A stretch of DNA of 64,000 bases from Aequorivita marisscotiae (GTDB taxonomy: Bacteria > Bacteroidota > Bacteroidia > Flavobacteriales > Flavobacteriaceae), in the NCBI RefSeq assembly GCF_029814825.1, contig NZ_CP122379.1, positions 2,790,001 through 2,854,000 on the forward strand, read 5' to 3'. A program made the position numbers and the translations under genes. The notes under the pieces are model-generated. The model did not search any database. It was not told where the DNA came from and saw only the letters and a program-made list of their open reading frames with translations. Numbering within the stretch: the first letter of the stretch is position 1; each line of letters begins with the position of its first letter. Shown here piece after piece: positions 1 through 64,000 of this stretch.

Positions 1-48
1 GACGATGCGTAGCTTTAGCTTAATTAAAAACCAAAAAAAACTAAAACT

Positions 49-450
49 ATGAGAATTGAAGCCAATTTAGCCTTTAGCGGAAACTGTCGGGAAGCGTTTA
101 ATTTCTACCAAGAAATCTTCGGAGGCGAAATTAAAAATACGGAAACCTATGAAAACAACGAAATTGATATTCCAGACAATTATAGAAATAAATGGCAGCA
201 CGCCGAACTAAAAGGAAAAAATTTCACATTACTCGGTTATGATGCCTCTCCGGATACTCCGTTAACCGACGGCACAAATATACATCTAGGTGTAGATATG
301 GATACCGAAAACGAAGCCAAGGAAGCCTTCGAAAAGCTTGCCAGCTCGGGTAAAATACACACCTCTTTTCAAAAAACTTCGTGGGGCGCTCAATATGGCA
401 GATGTACTGATAAATTCGGTATTGGGTGGATGATTAATTATAAAAAATAA
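49..450 (+). CDS. VOC (glyoxalase-fold) family protein, PhnB-like
   Basis: A 133-residue protein with the layout of PhnB-like members of the vicinal oxygen chelate superfamily. It opens with a beta strand (IEANLAFSGNCREAFNFY), followed by the typical helix and the FGGEI segment. Two half-domains are separated near residue 80 (NIHLGVDMDTENEAKEAFEKL). The C-terminal WGAQYGRCTDKFGIGWMI motif is characteristic of the subfamily. Such proteins are single-domain and usually dimeric; the metal ligands of classical glyoxalases are generally not conserved in PhnB-like members, so no reaction can be assigned. It stands alone, with a strong hairpin terminator about 85 bases downstream. Confidence 0.8.
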   Translation: MRIEANLAFSGNCREAFNFYQEIFGGEIKNTETYENNEIDIPDNYRNKWQHAELKGKNFTLLGYDASPDTPLTDGTNIHLGVDMDTENEAKEAFEKLASSGKIHTSFQKTSWGAQYGRCTDKFGIGWMINYKK

Positions 451-533
451 ATGCTGCTCTATAAAATATAGTCTATTGGCGTTAGTAACCTATACGCCAC
501 TAGAAACTGCTATTTATTGTTTCCAGCAAATTA

Positions 534-570
534 AAACAAATTACAGGCTACGCTTGTAATTTGTTTTTTT
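534..570 (+). terminator. Rho-independent terminator after the VOC gene
   Basis: A perfect 12-bp stem (aaacaaattaca / tgtaatttgttt) encloses a 9-base loop and runs into a tract of T. It lies 84 bases after the stop codon of the VOC gene and before the promoter of the next gene. Confidence 0.8.
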
Positions 571-638
571 ATATCTGTATTCCTAATAACCTTTAGCGAA
601 CTTTATAATTAAAGGCCCGCTGCGCTTTATCTTAATTG

Positions 639-646
639 TATCTTTG
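639..646 (+). promoter_or_regulatory. Putative Bacteroidota -7 element (TATCTTTG)
   Basis: TATCTTTG matches the Bacteroidota sigma-factor -7 consensus TAnnTTTG and lies 37 bases before the start codon at 684. No good -33 TTTG/TTG box is visible at the usual spacing, so the call rests on the -7 box and its position. Confidence 0.45.
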
Positions 647-683
647 CCTAATTCACTTCTTGTTATAACCCTTTATAAGTAAT

Positions 684-1298
684 ATGCCTTTTAAAAAACT
701 ACACTCCGATATCAAGGAAAAGTTGGAACAACTTGAAATTACAACACCTACCCCCTTTCAGAGTGCGAGTATTCCCGTTATTAAAAGCGGTGCCAATGTA
801 TATTGCATGGCGCCAGAAAGTAGTGGCAAAACCACTACACTCATTATTACTACACTTCAAAAATTAAAATGTAGGGCTATAGGAAATGCACCGCGGGCCG
901 TAATTTTAGTTGAAAATAAAGATTTGGCTATGCAGCTGTACGATCAATTTTTAATGTACACAAAACACAGTTCGCTGCGCGTATATGTTGGTTATGAAGA
1001 GTTGCACGTAGATGTTCAAAAATCGGAGATTGCCATGGGGATAGATATTCTTATTTCGACCCCAAAATCTATGAACAAGTTATTTTTAATGAATGGCGTA
1101 AGCATTGCCGACCTAAAACTTTTTAGCATAGACGACGCCGAATTTTTAACACAAAAATCGGCGTATGCTGCAATTATGTCTATTACCCAAAGTATTCAAA
1201 AATGCCAATATGTGCTTTATGCCGAAAAAATGCACCCCATGCTTAAACGGTTCGAAAATTATTTTATGGAGTATTCAAAAAAGGTTTCAATATCTTAA
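684..1298 (+). CDS. DEAD/DEAH-box helicase-like protein, first RecA lobe only
   Basis: A 204-residue protein that resembles the N-terminal lobe of DEAD-box RNA helicases. A Q-motif-like start (ITTPTPFQSASIPVI, about residues 18-32) is followed by a P-loop (APESSGKTT), a motif Ia-like VILVENKDLA, a Ib-like DILISTPKSM, and SIDDAEF in place of the catalytic DEAD motif. The protein ends where the linker to the second lobe would begin. A complete helicase has about 370-450 residues and needs both lobes to unwind RNA, so this one probably binds ATP or RNA without acting as a helicase. The downstream 289 bases hold no second-lobe coding sequence, so it is not an obvious recent frameshift. Similar short proteins recur in flavobacteria as far as I know. 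Confidence 0.75.
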   Translation: MPFKKLHSDIKEKLEQLEITTPTPFQSASIPVIKSGANVYCMAPESSGKTTTLIITTLQKLKCRAIGNAPRAVILVENKDLAMQLYDQFLMYTKHSSLRVYVGYEELHVDVQKSEIAMGIDILISTPKSMNKLFLMNGVSIADLKLFSIDDAEFLTQKSAYAAIMSITQSIQKCQYVLYAEKMHPMLKRFENYFMEYSKKVSIS

Positions 1299-1587
1299 AG
1301 TTTTTTTCGAAATCTAAAGTTTCAAATTAAAAATAAAGTCCTAAAATAATAGCCCATCCATCGTTTGCCTTTTTACTTGTAAACCAATGTAAGTTGCAAA
1401 TTCTGTGCGATTTAAAAATTATCATTCTTTCCCAAACCATTAATAAATGGAGTTTTAATTGTGCATATTGGTCTAAATTGAAATATATATTTCGGCCTCA
1501 TCAGAAATTTTAATTTAAAAAATCATTTTTTTTTCCGACATTGACCATTCAAATTTTAAAATTTTACAAACTTTAAAAATAGCTACA

Positions 1588-2931
1588 ATGGCAGACGATT
1601 TCGATTTATTAGAAACAGATAAAAACACCACGCAGGGAAAGGTTGATGTAAACTGGGGCAAGGCCGTAGACCAAATGAAAAGCAAGTTGGCCCAGGAAGA
1701 TGATCCCGAAGTTAGACAGCGCATTTTAAACGCAACCTTAGACGACGTTGTTGAAATGGCTGAAAAAGACCGGGGTAACTTGTTAGATGCCATTAAAGAC
1801 CTCACCGACTATCAAGATGAGGTAGGAATCGTTTTTGAAAAATTTAGCACCTTAAATCCTGCCGAACAAAAAGTAATAGATCAAGCTGTAAAAGCATTGG
1901 AACGCGCCAAAATGGAACTGGAAGATGCCGAAAAAGTTACCGATAACTGGTGGAACAATCTCTGGGGCCGAAAGGCGAGAATTAGAAAAAAAGAACAAGA
2001 ACTTGTCGCCGCACAAAAAACACGCGACGGTGCAGATTTAAAGGCGAAACAAATGTTTCAGGAACGAATTGAAAGCGCCGATGTACAAACCTTACTGAGC
2101 GAACTTTCTTTTAAAAGTCAAGCTGCCGTAGATCGTCTTAAAAATAGAGAAGTTGAAATTAAGGAAGTTGAGGAAAAACTGCAAGTAGCAATCGTTGAAG
2201 CCAGTAAAAACCACACAAAAGCATTAGAGAAAAAAGAAGAAACCGAAGCTAAATTAGAAGAGCAATACGCACTTTTAAAACAGTCTCGCCAAGCCTTGGA
2301 AGAAATTAGCGATAAACAATCGCCAGAATACAGCGAAGCCATAGGAAAAGTTACAACTATTGAACAAAAAGTTGAAGAATTGGAAGGGCTCAAAAACGCC
2401 TACACTACCTTGGCTGCAAGTAAAGATAGTTTTGTGCAAAAACACAATTTAACCATAAAAGTATTAACCTCTTTACGTAGCAACTTGCAAACCCATCGCG
2501 CCAAATTAAAGAGCGATACAGACGAGCGACTTAAATATTACGACGGTTATGTGGTTGCGTTAAAAGCCAGAACAGATCAAGAGTTTGCCGCCATTCTAGA
2601 ACACTTGGGTGTAAAAACAGACGAACACATTGGTGCAACCTTAGCTTCAATGCACAGTGCAAGCGCCAAGGCCAGACAGGAAATGATGGACAACATTCCG
2701 GTTCACGAAAAGGTAATGCAAGGTGTGTATTCCAGCTATGCCGAATCGTTACAGGAAATTAGAAAGAAAGACGGTGAAATCCAGAAAAATTTCGCAGACC
2801 GCTATGGCATTGATATGAAAGAAATCTTCGAAGAATATTACGCAAAAGATGCCAATGCCCCATCCGAAAAAGACGACAATCCTGCGCCAAAAAAGCCAAA
2901 AACAGATGTCCCGGACGATTTGCTTAGTTAG
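1588..2931 (+). CDS. Coiled-coil protein of unknown function, first gene of an AAA+ cluster
   Basis: A 447-residue, highly charged and mostly helical protein without signal peptide or membrane segment. Residues about 85-300 are rich in heptad-like Glu/Lys/Leu/Ala patterns (for example REVEIKEVEEKLQVAIVEAS), indicating long coiled coils. A conserved-looking WWNNLWGRKARIRKKEQEL segment lies near residue 122. The tail is low-complexity, Pro/Asp/Lys-rich and ends VPDDLLS. The overall look is faintly like TelA-type toxic-anion-resistance proteins, which also have a long helical core and pair with AAA+ proteins, but no diagnostic motif was found and this is only a suggestion. It is the first of six same-strand genes; an imperfect -7 box (TATATTTC) lies near 1486. 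Confidence 0.75.
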   Translation: MADDFDLLETDKNTTQGKVDVNWGKAVDQMKSKLAQEDDPEVRQRILNATLDDVVEMAEKDRGNLLDAIKDLTDYQDEVGIVFEKFSTLNPAEQKVIDQAVKALERAKMELEDAEKVTDNWWNNLWGRKARIRKKEQELVAAQKTRDGADLKAKQMFQERIESADVQTLLSELSFKSQAAVDRLKNREVEIKEVEEKLQVAIVEASKNHTKALEKKEETEAKLEEQYALLKQSRQALEEISDKQSPEYSEAIGKVTTIEQKVEELEGLKNAYTTLAASKDSFVQKHNLTIKVLTSLRSNLQTHRAKLKSDTDERLKYYDGYVVALKARTDQEFAAILEHLGVKTDEHIGATLASMHSASAKARQEMMDNIPVHEKVMQGVYSSYAESLQEIRKKDGEIQKNFADRYGIDMKEIFEEYYAKDANAPSEKDDNPAPKKPKTDVPDDLLS

Positions 2932-3120
2932 TTGGTAGTCTTTTGGTAATGGGAAGATGACGTTTAATATACGGACATAGGACTGAATGGCGTCACACAT
3001 ACAACTAAAAATGTACAAGATTGATTTAGTTTAGTCTTAAATCTTTCAACCAAGCAGTCTTAAGTCCTATAACGTCCACGTGTTGCCAAAGCTTTAGCGG
3101 AGGCACAAATGGTCTTACGT

Positions 3121-3148
3121 CTCAAATCTAAAATCTGAAATCTGAACA
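3121..3148 (+). repeat. Four 7-bp tandem repeats of the CTCAAAT family before a start codon
   Basis: Four head-to-tail heptamers read CTCAAAT, CTAAAAT, CTGAAAT, CTGAACA and end seven bases before the ATG at 3155. The same heptamer family occurs at the hisH/hisA junction (21951-21985) and, degenerate, before hisD. Confidence 0.7.
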
Positions 3149-3154
3149 AAAAAA

Positions 3155-4210
3155 ATGTCACTAAACTCCATAGTTACTCCTTTAGACAGTGCTATTCTTG
3201 AAACCAAGGATCAATACAAAGTGTATTTTAAAATTGTAAATCACGCTTTTAAGAACCTTCAGGATGCTTTGGCAAAAAACGACATTTGTAATCCCATTGA
3301 AGTAACCTTTATAAAGCAATACTGCGAACTACTCACCTACTCGTTGGAAGCTTTCAGAATAAAATACCTTTTTGACGATGAAGAAAAAATGCGGGTTGAT
3401 CTCACCGAATCTGGCTTTCCCAATTATTTAGAATTTAGATATCTTATCAACGACCTTAGTTTACGGTACGAACATCTAAATAAGCTTCCACAAGTAGAAA
3501 CTTTAAAAAAGGAGTTTTTGGAAACCCTTTTAAAGGATCGCGAACATATTTCAGAAAGAAAGTTACGGCAAGCTGCTTCAATAATTTATTACACTTCGGT
3601 AGATAAAAACTATATTTTCAGACGATTTATTCAAGGTAAGATTATTACGAATATTAATAAATCTGATGGTGAATTTATGGTGAGTTGGAGCTTTTACGAT
3701 ATTACACTAAACCGTGCGTTTATCTGCTTTTTAAATTTCGATTTGTACAAAGAATCGGTTAGTGAATATACACCTAAAATATACGAAGTACTTGAGGACG
3801 TAGCAAACAGAAGCATGAGTTTAGATATGATGGCCTATGCCATAGATAAAAAATTGCCAAAACTACTGCCCAAAAAATTAAAAGTTATGGATTTTGGCCC
3901 CCTTCACAACATTTTTGCAAAAGACGAACTAGATATAACCCACGTTTTATTGCAAGGAATTGTAGATAAAACAGTAGCTATTTCGGCTTATGCTATTTCA
4001 ATTTCAATAGACGAAATATACAGTTCGGGCAATTTTAGTGAGGGCAATATTTTTAACAGACAGGAATTACAACTTTGGGAGCATAAAAAGCGACAGAAAT
4101 ATTTGTTTACCTCGCATCGGGTCATGCAACTACTGTACGATAAAATTCCCGAAACACTCCATTCACTAACTATAGACCCAATTGAAATCCCCGAATTAAA
4201 ATTAAATTGA
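3155..4210 (+). CDS. Unknown soluble protein of the AAA+ cluster
   Basis: A 351-residue protein with no signal peptide, membrane segment or recognised motif. It looks mostly helical in the first 150 residues, then mixed, with a small beta-rich stretch near residues 155-190 (GEFMVSWSFYDITLNRAFICF). A hydrophobic stretch near residue 275 (TVAISAYAISISIDEI) is too short and polar to be a clear membrane helix. The stop codon overlaps the ATG of the following ATPase gene in a TGATG arrangement, so the two are probably translationally coupled and the products may form a complex. The start is the first ATG after the heptamer repeat. I do not recognise the family. Confidence 0.7.
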   Translation: MSLNSIVTPLDSAILETKDQYKVYFKIVNHAFKNLQDALAKNDICNPIEVTFIKQYCELLTYSLEAFRIKYLFDDEEKMRVDLTESGFPNYLEFRYLINDLSLRYEHLNKLPQVETLKKEFLETLLKDREHISERKLRQAASIIYYTSVDKNYIFRRFIQGKIITNINKSDGEFMVSWSFYDITLNRAFICFLNFDLYKESVSEYTPKIYEVLEDVANRSMSLDMMAYAIDKKLPKLLPKKLKVMDFGPLHNIFAKDELDITHVLLQGIVDKTVAISAYAISISIDEIYSSGNFSEGNIFNRQELQLWEHKKRQKYLFTSHRVMQLLYDKIPETLHSLTIDPIEIPELKLN

Positions 4211-6165
4211 TGGAACACAACAGTACATTTCCTATAAAACTTTCAGAATTAGAGGCGCTTCGCAATGAGGCAACTTCCTATTTAAAAGGAATTCAGTGGG
4301 AACAAGGCAGCAAAGCAAAACGCCGCGACAAAAACGTGGCAGATACTTCAATTATGATGTATTTGGCCAAGGCAAATGGCACGGCAAACAATGAGGTTAT
4401 TTCAATTTCAAAGACCATTTTGGCGCTAAAAAAAAGACTATTGCCAGATTCAATAGCCATTCCCTTGCGTTTAAACCAAGGACTTTTAGCCTTACAAGAG
4501 GGATTGACAATGGCCATATGGCTTCGCGATAATTACTCCGATGCCTCGGGCCTATCGGCTTTAAGTGAAAAACTCACCACGTTAGATGCTGCACAAAGAC
4601 ACGAATTTGACAGTAAACAACAAACCGCTACGGCATTTATGCTTTACGGTTGCGCCTACAGAATTTTACACGAGTTAAAACCAAGTGTTTCGGACGATCT
4701 GGCGGTAATGAAAAACAAATTTGCCGGTATCCCCGAATTATCCCTCATGTCGCCACTCAAGGGTATTTCGTGTATGTTGTTTTACTTTGACAAATACTTA
4801 AATCACCCTGAAATTATTACGAGCGACGAAGATGTTGCAATTTTTAGTGTTGTATTTTTTGAAACGATTATCGTTGAAATTCAAATGCGAATTGCTTCCT
4901 TAGATTTTACCGAAACCATTGAAGACCGCACCTATAAACTTGAAAAAAGCGACTTTGCCATTTCAGGATGGGAAAACACCTTGGAAGGTACCGCCAAAAG
5001 TGTTGAATTCAATAAAATACAATTCGAGGAAATTGTAGGTAATCGCGATGCAAAACACTTCGCTCGCCGTTTAACCGAACGTATGCTGAGCTATGATTTT
5101 GAAGCGAAAAAAAATCCTTTTCAAGAATTAGGTGGGTTTATGCCCGTATTTATGGGATATGGAATTCCCGGTACTGGAAAAAGTATGCTAATAGCAGCAA
5201 TCGCAACAAGATTAAAAATGCATTGCGATAATCTGGATATTCCTTTTCTTTTCCATCCCATGCCAGATACCTTAATCTCTACTTTTCAGGGCGGTAGCGC
5301 CGAAAAAATGGTACAGTGGATGAAGCCGTTGAGCGATCCCACAAAACTAATTTTTGCACCAATTGATGATGCAGAAAACAATTTACAGGAACGAACCGCA
5401 CAAGGCGTTTCGGCAGGTGTAAAAGAAGTTATAGGCGTATTTCTGAGATATACAGAGGGCGCCTACGCCATAAATTACGGCAATAGCAGCATTGGTTTAT
5501 TTACCAATCTTCCAGAAATGTTAGATAAGGCAGTTATTAGCCGTGTACAAGGTAGGTTTAAGATAGACGGAGCACGAACTATTCCAGATTTTATTGACCA
5601 AGATTACCTTTGGTGGCGCAAGTTTGAAAAAACCATGCCCGATTTCGTAAATATGTCAAATCCTGAAAAATATACATTTTTAAGCGAGCAAGGTCTGGTT
5701 CAAAATTTAGGCGAAATATTAAACCAAAACGAAAAGCCAACAGAAGCAAAGGTTTTGGAGATATACGAGCGTACGGAAAATAAATACAACCCCAATCAGC
5801 ATTTGTTTTTCGCAGAATTATATAAAAATATACAAAAGGAATTTGCTTTTTTCTCTTCACGCGATATCCGGAATATTCAGAGTGCTATTTCGCTTAGATT
5901 ATCAGATTTCGATTTGCCCAAGGAATGGTTTGAAGACCCGACGCTTTACTTCAAAAAAGATTACAACACAAAGTTTAAAATGTTGCAAGACTTGATGAAG
6001 CAAAATATGAAAGGCCTCAATTTTAGCGATATTAGAAGGCAGGAAACCGTACGATACCTGGATAATGTTGCAACCATAGCCGACACTGATTTTAAACGAC
6101 AGGTAGAAGGGCGCATTGCCGATATGAAAGTTCAATTGGCCGCTCGCAGTTTTTTTGACAATTAA
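4210..6165 (+). CDS. AAA+ ATPase with a long N-terminal domain, cluster core
   Basis: A 651-residue protein. The first 250-270 residues are an unrecognised helical domain; a AAA module follows. Visible motifs are Walker A GIPGTGKS (318-325), a pore-loop-like TLISTFQGGSAEKM after it, a Walker B FAPIDDAE with an Asp-Asp pair (386-387) and an acidic residue two places on, sensor 1 (GLFTNLPEM) and an arginine-finger-like VISRVQGR. The C-terminal ~150 residues form a helical lid region. Such classic AAA modules act as hexamers that remodel proteins. The Glu of Walker B is replaced by Asp, which may slow hydrolysis. The longest frame starts at a TTG one codon upstream (4207); I chose the ATG because it makes the usual TGATG overlap with the preceding stop. 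Confidence 0.85.
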   Translation: MEHNSTFPIKLSELEALRNEATSYLKGIQWEQGSKAKRRDKNVADTSIMMYLAKANGTANNEVISISKTILALKKRLLPDSIAIPLRLNQGLLALQEGLTMAIWLRDNYSDASGLSALSEKLTTLDAAQRHEFDSKQQTATAFMLYGCAYRILHELKPSVSDDLAVMKNKFAGIPELSLMSPLKGISCMLFYFDKYLNHPEIITSDEDVAIFSVVFFETIIVEIQMRIASLDFTETIEDRTYKLEKSDFAISGWENTLEGTAKSVEFNKIQFEEIVGNRDAKHFARRLTERMLSYDFEAKKNPFQELGGFMPVFMGYGIPGTGKSMLIAAIATRLKMHCDNLDIPFLFHPMPDTLISTFQGGSAEKMVQWMKPLSDPTKLIFAPIDDAENNLQERTAQGVSAGVKEVIGVFLRYTEGAYAINYGNSSIGLFTNLPEMLDKAVISRVQGRFKIDGARTIPDFIDQDYLWWRKFEKTMPDFVNMSNPEKYTFLSEQGLVQNLGEILNQNEKPTEAKVLEIYERTENKYNPNQHLFFAELYKNIQKEFAFFSSRDIRNIQSAISLRLSDFDLPKEWFEDPTLYFKKDYNTKFKMLQDLMKQNMKGLNFSDIRRQETVRYLDNVATIADTDFKRQVEGRIADMKVQLAARSFFDN

Positions 6166-6267
6166 CCCAAAGATTTCCTGCCGTGGAAAATTACCCACTA
6201 TAAGCCAAAAAAACTACCGGGAAATAGCCATTGGCATTGAATAAAAACATTTGAATAAACAACTATT

Positions 6268-7518
6268 TTGGATAAATTAAAACAAGCGGGATTATTTGGC
6301 AACGGCCTTGTAAAGGTTACCGGCAGTTTGGTAAAACGCTACAACGGATGTTTGGCATTGCTCGGCGTTTCGGCTAGCAAATTAACCACATTTTCGGTCG
6401 ATGCCGCTGGATGGAGCCCAGAAATTGCCGATGAAAAAAACAATAATTTTTATCTTAACATTGGAGAAGCAAACGCCAATGCTATCATTGTTTCGCCACA
6501 ACAAGAAGGTAAGCCCGTCTTTATGCCCTACCACAGTTTTGACCGAAATTTAATGGAGGCGGTCTTTGCGGCCTATCGCAATCAGATTAAGGATATTACC
6601 AAAGATTCCGCGCTGGTTGTACAGCTAGATCAGAATATTGATGCCTATTACGAACCTTTCGATTTGTTGAATTACAACAAAATTGCCATTAGTTTTCTTG
6701 TACTCGATGACCTTCAAACAAAGCAAAAGGAACAAAATGAACTTATAAAATTATTCGAAACAGGAAATAACTTTATCAATCGTGAAATTCATCAAAAACT
6801 AATTGATTCTGCTACAAAATATGGCGATTTGCGCAATCGGAAACTTCAATTAGCAGACCTGAGTTTAGATATTACTTCGTTTTACACAAAAGCTTTTGGC
6901 GGTGTATTTGTATTACAGGATTTTATTAAGCCAATTCTCGTTTTTGAATCTAAGGAAACCTTCAATCAAGCCATTAAAAATACAACCTACGACGTTTTAT
7001 TATTTCACATTCAACACGACGAATTGTTGTCCACGCTTAAACGCGATATAATAACGGAGATTAATTTTGTGAAAGCTGTTAAAAAAGAGCGCTACGAACG
7101 TGTAAAAAAACATCTTTTTTCAACTTATTTAAGTAATACAGATCACCCAATTTCCGAGATATTAAATAGTAAATTGTTATTTAAAAAATACTTAAATGAA
7201 TTGCCTATCGCAGCACAAAAACAAATTATGTGTGTAGAGATCTTTAATCAGAAAAAAAGCATCGAACCCAATTTGGTGGCCGAAAATTCGATAGAACCTT
7301 ACTTTATAAAAGCCTTACAAGAACCGCACTCGTCATTGCAACCTGAAAATCAGGAGCTAATCTGGCAGCTTTTAACTAAGGTTATGCCTGTAGATCCTGT
7401 ATATTTATATTGGTATGATAAAGAAAACTTTTACAGGCAATTTGCTTTGTGGACCGATAGTTACAAAGATTGGGCAATAGATTGTATCTTAGAAGCACTT
7501 AAAAACGAAACACCATGA
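6268..7518 (+). CDS. Unknown soluble protein of the AAA+ cluster (TTG start)
   Basis: A 416-residue protein without recognised motifs, signal peptide or membrane segment. It begins MDKLKQAGLFGNGLVKVTG and looks like an alpha/beta N-terminal domain (to about 180) followed by a helical C-terminal half with a Trp/Tyr-rich end (VYLYWYDKENFYRQFALW). No ATG exists between the upstream in-frame stop and the first conserved-looking residues, so the TTG at 6268 is taken as start; an ATT start cannot be excluded. It ends in a four-base ATGA overlap with the next gene, so it belongs to the cluster transcript. Function unknown. Confidence 0.7.
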   Translation: MDKLKQAGLFGNGLVKVTGSLVKRYNGCLALLGVSASKLTTFSVDAAGWSPEIADEKNNNFYLNIGEANANAIIVSPQQEGKPVFMPYHSFDRNLMEAVFAAYRNQIKDITKDSALVVQLDQNIDAYYEPFDLLNYNKIAISFLVLDDLQTKQKEQNELIKLFETGNNFINREIHQKLIDSATKYGDLRNRKLQLADLSLDITSFYTKAFGGVFVLQDFIKPILVFESKETFNQAIKNTTYDVLLFHIQHDELLSTLKRDIITEINFVKAVKKERYERVKKHLFSTYLSNTDHPISEILNSKLLFKKYLNELPIAAQKQIMCVEIFNQKKSIEPNLVAENSIEPYFIKALQEPHSSLQPENQELIWQLLTKVMPVDPVYLYWYDKENFYRQFALWTDSYKDWAIDCILEALKNETP

Positions 7519-8039
7519 CCTTTGAAATCATAGTTTTTATCGCCGCTGTTTTATTTGGAATTCTCTTGTATTGGACCGAATCTAAAAGCAACCGACTTTA
7601 CCGATTTTTCAACAAACTTACGCATAGCAAAGAGTTGCAGATGAAACCGGAAAGCCGAAAGGGATTCGTGCATCAACAAAATTTCCTGATGCGCTTTGTT
7701 TGGATTACCCTGATGTATTTATTGGCAGCCATTGTAATTGCAGTGGTTCTGCCTTTTGTGGTTAACTATATTCAATACTTTATTTCGGCAATCGTAGCTA
7801 CAATTCTCGGAACTTATATTGCTTCGCTTTTTCTTTTTGCACGAGATAAAACGAAAAAAGAAAATCTTGAAAAGGCATTTGCCAAAGGAAAAGAAACCAT
7901 TGGAGAGTTTACACAGGACATTCGTGATAATTTTGACTCTGAGGAAGAAATTGACCCAGAGCCTAAGACTAGTACAAAACCTGATGAACCCAAGTTAAGT
8001 GCGCGCGAAAGATTAAAAAACAAAGGCATGATTAAATAA
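7515..8039 (+). CDS. Small membrane protein of the AAA+ cluster
   Basis: A 174-residue protein with three predicted membrane helices: residues about 3-20, 57-80 and 85-108 (FISAIVATILGTYIASLFLF). The C-terminal 65 residues are charged and contain an acidic stretch (NFDSEEEIDPEPKTS) followed by a basic end (SARERLKNKGMIK), so they are probably cytoplasmic and could dock the soluble cluster proteins. It overlaps the preceding gene by four bases (ATGA). No family recognised. Confidence 0.7.
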   Translation: MTFEIIVFIAAVLFGILLYWTESKSNRLYRFFNKLTHSKELQMKPESRKGFVHQQNFLMRFVWITLMYLLAAIVIAVVLPFVVNYIQYFISAIVATILGTYIASLFLFARDKTKKENLEKAFAKGKETIGEFTQDIRDNFDSEEEIDPEPKTSTKPDEPKLSARERLKNKGMIK

Positions 8040-8141
8040 ATAATTACGGCTAGACCATTGACGGAAAAGATATTCTGAGAGCGTACTTTAAATTAAAACT
8101 GACGATTTATTTGAAAACAATGTACATTTAATTTTGAATTG

Positions 8142-9779
8142 ATGGGGATAAGAAATTATTGGCAAAAAGGACCAAAGCAAAAAAGAATACTTTTAATCAG
8201 CGGGATAATTCTGCTGTTATTGCTATTCTTTCTACGCGACGATTATCAACCTGTGCTACTTTTTCTGCGCAAATTTATTTTTTTAATACTCATTAGCTTG
8301 CTGTTTTTATGGTTTACGCTTTCAAAATTTAGAAGTGCAACCAGCGGCGGAAAACGGGTGCTTATATTGTTGGGAATTGCGGCATTTTTTGTAACCAGTT
8401 GGTTTTTTGGTTGGCAAATTGGCCTTTATAAATACATGCAATCTTACAATGTGTTTAACAATCTGAAATTAATTGAACTACACGAACTCCCCTTAACCCA
8501 AAACGAACGAATTCAGCCATTTAACAATATTGTTACCATGGCTTATGAAAGCATTGGCGAAACTCAAGAGGTATCGCATCCACATTTGGTTCGGGTAGAT
8601 AGCTCCAACAGATGGACTATGGCCGTACAGCCAGCTAAAGAATATACTTGGCAACGAATTAACGACAATACCAAAGAACTCTTTTCCGTGGAAAGCACCT
8701 CCCCTTTTCCGCGATTTTCAGATACCAACAGAATACCAGTAACCTTTTCTATCGGCGAATCGCTCGCTTTTAGCCGAAACACCTACAATGCAGTGGTGCA
8801 GCGCTTTAATATTCTTCAGCTATTTAATCTTGAACCTGAACAGGTTTATTATATGAAAAACGACAGCGGCAATTGGGTGCAAGTAGTAAGTTTAATTAGA
8901 TGGAAAGGTTTCTTTTTTCCTTATCCAGCCTACGGTGGCGTAATGGTTATCGACGCCGGAGCGCATGGTTTTTCAGATTATTTAGAGCGAATTACAATTG
9001 GGAAAGGTACGTATATTCCACCCGACGAAATAAAGAACCATCCGTATTTAACCCGTCAAAATACATTGTCGGAAAGGGTATCGAGACTCGAAGCACAGTC
9101 CTTGCAATTTTTAGCCGGTTTTACAGATCCTTTACCGTGGAATATGGAAACTGCTGTAAAAATTCCCGATTTGGCAGACGATGAAAATCAGCAACCTTTT
9201 GTAACCGATTTCAATTTTAACGGGATGGATGTAGATGCCTTTAGTGGGTTATATCATTGGTTTGGCCTAGAGCCAATTGGCGAGGAGCGTACCAGCTTAT
9301 CATTTAGCGTCCTCGTACCGGCAGACGGTACAGATAAATTATACTATTATAATCACGCAGCAAAAAAAGAAGGCTTGGCAGGTGTAAGTGCCATGCCCCT
9401 AAAGGTGATTGAATCGAGAAAGGAATACGATTGGTCTGTAAATAAACCTGTAGAGTTTAGGCCATTTATAAAAGAAATTGCCGGAAGAAAACGATTGTTC
9501 GTTCTTTCAACGGTAACTTCAAAACGCGACAACAGCAAAAAATTTGACGGAGCTGCTACCCCAGATTTAGCTTTAATTGACGTAGAATATCGCGATGTTG
9601 TCTGGGTAGATGCGAAACACCCGAGCGAGTGGAATTCAAAAATACTTGAGCAATTGGGCGAAACTTGGAAGGCTTCGGAAGGACTCACGGATAAAGATTT
9701 ATATCCAGAAAAAGTTGAAATTGATGTACAACCCGTTATTGAGAGAGATTCAGTTTTAATTCAAGTGAATGGAATGTAA
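8142..9779 (+). CDS. Large membrane protein of the AAA+ cluster, extracytoplasmic domain
   Basis: A 545-residue protein. Three hydrophobic helices sit in the first 95 residues (about 16-33, 41-60 and 70-90), after which some 450 residues are soluble. With a basic N-terminus inside (YWQKGPKQKR), three helices place the large domain in the periplasm. That domain is rich in beta-prone stretches and aromatic residues (GFFFPYPAYGGVMVIDAG; FSGLYHWFGLEPIG). It has no recognised motif. It lies 102 bases after the small membrane protein and is the last gene of the cluster; together the two could carry a signal between the envelope and the cytoplasmic AAA+ protein. Start set to the ATG one codon after the TTG that opens the longest frame. 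Confidence 0.7.
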   Translation: MGIRNYWQKGPKQKRILLISGIILLLLLFFLRDDYQPVLLFLRKFIFLILISLLFLWFTLSKFRSATSGGKRVLILLGIAAFFVTSWFFGWQIGLYKYMQSYNVFNNLKLIELHELPLTQNERIQPFNNIVTMAYESIGETQEVSHPHLVRVDSSNRWTMAVQPAKEYTWQRINDNTKELFSVESTSPFPRFSDTNRIPVTFSIGESLAFSRNTYNAVVQRFNILQLFNLEPEQVYYMKNDSGNWVQVVSLIRWKGFFFPYPAYGGVMVIDAGAHGFSDYLERITIGKGTYIPPDEIKNHPYLTRQNTLSERVSRLEAQSLQFLAGFTDPLPWNMETAVKIPDLADDENQQPFVTDFNFNGMDVDAFSGLYHWFGLEPIGEERTSLSFSVLVPADGTDKLYYYNHAAKKEGLAGVSAMPLKVIESRKEYDWSVNKPVEFRPFIKEIAGRKRLFVLSTVTSKRDNSKKFDGAATPDLALIDVEYRDVVWVDAKHPSEWNSKILEQLGETWKASEGLTDKDLYPEKVEIDVQPVIERDSVLIQVNGM

Positions 9780-9790
9780 AAAAATTTGCC

Positions 9791-12700
9791 TTGCTACAAA
9801 ACAAAATCACAAAATCTATTAAAAATAGATACCTACTCTTTCTATTTACTATAATTCTTATTATAGTAACAGTTTTATTTATTGTATATCGCAGCATCAC
9901 AATTCAAACTTCCAATCTTCAACTTGTAAAAATTACATATAACCAAAGTTTTCTTGTGCAGAAAATCTTTGCGGCCACCCACCTTTTTGATACGCACGAA
10001 TCTTATAAAATCGATCCGTTGCATGTAAAGGAATTCAGTGAACTAACTGCTAAATTTGAAATTTTTCAAAAAAAATTAATAAATCAATCCACTACCCCTA
10101 ATGTAAATGCAAAGGGCGATTCGTTAATTAAAGCTAGCTTACCCATTGCAAATATGCTACTTACTTCCGCAAAAACCTTTACTGCGGCCAATGATCCAAT
10201 TACGACAAAAAATGCGTTGACAGCGATTCAAAATGCGGCAACGGAGTACAATATTATTATCAATAAAATTTCTGACATACACGTAGAACTTGAAGAGGAT
10301 CGTCTGTTAAATTTAAGACGTTCAATGTACTTTTTTGGCACTATTTCAATTTTACTATTATTGGGAGAATATATTTTTATCATTGTTCCTACATTGAATC
10401 AATTATTTCGAAAAAACGAACAACTTACCCAATCTAATAAAGAATTAGCAAGTTCAGAAAGCACCATATTGGCTTACGTGAAAGAACTCGAAAAACTAAA
10501 ACTAGATTTAGAAAGACAGGAAGAATACAACAAAATATTTATAGAACAAGCGCCTACTGCCATTGCAATGCTAGATAAGGATATGAAGTATATAGCGGTA
10601 TCGCAACGTTGGATAGAAGATTATAAGATGCAAGACCAAGAAATTATTGGCCGGTCTCACTACGATCTCTTTCCAGAAATTGGTGATGAATGGAAGAAAA
10701 ACCATCAAAAATGTTTGCAAGGAGCCATAGACACTTGCGATGAAGCAATATTTAAACGTGCTGATGGTAGCGTACAATGGATTTATTGGGATGTACGCCC
10801 TTGGTATATCTCTGAAGGTGAAATTGGCGGGTTATTGATGCATACTGGTGATATTACTTCCATTAAAGAAAGAGAATTTGAAAAAACCCGTATTCAAGAA
10901 ATTTTAGATAAAACCAATGAAGTTGCAAGAATAGGAACTTGGGAAGCAAACCTACAAACCCAGAAAGTACTCTGGAGCAAAGTGGTTTACGATTTACATA
11001 AAGTGCCCTACGACACAGAAATAGATATTGAATCTGCAATTAATTATTATAAAGCAGGTAAAAATAGAGACCTTATAAAACAAGTTGTTCACGAAGTTAT
11101 TACTCAAGGAAAGCCCTACGATGTTGAAGTTAAGGTAGTAACAGCCGATGGATCTGAAATTTGGGCCCGTGTAATAGGACAACCGGAATATAGCAATAAT
11201 GAGTGCGTTGGAATTTTAGGTGTGTTTCAAGATATTACTAATTTTAAAAAGGCCCAATTAGCTTTAGATAAAGCACATAATGAATTAATGGCAATTCTAA
11301 ATTCGGGTCCCATATCAATTATTTCTTCAGATACAAATGGAGTAATAACCCATTTTAATCACGGTGCAGAAAAAATGTTAGGTTATTCTGCCGATGAAGT
11401 TATAGGAAAGCTGAGCCCCGAGATATTTCATCTTGAGGAAGAAATGGAGCAATTTAGATTAGATATGGCAAATAAAATGCACGTTAATCCAACCAAATTT
11501 GATCCCTATGAGGCCCTATTTAAGTTAAATTATGACGACACGCGCGAATGGACATATAAAAGAAAGGATGGCTCATCTTTTCCAGTACTATTAACAGTTA
11601 CAGCCATTAAAAACCAGCGCGGTAAAAGCTTAGGACTGCTAGGAATGGCCCTTGACATTACTGCCCGTAAAAAAACTGAAAACGAATTAGTAAAGACCAA
11701 CTACTTACTTAATACAGTGGTTGAGATAACAAAAATAGGCCATTGGCAATGGAATCTTGCAGCCGATAAGGTTGAATGGTCTAGCCATTTACACAAAATA
11801 TTCGATCTTGAGGAAGTGGAAACCAATTTAAAGTATGATAGTTATTTTAATTTCGTTCATCCGGACGATAAAGATCTAGTAACTACCTCCGTAGAAAATG
11901 CCATAGCTACTAAAGTATTTGAAAAATACACACATCGTATAATAACAGCAAAAGGCAAATTAAAAACACTGCAACTCTTAGGAGAGGTATTTACAAATGA
12001 CAGCGGAGAAGTAGTTGAAATGATTGGTACAGTACAAGACATTACCGAGCAAAAACTGGTAGAAAACAAATTTAGAGGGCTTTTGGAATCTGCACCCGAT
12101 GCCATGGTAATTGTAAATGAACGTGGAGAAATTCAACTTATTAATAAACAAGCAGAAAAACTTTTTGGATATCACATTGACGAATTGTTAAACCAACCCG
12201 TAGAAGTCCTAATTCCAAAAAAATTTAAAGGTCAAAACAATCACAAAAACCAACGAGACAAATTCTTTACAAACCCAAAAGTTAGGTCCATGGGAGCGGG
12301 TAAATCTGAAGTTTTATACGGTATAAATAAAAAAGGAAAGGAAATTCCAGTTCAGATAAGTCTGAGCCCTTTGCAAACAGAAGAAGGTCTTTTGGTATCT
12401 GCCGCGATTCGGGATATTACTACACAGTTAAAAACAGAACGTAAAATTATTCAAGCCAAAGACAATTTAGAAGTATTAACACAGCATTTATCTGCACAAA
12501 ACAAACAATTAGCAGAATTCGCTCAAATAACATCGCACAATTTACGAGCTCCCGTAAGTAATTTAAATGCCTTGTTACACCTCTACGATATTTCAGAAAG
12601 CCAGGAAGAAAAGGAAGTATTGTTTACCAAATTTGAAACTGTAATTGAACATTTAACTTCAACCTTAAACACGTTAATAGAAGCTCTTAAAATGAGAACT

Positions 12701-13177
12701 CGCGAAAAAGCCGAGTTAAAAATTGTTTCCTTTCAAGATACATTCAACAAAACAAAAGAAATACTTTCAGGACAAATTATTAATACCAGTGCAAAAATCA
12801 CAACAGATTTCACAAAAGTTTCTAAAATTAAATACCATCAAACGTATTTAGAAAGTATTTTTCTTAACTTAGTTTCAAATGCTATAAAATATCGATCTCC
12901 TGAAAGAATTCCTGAAATTTTAATCAAAGCGGAAATTGTAGATGGAAAAATTAACTTAACAGTTCAAGACAATGGTCTTGGAATTGATTTAGAAAAACAC
13001 GGTCATAAATTGTTTGGCTTAAACAAAACCTTCCACAGACATCCAGATGCCAAAGGAGTGGGACTTTATTTAACCAAAATTCAAGTAGAAACTTTAAGAG
13101 GTTCTATATTTGCCACAAGTGAAGTGGGTAAAGGCTCAGTTTTTACAATCGTATTTAATAATAAACCGTATGAATAA
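9791..13177 (+). CDS. Membrane-bound multi-PAS sensor histidine kinase
   Basis: An unusually large kinase of 1128 residues. Two membrane helices (about 15-34 and 178-200) bracket a helical periplasmic sensor resembling a four-helix-bundle/CHASE3 type. A short coiled coil leads to about five PAS/PAC units between residues 245 and 885, visible from repeated endings such as GDITSIKE, GVFQDITNF, GMALDITARKK, GTVQDITEQK and AAIRDITTQ. The dimerisation helix carries the phospho-acceptor His916 in ITSHNLRAPVSN, followed by an ATPase domain with N box (NLVSNAIKYRS), DNGLGID and GVGLYL. There is no receiver domain in the protein; the next gene supplies one. Start is a TTG, 11 bases after the previous stop, with no ATG before the first helix. 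Confidence 0.9.
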   Translation: MLQNKITKSIKNRYLLFLFTIILIIVTVLFIVYRSITIQTSNLQLVKITYNQSFLVQKIFAATHLFDTHESYKIDPLHVKEFSELTAKFEIFQKKLINQSTTPNVNAKGDSLIKASLPIANMLLTSAKTFTAANDPITTKNALTAIQNAATEYNIIINKISDIHVELEEDRLLNLRRSMYFFGTISILLLLGEYIFIIVPTLNQLFRKNEQLTQSNKELASSESTILAYVKELEKLKLDLERQEEYNKIFIEQAPTAIAMLDKDMKYIAVSQRWIEDYKMQDQEIIGRSHYDLFPEIGDEWKKNHQKCLQGAIDTCDEAIFKRADGSVQWIYWDVRPWYISEGEIGGLLMHTGDITSIKEREFEKTRIQEILDKTNEVARIGTWEANLQTQKVLWSKVVYDLHKVPYDTEIDIESAINYYKAGKNRDLIKQVVHEVITQGKPYDVEVKVVTADGSEIWARVIGQPEYSNNECVGILGVFQDITNFKKAQLALDKAHNELMAILNSGPISIISSDTNGVITHFNHGAEKMLGYSADEVIGKLSPEIFHLEEEMEQFRLDMANKMHVNPTKFDPYEALFKLNYDDTREWTYKRKDGSSFPVLLTVTAIKNQRGKSLGLLGMALDITARKKTENELVKTNYLLNTVVEITKIGHWQWNLAADKVEWSSHLHKIFDLEEVETNLKYDSYFNFVHPDDKDLVTTSVENAIATKVFEKYTHRIITAKGKLKTLQLLGEVFTNDSGEVVEMIGTVQDITEQKLVENKFRGLLESAPDAMVIVNERGEIQLINKQAEKLFGYHIDELLNQPVEVLIPKKFKGQNNHKNQRDKFFTNPKVRSMGAGKSEVLYGINKKGKEIPVQISLSPLQTEEGLLVSAAIRDITTQLKTERKIIQAKDNLEVLTQHLSAQNKQLAEFAQITSHNLRAPVSNLNALLHLYDISESQEEKEVLFTKFETVIEHLTSTLNTLIEALKMRTREKAELKIVSFQDTFNKTKEILSGQIINTSAKITTDFTKVSKIKYHQTYLESIFLNLVSNAIKYRSPERIPEILIKAEIVDGKINLTVQDNGLGIDLEKHGHKLFGLNKTFHRHPDAKGVGLYLTKIQVETLRGSIFATSEVGKGSVFTIVFNNKPYE

Positions 13178-13571
13178 TCTTCAAAACATCTGCATAATTG
13201 ATGATGATAGCATTTACCAATATGCCATTACTGCTACTATCAAAGCTTATAAGTTAGCAGAAAACGTTTTGGTGTTTTCAGATGGCGAAGAAGCGTTAGA
13301 CTTTATAAGGGAAAATGCTGAGAACAATGATAATCTACCTGATATAATTTTATTAGATATTAATATGCCGGTGATGGATGGTTTTCAATTTATAGATGAA
13401 TATAAATTGATAAAACCAAGAATGGAGAAAAAAATAGTAGTATATATGGTTTCTTCCTCCGTAGATCCGCAAGATATTGAAAAAGCAAAAGCGATAAGTG
13501 AAATTGCAGACTATATTATTAAACCAATCAGACCGAAAGAATTGGCTTCTATTGTAAGTTCATTTTTTTAA
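13170..13571 (+). CDS. Single-domain response regulator
   Basis: A 133-residue receiver domain with no output domain, like CheY or Spo0F. The acidic pocket (IDDDS, residues 10-14), the phospho-acceptor Asp63 in LLDINMPVMDG, the switch Ser in VSSSVD and the Lys of IIKPI are all present. It overlaps the kinase gene by eight bases (ATGAATAA), so it is almost certainly the kinase's direct partner. The open frame extends 20 codons upstream to 13110, but those lie inside the kinase gene, and the ATG at 13170 gives a standard receiver start. With no DNA-binding domain it must act by protein contact or in a phosphorelay. Confidence 0.92.
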   Translation: MNNLQNICIIDDDSIYQYAITATIKAYKLAENVLVFSDGEEALDFIRENAENNDNLPDIILLDINMPVMDGFQFIDEYKLIKPRMEKKIVVYMVSSSVDPQDIEKAKAISEIADYIIKPIRPKELASIVSSFF

Positions 13572-13894
13572 TTCTGAATATTTTTTAAAGCAATATAGTT
13601 GCAAAAATTAGTTACTTCGTTATACTTTAAAAATCATAAAATTATTTTGAAATTTCTAAACCAGCTAAGCAGGATTTACAAACTTATACTATTTCTGATT
13701 CTAAATTTTGCTTGTTTTAGATACCAGCATGCTGTTTGCTGGAAAAGGACCAAAATCTAAAATGTTGAAGTTGATGATAAAAATTCTGGTTCTGCATTAA
13801 GAGCTTTGCGGAAACTTTCTATTGACTACGAAATTGTTGAATGAACGGCACCCATTAATTAATTCTAAATAAGCATTCAAAAATTGGATATATT
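13572..13894. other. 323-base intergenic stretch without a recognised gene
   Basis: No convincing reading frame or promoter was found. It contains one small hairpin, a 6-bp stem CCAGCA/TGCTGG with a 7-base loop near 13723, of unknown meaning. Confidence 0.5.
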
Positions 13895-15208
13895 ATGAAA
13901 TCAATTCGCTTCTATTACTTTTTCCTTTTTACCCTATTATTTATAGGTTGTAAAACAGCATCAATAGCTGTAATACCTACAACAGAAGTTTCAACCTTTG
14001 AGAAATTAGCTTCGATTAAAAATATAGTAAGTATTGAAAAAAGAGCCGTTACGAGTCATTTTGACGAAAACTATGAGCTGTGGTTTGAACAGCCTATCGA
14101 TTATAACGACGTATCAAAAGGTACCTTTAAGCAACGCGTTTTTTTAGGGTTTGAAAATCCTTCGCAACCTGTTATCGTTGAGCTTAGTGGCTATGGAATA
14201 GGTTCAGAAAACGCGGGCGAATTAGCCGGTCATTACAACGCCAATCAACTTTCAATTGAGCATCGTTATTTTAATAATTCACGGCCAGAAGAAATAGACT
14301 GGAATACATTAACTGTTGAAAATGCGGCTAAAGATCAGGCTACTATAATTAATGCAATTAGAAATGCCTTATATCCAAATGCAAAATTTATTTCTACGGG
14401 AATATCGAAAGGTTGCCAAACAGTTATGGTACATCGCCTCTATTTTCCAGAAAATGTAGATGCCTGTGTTTGCTACGTTGGTCCGTTAAATTTTAAAAAG
14501 GAAGACGACAGGATTTTTGAGTTTTTAAAAAATGTAGGGACGGCTGAGGAAAGGCTAAAAGTCAAAAATTTTCAAGAATTATGTTTCGAAAATAGAGCAG
14601 CCTTATTAGAAATACTAAAAACAAAGGCCGCAGAAAATGATATGTCTTGGGAATTCGGTATAGAAAAAGCTCTCGATTATTCAATATTGGAATATGCCTT
14701 TGCGTATTGGCAATGGGGTGTAGATGGAAATACAATTCCGTTGTCAACAGCTTCCGCAGAAGCTATTTACAAACATTTATTTGATGTTGTAGGTTATGGT
14801 TTTTTTGAAGAAAAATCTGTAGAAAAATTACAGCCGTATTTTTGGGCAGCCCTAACGGAACAAGGCATTTATGGCTATGAAACAATGCCGTTTGAAAAAT
14901 ATCTACATACAGATAAAATGTACACTTTTGATTGGGCTTTTCCTGAAGGGGTTACAAAAGCTTTCAATTTAAAACCTATGCAACGTATAAAATCATTCTT
15001 AGATACAAAGGCAGAAAAAATGCTCTTTATTTATGGCGAATACGACGCTTGGAGTGCTACAGCTGTTGCCTTAACCGAAAACGCAGACAAACGCGAACTA
15101 TATAAATTCATAAAGCCTGAAGGTGACCATAGAACACGAATTAAAAGCTTTAGCGCGGAAGAGCAGAACCAAATTTATGGTATTATAGACCGCTGGCTGG
15201 AGGACTAG
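13895..15208 (+). CDS. S37-type (PS-10-like) prolyl/tripeptidyl aminopeptidase, lipoprotein
   Basis: A 437-residue exported serine peptidase. A signal peptide ends in a lipobox (LLFIGC, Cys19), so the protein is probably lipid-anchored at the envelope. The body matches the Streptomyces PS-10/S37 peptidase fold: the ELWFEQPIDYND entry strand, a GYGIGSENAGELAG oxyanion region, the nucleophile Ser in GISKGCQT (GxSxG), Asp in GEYDAWSAT and His in PEGDHRTR, making a full catalytic triad. The family removes short N-terminal peptides, often tripeptides. It is a single gene; it may help use peptides together with the aminopeptidase P gene that faces it. Confidence 0.82.
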   Translation: MKSIRFYYFFLFTLLFIGCKTASIAVIPTTEVSTFEKLASIKNIVSIEKRAVTSHFDENYELWFEQPIDYNDVSKGTFKQRVFLGFENPSQPVIVELSGYGIGSENAGELAGHYNANQLSIEHRYFNNSRPEEIDWNTLTVENAAKDQATIINAIRNALYPNAKFISTGISKGCQTVMVHRLYFPENVDACVCYVGPLNFKKEDDRIFEFLKNVGTAEERLKVKNFQELCFENRAALLEILKTKAAENDMSWEFGIEKALDYSILEYAFAYWQWGVDGNTIPLSTASAEAIYKHLFDVVGYGFFEEKSVEKLQPYFWAALTEQGIYGYETMPFEKYLHTDKMYTFDWAFPEGVTKAFNLKPMQRIKSFLDTKAEKMLFIYGEYDAWSATAVALTENADKRELYKFIKPEGDHRTRIKSFSAEEQNQIYGIIDRWLED

Positions 15209-15279
15209 ATATAAGACCGCTGCGCTCTAAAACGAGTGATGTTAACTATTCTTCGGTTTTAATAATCACGAATAAGTTG

Positions 15280-17064
15280 TTATAATTTTTCACACATAGC
15301 CTTTAACCATTCCACTTCATCATTATTTAATAATGGCGATAATTCCTGCAAAACCATTTGATGATAGGAATTAAACCATGCTATTTCGGAATCTGTGAGT
15401 AGCGATTTGTCAATGAGTTGTCTATCAATCGGGAATAATGTGAGGGGTGTAAAGCCTAAAAACTCACCAAATTCAGTAGTTTCTTTGGCAATTGAGAGCA
15501 CTATATTTTCAATCCGAATACCATAAACACCCTTTTTGTAACACCCCGGTTCTATAGTGGTTAATTGATTTGGCAAATGTGCTGTGCTCCCACTACTCGT
15601 TGCTGGATTGGTTGTAAAACCTTGTGCGGGTTCGTGTACCATTCCAAAACTACCGATACCGTGACCCGTACCGTGAGGATAGTTTAAACCTTGATTCCAC
15701 AGGTGAAATCGAGCAAATGCATCCATTTGCATGCCAACGGTACCTTTAGGGAATTGCAATTGTTCAAGTGCTATATATCCTTTTAAAACCGAAGTATAGG
15801 CTATTTTTAATTCAGAGGTTGGCGTTCCACCCAACCAAACAGTGCGCGTAATATCTGTAGTGCCATCTTTGTATTGCGCGCCGCTATCAACCAGCAAAAT
15901 GTCTTCATTTTTAACCATTGCAGCGCCATTTTCTGTAGCGGTATAATGAATTATTGCGCCATTGCCTTTGTAGCCCACAATTGCCGCAAAGGATTCGCCC
16001 ACGTACAAATCCTGTTGTTTCCGAAAGCCTTCCAATTTTTTACCAATTTCATATTCTGAAATTGATCGTGCCGTAAGCTCCTTTTCCAACCACATAAAAA
16101 ACTTAGTTAGCGCCACCCCGTCTTTTAACATGCAATTTTTTGAGCCGGCTATTTCAGTTTCATTTTTAATAGCTTTCAATTCTTTTGCTAGTGAATTTTG
16201 AAATAAAAATTTACTCTGCACTGCACTGTAAACCGCATAATTTAAAGAAGAAACATCTGTAATAATCTTCTTATTGGCGTCTAATTTTTCAAACGCATCA
16301 ATTGCTAAATGATAATCTATAATTTCAATATTCAAATTTGAAAACGAAGCAATTGCAGAGGCAGAAAATCTATTTCTATCACAAAATAAGTGGGTGTTTT
16401 CAAGTCCTACTAAAGCATAAGCGGTGACTAGTGGAGTGAAATCCACATCTTGCGAACGAATATTAAAAAGCCAAGCAATTTCATCTAAACTCGAAAACAG
16501 GTAGTAGTCGGCTTTCGCATTTGTAATTTTATTTTGAATCTTTTTTATTTTTGAAGCTGTTGATTCGCCGCTGTATTCTAACGGATGAATATTGACTGGA
16601 AAATTCGGCAAAGCAGGTCTATCAATCCAAATTTCATCAATCAAATGCGGTATGTTTTTAAGCGCAATATTTTTCGATTTCGAAATTTCCTTTATATAGT
16701 CTATTTGGGCTTTGGAAAACTGTAAAAAATCTAGGCCAATATCAGCGTTTTCCTCCAAACTATCAACAAGCCATTGCACGTGTTCGGGCGCGTGTGGAAT
16801 AGATTGTTTGTGCAAGTTTATGTTATAGGTTTGGCATTCGTCTTCAAACTGTAAAAAATAACGCGAATCTGTCCAAAGGGCAGCTTCATTCTTCAATACT
16901 ACCAACACACCCGCCGAGCCAGAAAACCCCGAAAAGTGTTCCCGTATTTTCCAGTGCTCCGCAACGTATTCGGATTGGTGGGGATCGGTAGATGGAATAA
17001 TCACTGCGTCTAAATTATATTTAGTTAGCTGTTGCTGCAGATTTTCTAGTCTGTTATTGATCAT
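15280..17064 (-). CDS. Aminopeptidase P family protein (Xaa-Pro aminopeptidase, M24)
   Basis: A 594-residue enzyme expected to cleave the N-terminal residue before proline. It has the three-part form of long eukaryote-like aminopeptidase P: two creatinase-type N-terminal domains (residues about 5-130 and 160-300) and a C-terminal pita-bread catalytic domain. Dinuclear metal ligands are visible: the two Asp residues in DSGAQYKDGTTDITRT, His in GTGHGIGSFG, and Glu residues in TIEPGCYKKG and RIENIVLS. No signal peptide, so cytoplasmic. It converges with the S37 peptidase gene. The symbol pepP would fit the activity, but the long form is usually left unnamed. Confidence 0.92.
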   Translation of the reverse strand: MINNRLENLQQQLTKYNLDAVIIPSTDPHQSEYVAEHWKIREHFSGFSGSAGVLVVLKNEAALWTDSRYFLQFEDECQTYNINLHKQSIPHAPEHVQWLVDSLEENADIGLDFLQFSKAQIDYIKEISKSKNIALKNIPHLIDEIWIDRPALPNFPVNIHPLEYSGESTASKIKKIQNKITNAKADYYLFSSLDEIAWLFNIRSQDVDFTPLVTAYALVGLENTHLFCDRNRFSASAIASFSNLNIEIIDYHLAIDAFEKLDANKKIITDVSSLNYAVYSAVQSKFLFQNSLAKELKAIKNETEIAGSKNCMLKDGVALTKFFMWLEKELTARSISEYEIGKKLEGFRKQQDLYVGESFAAIVGYKGNGAIIHYTATENGAAMVKNEDILLVDSGAQYKDGTTDITRTVWLGGTPTSELKIAYTSVLKGYIALEQLQFPKGTVGMQMDAFARFHLWNQGLNYPHGTGHGIGSFGMVHEPAQGFTTNPATSSGSTAHLPNQLTTIEPGCYKKGVYGIRIENIVLSIAKETTEFGEFLGFTPLTLFPIDRQLIDKSLLTDSEIAWFNSYHQMVLQELSPLLNNDEVEWLKAMCEKL

Positions 17065-17297
17065 CTTATTATTAAAGTTTTATCGCCGCGAATTCAGAAA
17101 TGATGGGTTTGGGCACTGTATTTTTTAGTATCGAATTTTAAAAAATAAAAATAACAATAACTATTCAATTAACTGGGAAGTTTGGGAAGAAACCAAACGG
17201 TATGGGTTCGGCTGTCAAACTTTTTTAAAAGCATAACAATGAGAAAAATTAACTGTATTTTAGTGGAAGAAAATCTATTGAAACTAAAAAAACGGTT

Positions 17298-18008
17298 ATG
17301 AAAAAAATTGTCTTTTGCTTACTCTGTAGCTTTATATCTATTGAAACAAATGCGCAAAGTTTAATAGGTGCATGGGAGCGTGTTTATACGTCGGAAGATG
17401 GTGAGAATTTGAGAAATGTGCTGGTTTTTTCAGAAAAACATCAGGTATTCACCACCTACAATGCAGACTCAGGTGAATTTATTTCTACCGTTGGGGGAAG
17501 TTGGAAACTGGATGACAATACAATTACGGAAGAAGTTGAATTCAACTCAGCGAATCCCGAAAAAGTAGGTTCTAAATCAAGTTTTCAGGTGGTTATAAAC
17601 GATTCAATTATTGAATTTGAAGGAAGCAATGTAAAAATGAAAAGGATAGATAACGGTACTCCCGGCCAATTACAGGGTGCTTGGTTGATGTCTGGCAGAA
17701 TTAAAGACAGAAAAATGGAAATACGAAATACCGAAACCCCAAGAAAAACAATGAAAATTTTATCTGGCACCCGTTTTCAGTGGATAGCATATAATACTGA
17801 AACGAAAAAATTTATGGCGACGGGGGGCGGAACTTACACAACTAAAGATGGAGTTTACACTGAAAATATAGAATTTTTTTCTAGAGATAATTCCAAGGTT
17901 GGACTACAACTTAAATTTGATTACAATTTAAAGGATGGCAATTGGTGCCATTTGGGTTTTTCAACCAAAGGAGACCCTATTAACGAAGTATGGAGCAAAA
18001 GAAAATAA
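17298..18008 (+). CDS. Secreted protein with two lipocalin-like repeats, unknown function
   Basis: A 236-residue protein with a signal peptide (cleavage likely after NAQS, near residue 22). The mature part is two tandem copies of one beta-rich unit: LIGAWERVYTSEDG...VGGSWKLDDNTITEEVEF (about 22-115) and LQGAWLMSGRIKDR...GGGTYTTKDGVYTENIEFF (about 125-232). The GAW start, the central aromatic strand, GG(S/G)(W/T)(K/Y) and the (T/Y)(I/T)E turn recur at matching spacing. This resembles small lipocalin-like beta-barrels that are common in secreted Bacteroidota proteins. Ligand and role unknown; stands alone. Confidence 0.75.
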   Translation: MKKIVFCLLCSFISIETNAQSLIGAWERVYTSEDGENLRNVLVFSEKHQVFTTYNADSGEFISTVGGSWKLDDNTITEEVEFNSANPEKVGSKSSFQVVINDSIIEFEGSNVKMKRIDNGTPGQLQGAWLMSGRIKDRKMEIRNTETPRKTMKILSGTRFQWIAYNTETKKFMATGGGTYTTKDGVYTENIEFFSRDNSKVGLQLKFDYNLKDGNWCHLGFSTKGDPINEVWSKRK

Positions 18009-18115
18009 TTTTTCTAATTGTTTTAAAAGTTGAAATAACAGTTTCCGAATTTTGAGAATAGCCATAATTACCGATAACTTTAAAGCGCTTAACGAATTAA
18101 AAATGCGCAAAAATT

Positions 18116-19201
18116 TTACAACCACTTTTTGCGTTTAAAATACCACAATAATCCAAAAAACACCAAAATCATAGCGCCCCAAAGGTAGTAGTAGCCATAC
18201 CTAAAATGAAGTTCGGGCATGTGGTCAAAATTCATCCCGTAAATACCCGCCATAAACGTTAGCGGAATAAATATGGAAGCCATAATGGTAAGTACTTTCA
18301 TCACCTCGTTCATCTTATTGCTGATGGTGGTCATGTACATATCCATCAAGCCCCAAATCATATCGCGGTAAATTTCAACACTTTCATTCACTTGGATTAT
18401 ATGATCGTATAGATCGCGAATGTATTTATTGGTGCGTTCCTCGATTAACGAAGTTTCAATTTTTTCCAATCTATTTATAACTTCCCGAAGGGGTAGCACA
18501 GCGCGACGAATTTTTAAAATTTCCTTTTTAAGTTCTTGAATTTCCTCAGTAATGTTTGGATCTTCCTTATCGTCAAAAAGTTTATCTTCCAGCAATTCAA
18601 CCTTATTGCTTAAAAATTCAATTACCGAAAAATAATTATCAACCACCGCATCCAAAATTGCAAACATTAAATAATCTGCTCCGGCATTTCTAATTCTACC
18701 TTTACCATTCTCCAGACGATCGCGTAAATCATTAAAAACATCACCTTCGGCTTCTTGAAGGGTCACCACATAATCTTTCCCCACCACCATACTAATATGC
18801 TCAATAGTAAGTTGCTCATTATCGTAATGCAGCATTTTAAAAACTATAAATAGGTATTCTTCGTATTCGTCAATTTTTGGCCGTTGATATGTACTTACAA
18901 TATCTTCTTGGATTAATGGGTGCAGTTCAAAATGATTGCCGAGGGCGATAATATCCTGCGTGTTGCTCAGACCGTTAACGTTTATCCACGTAATATTTGT
19001 TGAATCCTCATAATTAAATGCTTCCTCAATATTATTTGTTTCAAAACGATGGAAATGTTCCTTGGAATAATCTATAATATCCAGTTCAGTAACCGTAGTG
19101 GTTTTTTTACCCGTATAGGCAACCGTTCCTGGTGAAAGATTCTTTGCTCTTTTGGGTTGAATTTTAGTGGGTTGCGTTTTTCTTCTTCTTTTGGCCGCCA
19201 T
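18116..19201 (-). CDS. corA: CorA magnesium/cobalt transporter
   Basis: A 361-residue CorA-family channel. The N-terminal ~290 residues form the cytoplasmic alpha/beta domain and long stalk helix (INRLEKIETSLIEER...). Two membrane helices at the C-terminus surround the signature YGMN motif (AGIYGMNFDHMPE), and the protein ends in the typical basic tail FKRKKWL. CorA works as a homopentamer for Mg2+ or Co2+ entry. A basic N-terminal extension (MAAKRRRKTQPTKIQPKRAKN) precedes the standard start of the family. It follows hisIE by 44 bases on the same strand, but function and the gap suggest an independent gene. Confidence 0.95.
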   Translation of the reverse strand: MAAKRRRKTQPTKIQPKRAKNLSPGTVAYTGKKTTTVTELDIIDYSKEHFHRFETNNIEEAFNYEDSTNITWINVNGLSNTQDIIALGNHFELHPLIQEDIVSTYQRPKIDEYEEYLFIVFKMLHYDNEQLTIEHISMVVGKDYVVTLQEAEGDVFNDLRDRLENGKGRIRNAGADYLMFAILDAVVDNYFSVIEFLSNKVELLEDKLFDDKEDPNITEEIQELKKEILKIRRAVLPLREVINRLEKIETSLIEERTNKYIRDLYDHIIQVNESVEIYRDMIWGLMDMYMTTISNKMNEVMKVLTIMASIFIPLTFMAGIYGMNFDHMPELHFRYGYYYLWGAMILVFFGLLWYFKRKKWL

Positions 19202-19245
19202 ATAGAAGTAAATTGTTTTTCTAAAGGTAGGAAAAAAGTATAAAT

Positions 19246-19851
19246 CTATTTTGAAATATGCCGCTTCCGAAGTATTCTTTCAACATCGTTTAACGTAAAA
19301 CCCTTTGCGCGAAGCAAAATTAAATAATGAAATAGTAGGTCGGCGCTTTCGTTTAAAAATAAGTCGTCATTGCAATCTTTTGCTTCAATAACCACTTCTA
19401 TTGCCTCCTCGCCTACTTTTTGGGCAATTTTATTGATGCCTTTTCTGAAAAGGGATGCGATGTAAGAATCTTCATTTTCCGAATTGTCTTTTCTATTTTG
19501 AATTATGCTTTCCAATTCTGAAAAAAAACCAAAACTTGAAACATTCTCTGCTTTCCAGCAAGTGTCGGTGCCTTTGTGGCAAACGGGTCCCGTGGGATTT
19601 ACCTTTATTAACAACGCATCGTTATCGCAATCTACCGCGATGGAAACCAGATTTAAAAAATTGCCGCTTTCCTCCCCTTTTGTCCAAAGCCGTCGTTTAC
19701 TTCTGCTGAAAAAAGTAACCTGTTTTGATTGATTGGTTTTTAAAAATGCTTCCTCATTCATATAGCCAAGCATCAACACTTTGCTTGTTAAAGTATCCTG
19801 AATTATAGCTGGTACAAGGCCATCGTTGTATTTTTTAAAATCTATTTCCAT
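19246..19851 (-). CDS. hisIE: Bifunctional phosphoribosyl-AMP cyclohydrolase / phosphoribosyl-ATP pyrophosphatase
   Basis: A 201-residue fusion catalysing steps 2 and 3 of histidine synthesis. The HisI part (about 1-110) shows the metal-binding VDCDNDALL and GPVCHKGTDTCW segments. The HisE part (about 115-201) shows SYIASLFRKGINKIAQKVGE, the EAIEVVIEAK helix and NESADLLFH. It is the last gene of the histidine operon, four bases after hisF, and both domains look complete. Confidence 0.96.
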   Translation of the reverse strand: MEIDFKKYNDGLVPAIIQDTLTSKVLMLGYMNEEAFLKTNQSKQVTFFSRSKRRLWTKGEESGNFLNLVSIAVDCDNDALLIKVNPTGPVCHKGTDTCWKAENVSSFGFFSELESIIQNRKDNSENEDSYIASLFRKGINKIAQKVGEEAIEVVIEAKDCNDDLFLNESADLLFHYLILLRAKGFTLNDVERILRKRHISK

Positions 19852-19855
19852 ATTG

Positions 19856-20611
19856 TTAGAGTCTAACAGGGAGGCCCTGGATTTGTAATTCTTTTTTTAA
19901 ATCAACCACAGCTATTTCCTTAAAGTGAAATACACAGGCAGCCAAGGCTGCATCGGCCTTTCCGTAGATAAATGTATCTGTAAAATGCTGAATCCTTCCC
20001 GCTCCACCCGAAGCAATAATTGGAATATTCAGCTCTGTGGAAAGTTTTGCCAAAGCATCGTTCGCAAAACCGTTTTTTGTTCCGTCGTGATCCATGGATG
20101 TAAAAAGTATTTCGCCTGCCCCGCGTTGTTCCACTTCTTTTGCCCATGCAAACAAATCGAGTTCGGTAGGCACCTTTCCTCCTACCAAATGCACTTTCCA
20201 ATGGCCGTCAATCTGTTTGGCATCAATTGCCACAACAATACACTGCGAGCCAAATTTTGAAGCCAAATCATTTATCAATTGCGGATTTTTTACTGCGGAA
20301 GAATTTATTGAAATCTTATCGGCGCCATTATTCAATAGTATTTCAACATCATCCACAGAAGAAATTCCACCGCCCACAGTAAAAGGAATATTGATGGTTT
20401 CTGCGACTCTTAAAACTAAGTCGGCCAATGTTTTTCTGCGTTCTTCAGTTGCTGAAATATCCAGAAAAACCAATTCATCGGCTCCGTTTTCTGAATAGAA
20501 TTTTGCCAATTCCACAGGGTCACCAGCATCGCGCAAATCAAGGAAATTGATGCCTTTTACGGTTCGGCCATTTTTAATATCGAGACACGGTATTATTCGT
20601 TTTGTTAACAT
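19856..20611 (-). CDS. hisF: Imidazole glycerol phosphate synthase, cyclase subunit
   Basis: A 251-residue (beta/alpha)8 barrel. The catalytic Asp residues are in [14 protein letters not shown] (Asp11) and [13 protein letters not shown] (near 130), and phosphate-binding loops GGGIS and ASGGAG are intact. It uses ammonia made by HisH to form imidazole glycerol phosphate and AICAR. It is separated from hisA by 583 bases that hold a four-helix-bundle gene with repeat arms; the start ATG lies only a few bases from one arm. Confidence 0.97.
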
Positions 20612-20617
20612 AAGAAG

Positions 20618-20645
20618 TACGAGTTACGACCGACGAGCGACGAAC
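20618..20645 (+). repeat. Four 7-bp repeats (GACGAGC family), left arm of the four-helix-bundle element
   Basis: Read on the plus strand: TACGAGT, TACGACC, GACGAGC, GACGAAC. This is the inverse orientation to the copies at 21138-21190, 22574-22601 and 26148-26196, so in the his transcript it can pair with the arm at 21138-21190. Confidence 0.75.
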
Positions 20646-20685
20646 GGAAAGATGAGCCGGGAGTTACGAAGTTTTGAACTATTTT

Positions 20686-21033
20686 TCATAGTCTTTTTCT
20701 TGCAGTTTTTATGGAAGCTACTGTTATTGCCACTAACTCATCACTTTTATTGTTTAATGTTTTGATATTTTCGATATTATTCAAATTAATTTCTAATAAT
20801 ATCTCCAACCAAAACATACTTTCATCTGCTTCCTCCTCTACAATTTTTAACTTGTTTATAAAATCACGATCAGATTTTGCTCTGTTGGCGGCCCGATAAT
20901 TTTCACCAACAGAGCTTGATGATCTAATAAGTTGACGTACAATCGAGTCGAATTCTCTTGACTTTGGAATTTTAGTACACAATGCCAAACAATCCAAAGT
21001 AAAATTTTTAGTTCTAGCCTTTAAATCCTGCAT
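20686..21033 (-). CDS. Four-helix-bundle protein (23S rRNA intervening-sequence protein family) inside the his operon
   Basis: A 115-residue helical protein of the four-helix-bundle family first found encoded in intervening sequences of 23S rRNA genes. Recognisable parts are the N-terminal DLKARTKNFTLDCLALC helix, IPKSREFDSIVRQLIRSSSSVGENYREAA-like second helix (here VGENYRAANRAKSD), and the EEADESMFWLEILLE third helix. The family is related to the Avd accessory proteins of diversity-generating retroelements; it forms pentamers and binds nucleic acid in the cases studied. It has no role in histidine synthesis. It is flanked by inverted 7-bp repeat arms and appears inserted between hisA and hisF, in the same orientation. 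Confidence 0.88.
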   Translation of the reverse strand: MQDLKARTKNFTLDCLALCTKIPKSREFDSIVRQLIRSSSSVGENYRAANRAKSDRDFINKLKIVEEEADESMFWLEILLEINLNNIENIKTLNNKSDELVAITVASIKTARKRL

Positions 21034-21137
21034 AATGCTATGTTTTAATGTTAGACAAATTCAATTTAAAATTAATTTTAATTATTTATAACCTTTTATT
21101 TTATTCATAACAAATAACTCAACCCTCGTTGCCCAGC

Positions 21138-21190
21138 ATTCATCGCTCGTAATTCGCCGCTCGTAATTCGTCGTTCGTCATTCGTCGCTC
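21138..21190 (-). repeat. Seven-plus 7-bp repeats (GACGAAT family) between hisA and the four-helix-bundle gene
   Basis: On the plus strand the units are ATTCATC, GCTCGTA, ATTCGCC, GCTCGTA, ATTCGTC, GTTCGTC, ATTCGTC and a half unit GCTC. They begin four bases after the hisA stop codon in the direction of transcription. They are complementary to the arm at 20618-20645, with mismatches. Confidence 0.8.
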
Positions 21191-21194
21191 AAAC

Positions 21195-21947
21195 CTAGTT
21201 GTCCAAAATATAATTTTCCAATTGTTTTAAATTAATTCTGTTTTCATAAATGGCTTTTCCAATAATAACTCCTTCACAGCCAATTTCAGCGAGTTTTGGA
21301 AGTTCTTCAAATGTTGAGATTCCACCAGAGGCAAATAGCTTCAAGGTAGGTCTCGACTGCGCTCGACCTGACACTGTAATTTCTTTTAAAATTTTACGAT
21401 ACAAATCAAACGAAGGACCTTCCAACATCCCATCTTTACTGATGTCTGTGCAGATAACATATTCAATTCCATGTTCAACATAATTTTGAATAAATGGTAT
21501 CAATTCCAAAGCTGAATCCTCGGTCCATCCACTTATTGCCACTTTTTCATCTTTGGCATCGGCACCCAGAATTATTTTTTCGCTTCCGAATTTGTCTAAC
21601 CAAGATTTGAAAATTTCAGGGTTTTTCACCGCAATACTCCCACCTGTAATTTGGCTGGCACCACATTCAAAGGCAATGCGCAAATCTTCATCGGTTTTTA
21701 GTCCGCCGCCAAAATCAATTTTTAAATTTGTTTTCGAAGCGATTTCTTCCAAAATATTGTGGTTTACAATGTGCTTGCTCTTTGCACCGTCTAAATCCAC
21801 CAAATGCAAATATTTTATTCCGTGAGCCTCAAATTGTTTTGCAACCTCCAAAGGGTTTTGGTTGTAGACCTTTTTTGTACTGTAGTCTCCTTTTGAAAGA
21901 CGGACACATTTGCCGTCTATTATGTCTATTGCTGGTATTATTCGCAT
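21195..21947 (-). CDS. hisA: Phosphoribosylformimino-AICAR ribotide isomerase
   Basis: A 250-residue (beta/alpha)8 barrel homologous to HisF. The catalytic Asp residues are in [14 protein letters not shown] (Asp8) and CTDISKDGM, with phosphate loops FGGGL and ASGGIS. It catalyses the Amadori rearrangement before the HisHF step. Odd feature: between the helix ending RKILKEI and the strand LKLFASGG there are about ten extra residues ([11 protein letters not shown]), encoded by a palindromic repeat also seen outside genes in this window. The insert lies in a surface loop position and the frame remains open, so the enzyme may still work. Confidence 0.96.
21348..21369. repeat. Palindromic (REP-like) repeat inside hisA
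   Basis: A 22-base imperfect palindrome, starting AGGTCTCGACTG and ending CGCTCGACCT, lies in frame in hisA. Related sequences occur between genes at 30752-30763 and 34535-34581, and shorter ctgcgct-containing traces near 617 and 15218. Confidence 0.75.
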
Positions 21948-21950
21948 TTT

Positions 21951-21985
21951 TAGAATTGAGATATTAGTATTGAGATTTGAGATTT
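21951..21985 (-). repeat. Five 7-bp repeats spanning the hisH stop and the hisA start
   Basis: On the plus strand: TAGAATT, GAGATAT, TAGTATT, GAGATTT, GAGATTT. In the transcript this is the CTCAAAT family (AAATCTC register). It encodes the last residues of HisH, contains its stop codon and ends three bases before the hisA start codon. Confidence 0.75.
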
Positions 21986-22557
21986 AAAAAGTTTTTTAAA
22001 ATTTGTTCCCCAGCGGTGCTACTTTTTTCGGGGTGAAATTGAACGCCGTAAAAATTATCCTTCCGCAAAGCTGATGAATACTGAATTCCGTATTCGCTTG
22101 TTGCAATTGCTTCTTTACAAAGCGGCGCGTAAAAACTGTGCACCAAATACATAAACTCATTTTCTGAAATATTTTTAAACAGTCCTGATTTCAGGTTTTG
22201 AATTTGGTTCCACCCTATTTGTGGCACTTTCACACTGTTTGGAAACTTTATTACCTCTACATCAAATATTCCCAAACCCTTCGTATTTCCTTCTTCCGAA
22301 GAATTGCAGAGCAACTGCATTCCCAAACATATCCCTAAAACCGGTTGTTTCAAGGTAGGTATAACTTCGTCCAAACCCGCCTCCTTCAATTTAAGCATCG
22401 CGCTACTAGCCTCACCTACACCGGGAAAAATCACCTTATCTGCTTGGCGGATTTCAATTTCATCATTGCTCAAAATTGCCCTGATCCCTAATCTTTTCAA
22501 GGCAAATTTGATACTTTGAATGTTGCCGGCTCCGTAATTAATTATTACGATTTTCAT
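21964..22557 (-). CDS. hisH: Imidazole glycerol phosphate synthase, glutamine amidotransferase subunit
   Basis: A 197-residue class I glutamine amidotransferase. The nucleophile Cys is in [10 protein letters not shown], and the catalytic His and Glu are in [10 protein letters not shown]; the oxyanion region is PGVGEA. It makes ammonia for HisF. The last residues (NLKSQY) are encoded by a 7-bp tandem repeat that continues past the stop to the hisA start, so the C-terminus is probably shaped by repeat growth. hisH and hisF are separated here by hisA and the four-helix-bundle gene, which is the usual order H-A-F. Confidence 0.96.
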
Positions 22558-22573
22558 GATTCCTGTTTTAATT

Positions 22574-22601
22574 TCTCGTCGCTCGTAATTCGTCTCTCGA
22601 A
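22574..22601 (-). repeat. Four 7-bp repeats (GACGAAT family) between hisB and hisH
   Basis: On the plus strand: TCTCGTC, GCTCGTA, ATTCGTC, TCTCGAA. They start right after the hisB stop codon in the direction of transcription. The junction TAGGTT followed by GAG(A/C)GACGAAT is nearly the same as at the end of hisA. Confidence 0.75.
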
Positions 22602-22602
22602 C

Positions 22603-23739
22603 CTATAATTTCCCTTTTGTTGATGGCAAAATCATTTTCTCGGCGTCGCGTTTTACCGCCATTTTAATAACCTTTGCAAATGCTTTAAATATTGCTTCAA
22701 TCTTGTGGTGCTCGTTGGTTCCTTCGGCTTTAATATTCAGATTCGCCTTGGCGCCATCAGTAAAACTTTTAAAAAAATGGTAAAACATTTCCGTGGGCAT
22801 TTTGCCAATCATTTCTCGTTTGAAGTCCGCGTCCCAAACCAACCAATTTCTTCCCCCGAAATCTATTGCAACCTGCGCCAAACAATCGTCCATCGGCAAG
22901 CAGAAACCGTAGCGCTCCATTCCTAATTTTTCGCCTAATGCTTTGTTGAAAACTTCGCCCAATGCAATTGCGGTATCTTCAATGGTGTGGTGCTCATCCA
23001 CTTCCAAATCACCATTTACAGTAATTTCTAAGTCCAATTGGCCGTGTCTCGCCAATTGGTCAAGCATATGGTCAAAGAAAGCAATTCCAGTGTTAATATT
23101 ACTTTTTCCACTGCCGTCCAAATTCAATTTTATTGAAATATCAGTTTCGTTCGTTTTTCTCTGTAATTCTGAAACACGTTGCTCAAGTTTTAAAAATTCA
23201 TAAATTTCTTTCCAATCGTTAGTTTCCTTAGTGATGTATTCTTGAATTTCTTCAGCTTTTATTGATATTTCCGTAGCGCCCAAATTTGTATTATCATTAA
23301 TAAAAATTCCTTTCGTGCCTAAGTTTTTGGCAAGCTCGATATCCGTTAATCTGTCGCCAATTACAAATGAATTTTGAAGATCGTATTCTTCTGAAAAATA
23401 CTTTTTAAGCAGTCCTATCCCCGGTTTGCGCGTGTCAGCATTTTCGTGCGGAAACGTACGATCAATTAAAACATCACTAAAATTAACGCCTTCATTTTCA
23501 AAAGCTTTCAGTATAAAATTATGCACGGGCCAAAAGGTTTCTTCGGGAAAAGAGTCAGTTCCCAAACCATCTTGATTGGTAATCATTACCAATTCAAAAT
23601 CGAGCTCCTTTGCAATTTTTCCCAAGTAAGTAAACACTTTTGGGTAAAAATTCATTTTTTCAAACCCGTCAATTTGCTCATCTACGGTTTCTTTTATGAT
23701 GGTGCCGTCACGGTCTATAAACAATACGCGTTTTTTCAT
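22603..23739 (-). CDS. hisB: Bifunctional histidinol-phosphatase / imidazoleglycerol-phosphate dehydratase
   Basis: A 378-residue fusion of two enzymes of the pathway. The HAD-type phosphatase (about 1-165) has the DxD nucleophile in [16 protein letters not shown] and [12 protein letters not shown]. The dehydratase (about 185-378) has the metal-binding [13 protein letters not shown] and [13 protein letters not shown] and the [13 protein letters not shown] motif. The start overlaps the end of hisC by four bases. The fused form is usual in enterobacteria and Bacteroidota. Confidence 0.96.
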
Positions 23740-24782
23740 TTATTTAATGTTTTTAATATATTGATTAGTTCTGTGTTTTCGGTTTTTGTACCAATGGTTA
23801 TACGCAGTGTGTTTTCACAACGTGGCTGTGAACTTCTTTCGCGCACTACAATGCCGTTTTTTAACAATTGTGCGTAGCGTTTTTCGGCATCATCTACTTT
23901 TATTAAGATGAAATTCGCTTCGGTTGAAAAGATTTTTTCAATGAAATTAACTTGAACTATAGCTTTAAGTAGTCTTTTCTTTTCTGCTATTATTGAGCGT
24001 ATATTCTTTTTTATTCTTTCTGTATGTTGAAATTGCCCAATAGCGCTTTGCTGCGTAAGTATATTAATATTGTACGGAGGTTTTATTTTGTTTAAAACCG
24101 AAATTATTTCCGCGGAAGCATAACAGATTCCCAAACGGATTCCCGCCAATCCGTATGCTTTTGAAAGGGTTTGTGTGACAATTAAATTAGGGAATTCGTC
24201 CAATCTCGAAATCCAACTTTCCGCGTTTGCAAAATCTATATAAGCCTCATCGATAACCACCAATCCATTGAAGGTTTTTAAAAGTTTCAAAATACAATCG
24301 GAAGCAATTAAATTACCCGTGGGATTGTTGGGTGAACAGATAAATAGAATTTTGGTACGTGTATCTGCTGTTCTTGAAATTTCATCCAAATCGGGCTGAA
24401 AATCTGCATCGAGCAGCACTTCCCTATTTTCAACATCGTTCAAATTTGCCAAAACGCCGTACATTCCGTAGGTTGGCGGTAACGTTATTACGTTATCTTT
24501 AGTGGGCTCGCAGAACGCCCTAAAAATTAGGTCGAGCACTTCATCGCTTCCATTTCCCAATAAAATTTGGTTGACAGGAATGTTTTTTTGTTTTGAAAGA
24601 ATTTCCTTTAGCTTTCGCTGCTGCGGATCGGGATACCGGTTTACGTTAGTTTCAAACGGATTTTCATTGGCGTCGAGGAAAATCATTTCACTATCAAAAT
24701 CCTTAAACTCATCCCGTGCGGAACTGTATGGCTTCATCTTGGCCACGTTTGGGCGAATTAGATTATTTATATTAAAAGCCAT
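23736..24782 (-). CDS. hisC: Histidinol-phosphate aminotransferase
   Basis: A 348-residue fold-type I PLP enzyme. Visible are [15 protein letters not shown] at the N-terminus, [16 protein letters not shown], the PNNPTGN loop, VIDEAYIDF with the cofactor-contacting Asp, and the Schiff-base Lys in [14 protein letters not shown]. It converts imidazole acetol phosphate to histidinol phosphate. It begins one base after the hisD stop and overlaps hisB by four bases, consistent with tight coupling. Confidence 0.97.
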
Positions 24783-24783
24783 T

Positions 24784-26082
24784 TTATTCGTCGTTGTTAT
24801 TTTTTAAACTTTTTAACCTAAGCGTCACAGCATTTTTGTGCGCCTGCAATCCTTCGGCTTCTGCCATTAATTCTATTGTTTTACCAATGTTCTGAATTCC
24901 CTTTTCTGAAATTTTCTGAAACGTCATACTTTTCATAAAACTGTCCAGATTTACACCGCTGTACTGTTTTGCGTAGCCGTTGGTTGGTAAGGTGTGATTG
25001 GTTCCCGAAGCGTAATCGCCAGCGCTCTCTGGCGTGTAGTTTCCAATAAAAACTGAGCCGGCATTTTGTATGTTTTCAATAAAAAAATCTTCTTCTTTTG
25101 AAATAACAATAAAGTGTTCGGGCGCGTAGGCGTTGATAAGCTTCATTGCTTCCGTGTTATTTTTAACCAAAATCAATTTTGAATTTACGATAGCTTTTTC
25201 AGCAATAGCTTTACGTGGCAGTTTTTTCAGTTGTTTCTCAACCTCCTTTTCCACTGAATTCAAAAGCTTTTTCGAAGTGGTAACTAAAACAACTTGACTA
25301 TCTGCGCCGTGTTCGGCCTGCGACAACAAATCGGAAGCAACGAAAGAAATGTTGGCCGTATAGTCAGCAAATACTAGCAATTCCGAAGGCCCGGCGGGCA
25401 TATCGATCGCTACGCCGTGTTTGATGGCAATTTGTTTGGCAACGGTTACAAATTGGTTTCCGGGACCGAAAATTTTGTAAACCGGAGGAACGCTTTCTGT
25501 CCCAAAAGTCATTGCACCAATGGCTTGAATACCGCCTATTTTAAAAATTTTGGTTACTCCGCACAGATTTGCGGTATATAAAATTGCCGGATTAATTTTG
25601 CTTTTTTTATCGGGCGGCGTGCATAAAACAATCTCTTTGCAACCCGCAATATTTGCAGGAATAGCCAACATTAACACCGTGGAAAACAAAGGGGCTGAAC
25701 CTCCGGGAATATACAGTCCAACTTTTTGGATGGGTCTCTTTTCTTGCCAACAATTAACTCCCTCCGTAGTTTCAACCATAACACGTTCCGTTTTTTGGGC
25801 ACTGTGGAATTTTTCGATGTTTGCTTTAGCAAGATTAATGGCAGTTTTTAATTCTTCGGAAACGGCCTTTTCCGAAGCCGCGATTTCTTCCTTTGAAACC
25901 AATATTTCCACTAAGGAAATTCCGTCAAAAAGTTGGGTGTATTTTTTCACCGCTGCATCCCCTTTCGATTTTACTTCAGAAAAAATATCGTTTACCGTTG
26001 CTTCTACATCGGCGATGGTTTGGGTGGGGCGTTTTAATAGTTCGCTCCAGCTTTCAGGTGTTGGGTTATATATTTTTTTCAT
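24784..26082 (-). CDS. hisD: Histidinol dehydrogenase
   Basis: A 432-residue enzyme for the last two oxidations to histidine. Typical segments are YIPGGSAPLFSTVLM, IGGIQAIGAMTFGTE, KIFGPGNQFV, GPSELLVFAD and LLSQAEHGADSQ (zinc and catalytic His), then YAPEHF and SAGDYASGTNHTLPT. The longest frame begins at a TTG at 26103; I chose the ATG at 26082 because it gives MKKIYNPTPESW, the standard start, and because the seven extra residues are unlike the family. Confidence 0.96.
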   Translation of the reverse strand: MKKIYNPTPESWSELLKRPTQTIADVEATVNDIFSEVKSKGDAAVKKYTQLFDGISLVEILVSKEEIAASEKAVSEELKTAINLAKANIEKFHSAQKTERVMVETTEGVNCWQEKRPIQKVGLYIPGGSAPLFSTVLMLAIPANIAGCKEIVLCTPPDKKSKINPAILYTANLCGVTKIFKIGGIQAIGAMTFGTESVPPVYKIFGPGNQFVTVAKQIAIKHGVAIDMPAGPSELLVFADYTANISFVASDLLSQAEHGADSQVVLVTTSKKLLNSVEKEVEKQLKKLPRKAIAEKAIVNSKLILVKNNTEAMKLINAYAPEHFIVISKEEDFFIENIQNAGSVFIGNYTPESAGDYASGTNHTLPTNGYAKQYSGVNLDSFMKSMTFQKISEKGIQNIGKTIELMAEAEGLQAHKNAVTLRLKSLKNNNDE

Positions 26083-26147
26083 CTTTTTAAATTCCAGATT
26101 CAAGGTTCAATTTTTTGTAAGTTTCAATTTATTGCTTACCTCCCGCA

Positions 26148-26196
26148 ATTCGTCGCTCGTCGATCGTCATTCGTCGCTCGTCGCTCGTCGCTCGTA
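26148..26196 (-). repeat. Seven exact-length 7-bp repeats (GACGAGC family) between hisG and hisD
   Basis: On the plus strand: ATTCGTC, GCTCGTC, GATCGTC, ATTCGTC, GCTCGTC, GCTCGTC, GCTCGTA. Seven units fill 49 bases without interruption and begin two bases from the hisG stop codon. Confidence 0.85.
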
Positions 26197-26198
26197 TT

Positions 26199-27056
26199 TT
26201 AAAGTATCATTTTTTCAATCGGGCAGACTAAAATTCCTTCGGCGCCGGCTTGTTTCAATTCTTCAATTACTTCCCAAAAAGTATCTCGGTTTACTACGGA
26301 ATGAATGCTGCTCCAGCCCTCCTCTGCCAGTGGCAGCAAAGTGGGACTTTTCATTCCGGGTAAAATTTTAATAATTTCATCAATCTTATCATTGGGCGCA
26401 TTCAACAGTACATAACGTGAATCCCGGCCCTGCAAAACAGATTGAATCCTGAAGCGAATTTTGTCGAGAGTTTTGTAGGCATCTTCGGAAATAGTAGGAG
26501 ACACGGCGAGAACGGCTTCACTTTTTAAAATTACTTCCACCTCCTTTAAATTATTTTTGAAAAGGGTGCTACCGCTGCTCACAATGTCGCAAATTGCATC
26601 AGCTAAGCCAATATTGGGCGCAATTTCTACACTGCCGTTGATAATATGAAGTTCGGCTTCAATTCCCTTTTCTTCTAAATATTTTCGGGTGGTTTCGGGG
26701 TAACTAGTGGCAATTCGTTTTCCGTGGAAATCTTCAATGGAATTATATTTAAAAGTCTTCGGAACCGCGAGGGAAACCCTGCATTTTGAAAACCCCAATC
26801 TATCGATAATTCCAATTTCCTCTCCTTTTTCAATTAAAAGATTCTCGCCTATAATGGCACAATCTACCACCCCATCTTTCAAATATTGCGGAATATCGCC
26901 GTTGCGCAGGTAATAGATTTCCAAAGGAAAATTAGTGGCCGAAGCCTTTAACTGGTCGCGACCATTGTCTATGTAAATGCCGCAATCCTTGAGCAGTGCA
27001 AGGGATTCATCGTGAAGTCGCCCTGATTTTTGTACTGCAATTTTAAGTTTTCTCAT
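26199..27056 (-). CDS. hisG: ATP phosphoribosyltransferase, long form
   Basis: A 285-residue HisG, which catalyses the first committed step. It starts MRKLKIAVQKSGRLHDESL, contains the PRPP-binding DIVSSGSTLFKNNL motif, and is long enough to include the C-terminal ACT-like regulatory domain (after about residue 220: GMKSPTLLPL, ending EGILVCPIEKMIL). The long form is feedback-inhibited by histidine and does not need HisZ. It is the first structural gene of the operon and follows an attenuator with a His leader peptide. Confidence 0.97.
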   Translation of the reverse strand: MRKLKIAVQKSGRLHDESLALLKDCGIYIDNGRDQLKASATNFPLEIYYLRNGDIPQYLKDGVVDCAIIGENLLIEKGEEIGIIDRLGFSKCRVSLAVPKTFKYNSIEDFHGKRIATSYPETTRKYLEEKGIEAELHIINGSVEIAPNIGLADAICDIVSSGSTLFKNNLKEVEVILKSEAVLAVSPTISEDAYKTLDKIRFRIQSVLQGRDSRYVLLNAPNDKIDEIIKILPGMKSPTLLPLAEEGWSSIHSVVNRDTFWEVIEELKQAGAEGILVCPIEKMIL

Positions 27057-27080
27057 ATAATTCTGTTCAGTTTAAGGAAT

Positions 27081-27112
27081 AAAAAAACCCGTTTGATTGC
27101 TCAAACGGGTTT
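27081..27112 (-). terminator. his operon attenuator hairpin
   Basis: A perfect 12-bp stem (AAACCCGTTTGA / TCAAACGGGTTT) with a 4-base loop, followed on the minus strand by seven T. It lies between the His-rich leader peptide and hisG, 24 bases before the hisG start. Upstream segments can form alternative pairs: CCATAT in the leader with ATATGG after its stop, and TATTG with CAATA near 27117-27138. This is the arrangement of a classical translation-coupled attenuator. Confidence 0.88.
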
Positions 27113-27143
27113 TGAATATTGTTGGGTTTACACAATAGCCATA

Positions 27144-27200
27144 TCACCTCGCGAGCGCGTGGAGAGAAATATGGTGATGATGTAAAAATGAATTGTTCAT
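27144..27200 (-). CDS. hisL: his operon leader peptide
   Basis: An 18-residue frame reading MNNSFLHHHHISLHALAR and ending TGA. Four His codons in a row and a fifth four residues later are the hallmark of a histidine attenuator leader. When charged tRNA-His is scarce, the ribosome should stall on these codons and allow an antiterminator to form, so the downstream hairpin is avoided. It is too short for automatic gene finding. There is no clear ribosome-binding site, as usual in this phylum. Confidence 0.88.
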   Translation of the reverse strand: MNNSFLHHHHISLHALAR

Positions 27201-27211
27201 AATTGTGATGG

Positions 27212-27219
27212 CAAATCTA
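27212..27219 (-). promoter_or_regulatory. Putative -7 element of the his operon (TAGATTTG)
   Basis: TAGATTTG on the minus strand fits TAnnTTTG and lies 11 bases before the leader ATG. This would leave a 5' untranslated region of only a few bases, so either the leader is translated almost leaderless or the real promoter is further up (AT-rich 27230-27300). No clear -33 box. Confidence 0.35.
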
Positions 27220-27336
27220 AACAAAAAGATTGTTTATTAAACTGTGAATATAAAATTTTAACGCTTTATTATATTCGGTACAATTTATTTACTTTCACCC
27301 AAGCATTTATAAACAGCTGAAAAACCACTCCTTTTT

Positions 27337-29064
27337 ATGCATTTAGAAACACTTGACTGGATAATTATAGTTTCATTTTTTATTGTTTTTATCGCAATAG
27401 GGCTACTCGTGGCCAAAAAATCTGGAAAGGACTCGAAGTCTTTTTTCCTTTCCGATAGAAATATGCCCTGGTGGCTGCTCGGCGTAAGTATGGTTGCAAC
27501 TACGTTTGCAGCAGATACGCCCAATTTTGTTGCGGGTGTTATTCGGGAAGACGGGGTTTTTGGAAATTGGATCTGGTGGAGTTTTCTGTTAACGGGAATG
27601 TTGACTGTTTTTTTCTACGCAAAACTGTGGCGACGTAGCGGTATTACAACCGATCTGGAATTTTATGAATTGCGCTACAGCGGAAAAAGCGCCGCATTTT
27701 TAAGAGGTTTTAGAGCAATTTATCTGGGGGTATTCTTTAACATTGTTATTATGGCGAATGTGTGTCTGGCCGCAATTAAAATTGGACACGTAATGTTCGG
27801 GCTTTCTTCGTACGAAGTTTTGCTGATCGCCTCGCCAGTAGTAGTAATTTACTCGGCTTTTGGAGGATTGAAAGGTGTTTTACTAACAGATTTTGTGCAA
27901 TTTATAATTGCCATGGTGGGCAGTATTTGGGCAACTATTTTTATAGTGAATATGCCAGAAATTGGTGGAATTGAAAACCTGCTCTCCACTCCTACCGTTG
28001 CTGCAAAAACTGCAATGCTGCCCGATTTTTCAAAACCTGAATTGTTAATTCCATTGCTTATCGTTCCCCTCGCTGTGCAATGGTGGAGCGTTTGGTATCC
28101 TGGAGCAGAACCCGGCGGTGGCGGTTATATTGCACAGCGAATGCTTGCAGCCAAAAACGAAAAACACGCTACTTGGGCTACTTTGTTTTTCAACTTTGCG
28201 CATTATGCGCTTCGTCCGTGGCCGTGGATTATTATCGGGCTGGCGTCAATTATAATTTATCCAAATCTTGAAAGTTTACAGGCTGCTTTTCCTAATTTAA
28301 ATCCTTCATTTGTGAAAAATGATCTTTCCTATCCAGCTATGCTTACATTTTTGCCGGCTGGGCTTTTGGGAATTGTAATTACATCGCTTATCGCAGCTTT
28401 TATGAGTACTATTTCAACGCACTTAAACTGGGGAAGCTCTTACGTGGTAAACGACTTTTATGTACGTTTTCTTCGGAAAAACGCTACCGGCAAGGAACAA
28501 GTTGCCGTAGGTAGAACTTCAACAGTTGTAATGATGATTTTAGCCGGCTTACTGGCACTTGTTTTAGAAGAAGCGCGGGACGGTTTTAACTTATTGCTGT
28601 CAATTGGTGCAGGAACTGGACTACTCTTTATCCTGCGGTGGTTCTGGAGCAGAATTAATCCGTACAGTGAAATTGCAGCAATGTTAATTTCGTTTATAAT
28701 CGCAGCTTTTTTCTTTGTAAACGGAAAAATGGATACCCCAATTATAGAAATGGCAGGACATTGGCAATTGGTATTTAGCGTTGCAATAACTACAATTGGA
28801 TGGGTGCTTGTAACTTTAATGACGCAACCTTCAAATGCCGAGACTTTAAACAGCTTTAACAAACTTATTTTTGGAAATGAATCTAAGTTTAAAGGTTTTG
28901 GAATGAAAATCCTTGGGTTCTTTGCAGGTGTGGTTGGGGTTTATTGCTCCCTGTTTGCAATTGGGAATTTTATTTATAGCAATACCGTTTTGGCCCTTGG
29001 TTTAACCGCTGTAGCTGTGATTTGTGGGTTGGTGATTATTAGATCGTTTCAAAAGACAGATTAA
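27337..29064 (+). CDS. Sodium:solute symporter (SSS family)
   Basis: A 575-residue inner-membrane transporter with about 13-14 hydrophobic helices. Typical parts are the N-terminal KSFFLSDRNMPWWLLGVSM segment, the VIYSAFGGLKGVLLTDFVQF motif of helix 5/6, and the helix 8 region ITSLIAAFMSTISTHLNWG that contains Na+-site Ser/Thr residues. The family moves sugars, amino acids, sialic acid or other solutes with Na+; the substrate cannot be read from the sequence. It is divergent from the his operon, but separated from its promoter region, and stands alone. Confidence 0.9.
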   Translation: MHLETLDWIIIVSFFIVFIAIGLLVAKKSGKDSKSFFLSDRNMPWWLLGVSMVATTFAADTPNFVAGVIREDGVFGNWIWWSFLLTGMLTVFFYAKLWRRSGITTDLEFYELRYSGKSAAFLRGFRAIYLGVFFNIVIMANVCLAAIKIGHVMFGLSSYEVLLIASPVVVIYSAFGGLKGVLLTDFVQFIIAMVGSIWATIFIVNMPEIGGIENLLSTPTVAAKTAMLPDFSKPELLIPLLIVPLAVQWWSVWYPGAEPGGGGYIAQRMLAAKNEKHATWATLFFNFAHYALRPWPWIIIGLASIIIYPNLESLQAAFPNLNPSFVKNDLSYPAMLTFLPAGLLGIVITSLIAAFMSTISTHLNWGSSYVVNDFYVRFLRKNATGKEQVAVGRTSTVVMMILAGLLALVLEEARDGFNLLLSIGAGTGLLFILRWFWSRINPYSEIAAMLISFIIAAFFFVNGKMDTPIIEMAGHWQLVFSVAITTIGWVLVTLMTQPSNAETLNSFNKLIFGNESKFKGFGMKILGFFAGVVGVYCSLFAIGNFIYSNTVLALGLTAVAVICGLVIIRSFQKTD

Positions 29065-29081
29065 AAGTTTTTAGGAACATT

Positions 29082-29843
29082 TTATTTTGTACCGTCAATC
29101 AGTTTCAGGATTTTATCCAAATCTTGCATTAAGGGACGATAATGAACCTCTTCAGTTGCGTAACTGGTGATGATAAACATGAGCACGTTATTTTCAAATT
29201 CCTTTGAATCCAATAAACTTAGGTTACTTTCTGTGACGTCGGTGCTGGGCAAGCCAATGGATTCAGACACTCCGGCCTTTTCAAAGATGGTGCGAAGGCT
29301 GTAATCATTTGTGCGGAACATATCCAGGACTTTTATGCGCTGAATGCCAAGTTCTTCCTCCTGTCTTCGAATATCTTCAATAGTTGAGATCCAATTGGTC
29401 AACTGTATTCTCAATTCAGTGTCGGAAAGATTTTTTAAATTTCCGGAATTGATAATTTCCTGCAAAAGTGAGTTGTTGGGGTTAAAAGCTATATCGGTTG
29501 AAAAAGTGGAATACAAAACTTTTGAAAATTCTTCTTCCGAAGGTGTTGCAGAAGGATCGCCGGTATATTCCAGTATTTGCTTGGCACCGCTGTAATTGTC
29601 TTGGTTAACCGCAATCAATTCCTTTAATTTCAATTTACTGGTCTGAAATTCTTCCTTTAAGCCCATTAAATAAGTTACTTCGTTTTTTTCAGTCAATCGT
29701 TTTTGGTTGGCGTTGTTTATGGCAAGGGCAATCAAGATGCCGATTACAACCAAGATAATTTCTCCCAAGGCGTAAAAAAGATATTTTGTAAATTTCTTTT
29801 CGGCGAGTAAGTTCTGTCTTATTCTTCTAAAAAATCTAAGCAT
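29082..29843 (-). CDS. DUF6090-like membrane protein
   Basis: A 253-residue protein with one N-terminal membrane helix and the hallmark segment GEIILVVIGILIALAINN (about residues 27-44) after a basic MLRFFRRIRQNLL start. The rest is soluble and helical. This is a very abundant family of unknown function in flavobacteria, often in many copies per genome. It is six bases after the DUF4386-like gene and probably cotranscribed with it. Confidence 0.8.
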   Translation of the reverse strand: MLRFFRRIRQNLLAEKKFTKYLFYALGEIILVVIGILIALAINNANQKRLTEKNEVTYLMGLKEEFQTSKLKLKELIAVNQDNYSGAKQILEYTGDPSATPSEEEFSKVLYSTFSTDIAFNPNNSLLQEIINSGNLKNLSDTELRIQLTNWISTIEDIRRQEEELGIQRIKVLDMFRTNDYSLRTIFEKAGVSESIGLPSTDVTESNLSLLDSKEFENNVLMFIITSYATEEVHYRPLMQDLDKILKLIDGTK

Positions 29844-29849
29844 TTATTT

Positions 29850-30473
29850 TCATTCTTTTAGCGCACTTTTACCTCCTTTTACCAAAAGCCAAACTGCCAG
29901 CGACATCTCTCCTATTACACTTGGAATAGCCACGAGGGCCAAAAAGATGGAACTGTATTCATCATAATTGAACAATAAAAAATGTGCTGCAGTGTCGAGC
30001 AGGTACATCGTTCCTGCAAGAATGAGGAAAAACACGATGAAGGATGGTTTTTGAAGAATTTTCCCAAGCAGGATTAAATGAATCCCGAAGAAAAATAATC
30101 CAATTAACCACATAATATTGAAGATTTCCACTTGTTTAAGAATTTCCGCAGCAGTGGTCAGCGACACTGTTAACATCAAAGCAAAAACCGCAATCCCCAT
30201 AATGGCCGCGTGCATAATCCTGAAATAGGTACTTAGATTTGTCAAGGGATGTTTTTTGAACAAAAGATAGAGTGCCCAAGCTACGACAACATCAAAAACC
30301 GCCGCCACGAGAAAGGCCATCGCCCCAAAGCGCACCATTAAATTGTTTTGCTGAACTGTTTCGAGGGGCGCGGCAAGCAAGGATTCCAAAACAAAAAAGT
30401 TGGCGAATATTGCGGCAAAGAAAATTACCAAATAACTAAGTCCGGCGATAATGGATAGTTGTCTCGGGTTCAT
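29850..30473 (-). CDS. DUF4386-like membrane protein
   Basis: A 207-residue protein with six hydrophobic helices and little outside the membrane. The start MNPRQLSIIAGLSYLVIFF, FFVLESLL, and LYLLFKKHPL are typical of DUF4386 proteins, which are of unknown function. It precedes the DUF6090-like gene on the same strand. Confidence 0.8.
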   Translation of the reverse strand: MNPRQLSIIAGLSYLVIFFAAIFANFFVLESLLAAPLETVQQNNLMVRFGAMAFLVAAVFDVVVAWALYLLFKKHPLTNLSTYFRIMHAAIMGIAVFALMLTVSLTTAAEILKQVEIFNIMWLIGLFFFGIHLILLGKILQKPSFIVFFLILAGTMYLLDTAAHFLLFNYDEYSSIFLALVAIPSVIGEMSLAVWLLVKGGKSALKE

Positions 30474-30684
30474 ATTAAAATTTCAGTTTAAATAAAATGC
30501 ATAGGAAGGTCGTTTGCCCTCTTTCAGATTCTTTTTTATACGTTTCAAATTTAATAAAAGTAAATAATATGTTCACAATCAATGGCCTATCAAAAGTTTC
30601 TCAGAAACACTGAAAGGTTATTTATACTATAATCTTGGATTTATGGGAATAATATTTGTTCTATAAAAGGAATTATAGACTCAT
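30474..30684. other. Intergenic stretch, no gene seen
   Basis: Together with the terminator next to it this forms a 300-base gap between the DUF4386 and prohibitin genes. It is AT-rich and probably contains the promoter of the DUF4386/DUF6090 pair, but no convincing TAnnTTTG box was found. Confidence 0.4.
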
Positions 30685-30714
30685 AAAAAAACCTTCCGCG
30701 CGGGAAGGTTTTTT
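30685..30714 (-). terminator. Rho-independent terminator after the prohibitin gene
   Basis: A CCTTCC/GGAAGG stem with GCGCG loop is flanked by a run of A and a run of T, so it can end transcription from either side. It lies about 60 bases after the stop codon of the minus-strand prohibitin gene. Confidence 0.82.
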
Positions 30715-30751
30715 AAATAAATTGTAGTTCTTACTATAAGTAGATTAAAAG

Positions 30752-30763
30752 AGGTCTCGACCT
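30752..30763. repeat. Short trace of the REP-like palindrome
   Basis: AGGTCTCGACCT, a 12-base perfect core matching the two ends of the palindrome in hisA. It lies just after the stop of the prohibitin gene. Confidence 0.5.
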
Positions 30764-30773
30764 ATCAGCAGAT

Positions 30774-31589
30774 TTAGTTATTCCCCAAAATCAAAGGCAG
30801 TCCACTATCGCCCGAACCAACCACCACTACTTTGGCATTTGGCGATTTTGCAAGTTCTAAAGTAGCGTCAATTCCTTTGTCCTGAAGGATTTTATCTGTT
30901 AATGAAGCACTTAAAATAGCATTCGCATCTGCTTTTCCTTGGGCTTCAATTCTAACTTTTTGAGCTTCTTTATCTGCTGTTACGAGTCTAAATTCATATT
31001 CCAAAGATTCTTGTTCCTGCTTCAGTTTTCTTTCGATCGCATCTTTAATTGTTGGCGGTAGGGTTACATCGCGCACCAAAATTTCATTTAATTGTACGTA
31101 TTGTTTGTCAAGAATTTTTTTGGTTTCCTCAAAAATTTCTTCTTGAATTGCATCTCGCTTGGTAGAGTACAATTGTTCGGGCGTATAACGACCTACAACA
31201 CTTCTTGCCGCACTTCTGATGGCTGGCTGAATAACACGTTGCAAATAATCTTCTCCTTTTTCTTGGTGTAACTTGGCAACATCACTGTAAATGGGTTGAT
31301 ACCAAGCAGAGGCATCCAATTTAATTTCAAGTCCGTTGCTGGATAGTACCTGCATTTTTTCACTAAGTTCTTGTTGGCGTACTTCATAAACGAAAACCCT
31401 ATTCCAAGGCGCAATAATATGAAAACCTTCGCCAAGCGGCGGTTCATCGGTAACCACACCGTTTCCAAAAGTTTGATATAGCACACCTGCGTGACCGGAG
31501 TCAATAGTAACCGAAGATTTTGATACTAAAATTATCAGCAAAATAATTCCTACGATGACGGGTATTGTGAGTTTGGGTAATTTTTCCAT
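30774..31589 (-). CDS. Prohibitin family protein (SPFH/Band 7)
   Basis: A 271-residue membrane-anchored protein. One N-terminal helix (about 8-25) precedes a Band 7 domain (VTIDSGHAGVLYQTFG, GEGFHIIAPWNRVFVYEVR, about 26-190). A helical arm follows (IERKLKQEQESLEYEFRLVTADKEAQKVRIEAQG) and a Gly-rich end (VVGSGDSGLPLILGNN). Bacterial prohibitin-like proteins form large ring assemblies in the membrane and regulate AAA proteases such as FtsH. It follows the VWA gene by 25 bases and may share its transcript. Confidence 0.92.
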   Translation of the reverse strand: MEKLPKLTIPVIVGIILLIILVSKSSVTIDSGHAGVLYQTFGNGVVTDEPPLGEGFHIIAPWNRVFVYEVRQQELSEKMQVLSSNGLEIKLDASAWYQPIYSDVAKLHQEKGEDYLQRVIQPAIRSAARSVVGRYTPEQLYSTKRDAIQEEIFEETKKILDKQYVQLNEILVRDVTLPPTIKDAIERKLKQEQESLEYEFRLVTADKEAQKVRIEAQGKADANAILSASLTDKILQDKGIDATLELAKSPNAKVVVVGSGDSGLPLILGNN

Positions 31590-31614
31590 TGTATATTTTT
31601 ATATGGGTTAATAT

Positions 31615-33648
31615 TTAGATGAGTCCGTTATATTTTCTTATAAACCATTCTGCTGCGAGTGCAAGAACGATAAGGGCGAGAAGATACTTCCAATCCACCA
31701 AAGGTACTACTTTTTGCTCGCTTTTCTCGATGTTTTGGAAGTTAGTATTTTCAATTAAAGCATTGATAAGCAAATCGCCCTCTGAGGCAAAGAAGGCTTT
31801 TCCGTTTGTATTTTGGGCCATGCGCCGAAGTTTTGAAACGTCGGCATTGAGGAATTGCTGCTCCACATTAAAATCCAAAATAGTGAAACTGCCACTGCTT
31901 GAAACCGCTTCGTTTGCCACCGAAACCGTGTAATTGTACTCTCCAGCCGAAAGACTGTTTAAATCTACTTCGTAATAATTGTTACGCAGCAGCATCGGGA
32001 AAACGGTCTGTTTTTCCGTCTCCGTATTTTTTACTGAAATATTCAACGAGGCACGATTGTCAAAAACATAATTTTTATCAAAATACTGGGCAGAAATTTT
32101 TATTGGATTATTGTTATAGTAAAATGTTTCCGAAGAGACTTCCAACCTGTTTCGGCGTTTGTTTGATGCTAAATATTGAACGAGATTTCCGATAAAATCA
32201 TCAAAACTTTGAAAGCTTTCAGTTTGTAAAAAGCTACGCGCACGCCAACGCCAAAATCCTTCCCCATCCCAGATGGCATCGCGTTTGCCGTTTATTTCCA
32301 TTGTGGCGAGCAATGGATTTCCGTTAGTAATTCCGTTAACGGTTTGTTCCAGCATTACTTCATTGGGCACGCTGATGGTTAATGCGCCAAATTCTGTATG
32401 CAAAGGCGGAAAATCGTTAAAGCCAATATCCTCAACCGCGAAAGTGCCATAGTTGCTGTTCAATTTGGCTTGAATGTCTTCATTGGCGTTGGAAGCCTCT
32501 TTGTTATAATGATCCTGCGCGCCGTTTAAAAAATACCAATCTGTGGATAATCCAGAAATAATTAGCGTGTTTTTACCCGTTTTTTCGATTTCATTAAAAA
32601 TTGAAGCAAACCCCCTGTCCGGTTGATAGAGAATAACTAATTGATAATCGTTCAAAGAGTTTACGGCTTCCGCAGGTTTTTTAAACGCCACAGTGCGACG
32701 CTCATTAGATGTAACAGCCTTTTTTAACGCACCTAAATCTGGATGCGTAATTTTACTCACCACCAAAACGTTGGTAGCTTGGTCTATCACCTCTACCGCA
32801 AACTGCTTTTTATTGTTGGTTTTGTTATTTTCTTCGGCTAGCGGAAGCAGCTGCGCCGTATATTTTTGAAGGCCCACAGCATTGGCCGCCAGTGTAAAAT
32901 TTAATGTTTTTGAAGATTCATTTTCAGAAAAAGAAACATTTGCTCTATAAACCGTTGCCGCGCCTTGTGTAACAATAAACTCAGAATTTACAGGTTTAAG
33001 GCCACTGTAATTTAAAATCACCTCTACCGGAAATTGATTTTTAAGAAATGCATACCGATTGGTATTTAGTTGTTCAATTTTTAAGTCGGTGTGTTTTACA
33101 GAATCCCCCAAAATTACTGGGTACATAGCATTTTTATATGATGCTGACGAAAATTCATAATCGTTTCCAAGGGTCTGATTGCCATCGGTTACAATAATGG
33201 TTGGTGCTGTTTTATTTTTAAACAGCCTGTTTGTTAAGGAAAGTGCTTTGGCAATGTTGGTGTTTTTTTCATCAAAAGATAGGGAATCGCTTTCGCGGAA
33301 ATCATTTCCAAAGGAATAATACGAAACATCAAACTTGTTATTTAAATCTACGTTTTCCTTAAATTTTTGAAGTAATTCCGAAACATTCTCAGTTTGACCC
33401 AACTCACGTACCGACGCCGAGTTATCAATAAGCACAGGGAGTTTTGGCTTTTCAATGGTATAGGTTTCACTTTTAAATTTTGGATTAATAATTAAAAGCA
33501 GAATAGAAAATAAGGTTATAAAACGAAGTATGCCAAAAATCCATCGTAGCGAACCTGTTTGTTTAGACTTATAACCATACATAAAAACCGCCAGAGCAAT
33601 AGATACTACTCCGGCGAGAATTATATAAAGTATGGTTTCTGTGGTCAC
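31615..33648 (-). CDS. VWA-domain membrane protein
   Basis: A 677-residue protein with two N-terminal membrane helices (about 5-25 and 36-54) and one at the C-terminus (LLALIVLALAAEWFIRKY). A von Willebrand A-like domain starts after the second helix; its metal-adhesion site is visible in PVLIDNSASV (DxSxS) and TIIVTDGNQT. Beta-sandwich regions follow (EVILNYSGLKP; ISVKNTETE; GEYNYTVSVANE), suggesting CARDB/BatA-like extracellular modules. A glutamine amidotransferase-like stretch may be present in the middle. Such proteins are common in Bacteroidota, role unknown. Confidence 0.8.
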   Translation of the reverse strand: MTTETILYIILAGVVSIALAVFMYGYKSKQTGSLRWIFGILRFITLFSILLLIINPKFKSETYTIEKPKLPVLIDNSASVRELGQTENVSELLQKFKENVDLNNKFDVSYYSFGNDFRESDSLSFDEKNTNIAKALSLTNRLFKNKTAPTIIVTDGNQTLGNDYEFSSASYKNAMYPVILGDSVKHTDLKIEQLNTNRYAFLKNQFPVEVILNYSGLKPVNSEFIVTQGAATVYRANVSFSENESSKTLNFTLAANAVGLQKYTAQLLPLAEENNKTNNKKQFAVEVIDQATNVLVVSKITHPDLGALKKAVTSNERRTVAFKKPAEAVNSLNDYQLVILYQPDRGFASIFNEIEKTGKNTLIISGLSTDWYFLNGAQDHYNKEASNANEDIQAKLNSNYGTFAVEDIGFNDFPPLHTEFGALTISVPNEVMLEQTVNGITNGNPLLATMEINGKRDAIWDGEGFWRWRARSFLQTESFQSFDDFIGNLVQYLASNKRRNRLEVSSETFYYNNNPIKISAQYFDKNYVFDNRASLNISVKNTETEKQTVFPMLLRNNYYEVDLNSLSAGEYNYTVSVANEAVSSSGSFTILDFNVEQQFLNADVSKLRRMAQNTNGKAFFASEGDLLINALIENTNFQNIEKSEQKVVPLVDWKYLLALIVLALAAEWFIRKYNGLI

Positions 33649-33757
33649 TGAAAAAGTTTAAATATTTAGGAGTTTAAAAGTTGAAAAGCCAATAGTATGA
33701 GAAATTTATTATTTTCTGAATAAGTTCCGCAATCTACAACCAACCACCTAATATAAC

Positions 33758-34504
33758 TTAGGTTAGCATTCCGCCATCAACGTTCAACACTTGGCCTGTA
33801 ACGTATGCCGAAAGATCGCTAGCAAGGAAAACACACGCATTGGCAATATCTTCGGGAGAACCGCCGCGTTTTAATGGAATGGCATCCCGCCAACCTTGTA
33901 CGGTAGCTTCGTCTAGTTTTCCGGTCATTTCAGTTTCAATAAAACCTGGAGCAATAACATTACAGCGAATATCGCGAGAACCTAATTCTAAAGCCACAGA
34001 TTTAGAAAAACCAATGATGCCGGCCTTGGAAGCTGCATAATTTGTCTGTCCTGCATTTCCCTTCACTCCTACCACGGAGCTCATATTTATAATAGAGCCT
34101 TTTCGCTGCTTTAGCATGGTTCGTTGCACAGCTTTGGTCATATTGAAAACCGATTTTAGATTCACTTCAATCACTTTGTCGAAATCTTCTTCAGAAATAC
34201 GCATTAACAGGTTATCTTTTGTAATTCCGGCATTGTTTACAAGTATATCAATGCTCCCAAAATCTTTTATAACCTCCTCGGCTAATTTTTGAGCTTCGTT
34301 AAAAGAAGCCGCATCACTTTTATAGGCTTTTGCCTGAACACCTGTTTTTGAAATCTCGTCTGCCAGGGCATTTGCGGCTTCGGCAGATGAACTATATGTA
34401 AAAGCTACATTGGCACCGTGTTGGGCAAATGTTTCAACTATACCTTTTCCTATTCCTCGGCTACCACCGGTGATTATTGCTGTTTTTCCTTCTAATAATT
34501 TCAT
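33758..34504 (-). CDS. fabG: 3-oxoacyl-[acyl-carrier-protein] reductase
   Basis: A 248-residue short-chain dehydrogenase of the FabG type, expected to reduce 3-ketoacyl-ACP with NADPH in fatty acid elongation. The cofactor loop is TGGSRGIGKGI, NNAGIT follows, and the catalytic Ser (INMSSVVG), Tyr and Lys (TNYAASKAG) are in place; the C-terminus YVTGQVLNVDGGM is typical. It lies upstream of the VWA gene on the same strand, 109 bases away, and downstream of sucD. Confidence 0.95.
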   Translation of the reverse strand: MKLLEGKTAIITGGSRGIGKGIVETFAQHGANVAFTYSSSAEAANALADEISKTGVQAKAYKSDAASFNEAQKLAEEVIKDFGSIDILVNNAGITKDNLLMRISEEDFDKVIEVNLKSVFNMTKAVQRTMLKQRKGSIINMSSVVGVKGNAGQTNYAASKAGIIGFSKSVALELGSRDIRCNVIAPGFIETEMTGKLDEATVQGWRDAIPLKRGGSPEDIANACVFLASDLSAYVTGQVLNVDGGMLT

Positions 34505-34534
34505 ATAATGAACATTTTTGATTTTAAACTAAAT

Positions 34535-34581
34535 AGGTCTCGGCTGCGCTTTAGCTTCGCTCTGTGTTACCCGCTCGACCC
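34535..34581. repeat. REP-like repeat copy between fabG and sucD
   Basis: Starts AGGTCTCGGCTGCGCTTTAG and ends CCGCTCGACCC: an expanded or degenerate copy of the palindrome found in hisA, with an internal AGCTTCGCT segment. Confidence 0.55.
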
Positions 34582-34650
34582 AACATGTGTAAATTAAAAA
34601 ACCGCAAAAGGCGGGGTTTCAAATATAACAAAAGGTTGCGGGTTCTCCAT

Positions 34651-34680
34651 AAAAAAAGCCCTGCGAATTTCACAGAGCTA
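34651..34680 (-). terminator. Probable terminator after sucD
   Basis: An 11-bp imperfect stem (AGCCCTGCGAA / TTCACAGAGCT, two mismatches) is followed on the minus strand by seven T. It lies about 60 bases after the sucD stop codon. Confidence 0.7.
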
Positions 34681-34693
34681 ATTAAAGATTGAG

Positions 34694-34722
34694 ACCTACA
34701 AGGTTCTTAAAACCTCGCAGGT
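34694..34722. repeat. Imperfect palindrome after sucD
   Basis: ACCTACAAGGTT and AACCTCGCAGGT can pair with two mismatches around a 5-base loop. There is no T run, so it is probably a dispersed palindromic repeat rather than a terminator. Confidence 0.5.
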
Positions 34723-34735
34723 TTAAAATTGCTAG

Positions 34736-35608
34736 TTATCCTAAAACTTCTTTTACTTTTTTACCAATTTCTGCTGGAGAATCTACAACGTGAATCCCAC
34801 ATTCGCGCATTACTTTTTTCTTAGCTTGCGCTGTATCGTCACTACCCCCTACAATTGCTCCGGCGTGGCCCATGGTACGCCCAGCAGGTGCCGTTTCACC
34901 AGCAATAAAACCAATTACAGGTTTTTTAATACCGCTATTTTTGTACCAATTTGCTGCATCTATTTCTAATTGCCCGCCTATTTCGCCAATCATTACTACG
35001 GCTTCGCTTTCAGAATCGTTTATTAGCATTTCCAGCGCTTCTTTAGTTGAAGTACCAATTATAGGGTCTCCTCCAATACCAATTGCAGTTGTAATGCCCA
35101 ATCCTTGTTTTACTACTTGATCAGCCGCTTCATAAGTAAGTGTTCCCGATTTTGAAACAATTCCTACTGTTCCTTTTTTAAATACAAAACCTGGCATAAT
35201 ACCTACTTTTGCTTCGCCTGGGGTAATAACGCCCGGACAGTTAGGACCAATCAGGCGGCAGTCTCTATCTTTTAAATAGTCTGAAGCTGTAATCATATCT
35301 TTTACAGGAATTCCTTCGGTAATAGTAATAATTACTTTAATACCTGCATCGGCAGCCTCCATAATGGCGTCTGCAGCAAATGCAGGTGGCACGAAAATAA
35401 TAGAAGTATCGGCGCCCGTTTTTTCAACTGCTTCTGAAACTGTGTTGAAAACAGGCCTATCTAAATGCATTTGCCCACCTTTTCCTGGAGTAACCCCTCC
35501 TACCACGTTGGTTCCGTACTCCAGCATTTGTTCGGCGTGAAATGTACCCTCACTACCCGTGAAGCCCTGAACAATTATTTTTGAATTTTTATTTACTAAA
35601 ACGCTCAT
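34736..35608 (-). CDS. sucD: Succinyl-CoA ligase (ADP-forming), alpha subunit
   Basis: A 290-residue subunit of the TCA-cycle enzyme that interconverts succinyl-CoA and succinate with ATP formation. The CoA-binding N-domain shows QGFTGSEGTFHAEQM and FVPPAFAADAI; GPNCPGVITPGEAKVGIMPG is the family signature; the phosphorylated His is in TMGHAGAIVGG. The beta subunit gene is not in the window. A TATCTTTG promoter box lies 75 bases upstream. Confidence 0.97.
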   Translation of the reverse strand: MSVLVNKNSKIIVQGFTGSEGTFHAEQMLEYGTNVVGGVTPGKGGQMHLDRPVFNTVSEAVEKTGADTSIIFVPPAFAADAIMEAADAGIKVIITITEGIPVKDMITASDYLKDRDCRLIGPNCPGVITPGEAKVGIMPGFVFKKGTVGIVSKSGTLTYEAADQVVKQGLGITTAIGIGGDPIIGTSTKEALEMLINDSESEAVVMIGEIGGQLEIDAANWYKNSGIKKPVIGFIAGETAPAGRTMGHAGAIVGGSDDTAQAKKKVMRECGIHVVDSPAEIGKKVKEVLG

Positions 35609-35683
35609 TTTTAACTATTTTCTATTGGTTATTTTTATTAATGATTGAAGTAGAACCAAAAGCAGATTCTCTTATAATCGCCG

Positions 35684-35691
35684 CAAAGATA
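35684..35691 (-). promoter_or_regulatory. Putative -7 element of sucD (TATCTTTG)
   Basis: TATCTTTGC on the minus strand matches the Bacteroidota -7 consensus and lies 76 bases before sucD. The -33 box is not clear. Confidence 0.55.
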
Positions 35692-35719
35692 CAGTTTTTG
35701 GCAAGGCTTTTAAAAGATA

Positions 35720-36133
35720 TTACACCTTAACTCTATGATAACTTTCGTTTGTATCATCCTTATCGGTTACAGGCTGGCTAACTTGATATCCCCGGTATAT
35801 TAAATCGTCCTTTATTTCCCAAATGGCAATAAAATGGGCAATACCTAGTTCTTCATCAGAATTTTCCATCGTACGGATATAGTATTTATACCGAATGGTT
35901 ACATGATTGCCATCAGCGAGCAAATGGCTTATCTCTACCCGTAAGTCGTTATAAGATCGCCGCACTTCGCCAAAGAAATTTACAATATCGTCATAATTCA
36001 TGATCGTAAGTCCGTTGGCACTGTTCCAGATTAGGGTTAATTCTGGATGAAAAAATCGCTCCATCACAGTTTCATCCCTCAATATATCTGACCTGTAGAA
36101 GTTTCTGACTATTTCTTTTGCTTTATTCTTCAT
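35720..36133 (-). CDS. NTF2-like / SnoaL-like protein
   Basis: A 137-residue cone-shaped alpha+beta barrel domain as in the NTF2/SnoaL superfamily: an N-terminal helix (KEIVRNFYRSDILRDETVMERFFHPE), then strands with VTIRYKYYIRTMEN and GIAHFIAIWEIKDDLIYRGYQVS. The fold serves as enzyme or ligand binder, and no activity can be deduced. It overlaps the LpxD paralogue by four bases and is probably cotranscribed with the lipid A cluster. Confidence 0.78.
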   Translation of the reverse strand: MKNKAKEIVRNFYRSDILRDETVMERFFHPELTLIWNSANGLTIMNYDDIVNFFGEVRRSYNDLRVEISHLLADGNHVTIRYKYYIRTMENSDEELGIAHFIAIWEIKDDLIYRGYQVSQPVTDKDDTNESYHRVKV

Positions 36134-37068
36134 GATAATTTATTCAATTTTTCTATAATTTCTGGAATAAGCCTAATTGAAGCCAATTCCTTATACTTTT
36201 TTCTGAATTCATCTGCCGGTGTTCCAAAATAAGACTGGTTGCCTGGCAAGGATTTACTTACGCCACTTTTGGCCGAAATAACTGCTTTTTCGCCAATTGT
36301 AATACCACTGGTTATACCCACCTGCCCCCAAATTGTTACAAAATCTTCAATCACCACACAACCGGCAATACCTACTTGTGAAGCAATTAAACAACGTTTA
36401 CCAATAACCGTATCGTGACCAACCTGAACTTGATTGTCCAGCTTGGAACCTTCACCAATTGTGGTTGCGGCAGTAACTCCTTTATCTATGGTGCAAAGCG
36501 CGCCAAGATCTACATTGTCCTGAATTACAACATTGCCACCGCTTAAAAGTTTATCAAATTTTTCAGGCCGATTTTTATAATAAAATGCATCGCTACCCAA
36601 TATTGTTCCGGCGTGTATGGTTACATTATTGCCAATTACGGTATTGTCGTAAATACAAACATTGGAATGAATTAAGCAATTATTTCCAATTTTTACATTA
36701 TTCCCGATAAAAACATTGGGCTGAATAATGGTATCTACACCTATTTTGGCAGATTCTGAAATTGCACTCTTTGCACTTTCAAATGGTTTAAAATGTTGGG
36801 TTAATTTATTGAAATCACGAAAAGGATCATCAGAAATAAGCAAAGCCTTGCCAGCGGGACAATCAACTTTTTTATTGATTAGGATAACCGTTGCCTGCGA
36901 TTGTAGGGCTTTATCATAATACTTCGGATGGTCCACAAATACTATATCTCCCGGTTGCACTACATGAATTTCATTCATCCCCAAAACAGGAAATGCAGGT
37001 TCCCCTACATAATCGGAACCGATTATAACAGCTATATTTTCAAGGGTTTGGGGAGCAGGAAATTTCAA
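36130..37068 (-). CDS. LpxD-like acyltransferase paralogue (hexapeptide repeats)
   Basis: A 312-residue protein with a LpxD-type N-terminal uridine-binding-like domain (about 1-100) and a left-handed beta helix of hexapeptide repeats (IGNNVKIGNNCLIHSNVCIY; IGEKAVISAKSGVSKSLPG). The catalytic-like His is in VQVGHDTVIG. LpxD adds the N-linked acyl chain to UDP-GlcN in lipid A synthesis, but a better match to the standard enzyme is encoded at 40005-41030. This copy therefore probably has a different acceptor or acyl chain. It lies between efp and the NTF2-like gene. Confidence 0.85.
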   Translation of the reverse strand: MKFPAPQTLENIAVIIGSDYVGEPAFPVLGMNEIHVVQPGDIVFVDHPKYYDKALQSQATVILINKKVDCPAGKALLISDDPFRDFNKLTQHFKPFESAKSAISESAKIGVDTIIQPNVFIGNNVKIGNNCLIHSNVCIYDNTVIGNNVTIHAGTILGSDAFYYKNRPEKFDKLLSGGNVVIQDNVDLGALCTIDKGVTAATTIGEGSKLDNQVQVGHDTVIGKRCLIASQVGIAGCVVIEDFVTIWGQVGITSGITIGEKAVISAKSGVSKSLPGNQSYFGTPADEFRKKYKELASIRLIPEIIEKLNKLS

Positions 37069-37135
37069 AATAAATAGTAAATATTAAGTGATTTTTTAAG
37101 ACTTATAAACCCGAATTGGCAGGGCTACGCTTTTG

Positions 37136-37702
37136 TTATTCTTTAATTCTTTCTTGATACTGACCTTTATCGGTATCTATTCTAATTTTATCGCCTTCGT
37201 TTATAAACAGCGGGACGTTAATTTCGGCTCCTGTTTCTACAATGGCGGGTTTTGTGGCATTTGTAGCAGTATTGCCCTTTACACCTGGTTCGGTTGAAGT
37301 TACCTCCAAGATTACGTGAGCTGGCATTTCAACAGAAAGAGGGGCATTGTCTTCGGTATTTATAAGTACGGTAACTATTTCGCCTTCTTTCATTAACTCT
37401 GGTGTGTCAAGAATATCCTTCATTAACTGAATCTGTGAATAATCCTCGGTATTCATAAAATGATACATTTGGCCCTCGCTGTACAAATATTGGAATTTAT
37501 GGGTTTCAACACGTACATCGTCTATTTTATGACCTGCCGAAAAGGTATTATCAATGGTTTTTCCAGTAGTAACACTTTTCATTTTTGTACGGACAAATGC
37601 CGGCCCCTTACCTGGTTTTACGTGAAGGAATTCAATAATTTTATAAATGTCGTTGTTATAGCGGATACAAAGTCCTTTTCTAATATCTGATGAAGTGGCC
37701 AT
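37136..37702 (-). CDS. efp: Translation elongation factor P
   Basis: A 188-residue EF-P with three beta-barrel domains. It helps ribosomes through polyproline stretches. The tip loop is VKPGKGPAFVRTKMK, with a Lys in the position usually modified; the C-terminal domain ends IRIDTDKGQYQERIKE, the standard ending. Its location between lpxA and an LpxD paralogue is usual for Bacteroidota. Confidence 0.97.
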   Translation of the reverse strand: MATSSDIRKGLCIRYNNDIYKIIEFLHVKPGKGPAFVRTKMKSVTTGKTIDNTFSAGHKIDDVRVETHKFQYLYSEGQMYHFMNTEDYSQIQLMKDILDTPELMKEGEIVTVLINTEDNAPLSVEMPAHVILEVTSTEPGVKGNTATNATKPAIVETGAEINVPLFINEGDKIRIDTDKGQYQERIKE

Positions 37703-37735
37703 TATTTATGTTTACGTTGAATTAATAATTAGTTT

Positions 37736-38521
37736 TTAATTTGAATTGAAATAGCCTTTCATAATTCCTCTTTTGGAATTTTTGATAAACTGAAGTATTT
37801 CATCGCGCTCAGGAGTGGCTTCCATTTCGGCCTCGATAATTTCAGTGGCTTGTGTAGTATTGTAATTTTTTTGATAGAGGAGTCTGTAAATATTCTGTAT
37901 TTCGGTAATTTTTTGCGAACTGAAACCTCTTCTTCTTAACCCAATAGAATTTATCCCTACATAACTTAGGGGCTCGCGAGCGGCTTTTACAAATGGAGGA
38001 ACATCTTTCCGCACTAAGGAGCCACCAGTAACGAAGGCGTGGTTACCAATCATACAAAACTGGTGAACCGCCGTCATACCGGCCAAGATAACAAAATCTC
38101 CAACAGTTACATGGCCTGCCAAGGTACTGTTATTGCTAAAAATACAGTTATCACCAACGATGCAATCGTGGGCTATATGACAATAAGCCATAATCCAACA
38201 GTTTTTACCAATAACCGTTTTGCCTCTATCTACCGTACCGCGGTTTATGGTTACATATTCTCGAATAGTTGTTCCATCACCTATTTCTGCTGTAGTTTCT
38301 TCATCCTTAAATTTTAAATCTTGTGGAATGGCCGAAATAACAGCACCGGGAAAAATGTTACAATTTTTACCAATGCGAGCTCCTTCCATAATTGTAACAT
38401 TGCTCCCGATCCAAGTTCCTTCCCCAATAACAACATTATTGTGAATGGTTGTAAAAGGTTCAATAACAACGTTTTTGGCTATTTTTGCGCCCGGATGGAC
38501 GTATGCAAGTGGTTGATTCAT
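37736..38521 (-). CDS. lpxA: UDP-N-acetylglucosamine acyltransferase
   Basis: A 261-residue trimeric left-handed beta-helix enzyme, first step of lipid A synthesis. Hexapeptide repeats run from about residue 4 to 190 (IAKNVVIEPFTTIHNNVVIG). The catalytic His is in AYCHIAHDCIVGDNCI and AVHQFCMIGNHAFVTGGS; the C-terminal helical domain includes GLRRRGFSSQKITEIQNIYR, the family signature. It is followed by efp and preceded by lpxC-fabZ on the same strand. Confidence 0.96.
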   Translation of the reverse strand: MNQPLAYVHPGAKIAKNVVIEPFTTIHNNVVIGEGTWIGSNVTIMEGARIGKNCNIFPGAVISAIPQDLKFKDEETTAEIGDGTTIREYVTINRGTVDRGKTVIGKNCWIMAYCHIAHDCIVGDNCIFSNNSTLAGHVTVGDFVILAGMTAVHQFCMIGNHAFVTGGSLVRKDVPPFVKAAREPLSYVGINSIGLRRRGFSSQKITEIQNIYRLLYQKNYNTTQATEIIEAEMEATPERDEILQFIKNSKRGIMKGYFNSN

Positions 38522-38605
38522 TTCTCTCGTTTAATGTTTTTTACAGTTAAAAAATTGCGGTATCGGTTTTTGAATTAAAAACGAATATTTCACGCTAACT
38601 TTTAA

Positions 38606-40012
38606 CTATAAATTTTTTGTTTTTACCATTTGGGCCATTAATTCGGCCTCAGTCACCAATTTGCCATTCGCGTATGCATTTCCGTGCATGTGAACAATTC
38701 CACGACGAATAGGTGACATTAATTCAAGTTTAAAAATAAGGGTATCGCCCGGATTTACTTGTTGTTTAAATTTAACGTTGTTTATTTTCATAAAGTACGT
38801 TAAATAATTTTCGGGATCGGGAACGGTACTCAATGCGAGGATTCCTCCCGTTTGCGCCATTGCTTCAACAATTAAAACCCCAGGCATTACCGGTGCTCCT
38901 GGAAAGTGACCAACAAAAAATGGTTCGTTCATGGTAACGTTTTTAAGTCCCACGACACTTGTATCGGTCATTTCCATAATTTTATCTACCAGTAAGAAAG
39001 GCGGTCTATGCGGTAGCATTGCCATAATTTCGTTTACATCCTTTACTGGTGGAAGGTTAATATCGAATTTTGGAATATTGTTACGTGCCTCCATCTTAAT
39101 AATACGCGAAAGTTTTTTCGCGAATTGCGTATTTACGTGATGGCCGGGTTTATTGGCAATTACTCTACCGCGAATCCGTGTTCCAACCAAAGCCAAATCG
39201 CCAATTACATCCAGTAACTTGTGTCTTGCCGCTTCGTTTGGATAATGAAGGGTTAAATTGTCTAGAATCCCATTGGGTTTTACCGAAATAGAATCTTTTC
39301 CGAAAGCAGTACGAAGTTTATCCATTGTGCTTTGCGAAAGTTCTTTATCTACATAAACTATTGCGTTGTTTAAATCGCCTCCCTTTATAAGGCCGTGCTC
39401 CAACAGCATTTCAATTTCGTGCAAAAAGCTAAAGGTACGCGCATTGGCTATTTCATCTTTAAAATTTGAAATACGATTTAAAGAGGCATTTTGCGTTCCT
39501 AAAACCTTGGTGCCAAAATCTACCATGGTAGTTACTTGGTATTCGTCAGCAGGCATAACAATAATTTCACTTCCAGAATCTTCATCTGTGTATGAAATAA
39601 CTTCCTTTACTATGTATTCTGTTCTTTCAGCATCTTGTTCTACAATACCAGCTTTTTCGAGCGCTTCAACAAAAAATTTTGAGGAACCATCCATAATTGG
39701 AGGTTCTGAAGCATTTAATTCCATTAAGCAGTTGTCTATCTCTAGACCCACCAATGCGGCCAGCACGTGTTCGGAAGTTTGAATTTTAACTCCGTTTTTC
39801 TCCAGGTTAGTACCACGTTGGGTGTTTACCACATAGATTGCGTCTGCCTCTACTTCGGGACTCCCCTCCAAATCTATTCTCACGAATTTATATCCGTGAT
39901 TTTCCGGTGCTGGTTTAAAGGTAATTGTAACTTCTTTGCCCGTGTGCAAACCTACTCCTGTAAGCGATATATCCTTACCAATAGTGCGCTGTTTTACCAA
40001 ACTTTCATTCAT
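38606..40012 (-). CDS. lpxC-fabZ: Bifunctional UDP-3-O-acyl-GlcNAc deacetylase / 3-hydroxyacyl-ACP dehydratase
   Basis: A 468-residue fusion. The LpxC part (about 1-310) removes the N-acetyl group in lipid A synthesis: [32 protein letters not shown], zinc ligands in SEHVLAAL and [20 protein letters not shown]. The FabZ part (about 315-468) dehydrates 3-hydroxyacyl-[17 protein letters not shown] with catalytic His, and [20 protein letters not shown] with catalytic Glu. The fusion is typical of Bacteroidota. The longest frame starts six codons earlier (40030); the ATG at 40012 gives the usual [11 protein letters not shown] start and an eight-base overlap ATGAATGA with lpxD. Confidence 0.97.
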
Positions 40013-41030
40013 TATCAAGCTTTTTTTCAACTACATTAAACCTCTCCATAATTTTGGGAAGGTTTTTAAAATAAACATAACTTTTATTAAAATCACTATA
40101 ACTTAAAGCTGGAGACCCTTGTAGGGTTTCATTGTCTTTTACGTTTCTGCCAATACCACTTTGGGCCTGAATTTTTACGTTATCGCCAATTATAATATGT
40201 CCGGCAATGCCCACTTGCCCGCCGATCATACAATTTTTACCTATTTTGGTTGAACCCGCAACTCCTGTTTGAGCGGCAATAACGGTGTTTTCGCCAATTG
40301 TAACATTATGTGCAATCTGAATTTGATTGTCTAATTTCACTCCCTTTTTAATTAAGGTTGATCCCAAGGTTGCTCGATCTATAGTTGTGCCTGGCCCTAC
40401 ATCAACATTGTCTTCCAAAATTACATTTCCAGTTTGGGGCACTTTAATATACTCGCCATCTTTATTGGGAGTAAAACCAAAACCATCGGCGCCAATAACA
40501 GCCCCACTATTTATAACACAAGATTTCCCTATTACAGTTTCGGAATAAATTTTTGCTCCGGTGAATAAAATGGAATTATCATCAATCGTTACATTATCAC
40601 CAATGTAAACATTGGGATAAATTTTTACATTATCGCCAATTTTTACGTTTTCACCTATATATGAAAAAGCGCCTAAATACATATTTTCACCGTATTGGGC
40701 ACTTTTTGAAATAAAGACCGGCTCTTCAATTCCGGTCTTGTTCATTTTTACCTGATTGTAATATTCCAGCAATTGTGAAAATGCATTGTAAGCATTATCT
40801 ACCCGAATCAACGTGGTATTAAAAGTATGTTCCGGAACAAAATCATTATTTACAATTGTAATAGACGCCTTTGTGGTATATATGTGCGGCGTATATTTTG
40901 GATTGGACAAAAAAGTAAGTGTACCACCATCTGCCTCTTCAATTTTTGCCAGTTGCGAAACCTCTGCGCCCTCATCACCCTCTACGGTGCCATTGAGTAA
41001 TCCTGCTATTTGGGCTGCTGTAAATTTCAT
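40005..41030 (-). CDS. lpxD: UDP-3-O-(3-hydroxyacyl)glucosamine N-acyltransferase
   Basis: A 341-residue LpxD of standard length. The N-terminal domain (about 1-100) binds uridine; the left-handed helix follows ([20 protein letters not shown]), with the catalytic His in [20 protein letters not shown], and ends in a helical extension ([20 protein letters not shown]). It adds the third acyl chain in lipid A synthesis. It overlaps lpxC-fabZ by eight bases. Confidence 0.96.
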
Positions 41031-41150
41031 TATAGGTTTCGAATTTTAATAACTAACGACCATATTTGTACCGCCTGCAAAGTAGCACATTTTAATTGAA
41101 TGGATTTTTGGACGTTCAATTTCATTCTTGCAAAAATAGAAAAAAAGGAC

Positions 41151-42395
41151 TTAGTTGCTATAGCTATCTTTATTGTTTTTTGGATAGCACATATAGTATT
41201 TTACTACAGATTTGGAAAGCGCTTCTAAATTTAACTGGTCGCTCGCTTTTGCAACTTCTATTGTCCTACCGTTTTTCTTCAATAAATTAATGGTATCTTT
41301 TTCCATGCTGTACGCTTGATTTTCTAGCTTTCCTGTGAAAACAAAATACGCCGCTTCTTCTTCCGAAATACGGAAAGCATCCATTAAAAACTTTTGCTTT
41401 TGCTTTAATTTTTGAAGTGGAAAAACCTGCGATTTTACTTTAATTTTCAGTAAATCCCGATTTAAAAGCATTTTTGAAAGGTTCTTCAAAACAAAATCCT
41501 CGTTATTTACCCACATTTTCATAGCCGAAATAATATCGTAATCGTCCAATTTTGAAAACGTATTGAGCACTTCATCCGAAAAGTCGTTAGAATTTATAGT
41601 ATGCGTTAAAAAAAACTTTAGCCCATCGCTCGCCGGAAGATCTTTACCGCTGGCCGCAAGCTGTTTGGCGCGTTTTAGAACACGAACCAGTAACTGCTCT
41701 GCAACGATTCCAGTTTTATGAAGATATACCTGCCAATACATTAACCGGCGGGCAACGAGAAAGTTTTCTACCGAATAAATACCTTTTTCTTCCACCACCA
41801 AGGAATCGTTTTTTACATTCAGCATTGCTATTAAACGTTGGGCGTTTACGGTTCCCTCTGGCACGCCGGTGTAAAAGCTGTCGCGTTTTAGGTAGTCCAA
41901 CCTATCCATATCTAGCTGCCCCGAAACTAACTGGTGAAGGAACTTTCGCGGGTACTGGTCTTTAAAAATTTCAATGGCAAGCGTTAATTGCTTGTTAAAC
42001 TTCCTATTTAAAGCTTCCATAAAAAATAGTGAAATTTGCTCATGGCTAACGTTTTCAACAATGCTATTTTCCATAGCATGCGAAAAAGGACCGTGGCCAA
42101 TATCGTGCAAAAGTATGGCCATATAAAGGGCTTCTTCCTCCTTTGCAGAAATTTTAACTCCCTTATATTTAAGCACCTGCACAGCTTTTTGCATTAAAAA
42201 CATAGCGCCTAAGGCATGGTGAAAACGGGTGTGGTGCGCACCAGGATAAACAATGTACGAAAAGCCCATTTGCGAAATTCTCCGAAGTCTTTGGAAATAT
42301 TTATGCTCCATTAAATCGAAAACCAGCTGGCTGGGTATGGTAATAAAACCATAGATAGGATCGTTTATAGTTTTGTGCTTGGGAAGGGTTTTCAA
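41151..42395 (-). CDS. HD-domain phosphohydrolase
   Basis: A 414-residue protein with an HD domain in the first 200 residues: metal ligands in TRFHHALGAMFL, LLHDIGHGPFSHAME and the later LDYLKRDSFYTG with Asp. It resembles the SAMHD1/dGTPase-like group of HD proteins that hydrolyse nucleotides. The C-terminal half is helical with unknown role. It heads the lpxD-lpxC-lpxA-efp cluster on the minus strand. A TACCTTTG box on the minus strand at 42518-42525 may be its promoter. Confidence 0.88.
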   Translation of the reverse strand: MKTLPKHKTINDPIYGFITIPSQLVFDLMEHKYFQRLRRISQMGFSYIVYPGAHHTRFHHALGAMFLMQKAVQVLKYKGVKISAKEEEALYMAILLHDIGHGPFSHAMENSIVENVSHEQISLFFMEALNRKFNKQLTLAIEIFKDQYPRKFLHQLVSGQLDMDRLDYLKRDSFYTGVPEGTVNAQRLIAMLNVKNDSLVVEEKGIYSVENFLVARRLMYWQVYLHKTGIVAEQLLVRVLKRAKQLAASGKDLPASDGLKFFLTHTINSNDFSDEVLNTFSKLDDYDIISAMKMWVNNEDFVLKNLSKMLLNRDLLKIKVKSQVFPLQKLKQKQKFLMDAFRISEEEAAYFVFTGKLENQAYSMEKDTINLLKKNGRTIEVAKASDQLNLEALSKSVVKYYMCYPKNNKDSYSN

Positions 42396-42550
42396 ACTTT
42401 AACTTTAAATTAGTAGCTTCAATAATTGTTTGCGAAAATTCAGCTTTATTTTTGAAGAAGATTCTTCTAAGCGATTAGAATTATTCACAAATTTAAAAAT
42501 AACCAAACTCCAATACCAAAGGTAGGGAGTAGAAAGACAAATATACATAT

Positions 42551-44101
42551 ATGAGCAACATAAAAGTACTTTGGGTAGATGACGAAATAGATTTGCTTAA
42601 ACCACACATCCTTTTTCTTGAAAATAAAAATTATAGTGTTACTACAGCACAAAGTGGATCGGAGGCTTTAGACGAAATAAAAAAAGAAAATTTCGATATT
42701 GTTTTTTTGGATGAGAACATGCCAGGCCTCACAGGGCTCGAAACGCTTGCCGAGATTAAGGAATTTCAAGCCTCTATTCCAGTAGTAATGATAACTAAGA
42801 GTGAAGAGGAATATATAATGGAAGAAGCCATAGGCTCTAAAATTGCCGATTATCTTATTAAACCGGTGAATCCAAATCAAATTCTATTGAGTTTAAAAAA
42901 GAATTTGGACCACAGCAGATTGATTTCGGAAAAAACAACGTCAAATTACCAGCAGGAATTCCGAAAAATAGCAATGGATCTATCTATGGTAAATAGCTTT
43001 GAGGAATGGAAAGATCTGTACACAAAATTGGTTTATTGGGAGCTGGAGTTGGAAGACATTGAAGATTCAGGAATGTTCGAGATTTTGGAATCTCAAAAAA
43101 CCGAGGCAAATAGCCAGTTTTGTAAATTTATAGATAAAAATTATCCACAGTGGTTTGAGGATGTTACCGAAGCGCCAATCATGTCGCACACCCTGTTTAA
43201 AGAAAAAATCCAGCCGCAGCTACAACAAGGCACTCCTACCCTATTGGTGGTAATAGATAATTTACGTTTTGATCAATGGAAGGCATTTGAGCCCACGGTG
43301 GCCAATATTTATAAAAAAACCAACGAAGAGCTTTTCTGCAGTATTCTGCCTACGGCAACCCAATACGCTCGAAATGCAATTTTTTCGGGCCTAATGCCAA
43401 GCGATATGGAAAAATTACACCCCGATCTTTGGTTGAACGATACCGAAGAGGGCGGAAAAAACATGAAGGAACAAGAATTTATGGAAGCACAACTCAAGCG
43501 CCTGGGATTAAGGCTAAACTGGAGTTACCATAAAATTTCAAGCTTAAAACAAGGAAAAAAACTTGTTGAAAATTTTAAAAGCCACAAGGACGAAGATTTA
43601 ACGGTGGTGGTTTACAATTTTGTAGATATGTTATCGCATTCAAAAACCGAAATGGAAGTTATAAAAGAATTAGCCTCTAACGATAAATCGTACCGATCGC
43701 TTACACAAAGTTGGTTTAAAAATTCGCCTTTGTTAGAAATTATTCAGCAGGCTGCCCGATTAGGATTTAAATTAATTATAACAACGGACCACGGAACAAT
43801 TAATGTGAAAAATCCTTCAAAAGTAATTGGCGATAAAAACACAAGTTTAAACCTTCGTTACAAAACTGGAAAGAGTTTAACCTATGAAGATAAAGAGGTT
43901 TTAGCCGCAAAAGACCCAAAATCCATCCACCTGCCAACCATTAATATGAGCAGCTCCTTTATTTTTGCAAAAGGCGATTACTTTTTTGCCTACCCAAACA
44001 ATTACAATCACTACGTTAGTTATTACCGAAATACGTACCAGCACGGGGGCGTTTCGTTAGAAGAAATGATAATTCCTTTTTCAGTTTTTACACCCAAGTA
44101 A
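42551..44101 (+). CDS. porX: PorX: response regulator with PglZ-type effector domain
   Basis: A 516-residue protein with an N-terminal receiver (about 1-120: WVDDEIDLLK; phospho-acceptor Asp in FLDENMPG; IKP) and a C-terminal PglZ/alkaline-phosphatase-like domain (about 200-510: VVIDNLRFDQWKAF, FSGLMPSDMEK, TTDHGTINVKNP, QHGGVSLEEMIIPF). In Porphyromonas gingivalis, PorX works with the kinase PorY and sigma factor SigP to control the type IX secretion system; the PglZ domain was shown there to act on oligonucleotides. The metal-site Asp/His residues appear intact. porQ is also in the window, so a T9SS is likely in this organism. Confidence 0.94.
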   Translation: MSNIKVLWVDDEIDLLKPHILFLENKNYSVTTAQSGSEALDEIKKENFDIVFLDENMPGLTGLETLAEIKEFQASIPVVMITKSEEEYIMEEAIGSKIADYLIKPVNPNQILLSLKKNLDHSRLISEKTTSNYQQEFRKIAMDLSMVNSFEEWKDLYTKLVYWELELEDIEDSGMFEILESQKTEANSQFCKFIDKNYPQWFEDVTEAPIMSHTLFKEKIQPQLQQGTPTLLVVIDNLRFDQWKAFEPTVANIYKKTNEELFCSILPTATQYARNAIFSGLMPSDMEKLHPDLWLNDTEEGGKNMKEQEFMEAQLKRLGLRLNWSYHKISSLKQGKKLVENFKSHKDEDLTVVVYNFVDMLSHSKTEMEVIKELASNDKSYRSLTQSWFKNSPLLEIIQQAARLGFKLIITTDHGTINVKNPSKVIGDKNTSLNLRYKTGKSLTYEDKEVLAAKDPKSIHLPTINMSSSFIFAKGDYFFAYPNNYNHYVSYYRNTYQHGGVSLEEMIIPFSVFTPK

Positions 44102-44195
44102 AATATTTTTTAACAAAGGTGTTATAATACTTTCTAGATTTTAGGGATAATTTCTATAATAGGCTATAATTGGCTATATTCGCATTTCTTATTAT

Positions 44196-44609
44196 ATGGA
44201 ATTGACATATACCGAAAATGAAATTAGTGAAGTTGCTACCAAGGTTTTAAAACATTCAGCATCAAAAATATTTCTTTTTTATGGTGAAATGGGAGTTGGT
44301 AAAACAACTTTAATTAATGAAATTGTAAAGCAACTTGGAGTTTTACAACCTGCAAGCAGCCCTTCCTTTGCTATCGTAAATGAATACGATTTGCGAGAAG
44401 GCACAGCATATCATTTTGATTTTTACAGAATAAACAACTTAACCGAAGCTTTCGATATTGGTTTTGAAGACTATTTATACAGCGGCAATTATATTTTTAT
44501 AGAATGGCCCGAGAAGATAGACCCGCTCTTGCCAAAAGACGCCACAAAAATTTATATTAAAACAAACCCTAACAGAAGTAGAAACATAAAAATTATGCCT
44601 ATGAGATAA
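44196..44609 (+). CDS. tsaE: tRNA threonylcarbamoyladenosine biosynthesis ATPase
   Basis: A 137-residue TsaE (YjeE). Walker A is GEMGVGKTTL (about residues 30-39), the catalytic switch region QPASSPSFAIVNEY follows, then YHFDFYRI and FIEWPEKID. It powers cycles of the TsaB-TsaD complex that makes t6A37 on ANN-decoding tRNAs. It follows porX by 94 bases on the same strand. Confidence 0.95.
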   Translation: MELTYTENEISEVATKVLKHSASKIFLFYGEMGVGKTTLINEIVKQLGVLQPASSPSFAIVNEYDLREGTAYHFDFYRINNLTEAFDIGFEDYLYSGNYIFIEWPEKIDPLLPKDATKIYIKTNPNRSRNIKIMPMR

Positions 44610-44752
44610 AATTGTAACGAGATATTAAATATTTTAAATTACTTTTTAGTTGTTTGCCCCAAATCGCAAAAATTATAGAGCTGGGATATTAATGAAGAAA
44701 AAATTTATAAATATAGGGGAAAAATAGTTGGATTTTTTAGCTTTTTTCGTGG

Positions 44753-44760
44753 TAGGTTTG
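44753..44760 (+). promoter_or_regulatory. -7 element of the first lipoprotein/membrane gene pair (TAGGTTTG)
   Basis: TAGGTTTG fits TAnnTTTG and lies 32 bases before the lipoprotein ATG. The same box, followed by the shared block CCTCACAAAAACT, occurs 31 bases before the second copy (45723), so both promoter and leader were duplicated. A TTG 22 bases upstream may be the -33 box. Confidence 0.7.
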
Positions 44761-44792
44761 AAGTATTAAGAGCCTCACAAAAACTATATATT

Positions 44793-44933
44793 ATGAAAAC
44801 TCTAAAGTATTTATTTATCGCAACAATTTTCTCTCTTGGAACCTTAGCTTCTTGTACCCCAGAAAGCATTCAAGATGAACAAACACCACAACAAATCAAA
44901 AAAAGCGACATCATCATACCTAGTAACGGGTAG
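44793..44933 (+). CDS. Tiny lipoprotein (CTPE family), copy 1, overlapping the next gene
   Basis: A 46-residue product: signal peptide MKTLKYLFIATIFSLG with a lipobox LASC (Cys21), then a short polar mature part CTPESIQDEQTPQQ and the end IPSNG. After processing only about 26 residues would remain on the lipid anchor. Its last 59 bases overlap the membrane protein gene in the +1 frame. The second copy at 45762 has identical length, the same lipobox and the same overlap, and both share a promoter, which argues that the frame is real. Similar tiny lipoproteins recur in flavobacteria as far as I know; function unknown. Confidence 0.75.
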   Translation: MKTLKYLFIATIFSLGTLASCTPESIQDEQTPQQIKKSDIIIPSNG

Positions 44934-45387
44934 TATAATTGCCCTAATCATAGCGGCAAGTCCTTATATCTTTTATTCATACACAAGTTTCCCACAAGTT
45001 AAAACGTGGGAAACTTTTTTGTTTACTTACGAGGCCAATTGGTATCAAAAAGTTCAAGTATCGGCATGGACAATGATGGGAAAATTTGTTCCTCTTTTTT
45101 TGTTAGCGATTTGGTTTATAACTTGTAAACATTGGTGGTATCACGTGATTTTAATACCCATTGGCATGTTTGCTTTTCAATTATTTAGCGTTATAAATGA
45201 TGATGTAGGTATTACCGATGAGGTAGAAATATGGTGGCTCTTTCCTATTATGCTCATAATAATTCCCTTTGTATATTTAATTAGAGCTCAGTTGGCTAAC
45301 AACCTAGTTCATAAAGACCTGAAAACATTTGAAGAGGAACTAAGTCAAAAGAAATCTTTTTGGGATCAGATCAAAGATCTCTTTTAA
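44875..45387 (+). CDS. Four-helix membrane protein, copy 1, overlapping the tiny lipoprotein gene
   Basis: A 170-residue protein with four predicted membrane helices (about 16-35, 65-85, 90-108 and 122-140). The N-terminus is basic (MNKHHNKSKK) and the C-terminus is charged (KDLKTFEEELSQKKSFWDQIKDLF), both probably cytoplasmic. Well-marked segments: FPQVKTWETFLFTYE in the first outer loop and WFITCKHWWYHVILIPIGM. A TAG in the same frame just upstream leaves the ATG at 44875, inside the lipoprotein gene, as the plausible start. Copy 2 (45844) aligns over the full length. Function unknown; the coupling suggests the two products act together. Confidence 0.8.
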   Translation: MNKHHNKSKKATSSYLVTGSIIALIIAASPYIFYSYTSFPQVKTWETFLFTYEANWYQKVQVSAWTMMGKFVPLFLLAIWFITCKHWWYHVILIPIGMFAFQLFSVINDDVGITDEVEIWWLFPIMLIIIPFVYLIRAQLANNLVHKDLKTFEEELSQKKSFWDQIKDLF

Positions 45388-45722
45388 TAGGGAGGTTAAT
45401 TATACCATCAAATTTTATATCTTAGCGTTCGTATTTACTATTCTATTTGGAGTATCTCTCACTAAATACTGATAAGTGATAGTTTTAAAACACAAGTTTA
45501 GGACAATTTTTCAATATTATTAAACCAAAATTTAGTTTTTCATTTTCAATAAATATCTATAAAAGCTACTGTTAGCCACAGAAATATTAAATTTATAGAT
45601 TTTAACATTTATCGCTAAATATACCTTATTATGCACCTTTAAACGTATTTTGTTGAATTTAAGCGTGATAAAACTTGTAAATATACAATTAACATAGTTA
45701 TTAAAAATAAGTTTTTTGGGTG
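45388..45722. other. Spacer between the two gene-pair copies, no gene seen
   Basis: About 335 AT-rich bases with no convincing reading frame. The minus-strand open frame here is AT-rich and has no family features. The right end carries the duplicated promoter. Confidence 0.5.
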
Positions 45723-45730
45723 TAGGTTTG
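45723..45730 (+). promoter_or_regulatory. -7 element of the second gene pair (TAGGTTTG)
   Basis: Identical to the box at 44753-44760 and at matching distance (31 bases) from the ATG at 45762, again followed by CCTCACAAAAACT. Confidence 0.7.
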
Positions 45731-45761
45731 TTACATATTAACCTCACAAAAACTTATTATT

Positions 45762-45902
45762 ATGAAAAACTTAAAACTTATTTTTGTAGCCGCAATTTTT
45801 GCCGCAGGATTATTTGCCTCATGTACCCCAGAAGGAATTCAAGATGAACAAACCACACAACAAATTGACGCGAGAACGGTTAAGGTTCCGCCAGCCGGAT
45901 AA
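45762..45902 (+). CDS. Tiny lipoprotein (CTPE family), copy 2, overlapping the next gene
   Basis: A 46-residue product: MKNLKLIFVAAIFAAG, lipobox FASC (Cys21), mature part CTPEGIQDEQTTQQ and end VPPAG. Same length as copy 1, with conserved CTPE-IQDEQT-QQI and a Pro-x-x-Gly end, while the signal peptide and the middle have drifted. The 59-base overlap with the membrane protein gene is kept exactly. Confidence 0.75.
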   Translation: MKNLKLIFVAAIFAAGLFASCTPEGIQDEQTTQQIDARTVKVPPAG

Positions 45903-46377
45903 AAAAAGCTTAATACAAGGCGGCATTATTGTATTTATAATAGGGTGTACTCCCTTACTATATTATGCCTATGAAAGTTTTCCAAGCGATACTCAAGTTT
46001 GGAAAACTTTCTTATTTACATTCACAACCGAATTTCCTTCAATATATCAATACGCTTGGTTTTTAACTGGAAAAATAATACCAGTTATTCTCTTACTCAT
46101 TTGGTTCTTTACCTGCAAACATTGGTGGCACTGGATTATACTAGTACCGCTTTCTATGTATGTTTTTCAATTGTTCAATCTTATAAAACAAAATTTTGGA
46201 GTAGATGAAGTTGAAATTATCTATGTCATTCCCATTATGATGGTTGTAATCCCCTTTGTCTATTTAATAAGAGCCAAACTCTTTAGCCAAATGCGACAAG
46301 ACGACCTAAAATCTTTTGAAAAGGAATTGCTGGAAAAACAATCCATCTGGCAGCAGATTAAAGAACTCTTTCGTTAA
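45844..46377 (+). CDS. Four-helix membrane protein, copy 2, overlapping the tiny lipoprotein gene
   Basis: A 177-residue homologue of the protein at 44875, with four membrane helices and matching motifs: ESFPSDTQVWKTFLFTF, GKIIPVILLLIWFFTCKHWW, PIMMVVIPFVYLIRAKL and the end KQSIWQQIKELF. The longest frame would start at a TTG at 45799; the ATG at 45844 corresponds exactly to the start of copy 1 (MNKPHNK against MNKHHNK). The copies differ at many positions, so the duplication is not recent. Confidence 0.8.
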   Translation: MNKPHNKLTRERLRFRQPDKKSLIQGGIIVFIIGCTPLLYYAYESFPSDTQVWKTFLFTFTTEFPSIYQYAWFLTGKIIPVILLLIWFFTCKHWWHWIILVPLSMYVFQLFNLIKQNFGVDEVEIIYVIPIMMVVIPFVYLIRAKLFSQMRQDDLKSFEKELLEKQSIWQQIKELFR

Positions 46378-46434
46378 ATCATTCATTAGGATTCTAAAAA
46401 TTATTCCGTAAATTGAGACTGCCAAATTAGTGCC

Positions 46435-47634
46435 ATGTCAAAACCAAAATCACCCTTCACCAGGGCTCAATTACTTCCGCAGGAGGAAACGCTCGAAATA
46501 TCCAAACAAAAAGGAGAACTATTTATCGGTATTCCTAAAGAAGCGTATTTTCAAGAAAAACGAATTTGCTTAACCCCAGATGCTGTTAATGCCATAGTGA
46601 ATAATGGCCATCGGGTGCTTATTGAAAATGGTGCAGGTATTGAAGCCGGTTTTGCCGATACCGAATATTCGGAAGCCGGCGCCGAAATGACCACCGATAA
46701 AAAGAAGGTATTTGGATGCCCTATGGTTTTAAAAGTAGAGCCCCCCACTCTCGACGAATTAGAATTAATTAATCCCAAAACGGTTCTTATTTCTGCCCTT
46801 CAATTAAAAACAAGGCAGAAATCATATTTTGAGGCACTGGCTAAAAAGAAAATTACGGCCTTAGCTTTTGAGTTTATTAAAGATGAAGACCACAGCTACC
46901 CCGCCGTAAAGGCATTAAGTGAAATTGCAGGAACGGCCTCTGTGCTTATCGCTGCCGAATTAATGGTAAACGCAAAAAAAGGAAACGGCTTGCTTTTTGG
47001 CAATATTAGTGGAGTTCCACCGGTAGAGGTAGTTGTAATTGGTGCTGGTACCGTGGGTGAGTTTGCCACACGATCTGCATTGGGCCTGGGAGCAAATGTA
47101 AAAGTTTTTGATAGTTCAATAACCAAACTAAGAACAATTCAGACGCACGTGGGTAGGATTTTATACACTTCTACAATCCAGCCTAAAAATCTTATGAAAG
47201 CATTACGACGCTGTGATGTTGCAATTGGTGCTGTTCGCGGTCATAACCGCGCTCCCATTATTGTAACTGAAGAAATGGTGCGCAATATGAAAAAAGGCGC
47301 TGTGGTTATTGATGTTTGTGTAGACATGGGCGGCTGTTTTGAAACCACCGAAATGACCAGTCATGACCAACCAACTTTTAAAAAACACGACGTTATCCAT
47401 TACGGGGTACCAAATATTCCAGCGCGATATCCTAAAACGGCATCTATTTCTATCAGTAATATCTTCACTCCCTATATTTTAGAAATTGCCGAAGGTGGCG
47501 GACTCGAAAACGCCATTCGCTTTGACAATGGTTTAAAAAATGGTTTGTACTTTTACCGCGGAATTTTAACAAGCAAAGCAGTTGCAGATTGGTTCGATAT
47601 GCCATATAGCGATATTAACTTGTTAATTTTTTAA
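46435..47634 (+). CDS. ald: Alanine dehydrogenase
   Basis: A 399-residue NAD-dependent enzyme that interconverts alanine and pyruvate plus ammonia. It has the IGIPKEAYFQEKRICLTPDAV start of the family, EKGA-type substrate loop region (RVLIENGAGIEAGF), NAD loop VVIGAGTVGEFA (near 200), and VIDVCVDMGGCFET with the active-site Asp. It is about 25 residues longer at the N-terminus than the Bacillus enzyme and closer to the Bacteroidota form. Single gene. Confidence 0.9.
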   Translation: MSKPKSPFTRAQLLPQEETLEISKQKGELFIGIPKEAYFQEKRICLTPDAVNAIVNNGHRVLIENGAGIEAGFADTEYSEAGAEMTTDKKKVFGCPMVLKVEPPTLDELELINPKTVLISALQLKTRQKSYFEALAKKKITALAFEFIKDEDHSYPAVKALSEIAGTASVLIAAELMVNAKKGNGLLFGNISGVPPVEVVVIGAGTVGEFATRSALGLGANVKVFDSSITKLRTIQTHVGRILYTSTIQPKNLMKALRRCDVAIGAVRGHNRAPIIVTEEMVRNMKKGAVVIDVCVDMGGCFETTEMTSHDQPTFKKHDVIHYGVPNIPARYPKTASISISNIFTPYILEIAEGGGLENAIRFDNGLKNGLYFYRGILTSKAVADWFDMPYSDINLLIF

Positions 47635-47680
47635 AAATTAGTTCGAATTTGTTTCGAATTAATAACCAAATTTCCTAAAA

Positions 47681-48058
47681 ATGAGATTAGCTTATAGATT
47701 GGTTTATTTTTCCGGTGGTTTTTTAATAGGAATAGCTCTGCTGTTTTTTATTCTCAGCGGAAAAAAAACATCCTGCGCTTACGGCCCCGAATCAAGAACC
47801 CTAAAAAATATTCGTTTAAAGGAACGCGCCTTTTCCGAAGAAACCCTCCGAGCATTACAGGAAAATAGTTTGGATACTTCGGCGATTTCAACACTTTTGG
47901 TAGAAGGCGATGTGCTTTTTTCAGAAAGTAACACCCAATTAGATTCTTGTAGAATTTATGTTATTGAAGGTGAAATTTCAGAAAAAAACCTAAAGTTAAC
48001 TATTGAAAACTGTGAGGAACTGGCAACTGTATTAAAGGCAAATATTAGTACTCAATAA
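47681..48058 (+). CDS. Small membrane-anchored DUF4258-like protein
   Basis: A 125-residue protein with one N-terminal membrane helix (about 7-27: VYFSGGFLIGIALLFFIL) and a small soluble domain (about 60-125: NSLDTSAISTLLVEGDVLFSES...CRIYVIEGEISEKNLKLTIENC) that looks like DUF4258. It follows the alanine dehydrogenase gene by 46 bases and converges with the proline dehydrogenase gene. Function unknown. Confidence 0.65.
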   Translation: MRLAYRLVYFSGGFLIGIALLFFILSGKKTSCAYGPESRTLKNIRLKERAFSEETLRALQENSLDTSAISTLLVEGDVLFSESNTQLDSCRIYVIEGEISEKNLKLTIENCEELATVLKANISTQ

Positions 48059-48063
48059 TCTTT

Positions 48064-49242
48064 TTAATTACTCAACTTTCTTCGCTCCCGCTCTTTTTTC
48101 AGAAGTGTGAGCTCGCGGCTTGTTTGTCCCGCCACAGACGTGTTTTCCTCTGCCCGACGAATTAAATAGGGCATTACATCTTTAACCGGACCAAAAGGAA
48201 TGTATTTAGACACATTATATCCTTCCGCACCAAGATTAAAGGTTATATGGTCGCTCATCCCGAAAAGTTGTCCGAACCAAATACGTTCATCACTTCGCGA
48301 AATTCCCTTCGCTTCCATCATATCCATAGCCAAATATGTGCTCAGTTCGTTATGGGTACCAATGTACAACTCAATATCGTCTAAGTTGTCCATTATGTAT
48401 TTCATGATTTCGTTAAAATTATCGTCAGTGGCTTTTTTGCTTTCGCAGATTGGAGATTTATAATTACCGGCTACAGCGCGCTCATTTTCCTTTTCCAAAT
48501 AGGCACCACGAACAATTTTAAACCCTAATTTATATCCTTTATCAAGCGCCTTTTTGTGTTGCTGTTTTAAATAATCTAAACGGTCCCATCTATAACATTG
48601 CAAGGTATTAAATATTATGGGGCGTTCTTTGTTATACTTTTCCATCATCCGTTCGCATAATTCGTCGGCGGCACCTTGCATCCAATATTCTTCGGCATCT
48701 ATCAATAAACTAATGCCACAATCATAAGCCGTTTTTGAAACGCTCTCGTAACGGGCTTCAATATTGCGCCATTGCTGCATTTCAACATCGGTTAAAGTTT
48801 GTTTGTTTGTTACCTTTTTAAAAACAGAATATCTGCCAAACCCAGTTGGTTTAAATACTGAAAATGGCATCGCTTTTTTATTCTTTGCAAATTCCGTTAG
48901 CTCGTTTACTTTGGCTGCAGTGGCATCAAATTGTGCGTCTTCTTCCTTTCCTTCAACCGAAAAATCTAAAATGGAGCATACCCCAACATCAGACAGCCTA
49001 TCAACCGTAGTCATACAGTCAGTTTCGCTTACACCTCCACAAAAATGGTCAAACACTGTTGATCGTATTAGTCCCTCCACCGGCAGATTTACGTTTAACG
49101 CAAATTTTGTTACAGCAGTTCCTATTTTCACCAATGGCTCCTTTGAAATCATTTTAAAAAGGAAATAAGCTCTTTCCAGTTCAGAATCGCTCTTTAGCCG
49201 AAAAGCTGTTTCAGTATTATCAAAAAGAGAATTTGAATTCAT
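48064..49242 (-). CDS. Proline dehydrogenase
   Basis: A 392-residue monofunctional FAD enzyme that oxidises proline to pyrroline-5-carboxylate. The barrel includes CSILDFSVEGKEED, VFKPTGFGR, LLIDAEEYWMQG, FKIVRGAYLEKEN and GTHNELSTYLAM, and ends YLIRRAEENTSVAGQTSRE, where the Arg pair and Glu bind substrate. The P5C dehydrogenase partner is not in the window. The longest frame starts 21 codons upstream at 49305; I chose the ATG at 49242 because the extra part would run through the promoter region. Confidence 0.93.
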   Translation of the reverse strand: MNSNSLFDNTETAFRLKSDSELERAYFLFKMISKEPLVKIGTAVTKFALNVNLPVEGLIRSTVFDHFCGGVSETDCMTTVDRLSDVGVCSILDFSVEGKEEDAQFDATAAKVNELTEFAKNKKAMPFSVFKPTGFGRYSVFKKVTNKQTLTDVEMQQWRNIEARYESVSKTAYDCGISLLIDAEEYWMQGAADELCERMMEKYNKERPIIFNTLQCYRWDRLDYLKQQHKKALDKGYKLGFKIVRGAYLEKENERAVAGNYKSPICESKKATDDNFNEIMKYIMDNLDDIELYIGTHNELSTYLAMDMMEAKGISRSDERIWFGQLFGMSDHITFNLGAEGYNVSKYIPFGPVKDVMPYLIRRAEENTSVAGQTSRELTLLKKERERRKLSN

Positions 49243-49262
49243 AAAGTTTATTATAAAGTGCA

Positions 49263-49280
49263 CAAATATAGTTAGATTTG
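49263..49280. promoter_or_regulatory. Back-to-back -7 elements for proline dehydrogenase and aroB
   Basis: TATATTTG on the minus strand (49263-49270) and TAGATTTG on the plus strand (49273-49280) are only two bases apart, so the two divergent promoters overlap. RNA polymerase could not occupy both at once. Confidence 0.55.
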
Positions 49281-49311
49281 ACTTCTGATTATATGATAAA
49301 ATCAATATTTA

Positions 49312-50382
49312 ATGGAAATTAATTTACCTGAAAAAGGACAAGTTTACCACGACCATCAATCGTGGAACGCTGTATCAAAATACATTGACAATCAAGTAGA
49401 TGCAAAAATATTTGTATTAGTAGATAAAAATACAGCTACCCATTGCCTACCCTATTTTTTAAAAAAATACGAAGGCGAAAAAAAAATTCACACAATAACC
49501 ATAGCGGTAGGCGAAATACATAAAAATATTACTACTTGTTTAAATGTTTGGAACACACTTTCCAATAGCGGTGCAGACCGTAATAGTATAATTATTAATC
49601 TTGGCGGTGGTGTAGTTACCGATCTGGGAGGCTTTGTGGCTTCTACCTTTAAACGGGGATTGCGATTTATAAATATCCCAACAACTTTATTAGCAATGGT
49701 TGATGCCTCGGTTGGCGGAAAAAATGGAGTAGATTTAGGACATCTAAAAAATCAAATAGGCGTAATAACCCAGCCCGAAATGGTTATTCTAGACACTAAC
49801 TTTTTACAAACCTTGCCCAAAGTGCATATAACATCCGGACTTGCCGAAATGTTAAAACACGGTTTAATTTATAGTGAAGATTATTGGGAAAGATTAAAGA
49901 AAATTACCATTGACAATAAGCGTGAGTTTGATGAATTGCTTATAGAATCGGTTGAAATAAAAAATAAAATAGTAACTGAAGATCCATTTGAAAAAAATCT
50001 TCGGAAAACACTAAATTACGGGCATACCCTCGGCCACGCAATTGAATCGTATCTCTTAAAAAACAAAAACAAACAACCTCTACTTCACGGCGAAGCTGTA
50101 GCAATTGGTCTAATTTTGGCAACGTATATTTCTGCTGAAAGTATAGGATTCCCCAAAGAAAAGTTGGATGATGTTGCCACTACTATTTTGGCATATTTTC
50201 CAAAAGTAGATTTTACCACAAACGATATTGATGAAGTTATAAAACTACTTGTCTTCGATAAAAAAAACAGCAATGGAGAGGTTCGCTTTGTACTTTTAGA
50301 GAATATTGGCCACCCACGAACAAATTGCACCGTAAGCAACAAATTGATTTTCAACGCATTTAACTATTATAAAAATTTCTAA
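49312..50382 (+). CDS. aroB: 3-dehydroquinate synthase
   Basis: A 356-residue enzyme of the shikimate pathway. NAD-binding LGGGVVTDLGGFVASTFKRG, the IPTTLLAMVDASVGGKNGVD signature, LNYGHTLGHAIE with zinc His, and LLHGEAVAIGL with zinc His are all present. It begins 69 bases from the proline dehydrogenase start and shares its promoter region. Confidence 0.96.
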   Translation: MEINLPEKGQVYHDHQSWNAVSKYIDNQVDAKIFVLVDKNTATHCLPYFLKKYEGEKKIHTITIAVGEIHKNITTCLNVWNTLSNSGADRNSIIINLGGGVVTDLGGFVASTFKRGLRFINIPTTLLAMVDASVGGKNGVDLGHLKNQIGVITQPEMVILDTNFLQTLPKVHITSGLAEMLKHGLIYSEDYWERLKKITIDNKREFDELLIESVEIKNKIVTEDPFEKNLRKTLNYGHTLGHAIESYLLKNKNKQPLLHGEAVAIGLILATYISAESIGFPKEKLDDVATTILAYFPKVDFTTNDIDEVIKLLVFDKKNSNGEVRFVLLENIGHPRTNCTVSNKLIFNAFNYYKNF

Positions 50383-50459
50383 AAATTATCTCGAAAAGAT
50401 TTTTATCTCTTCTATTTTTGAATAGTTTTATAACCTCAAATTAAAGATTGAAAATTAAA

Positions 50460-50753
50460 ATGAAGCGAATTATTGTAGATTATCGAAAGCTAACCCCAGA
50501 AATACTTTCACTATTGGTTGATAAATATCCTGACGGATACGATGACGATCATGTTATAACATTCAAAAACGCTAAAAATGAGACAGTTGAAGCTGTTGAG
50601 GTTAGAACAGAAGACACCATTTATTTGGTTAAAGTGAGTTCTCGTCTGGAAATTTCAATGGCTAATTTTGACGAAGATGACTATGAAGATGCAGATTTCA
50701 ATGAGCCAATAAGCGAAATGCCAGAGCGAAAAAAAATGGACGAAGAGGAATAA
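50460..50753 (+). CDS. Small acidic conserved hypothetical protein
   Basis: A 97-residue soluble protein with an N-terminal alpha/beta domain (MKRIIVDYRKLTPEILSLLVDKYPDGYDDDHVIT) and a strongly acidic C-terminus (NFDEDDYEDADFNEP, ending KKMDEEE). The longest frame starts at a TTG at 50448; the ATG at 50460 is preferred. I have a recollection of similar proteins labelled DNA primase in some flavobacterial genomes, but nothing here supports that. Ends at a strong terminator. Confidence 0.75.
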   Translation: MKRIIVDYRKLTPEILSLLVDKYPDGYDDDHVITFKNAKNETVEAVEVRTEDTIYLVKVSSRLEISMANFDEDDYEDADFNEPISEMPERKKMDEEE

Positions 50754-50766
50754 ACTTCCACACAAT

Positions 50767-50798
50767 AAAAAAAGAGGCTTTTCAGCCTCTTTTTTTTT
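50767..50798. terminator. Bidirectional terminator
   Basis: A stem AGAGGC/GCCTCT with loop TTTTCA, extended by a run of A before and T after, lies between two converging genes and can serve both. Confidence 0.88.
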
Positions 50799-50814
50799 AC
50801 ATTCATTTTAGGCA

Positions 50815-51363
50815 TTACGCATGTTGTAATTCGTGCTTACCTTCTTTTACCTCTTCAATTAGTTTGGAATTAAAAGCTGGCAGGTCGTCCGGATTTCTAC
50901 TGGTTACAAACCCTTCATCTACTACTACTTCTTCATCTACCCAATTGGCGCCGGCATTAATTAAATCGTCTTTAATTGAACTAAACGAAGTCATTTTTCT
51001 ACCTTTTACCACATTGGCCGAAATTAAAATTTGCGGTCCGTGGCATATAGCAGCCACAGGTTTTTTTTGTTCAAAAAAATGTTGAACAAATTTAAGCGCT
51101 TTATCATTTCGCCTTAATTTATCGGGATTTATAACGCCACCTGGTAAAACCAAAGCATTAAAATCTGTCGCAGATGCAGAATCCAACGTTTGATCAACAT
51201 TGTACTCATTGCTCCAGTTACCATCTGCCCAGCCTTTTATTGTTCCTTCTTTTTCACTAATAATCTCCACGTTAAAACCTTCCTTTTCCATCGCCTCTTT
51301 CGGTGATTTCAATTCAGATTCTTCAAATCCGTCAGTTGCTAATATTGCAATTCTCTTTTTCAT
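50815..51363 (-). CDS. DJ-1/PfpI family protein
   Basis: A 182-residue class I amidotransferase-like protein of the PfpI type. The nucleophile elbow Cys and His are in AAICHGPQILI, with VLPGGVINPDKLR before it and EVVVDEGFVTSRNPDDL after it. Members are described as stress proteases, deglycases or chaperones; the activity cannot be decided here. Single gene. Confidence 0.9.
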   Translation of the reverse strand: MKKRIAILATDGFEESELKSPKEAMEKEGFNVEIISEKEGTIKGWADGNWSNEYNVDQTLDSASATDFNALVLPGGVINPDKLRRNDKALKFVQHFFEQKKPVAAICHGPQILISANVVKGRKMTSFSSIKDDLINAGANWVDEEVVVDEGFVTSRNPDDLPAFNSKLIEEVKEGKHELQHA

Positions 51364-51471
51364 ATTCTTCTCTTTTTTAAGTTAAACAATTAATTAAGAC
51401 CAATATACTATGGAGTTGGCGGTATATCAATTTTACGATAATAATGTTTTATTAATCTTTGTTAAGAAATA

Positions 51472-52428
51472 CTAAGGTTTGGTGTTACTCTTTAAGATTT
51501 CGGCTTTTTTTTTATCTTCTTCTACCTTCCTTTTATACGCGCGCAGCTCCTCCATTTCGCGTTCATATGAAAGTGTAGCATTACTGGAAGGTTCTATTTT
51601 AATATTTCTAAAAAGGGCCCAATTAACCGTAAGTTCAGCTCCAAAAAACAGAATAAGACAGGTGTAATAAACCCAAAGAAGGATAAGCACCAAACTGCCC
51701 GCTGCACCATAGACCGAAGCCGGATCTGATGCCGAAAAATAAAAACCAATTAAATATTTACCCACCAAAAATAGAAGTGCTGTAATGGAAGCCCCAATAA
51801 GGTTAGTTTTCCATTTTATTTTTACATCGGGGAGCAAAGTGAAAATTGTGGCAAATAAGGCGGTTATTATTATTTGCGAAAAAACAAAATTTAAAATCTG
51901 GACTACTTGCGACGAAAGATCGGTATAGTAATTTCCAATTAAGTCGCTTAAAGCATTTATTGCACTGGTAATAACCAATGAAATTAACAACAATAACCCA
52001 ATTGCCAGTACCATGCCAAAAGAGATTGCTCTACGCTTAAGCGTATCTATAAACGTGTTTTTTTTGGCACGGACGCTCCAAATATCATTAAGCGCCTTTT
52101 GCAACTGAAAAAACACTCCCGTAGCTCCAAATATTAGTACACCAATCCCAAAAATTATAAATAACAGCGAGCTTTCTGACAAAGTAGAATTAATTATCAT
52201 GGTCTGTACCAGCTCTGCGCTTCCCTTACCTATAAGCCCACTAATTTCACCGGTAATTCTTCCTTCAACTGCTTCCCTACCAAAAAATACTCCTGCAAAA
52301 TGTACTGATATTATTAATAATGAAGGCAATGAAAATAGAGCATAATAGGCAATAACCGCACTTTTGGCCCACGGATCATTTTTGTCCCAACTTAAGTAAG
52401 TGTTTTTTAAAAGTTTTAAAAATTTCAT
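51472..52428 (-). CDS. YihY/BrkB family inner-membrane protein
   Basis: A 318-residue protein with six membrane helices. It starts LKNTYLSWDKNDPWAKSAVIAYYALFSLPSLLI, typical of the family, with FGATGVFFQLQKALNDIWSV and YGAAGSLVLILLWVYYTCLILFFGAELT. The C-terminal 45 residues are charged and cytoplasmic (KRKVEEDKKKAEI). The family was once taken for ribonuclease BN, which is wrong; its role is open. It starts directly after the stop of the DinB-like gene. Confidence 0.92.
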   Translation of the reverse strand: MKFLKLLKNTYLSWDKNDPWAKSAVIAYYALFSLPSLLIISVHFAGVFFGREAVEGRITGEISGLIGKGSAELVQTMIINSTLSESSLLFIIFGIGVLIFGATGVFFQLQKALNDIWSVRAKKNTFIDTLKRRAISFGMVLAIGLLLLISLVITSAINALSDLIGNYYTDLSSQVVQILNFVFSQIIITALFATIFTLLPDVKIKWKTNLIGASITALLFLVGKYLIGFYFSASDPASVYGAAGSLVLILLWVYYTCLILFFGAELTVNWALFRNIKIEPSSNATLSYEREMEELRAYKRKVEEDKKKAEILKSNTKP

Positions 52429-52944
52429 TTATAAATAGCGTTCATTAATAATATTTCTATGATGAATTTCATGACCGCAGATTATAAATCCGGCAGCAGC
52501 CACAGATAATACGCTGTTATTGGCTTTACCGCAACGCCTTAGTTGCATCGTGCTAAAACCGCTATATAAACTAATGGTAGCGTTACGAACAGCGCTATAC
52601 TCCTTTAGGAGAGCATCGGCAGTTTTAAGATTTGCCAAAGCATTTTCAGCAAAAAGATTTTCATCAAAACCATCTAAATTTGCTTCATCCACGCGTGAAA
52701 AGTATAAAGCTCTATATACAAATACACGTTCTGTATCTATTATGTGCTGTAAGATATCTTTTGGCGTCCATTTATTTTCTTTGTATCGATACTCCCATAA
52801 GGAAGTTTCTAGATTTTCAAAATAGTTTTCCGTTTCTACCTGTCCCCTTTGCAGAGCTTCGAGTAGCGGTTTATCACCAACTAAGTTTAAGTATTTTTGA
52901 TAATATGAATTATAAGTTGATTTGTCAAGATCCGTTAGGGTCAT
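52429..52944 (-). CDS. DinB-like protein
   Basis: A 171-residue four-helix protein of the DinB/YfiT superfamily. Metal-binding His residues are likely in DILQHIIDTERVF and CGHEIHHRNIINERYL, at the usual positions in helices 2 and 4. WTPKDIL is a family mark. Such proteins are thiol-dependent transferases or hydrolases with diverse substrates. Zero spacing to the BrkB-like gene suggests a two-gene operon. Confidence 0.9.
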   Translation of the reverse strand: MTLTDLDKSTYNSYYQKYLNLVGDKPLLEALQRGQVETENYFENLETSLWEYRYKENKWTPKDILQHIIDTERVFVYRALYFSRVDEANLDGFDENLFAENALANLKTADALLKEYSAVRNATISLYSGFSTMQLRRCGKANNSVLSVAAAGFIICGHEIHHRNIINERYL

Positions 52945-52961
52945 AGTTTTATTTTAAAGAT

Positions 52962-52992
52962 AAAAAAAACCTTTGCTGTTTGGCAAAGGTTT
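52962..52992 (-). terminator. Terminator after the Lrp-type gene
   Basis: Stem AAACCTTTGC/GCAAAGGTTT with a 6-base loop, followed on the minus strand by a run of T. It lies 26 bases after the stop of the Lrp-type regulator. Confidence 0.85.
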
Positions 52993-53017
52993 AATGAATA
53001 TTAATTTTTGAAAAAAA

Positions 53018-53497
53018 TTATATTTCTTTAAAAATTGAATGCAACAAACGTTTTTTGTCGTTTATACTTTCTTCCATAGAAATCATAGTTTCAGTACGGC
53101 TAACGCCTTCAATATCGTCAATTTGGTAAATCACATCTTTGGCGTGCGCTGTATCGCGTGCTCTAATCTTACAGAAAATATTAAATTTTCCAGTAGTTAC
53201 GTGAGCTACGGTTACAAACGGAATTTCACTAATGCGTTCCAGAACAAATTGGGTTTGCGAAGTTTTAAAAATAAATACACCTACATATGCTATAAAGGCA
53301 TATCCAAGTTTTTTATAATCAACTTGAAGTGAGGATCCGGTGATAATACCCGCCTCTTCCATTTTTTTTACTCTAACGTGAATTGTTCCTGCGGAAATCT
53401 CTAATTTTTTAGCAATATCGGTAAAGGGGATTCGCGTATTGTCAATTAATAGATCTAGAATTTTGTGGTCTGTTTCGTCTAATTTAAATTTTGGCAT
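53018..53497 (-). CDS. Lrp/AsnC family transcriptional regulator
   Basis: A 159-residue regulator with an N-terminal winged helix (FKLDETDHKILDLLIDNTRIPFTDIAKKLEISAGTIHVRVKKME) and a C-terminal RAM ligand-binding domain (YAFIAYVGVFI; ARDTAHAKDVIYQIDDIEGVSRTET). Such proteins form octamers and sense amino acids. The longest frame starts at a TTG seven codons earlier; the ATG at 53497 gives MPKFKLDETD, the usual start. Targets cannot be inferred. Confidence 0.94.
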   Translation of the reverse strand: MPKFKLDETDHKILDLLIDNTRIPFTDIAKKLEISAGTIHVRVKKMEEAGIITGSSLQVDYKKLGYAFIAYVGVFIFKTSQTQFVLERISEIPFVTVAHVTTGKFNIFCKIRARDTAHAKDVIYQIDDIEGVSRTETMISMEESINDKKRLLHSIFKEI

Positions 53498-53530
53498 GTT
53501 TTCTAAATTTTTTTGCAAAACTATGAAGTT

Positions 53531-54697
53531 TTACTCTAAAATAGAATTGTTTTTATGAAAAAATGTTACCGATTTATTCGATTTATCAATAATTTTTGAA
53601 ATATTCGTTCCAACTGTTAAATTTTCTTGCGAATCTGTTAAAATTTCCGCGCCGTTTGCATTTTTTTCAATATATCCGAAACATTTTTTTAGACTTCCTA
53701 TCTCGTCAATAAAAGGTTCAAAGTTTACGATACCGTTCTGCAATATTTCTCGATATTGAATGGCAACGGATACCGTTTTGGAGTCGCCCTCCAATTTCAC
53801 ATTTCTCAAAATAAAATCTTTATGGTTTTTTAGATTTTCGGGAATATCAAAATATTCTTTATAATCTACCTTCTCTCCACTTTTACCAATTATCCCAAAA
53901 ACCGTTAATAGCGAATAAAATATATACTCTCTCGTTTTTTCCCTGGAGTAATCCTGTGCAATGTGGCCTGCTTCAAAGAGCAGTGTTGGCACGCCGTTTT
54001 TTTGAAAAGTATCGCCCACGCAAGCCTCGTTAAAACTATCATCATACCTGCCAACTTGCCCGGGAATATGGGCCATAAGCGTTTTATTTATTCTAACAAT
54101 ATGTTCCATAGCAACTATTCTGGCTTGGGTAATAGTTCTTTTTTTATCGGCTGCCGGCGACAGAAAAGAAACAACGGCAGGATTTCCATTCTTAAAACCA
54201 TAAATTGAACGCTGGTCGTGCAGATTTAAGCACAGATTTGGCTTAATTGTATCAAAAATACCGCGTAGTACTTGACTCTCCCTTTGCGACAACGCTTGGG
54301 CATCGCGATTTAAATCAATACCATTTGCATTTTCGCGGGTGTAATTGCAAGCCCCGTCTGGATTGAGCATTGGGAAAACATAAAAGGTAAAATGCTCCAA
54401 AAATGTTTTAATCTCAGTCTGAAAATATTGTTTCTGATTTATAAATTTTAAAAAGTCGAAAATTGCCTTCGTGGTCGTAGATTCGTTACCGTGCATTTGA
54501 GACCATCCCAATACAATGTTTCTGCCATGACCAATTTTTATAAAAGGAATATCTTGGCCCATTTCTGATTTGCCTGGGACCGTAATTTCAAAATTCTTTT
54601 TATAGCTGTTTACAATTGGGTACACAGTGGTTAAACTAATGTACCTTCCTTGTAACGACGATTCAAAATGATCCTTATACCATTGCTCTATTTTCAT
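53531..54697 (-). CDS. M14 family zinc carboxypeptidase-like protein
   Basis: A 388-residue protein with an M14 peptidase domain (about 30-270). Zinc ligands are in SQMHGNEST (His and Glu) and LCLNLHDQRS (His); NPDGACNYTRENANGIDLNRD is the substrate-binding segment; the catalytic Glu is likely in LLFEAGHIAQD. The C-terminal ~110 residues form a separate small domain. No signal peptide, so cytoplasmic. The substrate is not known; related proteins act on peptidoglycan or on modified C-termini. Confidence 0.86.
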   Translation of the reverse strand: MKIEQWYKDHFESSLQGRYISLTTVYPIVNSYKKNFEITVPGKSEMGQDIPFIKIGHGRNIVLGWSQMHGNESTTTKAIFDFLKFINQKQYFQTEIKTFLEHFTFYVFPMLNPDGACNYTRENANGIDLNRDAQALSQRESQVLRGIFDTIKPNLCLNLHDQRSIYGFKNGNPAVVSFLSPAADKKRTITQARIVAMEHIVRINKTLMAHIPGQVGRYDDSFNEACVGDTFQKNGVPTLLFEAGHIAQDYSREKTREYIFYSLLTVFGIIGKSGEKVDYKEYFDIPENLKNHKDFILRNVKLEGDSKTVSVAIQYREILQNGIVNFEPFIDEIGSLKKCFGYIEKNANGAEILTDSQENLTVGTNISKIIDKSNKSVTFFHKNNSILE

Positions 54698-54989
54698 ACG
54701 TAAAATTATAGTTTACAAAGTTAAACAATGGCTTGTTTACAATTGTAACACTAAAAAACATTGGTTTTAGATTACATCAGTAAACAAAACTATCCTGATT
54801 TAGCTACTGAATTGAAAAAATATAATTACTTCCACATAAACAGGGCTGAATAAACTTAATATCAAACAGTTAAACTGTATTAAATGAAGTGTGTATTTAA
54901 CAATAGCAAGTTCAAATATTAAATATTTTTGTAGTTGATTAAATATAATTTACATTTGTAATCGCTTAATCTTCGAAAACTATGTTACA

Positions 54990-55406
54990 ATGGTAAACGG
55001 TTCTGATTTTACAAAACGACTTGAAAAAATACTGGAATATTACAGTTTAACGGCTGCAGCATTTGCGGAAGAAATAGATTTTAACCGCTCTACTATTTCA
55101 CATTTATTGTCGGGAAGAAATAAACCAAGTTTGGAATTTGTAATGAAACTTTATAAAAAATTTCCAGAGGTTGATATGGACTGGTTACTTTTTGGGAAAG
55201 GCACTTTTCCCACTTCCGTACAAAAAGAACCAAAGGAAAAAATAGAAACCCAAACTCCTACTTCAGATAAAAAGGTAATGGATCTTTTTTCAGATGAAAA
55301 TAGTATGAAGCAAACATTGAGAAGACCAATAACAAATTCTGAAAAACAGATTGAAAAAATAGTGATCTTTTATTCTGACGGAACTTTTAATCTCTATGAA
55401 AATTGA
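54990..55406 (+). CDS. XRE family helix-turn-helix protein
   Basis: A 138-residue protein. Residues about 8-62 form an XRE/Cro-type helix-turn-helix (FAEEIDFNRSTISHLLSGRNKPS, KKFPEVDMDWLLFGKG), followed by a linker and a short C-terminal part (QIEKIVIFYSDGTFNLYE). The arrangement is common for flavobacterial regulators of unknown target. No phage or toxin genes are nearby. Confidence 0.88.
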   Translation: MVNGSDFTKRLEKILEYYSLTAAAFAEEIDFNRSTISHLLSGRNKPSLEFVMKLYKKFPEVDMDWLLFGKGTFPTSVQKEPKEKIETQTPTSDKKVMDLFSDENSMKQTLRRPITNSEKQIEKIVIFYSDGTFNLYEN

Positions 55407-55449
55407 GCCTTTTACAGTTATTTTTCGGAAATTCGCATAAAAATTAAAT

Positions 55450-55821
55450 ATGCGTTTTCTTTTAGTTTTATTGGGTAGTTTTCTTTTCACGGGCTGTTAC
55501 GAGGCAGAGCGAAATTGTGCTAATTTCAGAACAGGCACTTTCGAATTTGAAGCATTATCAGGCACCGAAGTATTTAAAACCACCATTACACGCAACGATT
55601 CTATCGAAGTAGATTACTATCAGGGTAAAACTGACTCATCCTCTATTAGATGGATCAATGATTGCGAATATGTGCTTAAAAAAATAAACCCTAAAAATCA
55701 GGCCGAAAAAAAAGCCATTCTTATAAAAATACTAACTACCAATAAAGACGAGTACACCTTTGAATTTAGTGAAGTGGGTAAAACAAAGAAAAGTAAAGCT
55801 ACCGCAAAGAAGGTTAAGTAA
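55450..55821 (+). CDS. Small lipoprotein of unknown function
   Basis: A 123-residue protein with a signal peptide and lipobox (FLFTGC, Cys16) and a beta-rich mature part (FRTGTFEFEALSGTEVFKTTI, SIRWINDCEYVLKKINP). Homologues in flavobacteria often carry the name DNA topoisomerase IV, which the sequence does not support: it is far too short, exported and has no topoisomerase motif. It follows the XRE gene by 43 bases. Confidence 0.8.
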   Translation: MRFLLVLLGSFLFTGCYEAERNCANFRTGTFEFEALSGTEVFKTTITRNDSIEVDYYQGKTDSSSIRWINDCEYVLKKINPKNQAEKKAILIKILTTNKDEYTFEFSEVGKTKKSKATAKKVK

Positions 55822-55862
55822 TACTGTGCGCTTATAAATCTTCGCAATTTACAAGACGCCGA

Positions 55863-57920
55863 TTATAAGAAATATCTACCCAAAATTGTAAATAGCGTTT
55901 CCTGCTCAATTGGTTTGGTAAGGTAATCGTTCATACCCGATTTAATGCCGCGTTCTACCGCCTCTCTGGTGGCATCTGCAGAAAATCCTAAAATAATAGC
56001 CTTATTACCTATTTTTCTTAAGTACTGAACAATTTCAAAGCCATCGCGCCCCGGCATATGAACATCCATAAAGATAAGATCGTATTGCCGTGAAAGACAT
56101 TCAAGCAATGCTGCGTCGCCATCCTTTGCAATATCTGGCTTTATATTCTTTTTAGATAGAATTTTTTCTAAAATCCTACAATTCAACATATTGTCATCTA
56201 CGATTAAAACGTTTAAGTGACTCAGACTTCGATATTTTCTGTTATTTTCAATTCTATCTTCTTTCGCAACTATGGGAAATTGCAGAGAAACCTTAAAGGT
56301 TGTTCCTTTACCCAATTTACTTTCTACCTTAATATTCCCCTGCATAAAATCTATGAGCATTTTGGTTATTGCAAGCCCTAAACCACTTCCTTGGTGTTTT
56401 TTAGTGATTCCAAAATCTAACTGTTTGAATCTTTCAAAAATGGCTTCTTTTTGTGAAGGATCAATTCCGATGCCCGTATCGGTCACGTCAAAATTAATAT
56501 ATAGTTGGCCAGCTACTTCTTTTTCTTCATAAAAAACTTTAATAAACCCTGCGTTTGTAAATTTCACGGCATTGCTTATAAGGTTTGTAAAAATTTGCTC
56601 CGTTCGCGAAACATCGCCAGTAACCACTTTTGATTTTTTGATTTCATTAAAATTTGAATGCACTTCGAGCCCCTTCATTTTAGCAGCTTGAGAGTATATT
56701 TCTAAAATTTGCTTTAGGGTAATAAACGGGTTAAAAACTTCTTCGGAAAGTTCCATTTTTCCCGATTCAATTTTATCTATATGGAGAATATTATTTACCA
56801 AGTTTAACAAGGTTCGAGAGGAATTTTGCATTAATTTTAAAAATTCCTTTTCGCTCGCCAACAGCTTTTTGCCTTCTAAAATTTCTGAAATACTTAAAAT
56901 AGCACTTAACGGAGTTCTAATTTCATGGCTCATATGCGAAAGAAACTGTGTTTTGGCCATGGATGCATCTTCTGCTCGCTGTCTTTCTAATTTGAGCTCC
57001 TCGTTGAGTGCATTAAGTTTATGGTTTATGAGTTTATCCTTTTTAATCTGACTTTTGCCCAATAAAAAGAAATACCCCAACAACCCTATTAATAAAGAGC
57101 CAAAAATACTCAGTGCAAGAATAATATTTTGTAGCGGTGTAGCATATAATTCACTTTTAGAATTATACATAAATTCAAACTTCCAGGCGCCATTCACTCT
57201 GTCTGCAAAGGGCTTTAATTTTCTTTCGAATATCTGTTTTTCGTTAAAGTCCGCTCTATTAGGTGTATTATAACTATAAAATGTCTTGCCTGTTTCGTCT
57301 TTAATCAAAACACTAAAAATGTTTTGTTTGGAGCTGATATTGTCAAATTGACTTTTAAAATCCATTCCTGCTGAAACAGTTCCCTGAAAAGTATTGTTGT
57401 AATACACAGGAACATCAACCAAAAAAGCTTTTCCGCTTTGGGTAAGATCTAGCCACGGTGTTATATTTGTTAAAGTATCTTTAGAATTTGCCAACCATCC
57501 CGGGTAGCGATAAATTAACTTAGAGATATCTAGATTGAGTGCTTTTCTGTTAGCCTCAAGAGGGGTTACAAAATTTATTATACCCGTACTATCAACGAAA
57601 AATACAAATTTAATAGACTGATTTTGTTTAATAATACGTTCCGAATCAGATTTAATATAATCTTGAAACCTGCCATCACTCTCCACGATCCGGTCTCTTA
57701 AACCTTCCAAAGAGTGAATATTGTGATAAATTATTTTTCGAAAATCTTGATAAGTTAAACTACCTACAATGTCTAATTGTTTCAGTTTGAAGTCTCTCTG
57801 TTCATTAATTATCGTATAATAACCAATTAAACTTATAGTGGTAAAAAATAAAAAGATGAGCAGTGAATATGTGCCAATTTTGTAATTCCGAATGAATGAA
57901 AAAGGTTTGGTTGTCAGCAT
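55863..57920 (-). CDS. Hybrid sensor histidine kinase/response regulator
   Basis: A 685-residue membrane kinase. Two helices (about 14-34 and 266-288) enclose a ~230-residue periplasmic sensor of the dCache/CHASE type (FVDSTGIINFVTP; SGKAFLVDVPVYYNN; VSAGMDFKSQFDN). The HisKA domain follows with phospho-acceptor His332 in SHMSHEIRTPLSA, then an ATPase domain (NLISNAVKF, DTGIGIDPSQ, GSGLGLAIT), and a receiver (VDDNMLNCRIL) with Asp619 in FMDVHMPG and LTKP. No output protein is adjacent. Confidence 0.94.
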   Translation of the reverse strand: MLTTKPFSFIRNYKIGTYSLLIFLFFTTISLIGYYTIINEQRDFKLKQLDIVGSLTYQDFRKIIYHNIHSLEGLRDRIVESDGRFQDYIKSDSERIIKQNQSIKFVFFVDSTGIINFVTPLEANRKALNLDISKLIYRYPGWLANSKDTLTNITPWLDLTQSGKAFLVDVPVYYNNTFQGTVSAGMDFKSQFDNISSKQNIFSVLIKDETGKTFYSYNTPNRADFNEKQIFERKLKPFADRVNGAWKFEFMYNSKSELYATPLQNIILALSIFGSLLIGLLGYFFLLGKSQIKKDKLINHKLNALNEELKLERQRAEDASMAKTQFLSHMSHEIRTPLSAILSISEILEGKKLLASEKEFLKLMQNSSRTLLNLVNNILHIDKIESGKMELSEEVFNPFITLKQILEIYSQAAKMKGLEVHSNFNEIKKSKVVTGDVSRTEQIFTNLISNAVKFTNAGFIKVFYEEKEVAGQLYINFDVTDTGIGIDPSQKEAIFERFKQLDFGITKKHQGSGLGLAITKMLIDFMQGNIKVESKLGKGTTFKVSLQFPIVAKEDRIENNRKYRSLSHLNVLIVDDNMLNCRILEKILSKKNIKPDIAKDGDAALLECLSRQYDLIFMDVHMPGRDGFEIVQYLRKIGNKAIILGFSADATREAVERGIKSGMNDYLTKPIEQETLFTILGRYFL

Positions 57921-57967
57921 TTTTAAAGTTACTAAAAAAATATTTTTATATAATAACTTGCTGAGTT

Positions 57968-58408
57968 CTATTTTTTAGCTGGACTTTTATCTTTTAGCAA
58001 CGTATTTTGCTCTTCCATAAGTTTTTCAATATTGGCTAAAAGCTGAATATTTTTAGGTGTTTCGACGGTTTTGTTATGAGGATCTTCAGATTTTTTCTTG
58101 AAACGGTTAATGAATTTTATAACCATAAAAATGGTAAATGCTATAATAAAAAAGTCGATTAATACTTCCAGCAATTCGCCATATCCCACCGCCACCTCCT
58201 CAGCGGTGTCTGTTGCCTTGCGAAGTATATACTTTTTATTGGAAAGATTTACTCCATCTGTAAGCATAGAAAGCGGAGGCATGACCACCTTTTTTACAAT
58301 AGTACTAATAACATTATTGAAGGCCGTACCGATTACGATACCCACCGCCATATCTATCATATTGCCTTTAATGGCAAAGTTTTTAAATTCTTGAAAAAAA
58401 GTAGCCAT
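57968..58408 (-). CDS. mscL: Large-conductance mechanosensitive channel
   Basis: A 146-residue MscL: N-terminal FFQEFKNFAIKGNMIDMAVGIVIGTAFN, the first pore helix with its small-residue pattern, a periplasmic loop, a second helix (LLEVLIDFFIIAFTIFMVIKFINRF) and a cytoplasmic tail. It opens under membrane tension and protects against osmotic downshock. Single gene. Confidence 0.96.
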   Translation of the reverse strand: MATFFQEFKNFAIKGNMIDMAVGIVIGTAFNNVISTIVKKVVMPPLSMLTDGVNLSNKKYILRKATDTAEEVAVGYGELLEVLIDFFIIAFTIFMVIKFINRFKKKSEDPHNKTVETPKNIQLLANIEKLMEEQNTLLKDKSPAKK

Positions 58409-58488
58409 CGTATTAATTCGGGTTTTTATGAATATACAAGTTTAGCAAACATTATATAATTAGAAAAGTAAAAATAATATGCAGTAGC

Positions 58489-59184
58489 TTAGATACGGCC
58501 TGCAATACGATCTTTCGCCAATTGAAGAACCGTATGAAATTGATCTTCTAGATTCATTTCAGAATTATCAATTTCTATGGCGTCTGCGGCTTTTCGAAGG
58601 GGGGAATCGGTACGGGTAGTATCTATATGGTCGCGTTCCTGAATATTGCTTAAAACCGCCTGAAAGTCAATATTATCACCACGAGCCACAAGTTCTTTAT
58701 ACCTGCGTTGTGCACGTTCATTGGCCGAGGCATTCATAAATATTTTAAGTTCAGCTTTTGGAAAAACAACTGTACCAATATCTCGTCCGTCCATTACTAC
58801 ACCTTTATCCAAGCCCATTTTTTGTTGCTGAGCAACTAATTTAGCCCGTACTTCGTGTACTGTTGCAATTGGACTTACGAACGCCGAAACTTCCAAATTA
58901 CGGATTAGTTCTTCAACATCCTTTCCATTTAAAAAAATATGAGCTTTGGCCCAACTTGCGTCTTTTTCAAATTTTAAGTCGATTGAATTGAGGGATTCTT
59001 TAAGTTTTTCAACATTAAAATTATCTTTTGAAATTATACCTTCTTGCATGGCATACAAAGTTACCGCACGGTACATGGCTCCGCTATCTACATATACATA
59101 TCCCAAATAATCGGCCAGTTGTTTAGCCACCGTACTTTTTCCTGTGGAAGAATAACCGTCAATTGCAATGGTAATTTTTTTCAT
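58489..59184 (-). CDS. cmk: Cytidylate kinase
   Basis: A 231-residue (d)CMP kinase. P-loop IDGYSSTGKSTVAKQLA, VDSGAMYRAVTLYA, VMDGRDIGTVVFP and the lid RAQRRYKEL are diagnostic. The ATG overlaps the stop codon of porQ by one base (TAATG), so the two are coupled; the porQ-cmk pairing is familiar in Bacteroidota. Confidence 0.96.
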   Translation of the reverse strand: MKKITIAIDGYSSTGKSTVAKQLADYLGYVYVDSGAMYRAVTLYAMQEGIISKDNFNVEKLKESLNSIDLKFEKDASWAKAHIFLNGKDVEELIRNLEVSAFVSPIATVHEVRAKLVAQQQKMGLDKGVVMDGRDIGTVVFPKAELKIFMNASANERAQRRYKELVARGDNIDFQAVLSNIQERDHIDTTRTDSPLRKAADAIEIDNSEMNLEDQFHTVLQLAKDRIAGRI

Positions 59185-60203
59185 TATTGAAAATCGATAT
59201 TTAATCCAAAAAAACTGGAGGTTGCCGCCGTGCTATATTTTGAATAGGAATAGCTCAATCTCATTTTATTGAGCTTAATGGCAAAACCGGCACTAAGACC
59301 GGCAAATGCACGTTTTTCTGCAATACGGAGTTCTTCTCCCCTTCTAAAATTATAACCTAACCTTATATTAAACCCGCTTTCGGGAAAAAGTTCAATGCCC
59401 ACAATGGCGTGCCTAAAGGTATTGTCTATAAAATTAATATTTTCCTTTTTTACGTTGCCCTCCAAATCGGTTTCTTCTCTTGAGGGATTGGAAAAAGCAA
59501 CATTCCAAATTTGCATATTTTCCATTGTAAAATGCCACCGAATTGGAACGTTTTGCAACGTCTGCGAAATTCCGAAAATAAGTTCAAACGGCAAGGGTTC
59601 ATATGTTTCGTGATACGGAGTAAACTGGGTTCCCAAATTTCTTGCAACCCCTGTTATGTGTAAATCCCAATCTTCATAAACGTACATAATCCCTATATCT
59701 AAGGCGCCTCCAAGGGAAGAGTAATTTTCTAAAGTTGAAGAAATAAGTTTTAGGTTTACCCCGATGTGAAAGTTGGTAAACGCAATATTTCTGGCGTGCC
59801 CCATGGAAAGTGCTACTTCACCTCCACTAAAGCTGCTCGTGGGGTTTCCTGTTTCGTCATAACCATCAAATTTACCATAATTAACATACGTTACTCCAGC
59901 GTGTAAAACCTGGGTTCTTCTGTCCCACAAATAGGCATAGGCCGCGGTGCCGTAGTTTACGTCGCCTATATAATTTGTGTAGTTTAATGATAGTTGATTA
60001 TCCATCGCCCAATTAATACTAGCCGGATTAAACAAGGCTTGAGTGGGGTCATAATCGTAGTTTGTTACCACTTTTCCTCCCAAGGCGGCCATTCGAGGGC
60101 TATTAACCAAGTTTAAAAATTGGTACGTTGCCCTGCCTCCTACCTGTGCCATTAATAGCTGAGAGGTAATGAGCGAAAAAATTAAGAAAATCCTTTGGGA
60201 CAT
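59184..60203 (-). CDS. porQ: Type IX secretion system protein PorQ
   Basis: A 339-residue outer-membrane beta-barrel of the PorP/PorQ kind. Signal peptide with cut after LLMAQ (about 20), then VGGRATYQFLNLVNSPRMAALGG, a typical start of PorQ. Alternating beta strands fill the rest (NQLSLNYTNYIGDVNYGTAAYAY; RHAIVGIELFPESG; MRLSYSYSKYS). In studied T9SS, PorQ works with PorU/PorV/PorZ in attachment of cargo at the cell surface. porX, a T9SS regulator, is also present in the window. Confidence 0.88.
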   Translation of the reverse strand: MSQRIFLIFSLITSQLLMAQVGGRATYQFLNLVNSPRMAALGGKVVTNYDYDPTQALFNPASINWAMDNQLSLNYTNYIGDVNYGTAAYAYLWDRRTQVLHAGVTYVNYGKFDGYDETGNPTSSFSGGEVALSMGHARNIAFTNFHIGVNLKLISSTLENYSSLGGALDIGIMYVYEDWDLHITGVARNLGTQFTPYHETYEPLPFELIFGISQTLQNVPIRWHFTMENMQIWNVAFSNPSREETDLEGNVKKENINFIDNTFRHAIVGIELFPESGFNIRLGYNFRRGEELRIAEKRAFAGLSAGFAIKLNKMRLSYSYSKYSTAATSSFFGLNIDFQ

Positions 60204-60233
60204 AAACGCGTGTTGACGTAACTAAAAGCTAAA

Positions 60234-60262
60234 CGAATGTAAGTATAATTTATTTTCACAAA
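60234..60262 (-). promoter_or_regulatory. Putative promoter of porQ-cmk
   Basis: On the minus strand a TTTG at 60259-60262 (-33) and TACATTCG at 60234-60241 (-7, one mismatch to TAnnTTTG) are 17 bases apart, 30 bases before the porQ start. Confidence 0.5.
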
Positions 60263-60359
60263 GGAAAGAAACATCCGTGAATAATCTTTAAAATTAAAAG
60301 GAAATCACAACGATTTTTAATATGAAAACTAAAGAAACAGCCTATATTCTACTAAAATG

Positions 60360-60408
60360 ATTAAGGGCCGTGGCGTAGTTGCAGCGCAACTATACCTCAA
60401 CCCTTAAT
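60360..60408. repeat. Long bipartite hairpin between lon and porQ
   Basis: An outer 8-bp stem ATTAAGGG/CCCTTAAT and an inner 7-bp stem TAGTTGC/GCAACTA with loop AGC are joined by weakly paired 8-base arms. It follows the lon stop by 15 bases; it may work as the lon terminator, but the run of T is poor, so it could be another dispersed palindromic repeat. Confidence 0.55.
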
Positions 60409-60422
60409 TTTATATAATATAT

Positions 60423-62873
60423 CTAAAGTTCTTTAGCGTCTTTTACCTTTTCTTTTGAGAGCGCTAAATTAATTACATCGCTCATCTCCTTAACATAATG
60501 GAAGGTTAAACCTTTTAAATACTCTGGTTTTATTTCGTCAATATCTCTTTTATTGTCTTCACAAAGTAAGATTTCTTTGATACGGGCGCGTTTAGCTGCT
60601 AGAATTTTTTCTTTTATTCCACCCACGGGCAGCACCTTTCCACGAAGTGTTATTTCACCTGTCATTGCGATAGATTTTTTTACTTTCCTTTGAGTGAAAA
60701 GCGACACTAGCGAAGTTAGCATAGTAATCCCTGCACTTGGACCATCTTTTGGAGTTGCTCCTTCCGGCACGTGAATATGTACATTGTATTTATCGAAAAT
60801 ATCGGGATTAATCCCAAGTTTTTCAGCATTAGATTTAATATATTCTAAAGCAATGGTGGCAGATTCCTTCATTACCTTACCAAGGTTACCCGTCATATTT
60901 AAGGTGCCTTTTCCCTTAGATAATGTAGATTCTATAAAGAGTATATCGCCACCCACTTTTGTCCAGGCCAAACCGGTAACCACACCGGCAACATCGTTGT
61001 TTTCGTATTTATCGCGCTCCATTTTTGGCGCTCCAAGAACTTCGACAATTACATCGTTGGATATTTTTACCTCGTACTCCTCCTCCATCGCAATTTTCAT
61101 TGCGGCGTAGCGAACCATTTTTGCAATTTGTTTTTCCAAACCACGTACACCGCTTTCGCGGGTATAACCTTCCACAATTTTTTCGAGTTGTGGTTTAGCT
61201 ATCTTTAACGAGTCGCTATTTAATCCGTGTTCTTTTAATTGTTTAGGGAGCAAATGGCGTTTTGCTATTTCTACCTTTTCTTCAATTGTATAACCGGTAA
61301 CGTTGATAATTTCCATTCTATCGCGCAAAGCGGGTTGAATGGTACTTAAACTGTTTGAAGTAGCAATAAACATAACTTTAGAAAGATCGTAACCCAATTC
61401 TAAAAAGTTATCGTAAAAAGCGTGATTTTGCTCCGGATCCAACACCTCTAGCATAGCCGAGGAAGGATCGCCCTGATTGCTCACCGAAATTTTATCTATT
61501 TCGTCTAAAACAAAAACCGGATTACTGGTTTCAGCTTTTTTAATACTTTGTACAATACGTCCGGGCATTGCGCCAATGTAAGTTTTTCTGTGCCCGCGAA
61601 TTTCCGCCTCGTCACGTAATCCACCCAAACTCATTCTAACGTATTTTCTACCTAAGGCTTCTGCAATAGATTTTCCCAAAGAGGTTTTCCCTACTCCTGG
61701 AGGTCCGTAAAGACAGAGAATTGGCGATTTCATATCGTTCCGAAGTTTTAAAACAGCCAAGTATTCAATAATTCGCTGCTTAACATCGTCTAGCCCATAA
61801 TGGTCGCGGTCTAAAATTTTTCGTGCGCGTTTTAAATCAAATTTATCCTTACTGTATTTGTTCCACGGAAGATCTAAAAGAAGATCTAAATAGTTCCGTT
61901 GAATACTAAATTCGGCAACCTGCGGATTCATGCGTTGCATTTTTGCCAATTCTTTCTGGAAATGCTTTTCAACTTCCTTGCTCCACTTTTTAGTTTTGGA
62001 ACGTTCGCGCATTTCTTCAATTTCTTCTTCCATAGACGAACCTCCCAATTCTTGTTGGATGGTTTTCATTTGCTGTTGAAGAAAATACTCACGTTGTTGC
62101 TGGTTAATGTCGCTTTGTACCTTAGATTGAATATCATTGCGAAGCGATAATTTCTGAATTTCCATATTCATATACCGAAGCGTTTCCAGCGCGCGATCTT
62201 TCAGGTTGTTTATTTCTAAAAGAGCCTGTTTTTGTTCTACTTCAATATTTAAATTTGAAGAAACAAAATTTATCAGAAAACTAGAGCTTTCAATATTTTT
62301 AATAGCAAAAGCAGCTTCCGAAGGAATATTCGGGCTCTCTTTTATAATTTTAAGCGCCATTTCCTTAATAGATTCAATAATGGCTAAAAACTCTTCGCTC
62401 TCCTTTTCCGGACGTGCCTCTGCAACTTCTTTAATGGTTGCGGTCATGTACGGTTCGGTAGTAATTACCTCCGAAACCTCAAAACGTTTTTTACCTTGAA
62501 TAATTACGGTTGTATTGCCGTCAGGCATTTTTAGTACACGAAGAATTTGTGCCACCGTGCCAACGGTATTAATATCGCCAATACCCGGTTCTTCCTCATC
62601 TTCGTCTTTTTGCGAAACAACACCAATAACTTTATTTCCTTTATTGGTTTCATTAATTAACTTAATAGATTTGTCGCGCCCAGCGGTAATAGGAATAACC
62701 ACTCCCGGAAACAATACAGTGTTCCGTAAGGGTAAAATTGGTAGTATTTCGGGAAGATCTTCTTTGCTCATCGCGTCCTCATCCTCTGCGGACATAAGCG
62801 GAATAAATTCAGCATCTTCTTTTAAATCTTGAAATGACAACTTGTCTAATGTTGTAAGTTTTGAATTGCCCAT
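60423..62873 (-). CDS. lon: ATP-dependent Lon protease
   Basis: An 816-residue LonA. N-terminal LAN domain ([19 protein letters not shown], about 40-250), coiled coil, AAA+ module (Walker [15 protein letters not shown]; Walker [12 protein letters not shown]), and the protease domain with catalytic Ser in [11 protein letters not shown] and Lys in [14 protein letters not shown]. It degrades misfolded and regulatory proteins in the cytoplasm. Upstream is a promoter-like box inside an inverted repeat, so regulation by a repressor is likely. Confidence 0.97.
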
Positions 62874-62886
62874 AAATATGATTAAG

Positions 62887-62918
62887 ACATTGTGTCACAA
62901 ATGTAGTATTCACAATGT
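62887..62918 (-). promoter_or_regulatory. Operator-like inverted repeat around the lon -7 element
   Basis: A perfect 8-bp inverted repeat ACATTGTG-N16-CACAATGT flanks TACATTTG (minus strand, 62898-62905), which matches the Bacteroidota -7 consensus. The site is 14 bases before the lon start. The layout suits a dimeric repressor that covers the promoter. Confidence 0.5.
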
Positions 62919-63113
62919 ACTGATTTTTAAATTTTAAGTTTTTATTAATAAAAAAACACTGGCTTTCAAGTGGTTTATAGTGTCTTCTCTAATATGATTC
63001 AAGAGTTATGCCAGTTATACCTAACAATGCAACAAGTAGCGATTAATGGATAAATATTAAACCGAAGCCAAGTTTTGAATATTTGTAAGATTTAATTTGA
63101 AGTGTGAAAAATA

Positions 63114-63150
63114 AAAAGCCATTTCTAGAGTTTCTAAAAATGGCTTTTTA
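63114..63150 (-). terminator. Terminator after the surface-protein gene
   Basis: A perfect 12-bp stem AAAAAGCCATTT/AAATGGCTTTTT with a 13-base loop; its T-rich side reads as a terminator on the minus strand, 18 bases after the stop codon at 63168. Confidence 0.85.
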
Positions 63151-63167
63151 AATAATTAAGTTTCTGG

Positions 63168-64000
63168 TTATGGTAATACAGCTAAAAATTCACCAGCTGT
63201 AATTTGATATACCGTTGGGTCTTGACCCGTAGCATCTACAGCACTAAAGTTAAAGGTTCCTTCAATTATACCATTGTCCATATCGTAATTGGTAATATTA
63301 ATAGTTCCAGGATTTGAAACATATGTAATTGATGTACCAACTATTGGTGTGTAATATCCAACAATTTCATCGCCTTCAATTACTTCGGTACTCATTTCAA
63401 AACTGCCTTCGGTAATAGTGGCTGGAAATGTAAGTTTCATACTTTGCCCATCTACAGTTGCCGTTAAGGTAATTGTAGGATATTGGTTGAAAACATCGGT
63501 AGTAATAGTAAATTCATCTGGATTAAATGCCGTGCCATCTACATTGGCTTTAAAGATATTATTGGCACCTGGAACACCTTCAAAAAACACTGTAAAATTA
63601 CCTTCGGTCACTTCAACTACTTCTGGATCTTGGTTTAAGGGATCTGTGCCGGTAAAGGCAAAAGTTGCTTTTAAAACTCCAGCTTCTAGATCAAATTCTG
63701 AAATAGTAATTGTTCCAGGATTCGAAGTTAAATTTTCACCCCCAATTCCATCGTTATAAAGCGCAATTAGGTCTGTACCGTCTGATATACTTACCATATT
63801 AAAAGTACCCACTCCTAAGGAGCGTGGAATGTCTAATCGCAATAATTCACCCGTAGCGCTTTGCGCTTCGATTTTAATCATATGAACATCGCCAATAACT
63901 GGCTCAGAAACGGTGAGCGTTTCCGCTTCAAAATCTATATCGTTTACCTTGGCAAAAAATTCGTTATCTGGATCACCGCCACCTGTGCCCCCGCCTCCAG
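63168..64000 (-). CDS. Exported protein with DUF6252-like tandem repeats, 5' end outside the window
   Basis: The reading frame is open to the window edge, so the gene is partial; an internal ATG at 63881 is not the start. The upstream part encodes GGGTGGGDPDNEFFAKVNDI, a Gly-rich linker such as follows a lipoprotein signal. Two units of about 130 residues are visible: one starting FFAKVNDIDFEAETLTV and ending VVEVTEGNFTVFF, the second starting IFKANVDGTAFNPDEFTI and ending YQITAGEFLAVLP. Each has a strand pattern ending in NPGTI(T/N)I(S/T) and G(V/I)(L/I)(K/E)(A/G)TF(A/N)F. This resembles DUF6252, a surface beta-sandwich family of unknown role. Confidence 0.75.
   Translation of the reverse strand, partial: GGGGTGGGDPDNEFFAKVNDIDFEAETLTVSEPVIGDVHMIKIEAQSATGELLRLDIPRSLGVGTFNMVSISDGTDLIALYNDGIGGENLTSNPGTITISEFDLEAGVLKATFAFTGTDPLNQDPEVVEVTEGNFTVFFEGVPGANNIFKANVDGTAFNPDEFTITTDVFNQYPTITLTATVDGQSMKLTFPATITEGSFEMSTEVIEGDEIVGYYTPIVGTSITYVSNPGTINITNYDMDNGIIEGTFNFSAVDATGQDPTVYQITAGEFLAVLP

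Follow-up and report, generated by a model that had tools for sequence, protein, structure and literature searches.

Membrane-remodelling pairs of PspA/Snf7 proteins with AAA+ ATPases are described in passages of PMC11237479. The six-gene module of Aequorivita marisscotiae analysed here resembles Vps4/ESCRT-III and PspA (Vipp1) in that an ATPase of the classical AAA type, whose pore loop is aromatic, is encoded beside a long helical coiled-coil protein and near membrane proteins. It appears to differ from PspA in that PF04012 has no match in the whole genome, from Vps4 in that the Pfam scan of the ATPase contains no MIT domain, and from ESCRT-III/PspA in having two extra soluble subunits (the 351-residue and DUF6638 proteins), which go unmentioned in those passages. 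Comparison of the coiled-coil protein with three PspA proteins gave an hhalign probability of 1.2, and the fold comparison is weak owing to the poor model (pLDDT, 60). By profile, the ATPase also matches CDC48, proteasomal ATPases, TRIP13, Vps4, and FtsH over residues ~315–453, but most of its two ends lies outside these matches and its Walker B motif ends in Asp-Asp. Ter systems, in outline, likewise combine a coiled-coil protein, an ATPase, and membrane proteins. A literature search found no description of the six-gene module and no mention of DUF6638, one of its protein families.

The window, i.e., the whole stretch of 64,000 nucleotides that was analysed, contains all six genes as open reading frames on the plus strand, as the sequence-only reading had listed them. 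Gene 1 (1588..2931) encodes the 447-residue coiled-coil protein (CC), gene 2 (3155..4210) a 351-residue soluble protein (U351), gene 3 (4210..6165) the 651-residue AAA+ ATPase identified by PF00004, and gene 4 (6268..7518) a 416-residue protein of family PF20343 (DUF6638). Hydropathy identifies the products of gene 5 (7515..8039; M174) and gene 6 (8142..9779; M545) as three-helix membrane proteins of 174 and 545 residues, the latter with three hydrophobic segments followed by a domain of ~450 residues, in agreement with what had been read from the letters. The ATPase has one borderline segment (residues 208–226; mean, 1.65), and no hydrophobic segments were detected in CC, U351, or the DUF6638 protein. 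For the ATPase, the ATG at 4210 is a likelier start than the TTG one codon upstream (4207), because its relatives align from this ATG; similarly, the ATG at 8142 appears likelier for M545 than the TTG at 8139, because the alignment consensus favours it. The overlaps TGATG (4208–4212), joining the genes of U351 and the ATPase, and ATGA (7515–7518), joining those of the DUF6638 protein and M174, were both verified in the DNA.

An ATPase orthologue was detected in 116 genomes (at half length in one of them), 115 besides that of the window, and loci of up to 20 kb each were fetched from 60 of the 115, hand-picked for spread and length of contig. All six genes occur in the same order and strand in 57 of these 60 loci of the family Flavobacteriaceae, and the genes flanking the module vary between loci. 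Because of this common order, a chance neighbourhood is rejected and the six genes are one conserved module; the proposal of a single system made from the sequence alone thus holds, the genes not being scattered in relatives. Counted singly, the genes of CC and U351 are present in all 60 loci, that of the DUF6638 protein in 59, that of M174 in 58, and that of M545 in 57. In one locus, M174 and M545, and in another, genes 4–6, were not found next to the remaining genes; in one genome, the M545 gene lies ~850 kb from the module, yet is kept. Co-occurrence also speaks for the single system: searches with the ATPase and the DUF6638 protein yielded the identical 5 of 395 genomes of the phylum and the identical 10 plasmid records (four of which were opened), and the 39 genomes with M545, out of 118 of the family, coincide with those listed as ATPase-positive. 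In alignments that drew on no more than 27 of the 60 loci, CC, the ATPase, and M545 are the best conserved of the six proteins, with identities to the window of 65–96% for the ATPase and 63–91% for M545 (27 relatives). The ATPase is present in 114 of 397 genomes of the family, with one match per genome in all 114, and, in the window's own genus, in just 2 of the 24 genomes, so that the function of the module is dispensable there.

Of 84 alpha- and gammaproteobacterial loci, 77 have the first four genes (CC, U351, ATPase, and DUF6638) in this order, and six of the seven loci without the full order sit at or close to contig ends; a distant relative of CC was found in 82 loci, U351 in 83, and the DUF6638 protein in 79. 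This core of four is therefore a fixed unit in two phyla, Bacteroidota and Proteobacteria. Of the 149 genomes sampled from the order that contains Roseovarius atlanticus, 89 carry the module, and many of the named carriers belong to marine genera. The membrane genes following the core in the alpha- and gammaproteobacterial loci encode an 88-residue two-helix protein and/or a DUF1523 protein, or a DUF2333 protein, those of DUF1523 (PF07509) and DUF2333 (PF10095) coming after the core in Alphaproteobacteria; none of these partners has detectable kinship to M174 or M545. Among the 79 loci with DUF6638, a membrane partner from these unrelated families follows the core in 63 and none was recognised by the ORF procedure in 16; in a Vibrio locus, all four core genes are present but no membrane gene was recognised next to them. 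The ORF calls came from a mechanical script that can let antisense shadow ORFs mask real genes, so the numbers of membrane partners are lower bounds. Given the conserved order of the core and the unrelated membrane genes, the module consists of a soluble four-protein core and a lineage-specific membrane part.

The ATPase matches PF00004 with an E-value of 1.2e-8 (35.9 bits; cut-off, 21.2), and its motifs are Walker A (residues 318–325), the pore loop (357–363), Walker B (382–387), sensor 1 (Asn433), and two arginines (Arg445 and Arg449), so that the motif assignment of the sequence-only reading was borne out. Walker A, the aromatic pore loop, sensor 1, and both arginines are kept in 144 of 144 aligned ATPases, a count that omits one alpha-/gammaproteobacterial locus, in which the ATPase ORF was not closed. 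The pore loop reads F-Q-G in 61 of 61 and Y-Q-G in 83 of 83 sequences; threading AAA ATPases of the Vps4/CDC48 type have an aromatic pore-loop residue with a glycine nearby. Judged by these motifs, the protein has a classical AAA core with a pore loop of the aromatic, substrate-threading type. Walker B is Asp-Asp in all 144 ATPases, in contrast to Asp-Glu in the two aligned PDB chains. Asp-Glu is the usual, but not obligatory, ending in classical AAA ATPases, and hydrolysis could thus be slow or absent. In most rows, the PDB profile matches span only residues ~315–453, leaving most of the first 270 and the last 190 residues outside.

CC starts with FDLLET, contains an aromatic WWNNLWGRK segment, and ends with DDLLS; no Pfam family scored above the cut-off. 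In the family loci, a W/F-WNN motif is found in 60 of 60, the exact WWNNLWGRK in 54 of 60, and an acidic-Leu-Leu tail in 58 of 60. Among the alpha- and gammaproteobacterial relatives, a looser pattern of the aromatic segment matched only 2 of 82, and the DDLL tail was not seen, the tails being different. The AF2 model of CC is all-helical, and its only matches are to a wide variety of helical bundles. CC is a core subunit and a likely substrate or polymer of the ATPase. The two remaining soluble proteins had both been taken as unknown, which stands for U351, with no Pfam family at E ≤ 1 and ten invariant columns in an alignment of 49 sequences, but not for the 416-residue protein, which belongs to DUF6638, a family without a function (PF20343; E-value, 9.7e-26; 91 bits; cut-off, 27; profile positions 1–392 of 439). 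No PDB match was found for the confident AF2 model of the DUF6638 protein (pLDDT, 92.3; pTM, 0.87). Both U351 and the DUF6638 protein are possibly adaptors within the core. M174 has three hydrophobic segments with a basic loop, a charged linker, and a C-terminal SAR(E/D)R-type tail, which is present in 55 of 58 family loci. Because hydropathy and basic loops fit this arrangement, the tail of M174 is predicted to be cytosolic and the conserved ~450-residue domain of M545 periplasmic; the conservation of the latter, which the sequence-only reading had taken as a putative sensor, hints at a fixed partner or ligand.

Based on these observations, we propose, tentatively and at slightly below an even chance, that the products of all six genes work as a single AAA+ remodelling machine linked to the membrane, where CC would be threaded or taken apart and the envelope maintained or remodelled. 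The ATPase would form a ring that grips and threads the long CC, thereby unfolding or disassembling it, a role with which the data are compatible. U351 and the DUF6638 protein may act as adaptors tying ring, CC, and membrane together, M174 may recruit the core through its cytosolic tail, and M545 may link the ATPase cycle to envelope state; the overall effect, under some condition, would be upkeep or remodelling of the inner membrane or the envelope. This model is supported by the gene order kept in varying surroundings in the family and by that of the core in the two proteobacterial classes, by the co-occurrence in genomes and plasmid records (including the 39 genomes with M545), by the invariant nucleotide and pore motifs, by the retention of the distant M545 gene, by the higher conservation of CC, ATPase, and M545, by the unrelated membrane partners in 63 of 79 loci, and by the hydropathy and basic loops of the membrane proteins. 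It is weakened by the Asp-Asp Walker B, the poor CC model, the CC motifs not seen outside the family, the Vibrio locus and the 16 of 79 loci with no recognised membrane partner, the two family loci in which some genes were not found adjoining, and the rarity of the ATPase in the window's genus.

A different role for the ATPase, unlikely in our judgement, is that of a conformational-repair or maturation chaperone, which, like RuBisCO activase or MoxR-type ATPases, would activate an enzyme or envelope complex, with CC as a scaffold rather than a substrate. A Walker B motif without the usual glutamate might suit a slow remodelling cycle, the soluble partners belong to no enzymatic family, and the highly conserved outer domain of M545 could be the client; against this, none of the six proteins is a recognised client enzyme, and CC belongs to the core but the outer domain does not. 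A conflict or anti-phage system, with the ATPase as effector and an envelope-anchored sensor, would fit the patchy presence in genus and family and the AAA domain's weak resemblance to IetA (20.7 bits in PADLOC; 16.5 bits in NCBIfam). It is, however, quite improbable, as the other five proteins reach at most 11.9 bits in PADLOC, the positive genomes hold a single match with recurring neighbours, the ATPase is well conserved within the family, and no relative was confirmed in viral contigs, nor in phage records at E ≤ 1e-10. Membership in IetAS was rejected, given the mere 20.7 bits to IetA and no IetS match among the six proteins. It is very doubtful that CC forms a helical bundle shaped like ClyA/YaxA that inserts into membranes, with the ATPase loading or removing it and the WWNNLWGRK segment serving as the tip in contact with the membrane. 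The analogy to Ter/TelA-type stress systems drawn earlier shares only the outline and is hardly credible, as the TelA profile (PF05816; matched in 3 of 14 known control genomes) has no match in the whole genome, TelA and TerD families are missing from the Pfam scan of the six proteins (E ≤ 1), and CC compared with one TelA protein gave an hhalign probability of 0.1, a weak test.

Returning to the membrane-linked remodelling machine, a more specific form, which we regard as improbable, is a bacterial ESCRT-like membrane remodeller of an origin separate from PspA/Vipp1. It would comprise an AAA+ ring, a CC polymer, and two adaptors, one of which may have a new fold. These four soluble proteins would be common to Bacteroidota and Proteobacteria and docked by interchangeable, unrelated anchor and exodomain proteins (M174/M545; the 88-residue protein with DUF1523; DUF2333). 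DUF6638, DUF1523, and DUF2333 are family names to which no function is attached; the present analysis places them in a single gene module, in which they and several unnamed families, hitherto separate, are joined in a testable form. If membrane remodelling is true, the carrier bacteria would possess a new ATP-driven envelope machine, and if the chaperone reading is true, an AAA+ protein with a naturally altered Walker B. Under either reading, single-gene deletions would assign function to several orphan families together.

The six same-strand open reading frames proposed by the sequence-only reading were borne out between positions 1588 and 9779 of the window, encoding in order a 447-residue coiled-coil protein, a 351-residue protein, a 651-residue ATPase, a 416-residue protein, a three-helix membrane protein, and a membrane protein with a predicted periplasmic domain (the exodomain protein). 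The likeliest start codons are ATG 4210 for the ATPase gene, which shares the final base of the preceding gene, and ATG 8142 for the exodomain protein. In a Pfam scan of the six proteins, the 416-residue protein matched DUF6638 (PF20343; 91 bits against a cut-off of 27) and the ATPase matched PF00004, the other four lying below every cut-off. Searches with the six proteins returned only rows far under the cut-offs in NCBIfam (ATPase against CdvC, 18.7 bits of 650) and only weak rows in PADLOC (IetA, 20.7 bits), and no mention of DUF6638 was found in the literature searched. The closest named proteins show 82–83% identity (for example, from Flavobacteriaceae bacterium TP-CH-4, Cellulophaga, and Dokdonia). 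Directly upstream of the cluster (684–1298) lies a gene for a 204-residue DEAD-box protein containing the first helicase domain only (PF00270); among 60 Flavobacteriaceae loci, a relative occupies the same place in the closest one, L045 (4991–5608), alone. Starting 12 bases past the sixth gene is a 1128-residue multi-PAS histidine kinase, followed by a response regulator (9791–13571 for the two); the kinase was not found in L045.

Cluster members were sought with iterated profiles in these 60 loci (up to 20 kb fetched around ATPase genes). The coiled-coil, 351-residue, and ATPase genes were found in all 60, the DUF6638 gene in 59, the three-helix gene in 58, and the exodomain gene in 57. Consistent with the earlier proposal of a single system, 57 of the 60 keep all six genes in the same order and on the same strand. 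As for the exceptions, the sixth gene would extend beyond the edge of the fetched stretch in L076, and the two membrane protein genes were not found adjoining the DUF6638 gene in L092. In L091 (genome G514) genes 4–6 are not beside gene 3; the exodomain gene is kept ~850 kb from the first three (stretches L091 and L219), and the DUF6638 and three-helix genes were found in neither of the two stretches. Because the genes flanking the cluster differ between loci, wide synteny does not account for the six-gene order. Members are not always adjacent, the gap between the ATPase and DUF6638 genes reaching 9.5 kb. Altogether, the six genes very probably act together.

Several other genes occur in or beside the clusters. 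Between the ATPase and DUF6638 genes, L075 and L076 have a large open reading frame matching the profile of the window's histidine kinase, and 25 of the 60 loci, as listed, have a NUDIX hydrolase family (PF00293; assigned from one tested copy; example, L068 8432–9022). A 118-residue family, presumably resembling the four-helix proteins of 23S rRNA intervening sequences, has ten copies in eight of the 60 loci, scattered over various cluster gaps as if inserted repeatedly (example, L072 7001–7357). In L220 (7528–10739), putative genes for DNA ligase D and Ku, components of non-homologous end joining, precede the cluster on the opposite strand.

Within the window's genus, 2 of 24 genomes have the ATPase, and within its family 114 of 397 (77 of 237 genera; E ≤ 1e-40). 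A phylum draw of 395 genomes contained five with the ATPase, all from this family, and DUF6638 was found in the identical five; 15 genomes sampled from other families of the order gave at most an AAA-domain match (1/15, E 5.9e-4). The exodomain gene occurred in 39 of 118 family genomes searched, the same genomes as are ATPase-positive over that range; none of the 20 named among its 79 negatives is ATPase-positive.

The first four genes form a core shared with Proteobacteria. In tblastn searches of plasmid records, the ATPase and DUF6638 were found in the identical ten (four Vibrio, four Sinorhizobium, one Shinella, and one Rhizobium), and all four records opened have divergent versions of genes 1 and 2 upstream of the ATPase. 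In one of them, L106 (Sinorhizobium meliloti Ak57), the ATPase and DUF6638 genes are held apart by a gene with an endonuclease domain and an IS4-like transposase (10938–12683). Scanning a single genome for each species confirmed at least 567 stretches, of which the best 80, which we take from record titles to be alphaproteobacterial, were analysed with the four plasmid loci. Among these 84 loci, profiles matched the coiled-coil protein in 82, the 351-residue protein in 83, the ATPase in 83, and DUF6638 in 79, and neither the three-helix nor the exodomain protein in any. The complete core was recovered from 77, invariably with the same gene order and strand; six of the seven incomplete loci sit at the end of a contig or close to it, and the seventh, L122, has no DUF6638 gene in its stretch. 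The ATPase was also found in 89 of 149 sampled genomes of the order of Roseovarius atlanticus (including one short fragment and one match split over two contigs) and in 24 of 349 genomes of the accompanying phylum draw; the best 120 matches listed in a second protein search include relatives in Neptuniibacter, Spartinivicinus, and Psychromonas.

Different membrane protein genes follow this core. By groups named from record titles, what follows DUF6638 in Rhodobacteraceae-type loci is an 88-residue protein with two helices, a DUF1523 protein (E 8e-70 in the single case tested, from L111), or both, and in Rhizobiales-type loci a DUF2333 protein. Among the 79 loci with DUF6638, 36 have both the 88-residue and DUF1523 proteins, 10 DUF1523 alone, 7 the 88-residue protein alone, and 10 DUF2333, with no partner recovered by the open-reading-frame procedure in 16; these counts are lower bounds because antisense shadow frames hide genes, an annotated DUF2333 gene in L106 having been overlooked in this way of searching. 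No recognised membrane gene adjoins the core in Vibrio L105. Two hydrophobic segments were found in each of four partner examples tested, widely spaced in the DUF1523 proteins, and profile comparison detected no relation among the three partners, the three-helix protein, and the exodomain protein. In our reading, the engine is fixed and the membrane module beside it varies with lineage.

In 144 ATPase sequences (the window, 60 family loci, and 83 alpha- and gammaproteobacterial sequences), the Walker A motif GxPGTGK(S/T), the sensor 1 asparagine, the arginines at 445 and 449, and an aromatic pore loop, (F or Y)-Q-G, are invariant. Walker B is Asp-Asp throughout, in contrast to Asp-Glu in two CDC48-type chains shown aligned. 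Profile matches in the PDB were to CDC48, PAN/Rpt, TRIP13, Vps4, katanin, and FtsH, in most cases limited to the AAA domain. The likeness to Vps4/ESCRT-III or PspA–AAA pairs, as described in PMC11237479, is an analogy of parts, and actual membership of PspA/ESCRT-III is no more than a possibility. The cluster very probably does not belong to the Ter/TelA systems to which it had been weakly likened, neither a TelA nor a TerD family having been found among its proteins.

The genes constitute a conserved module with threading-type motor motifs and a soluble four-protein core, adjoined by membrane proteins in both phyla. A remodelling mechanism, which we propose tentatively and consider slightly less than evenly probable, would have the ATPase assemble as a ring that threads or disassembles the coiled-coil protein, with the 351-residue and DUF6638 proteins as possible adaptors. 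The tail of a membrane protein may recruit the core, and the machine would be coupled to the outer domain of the exodomain protein.
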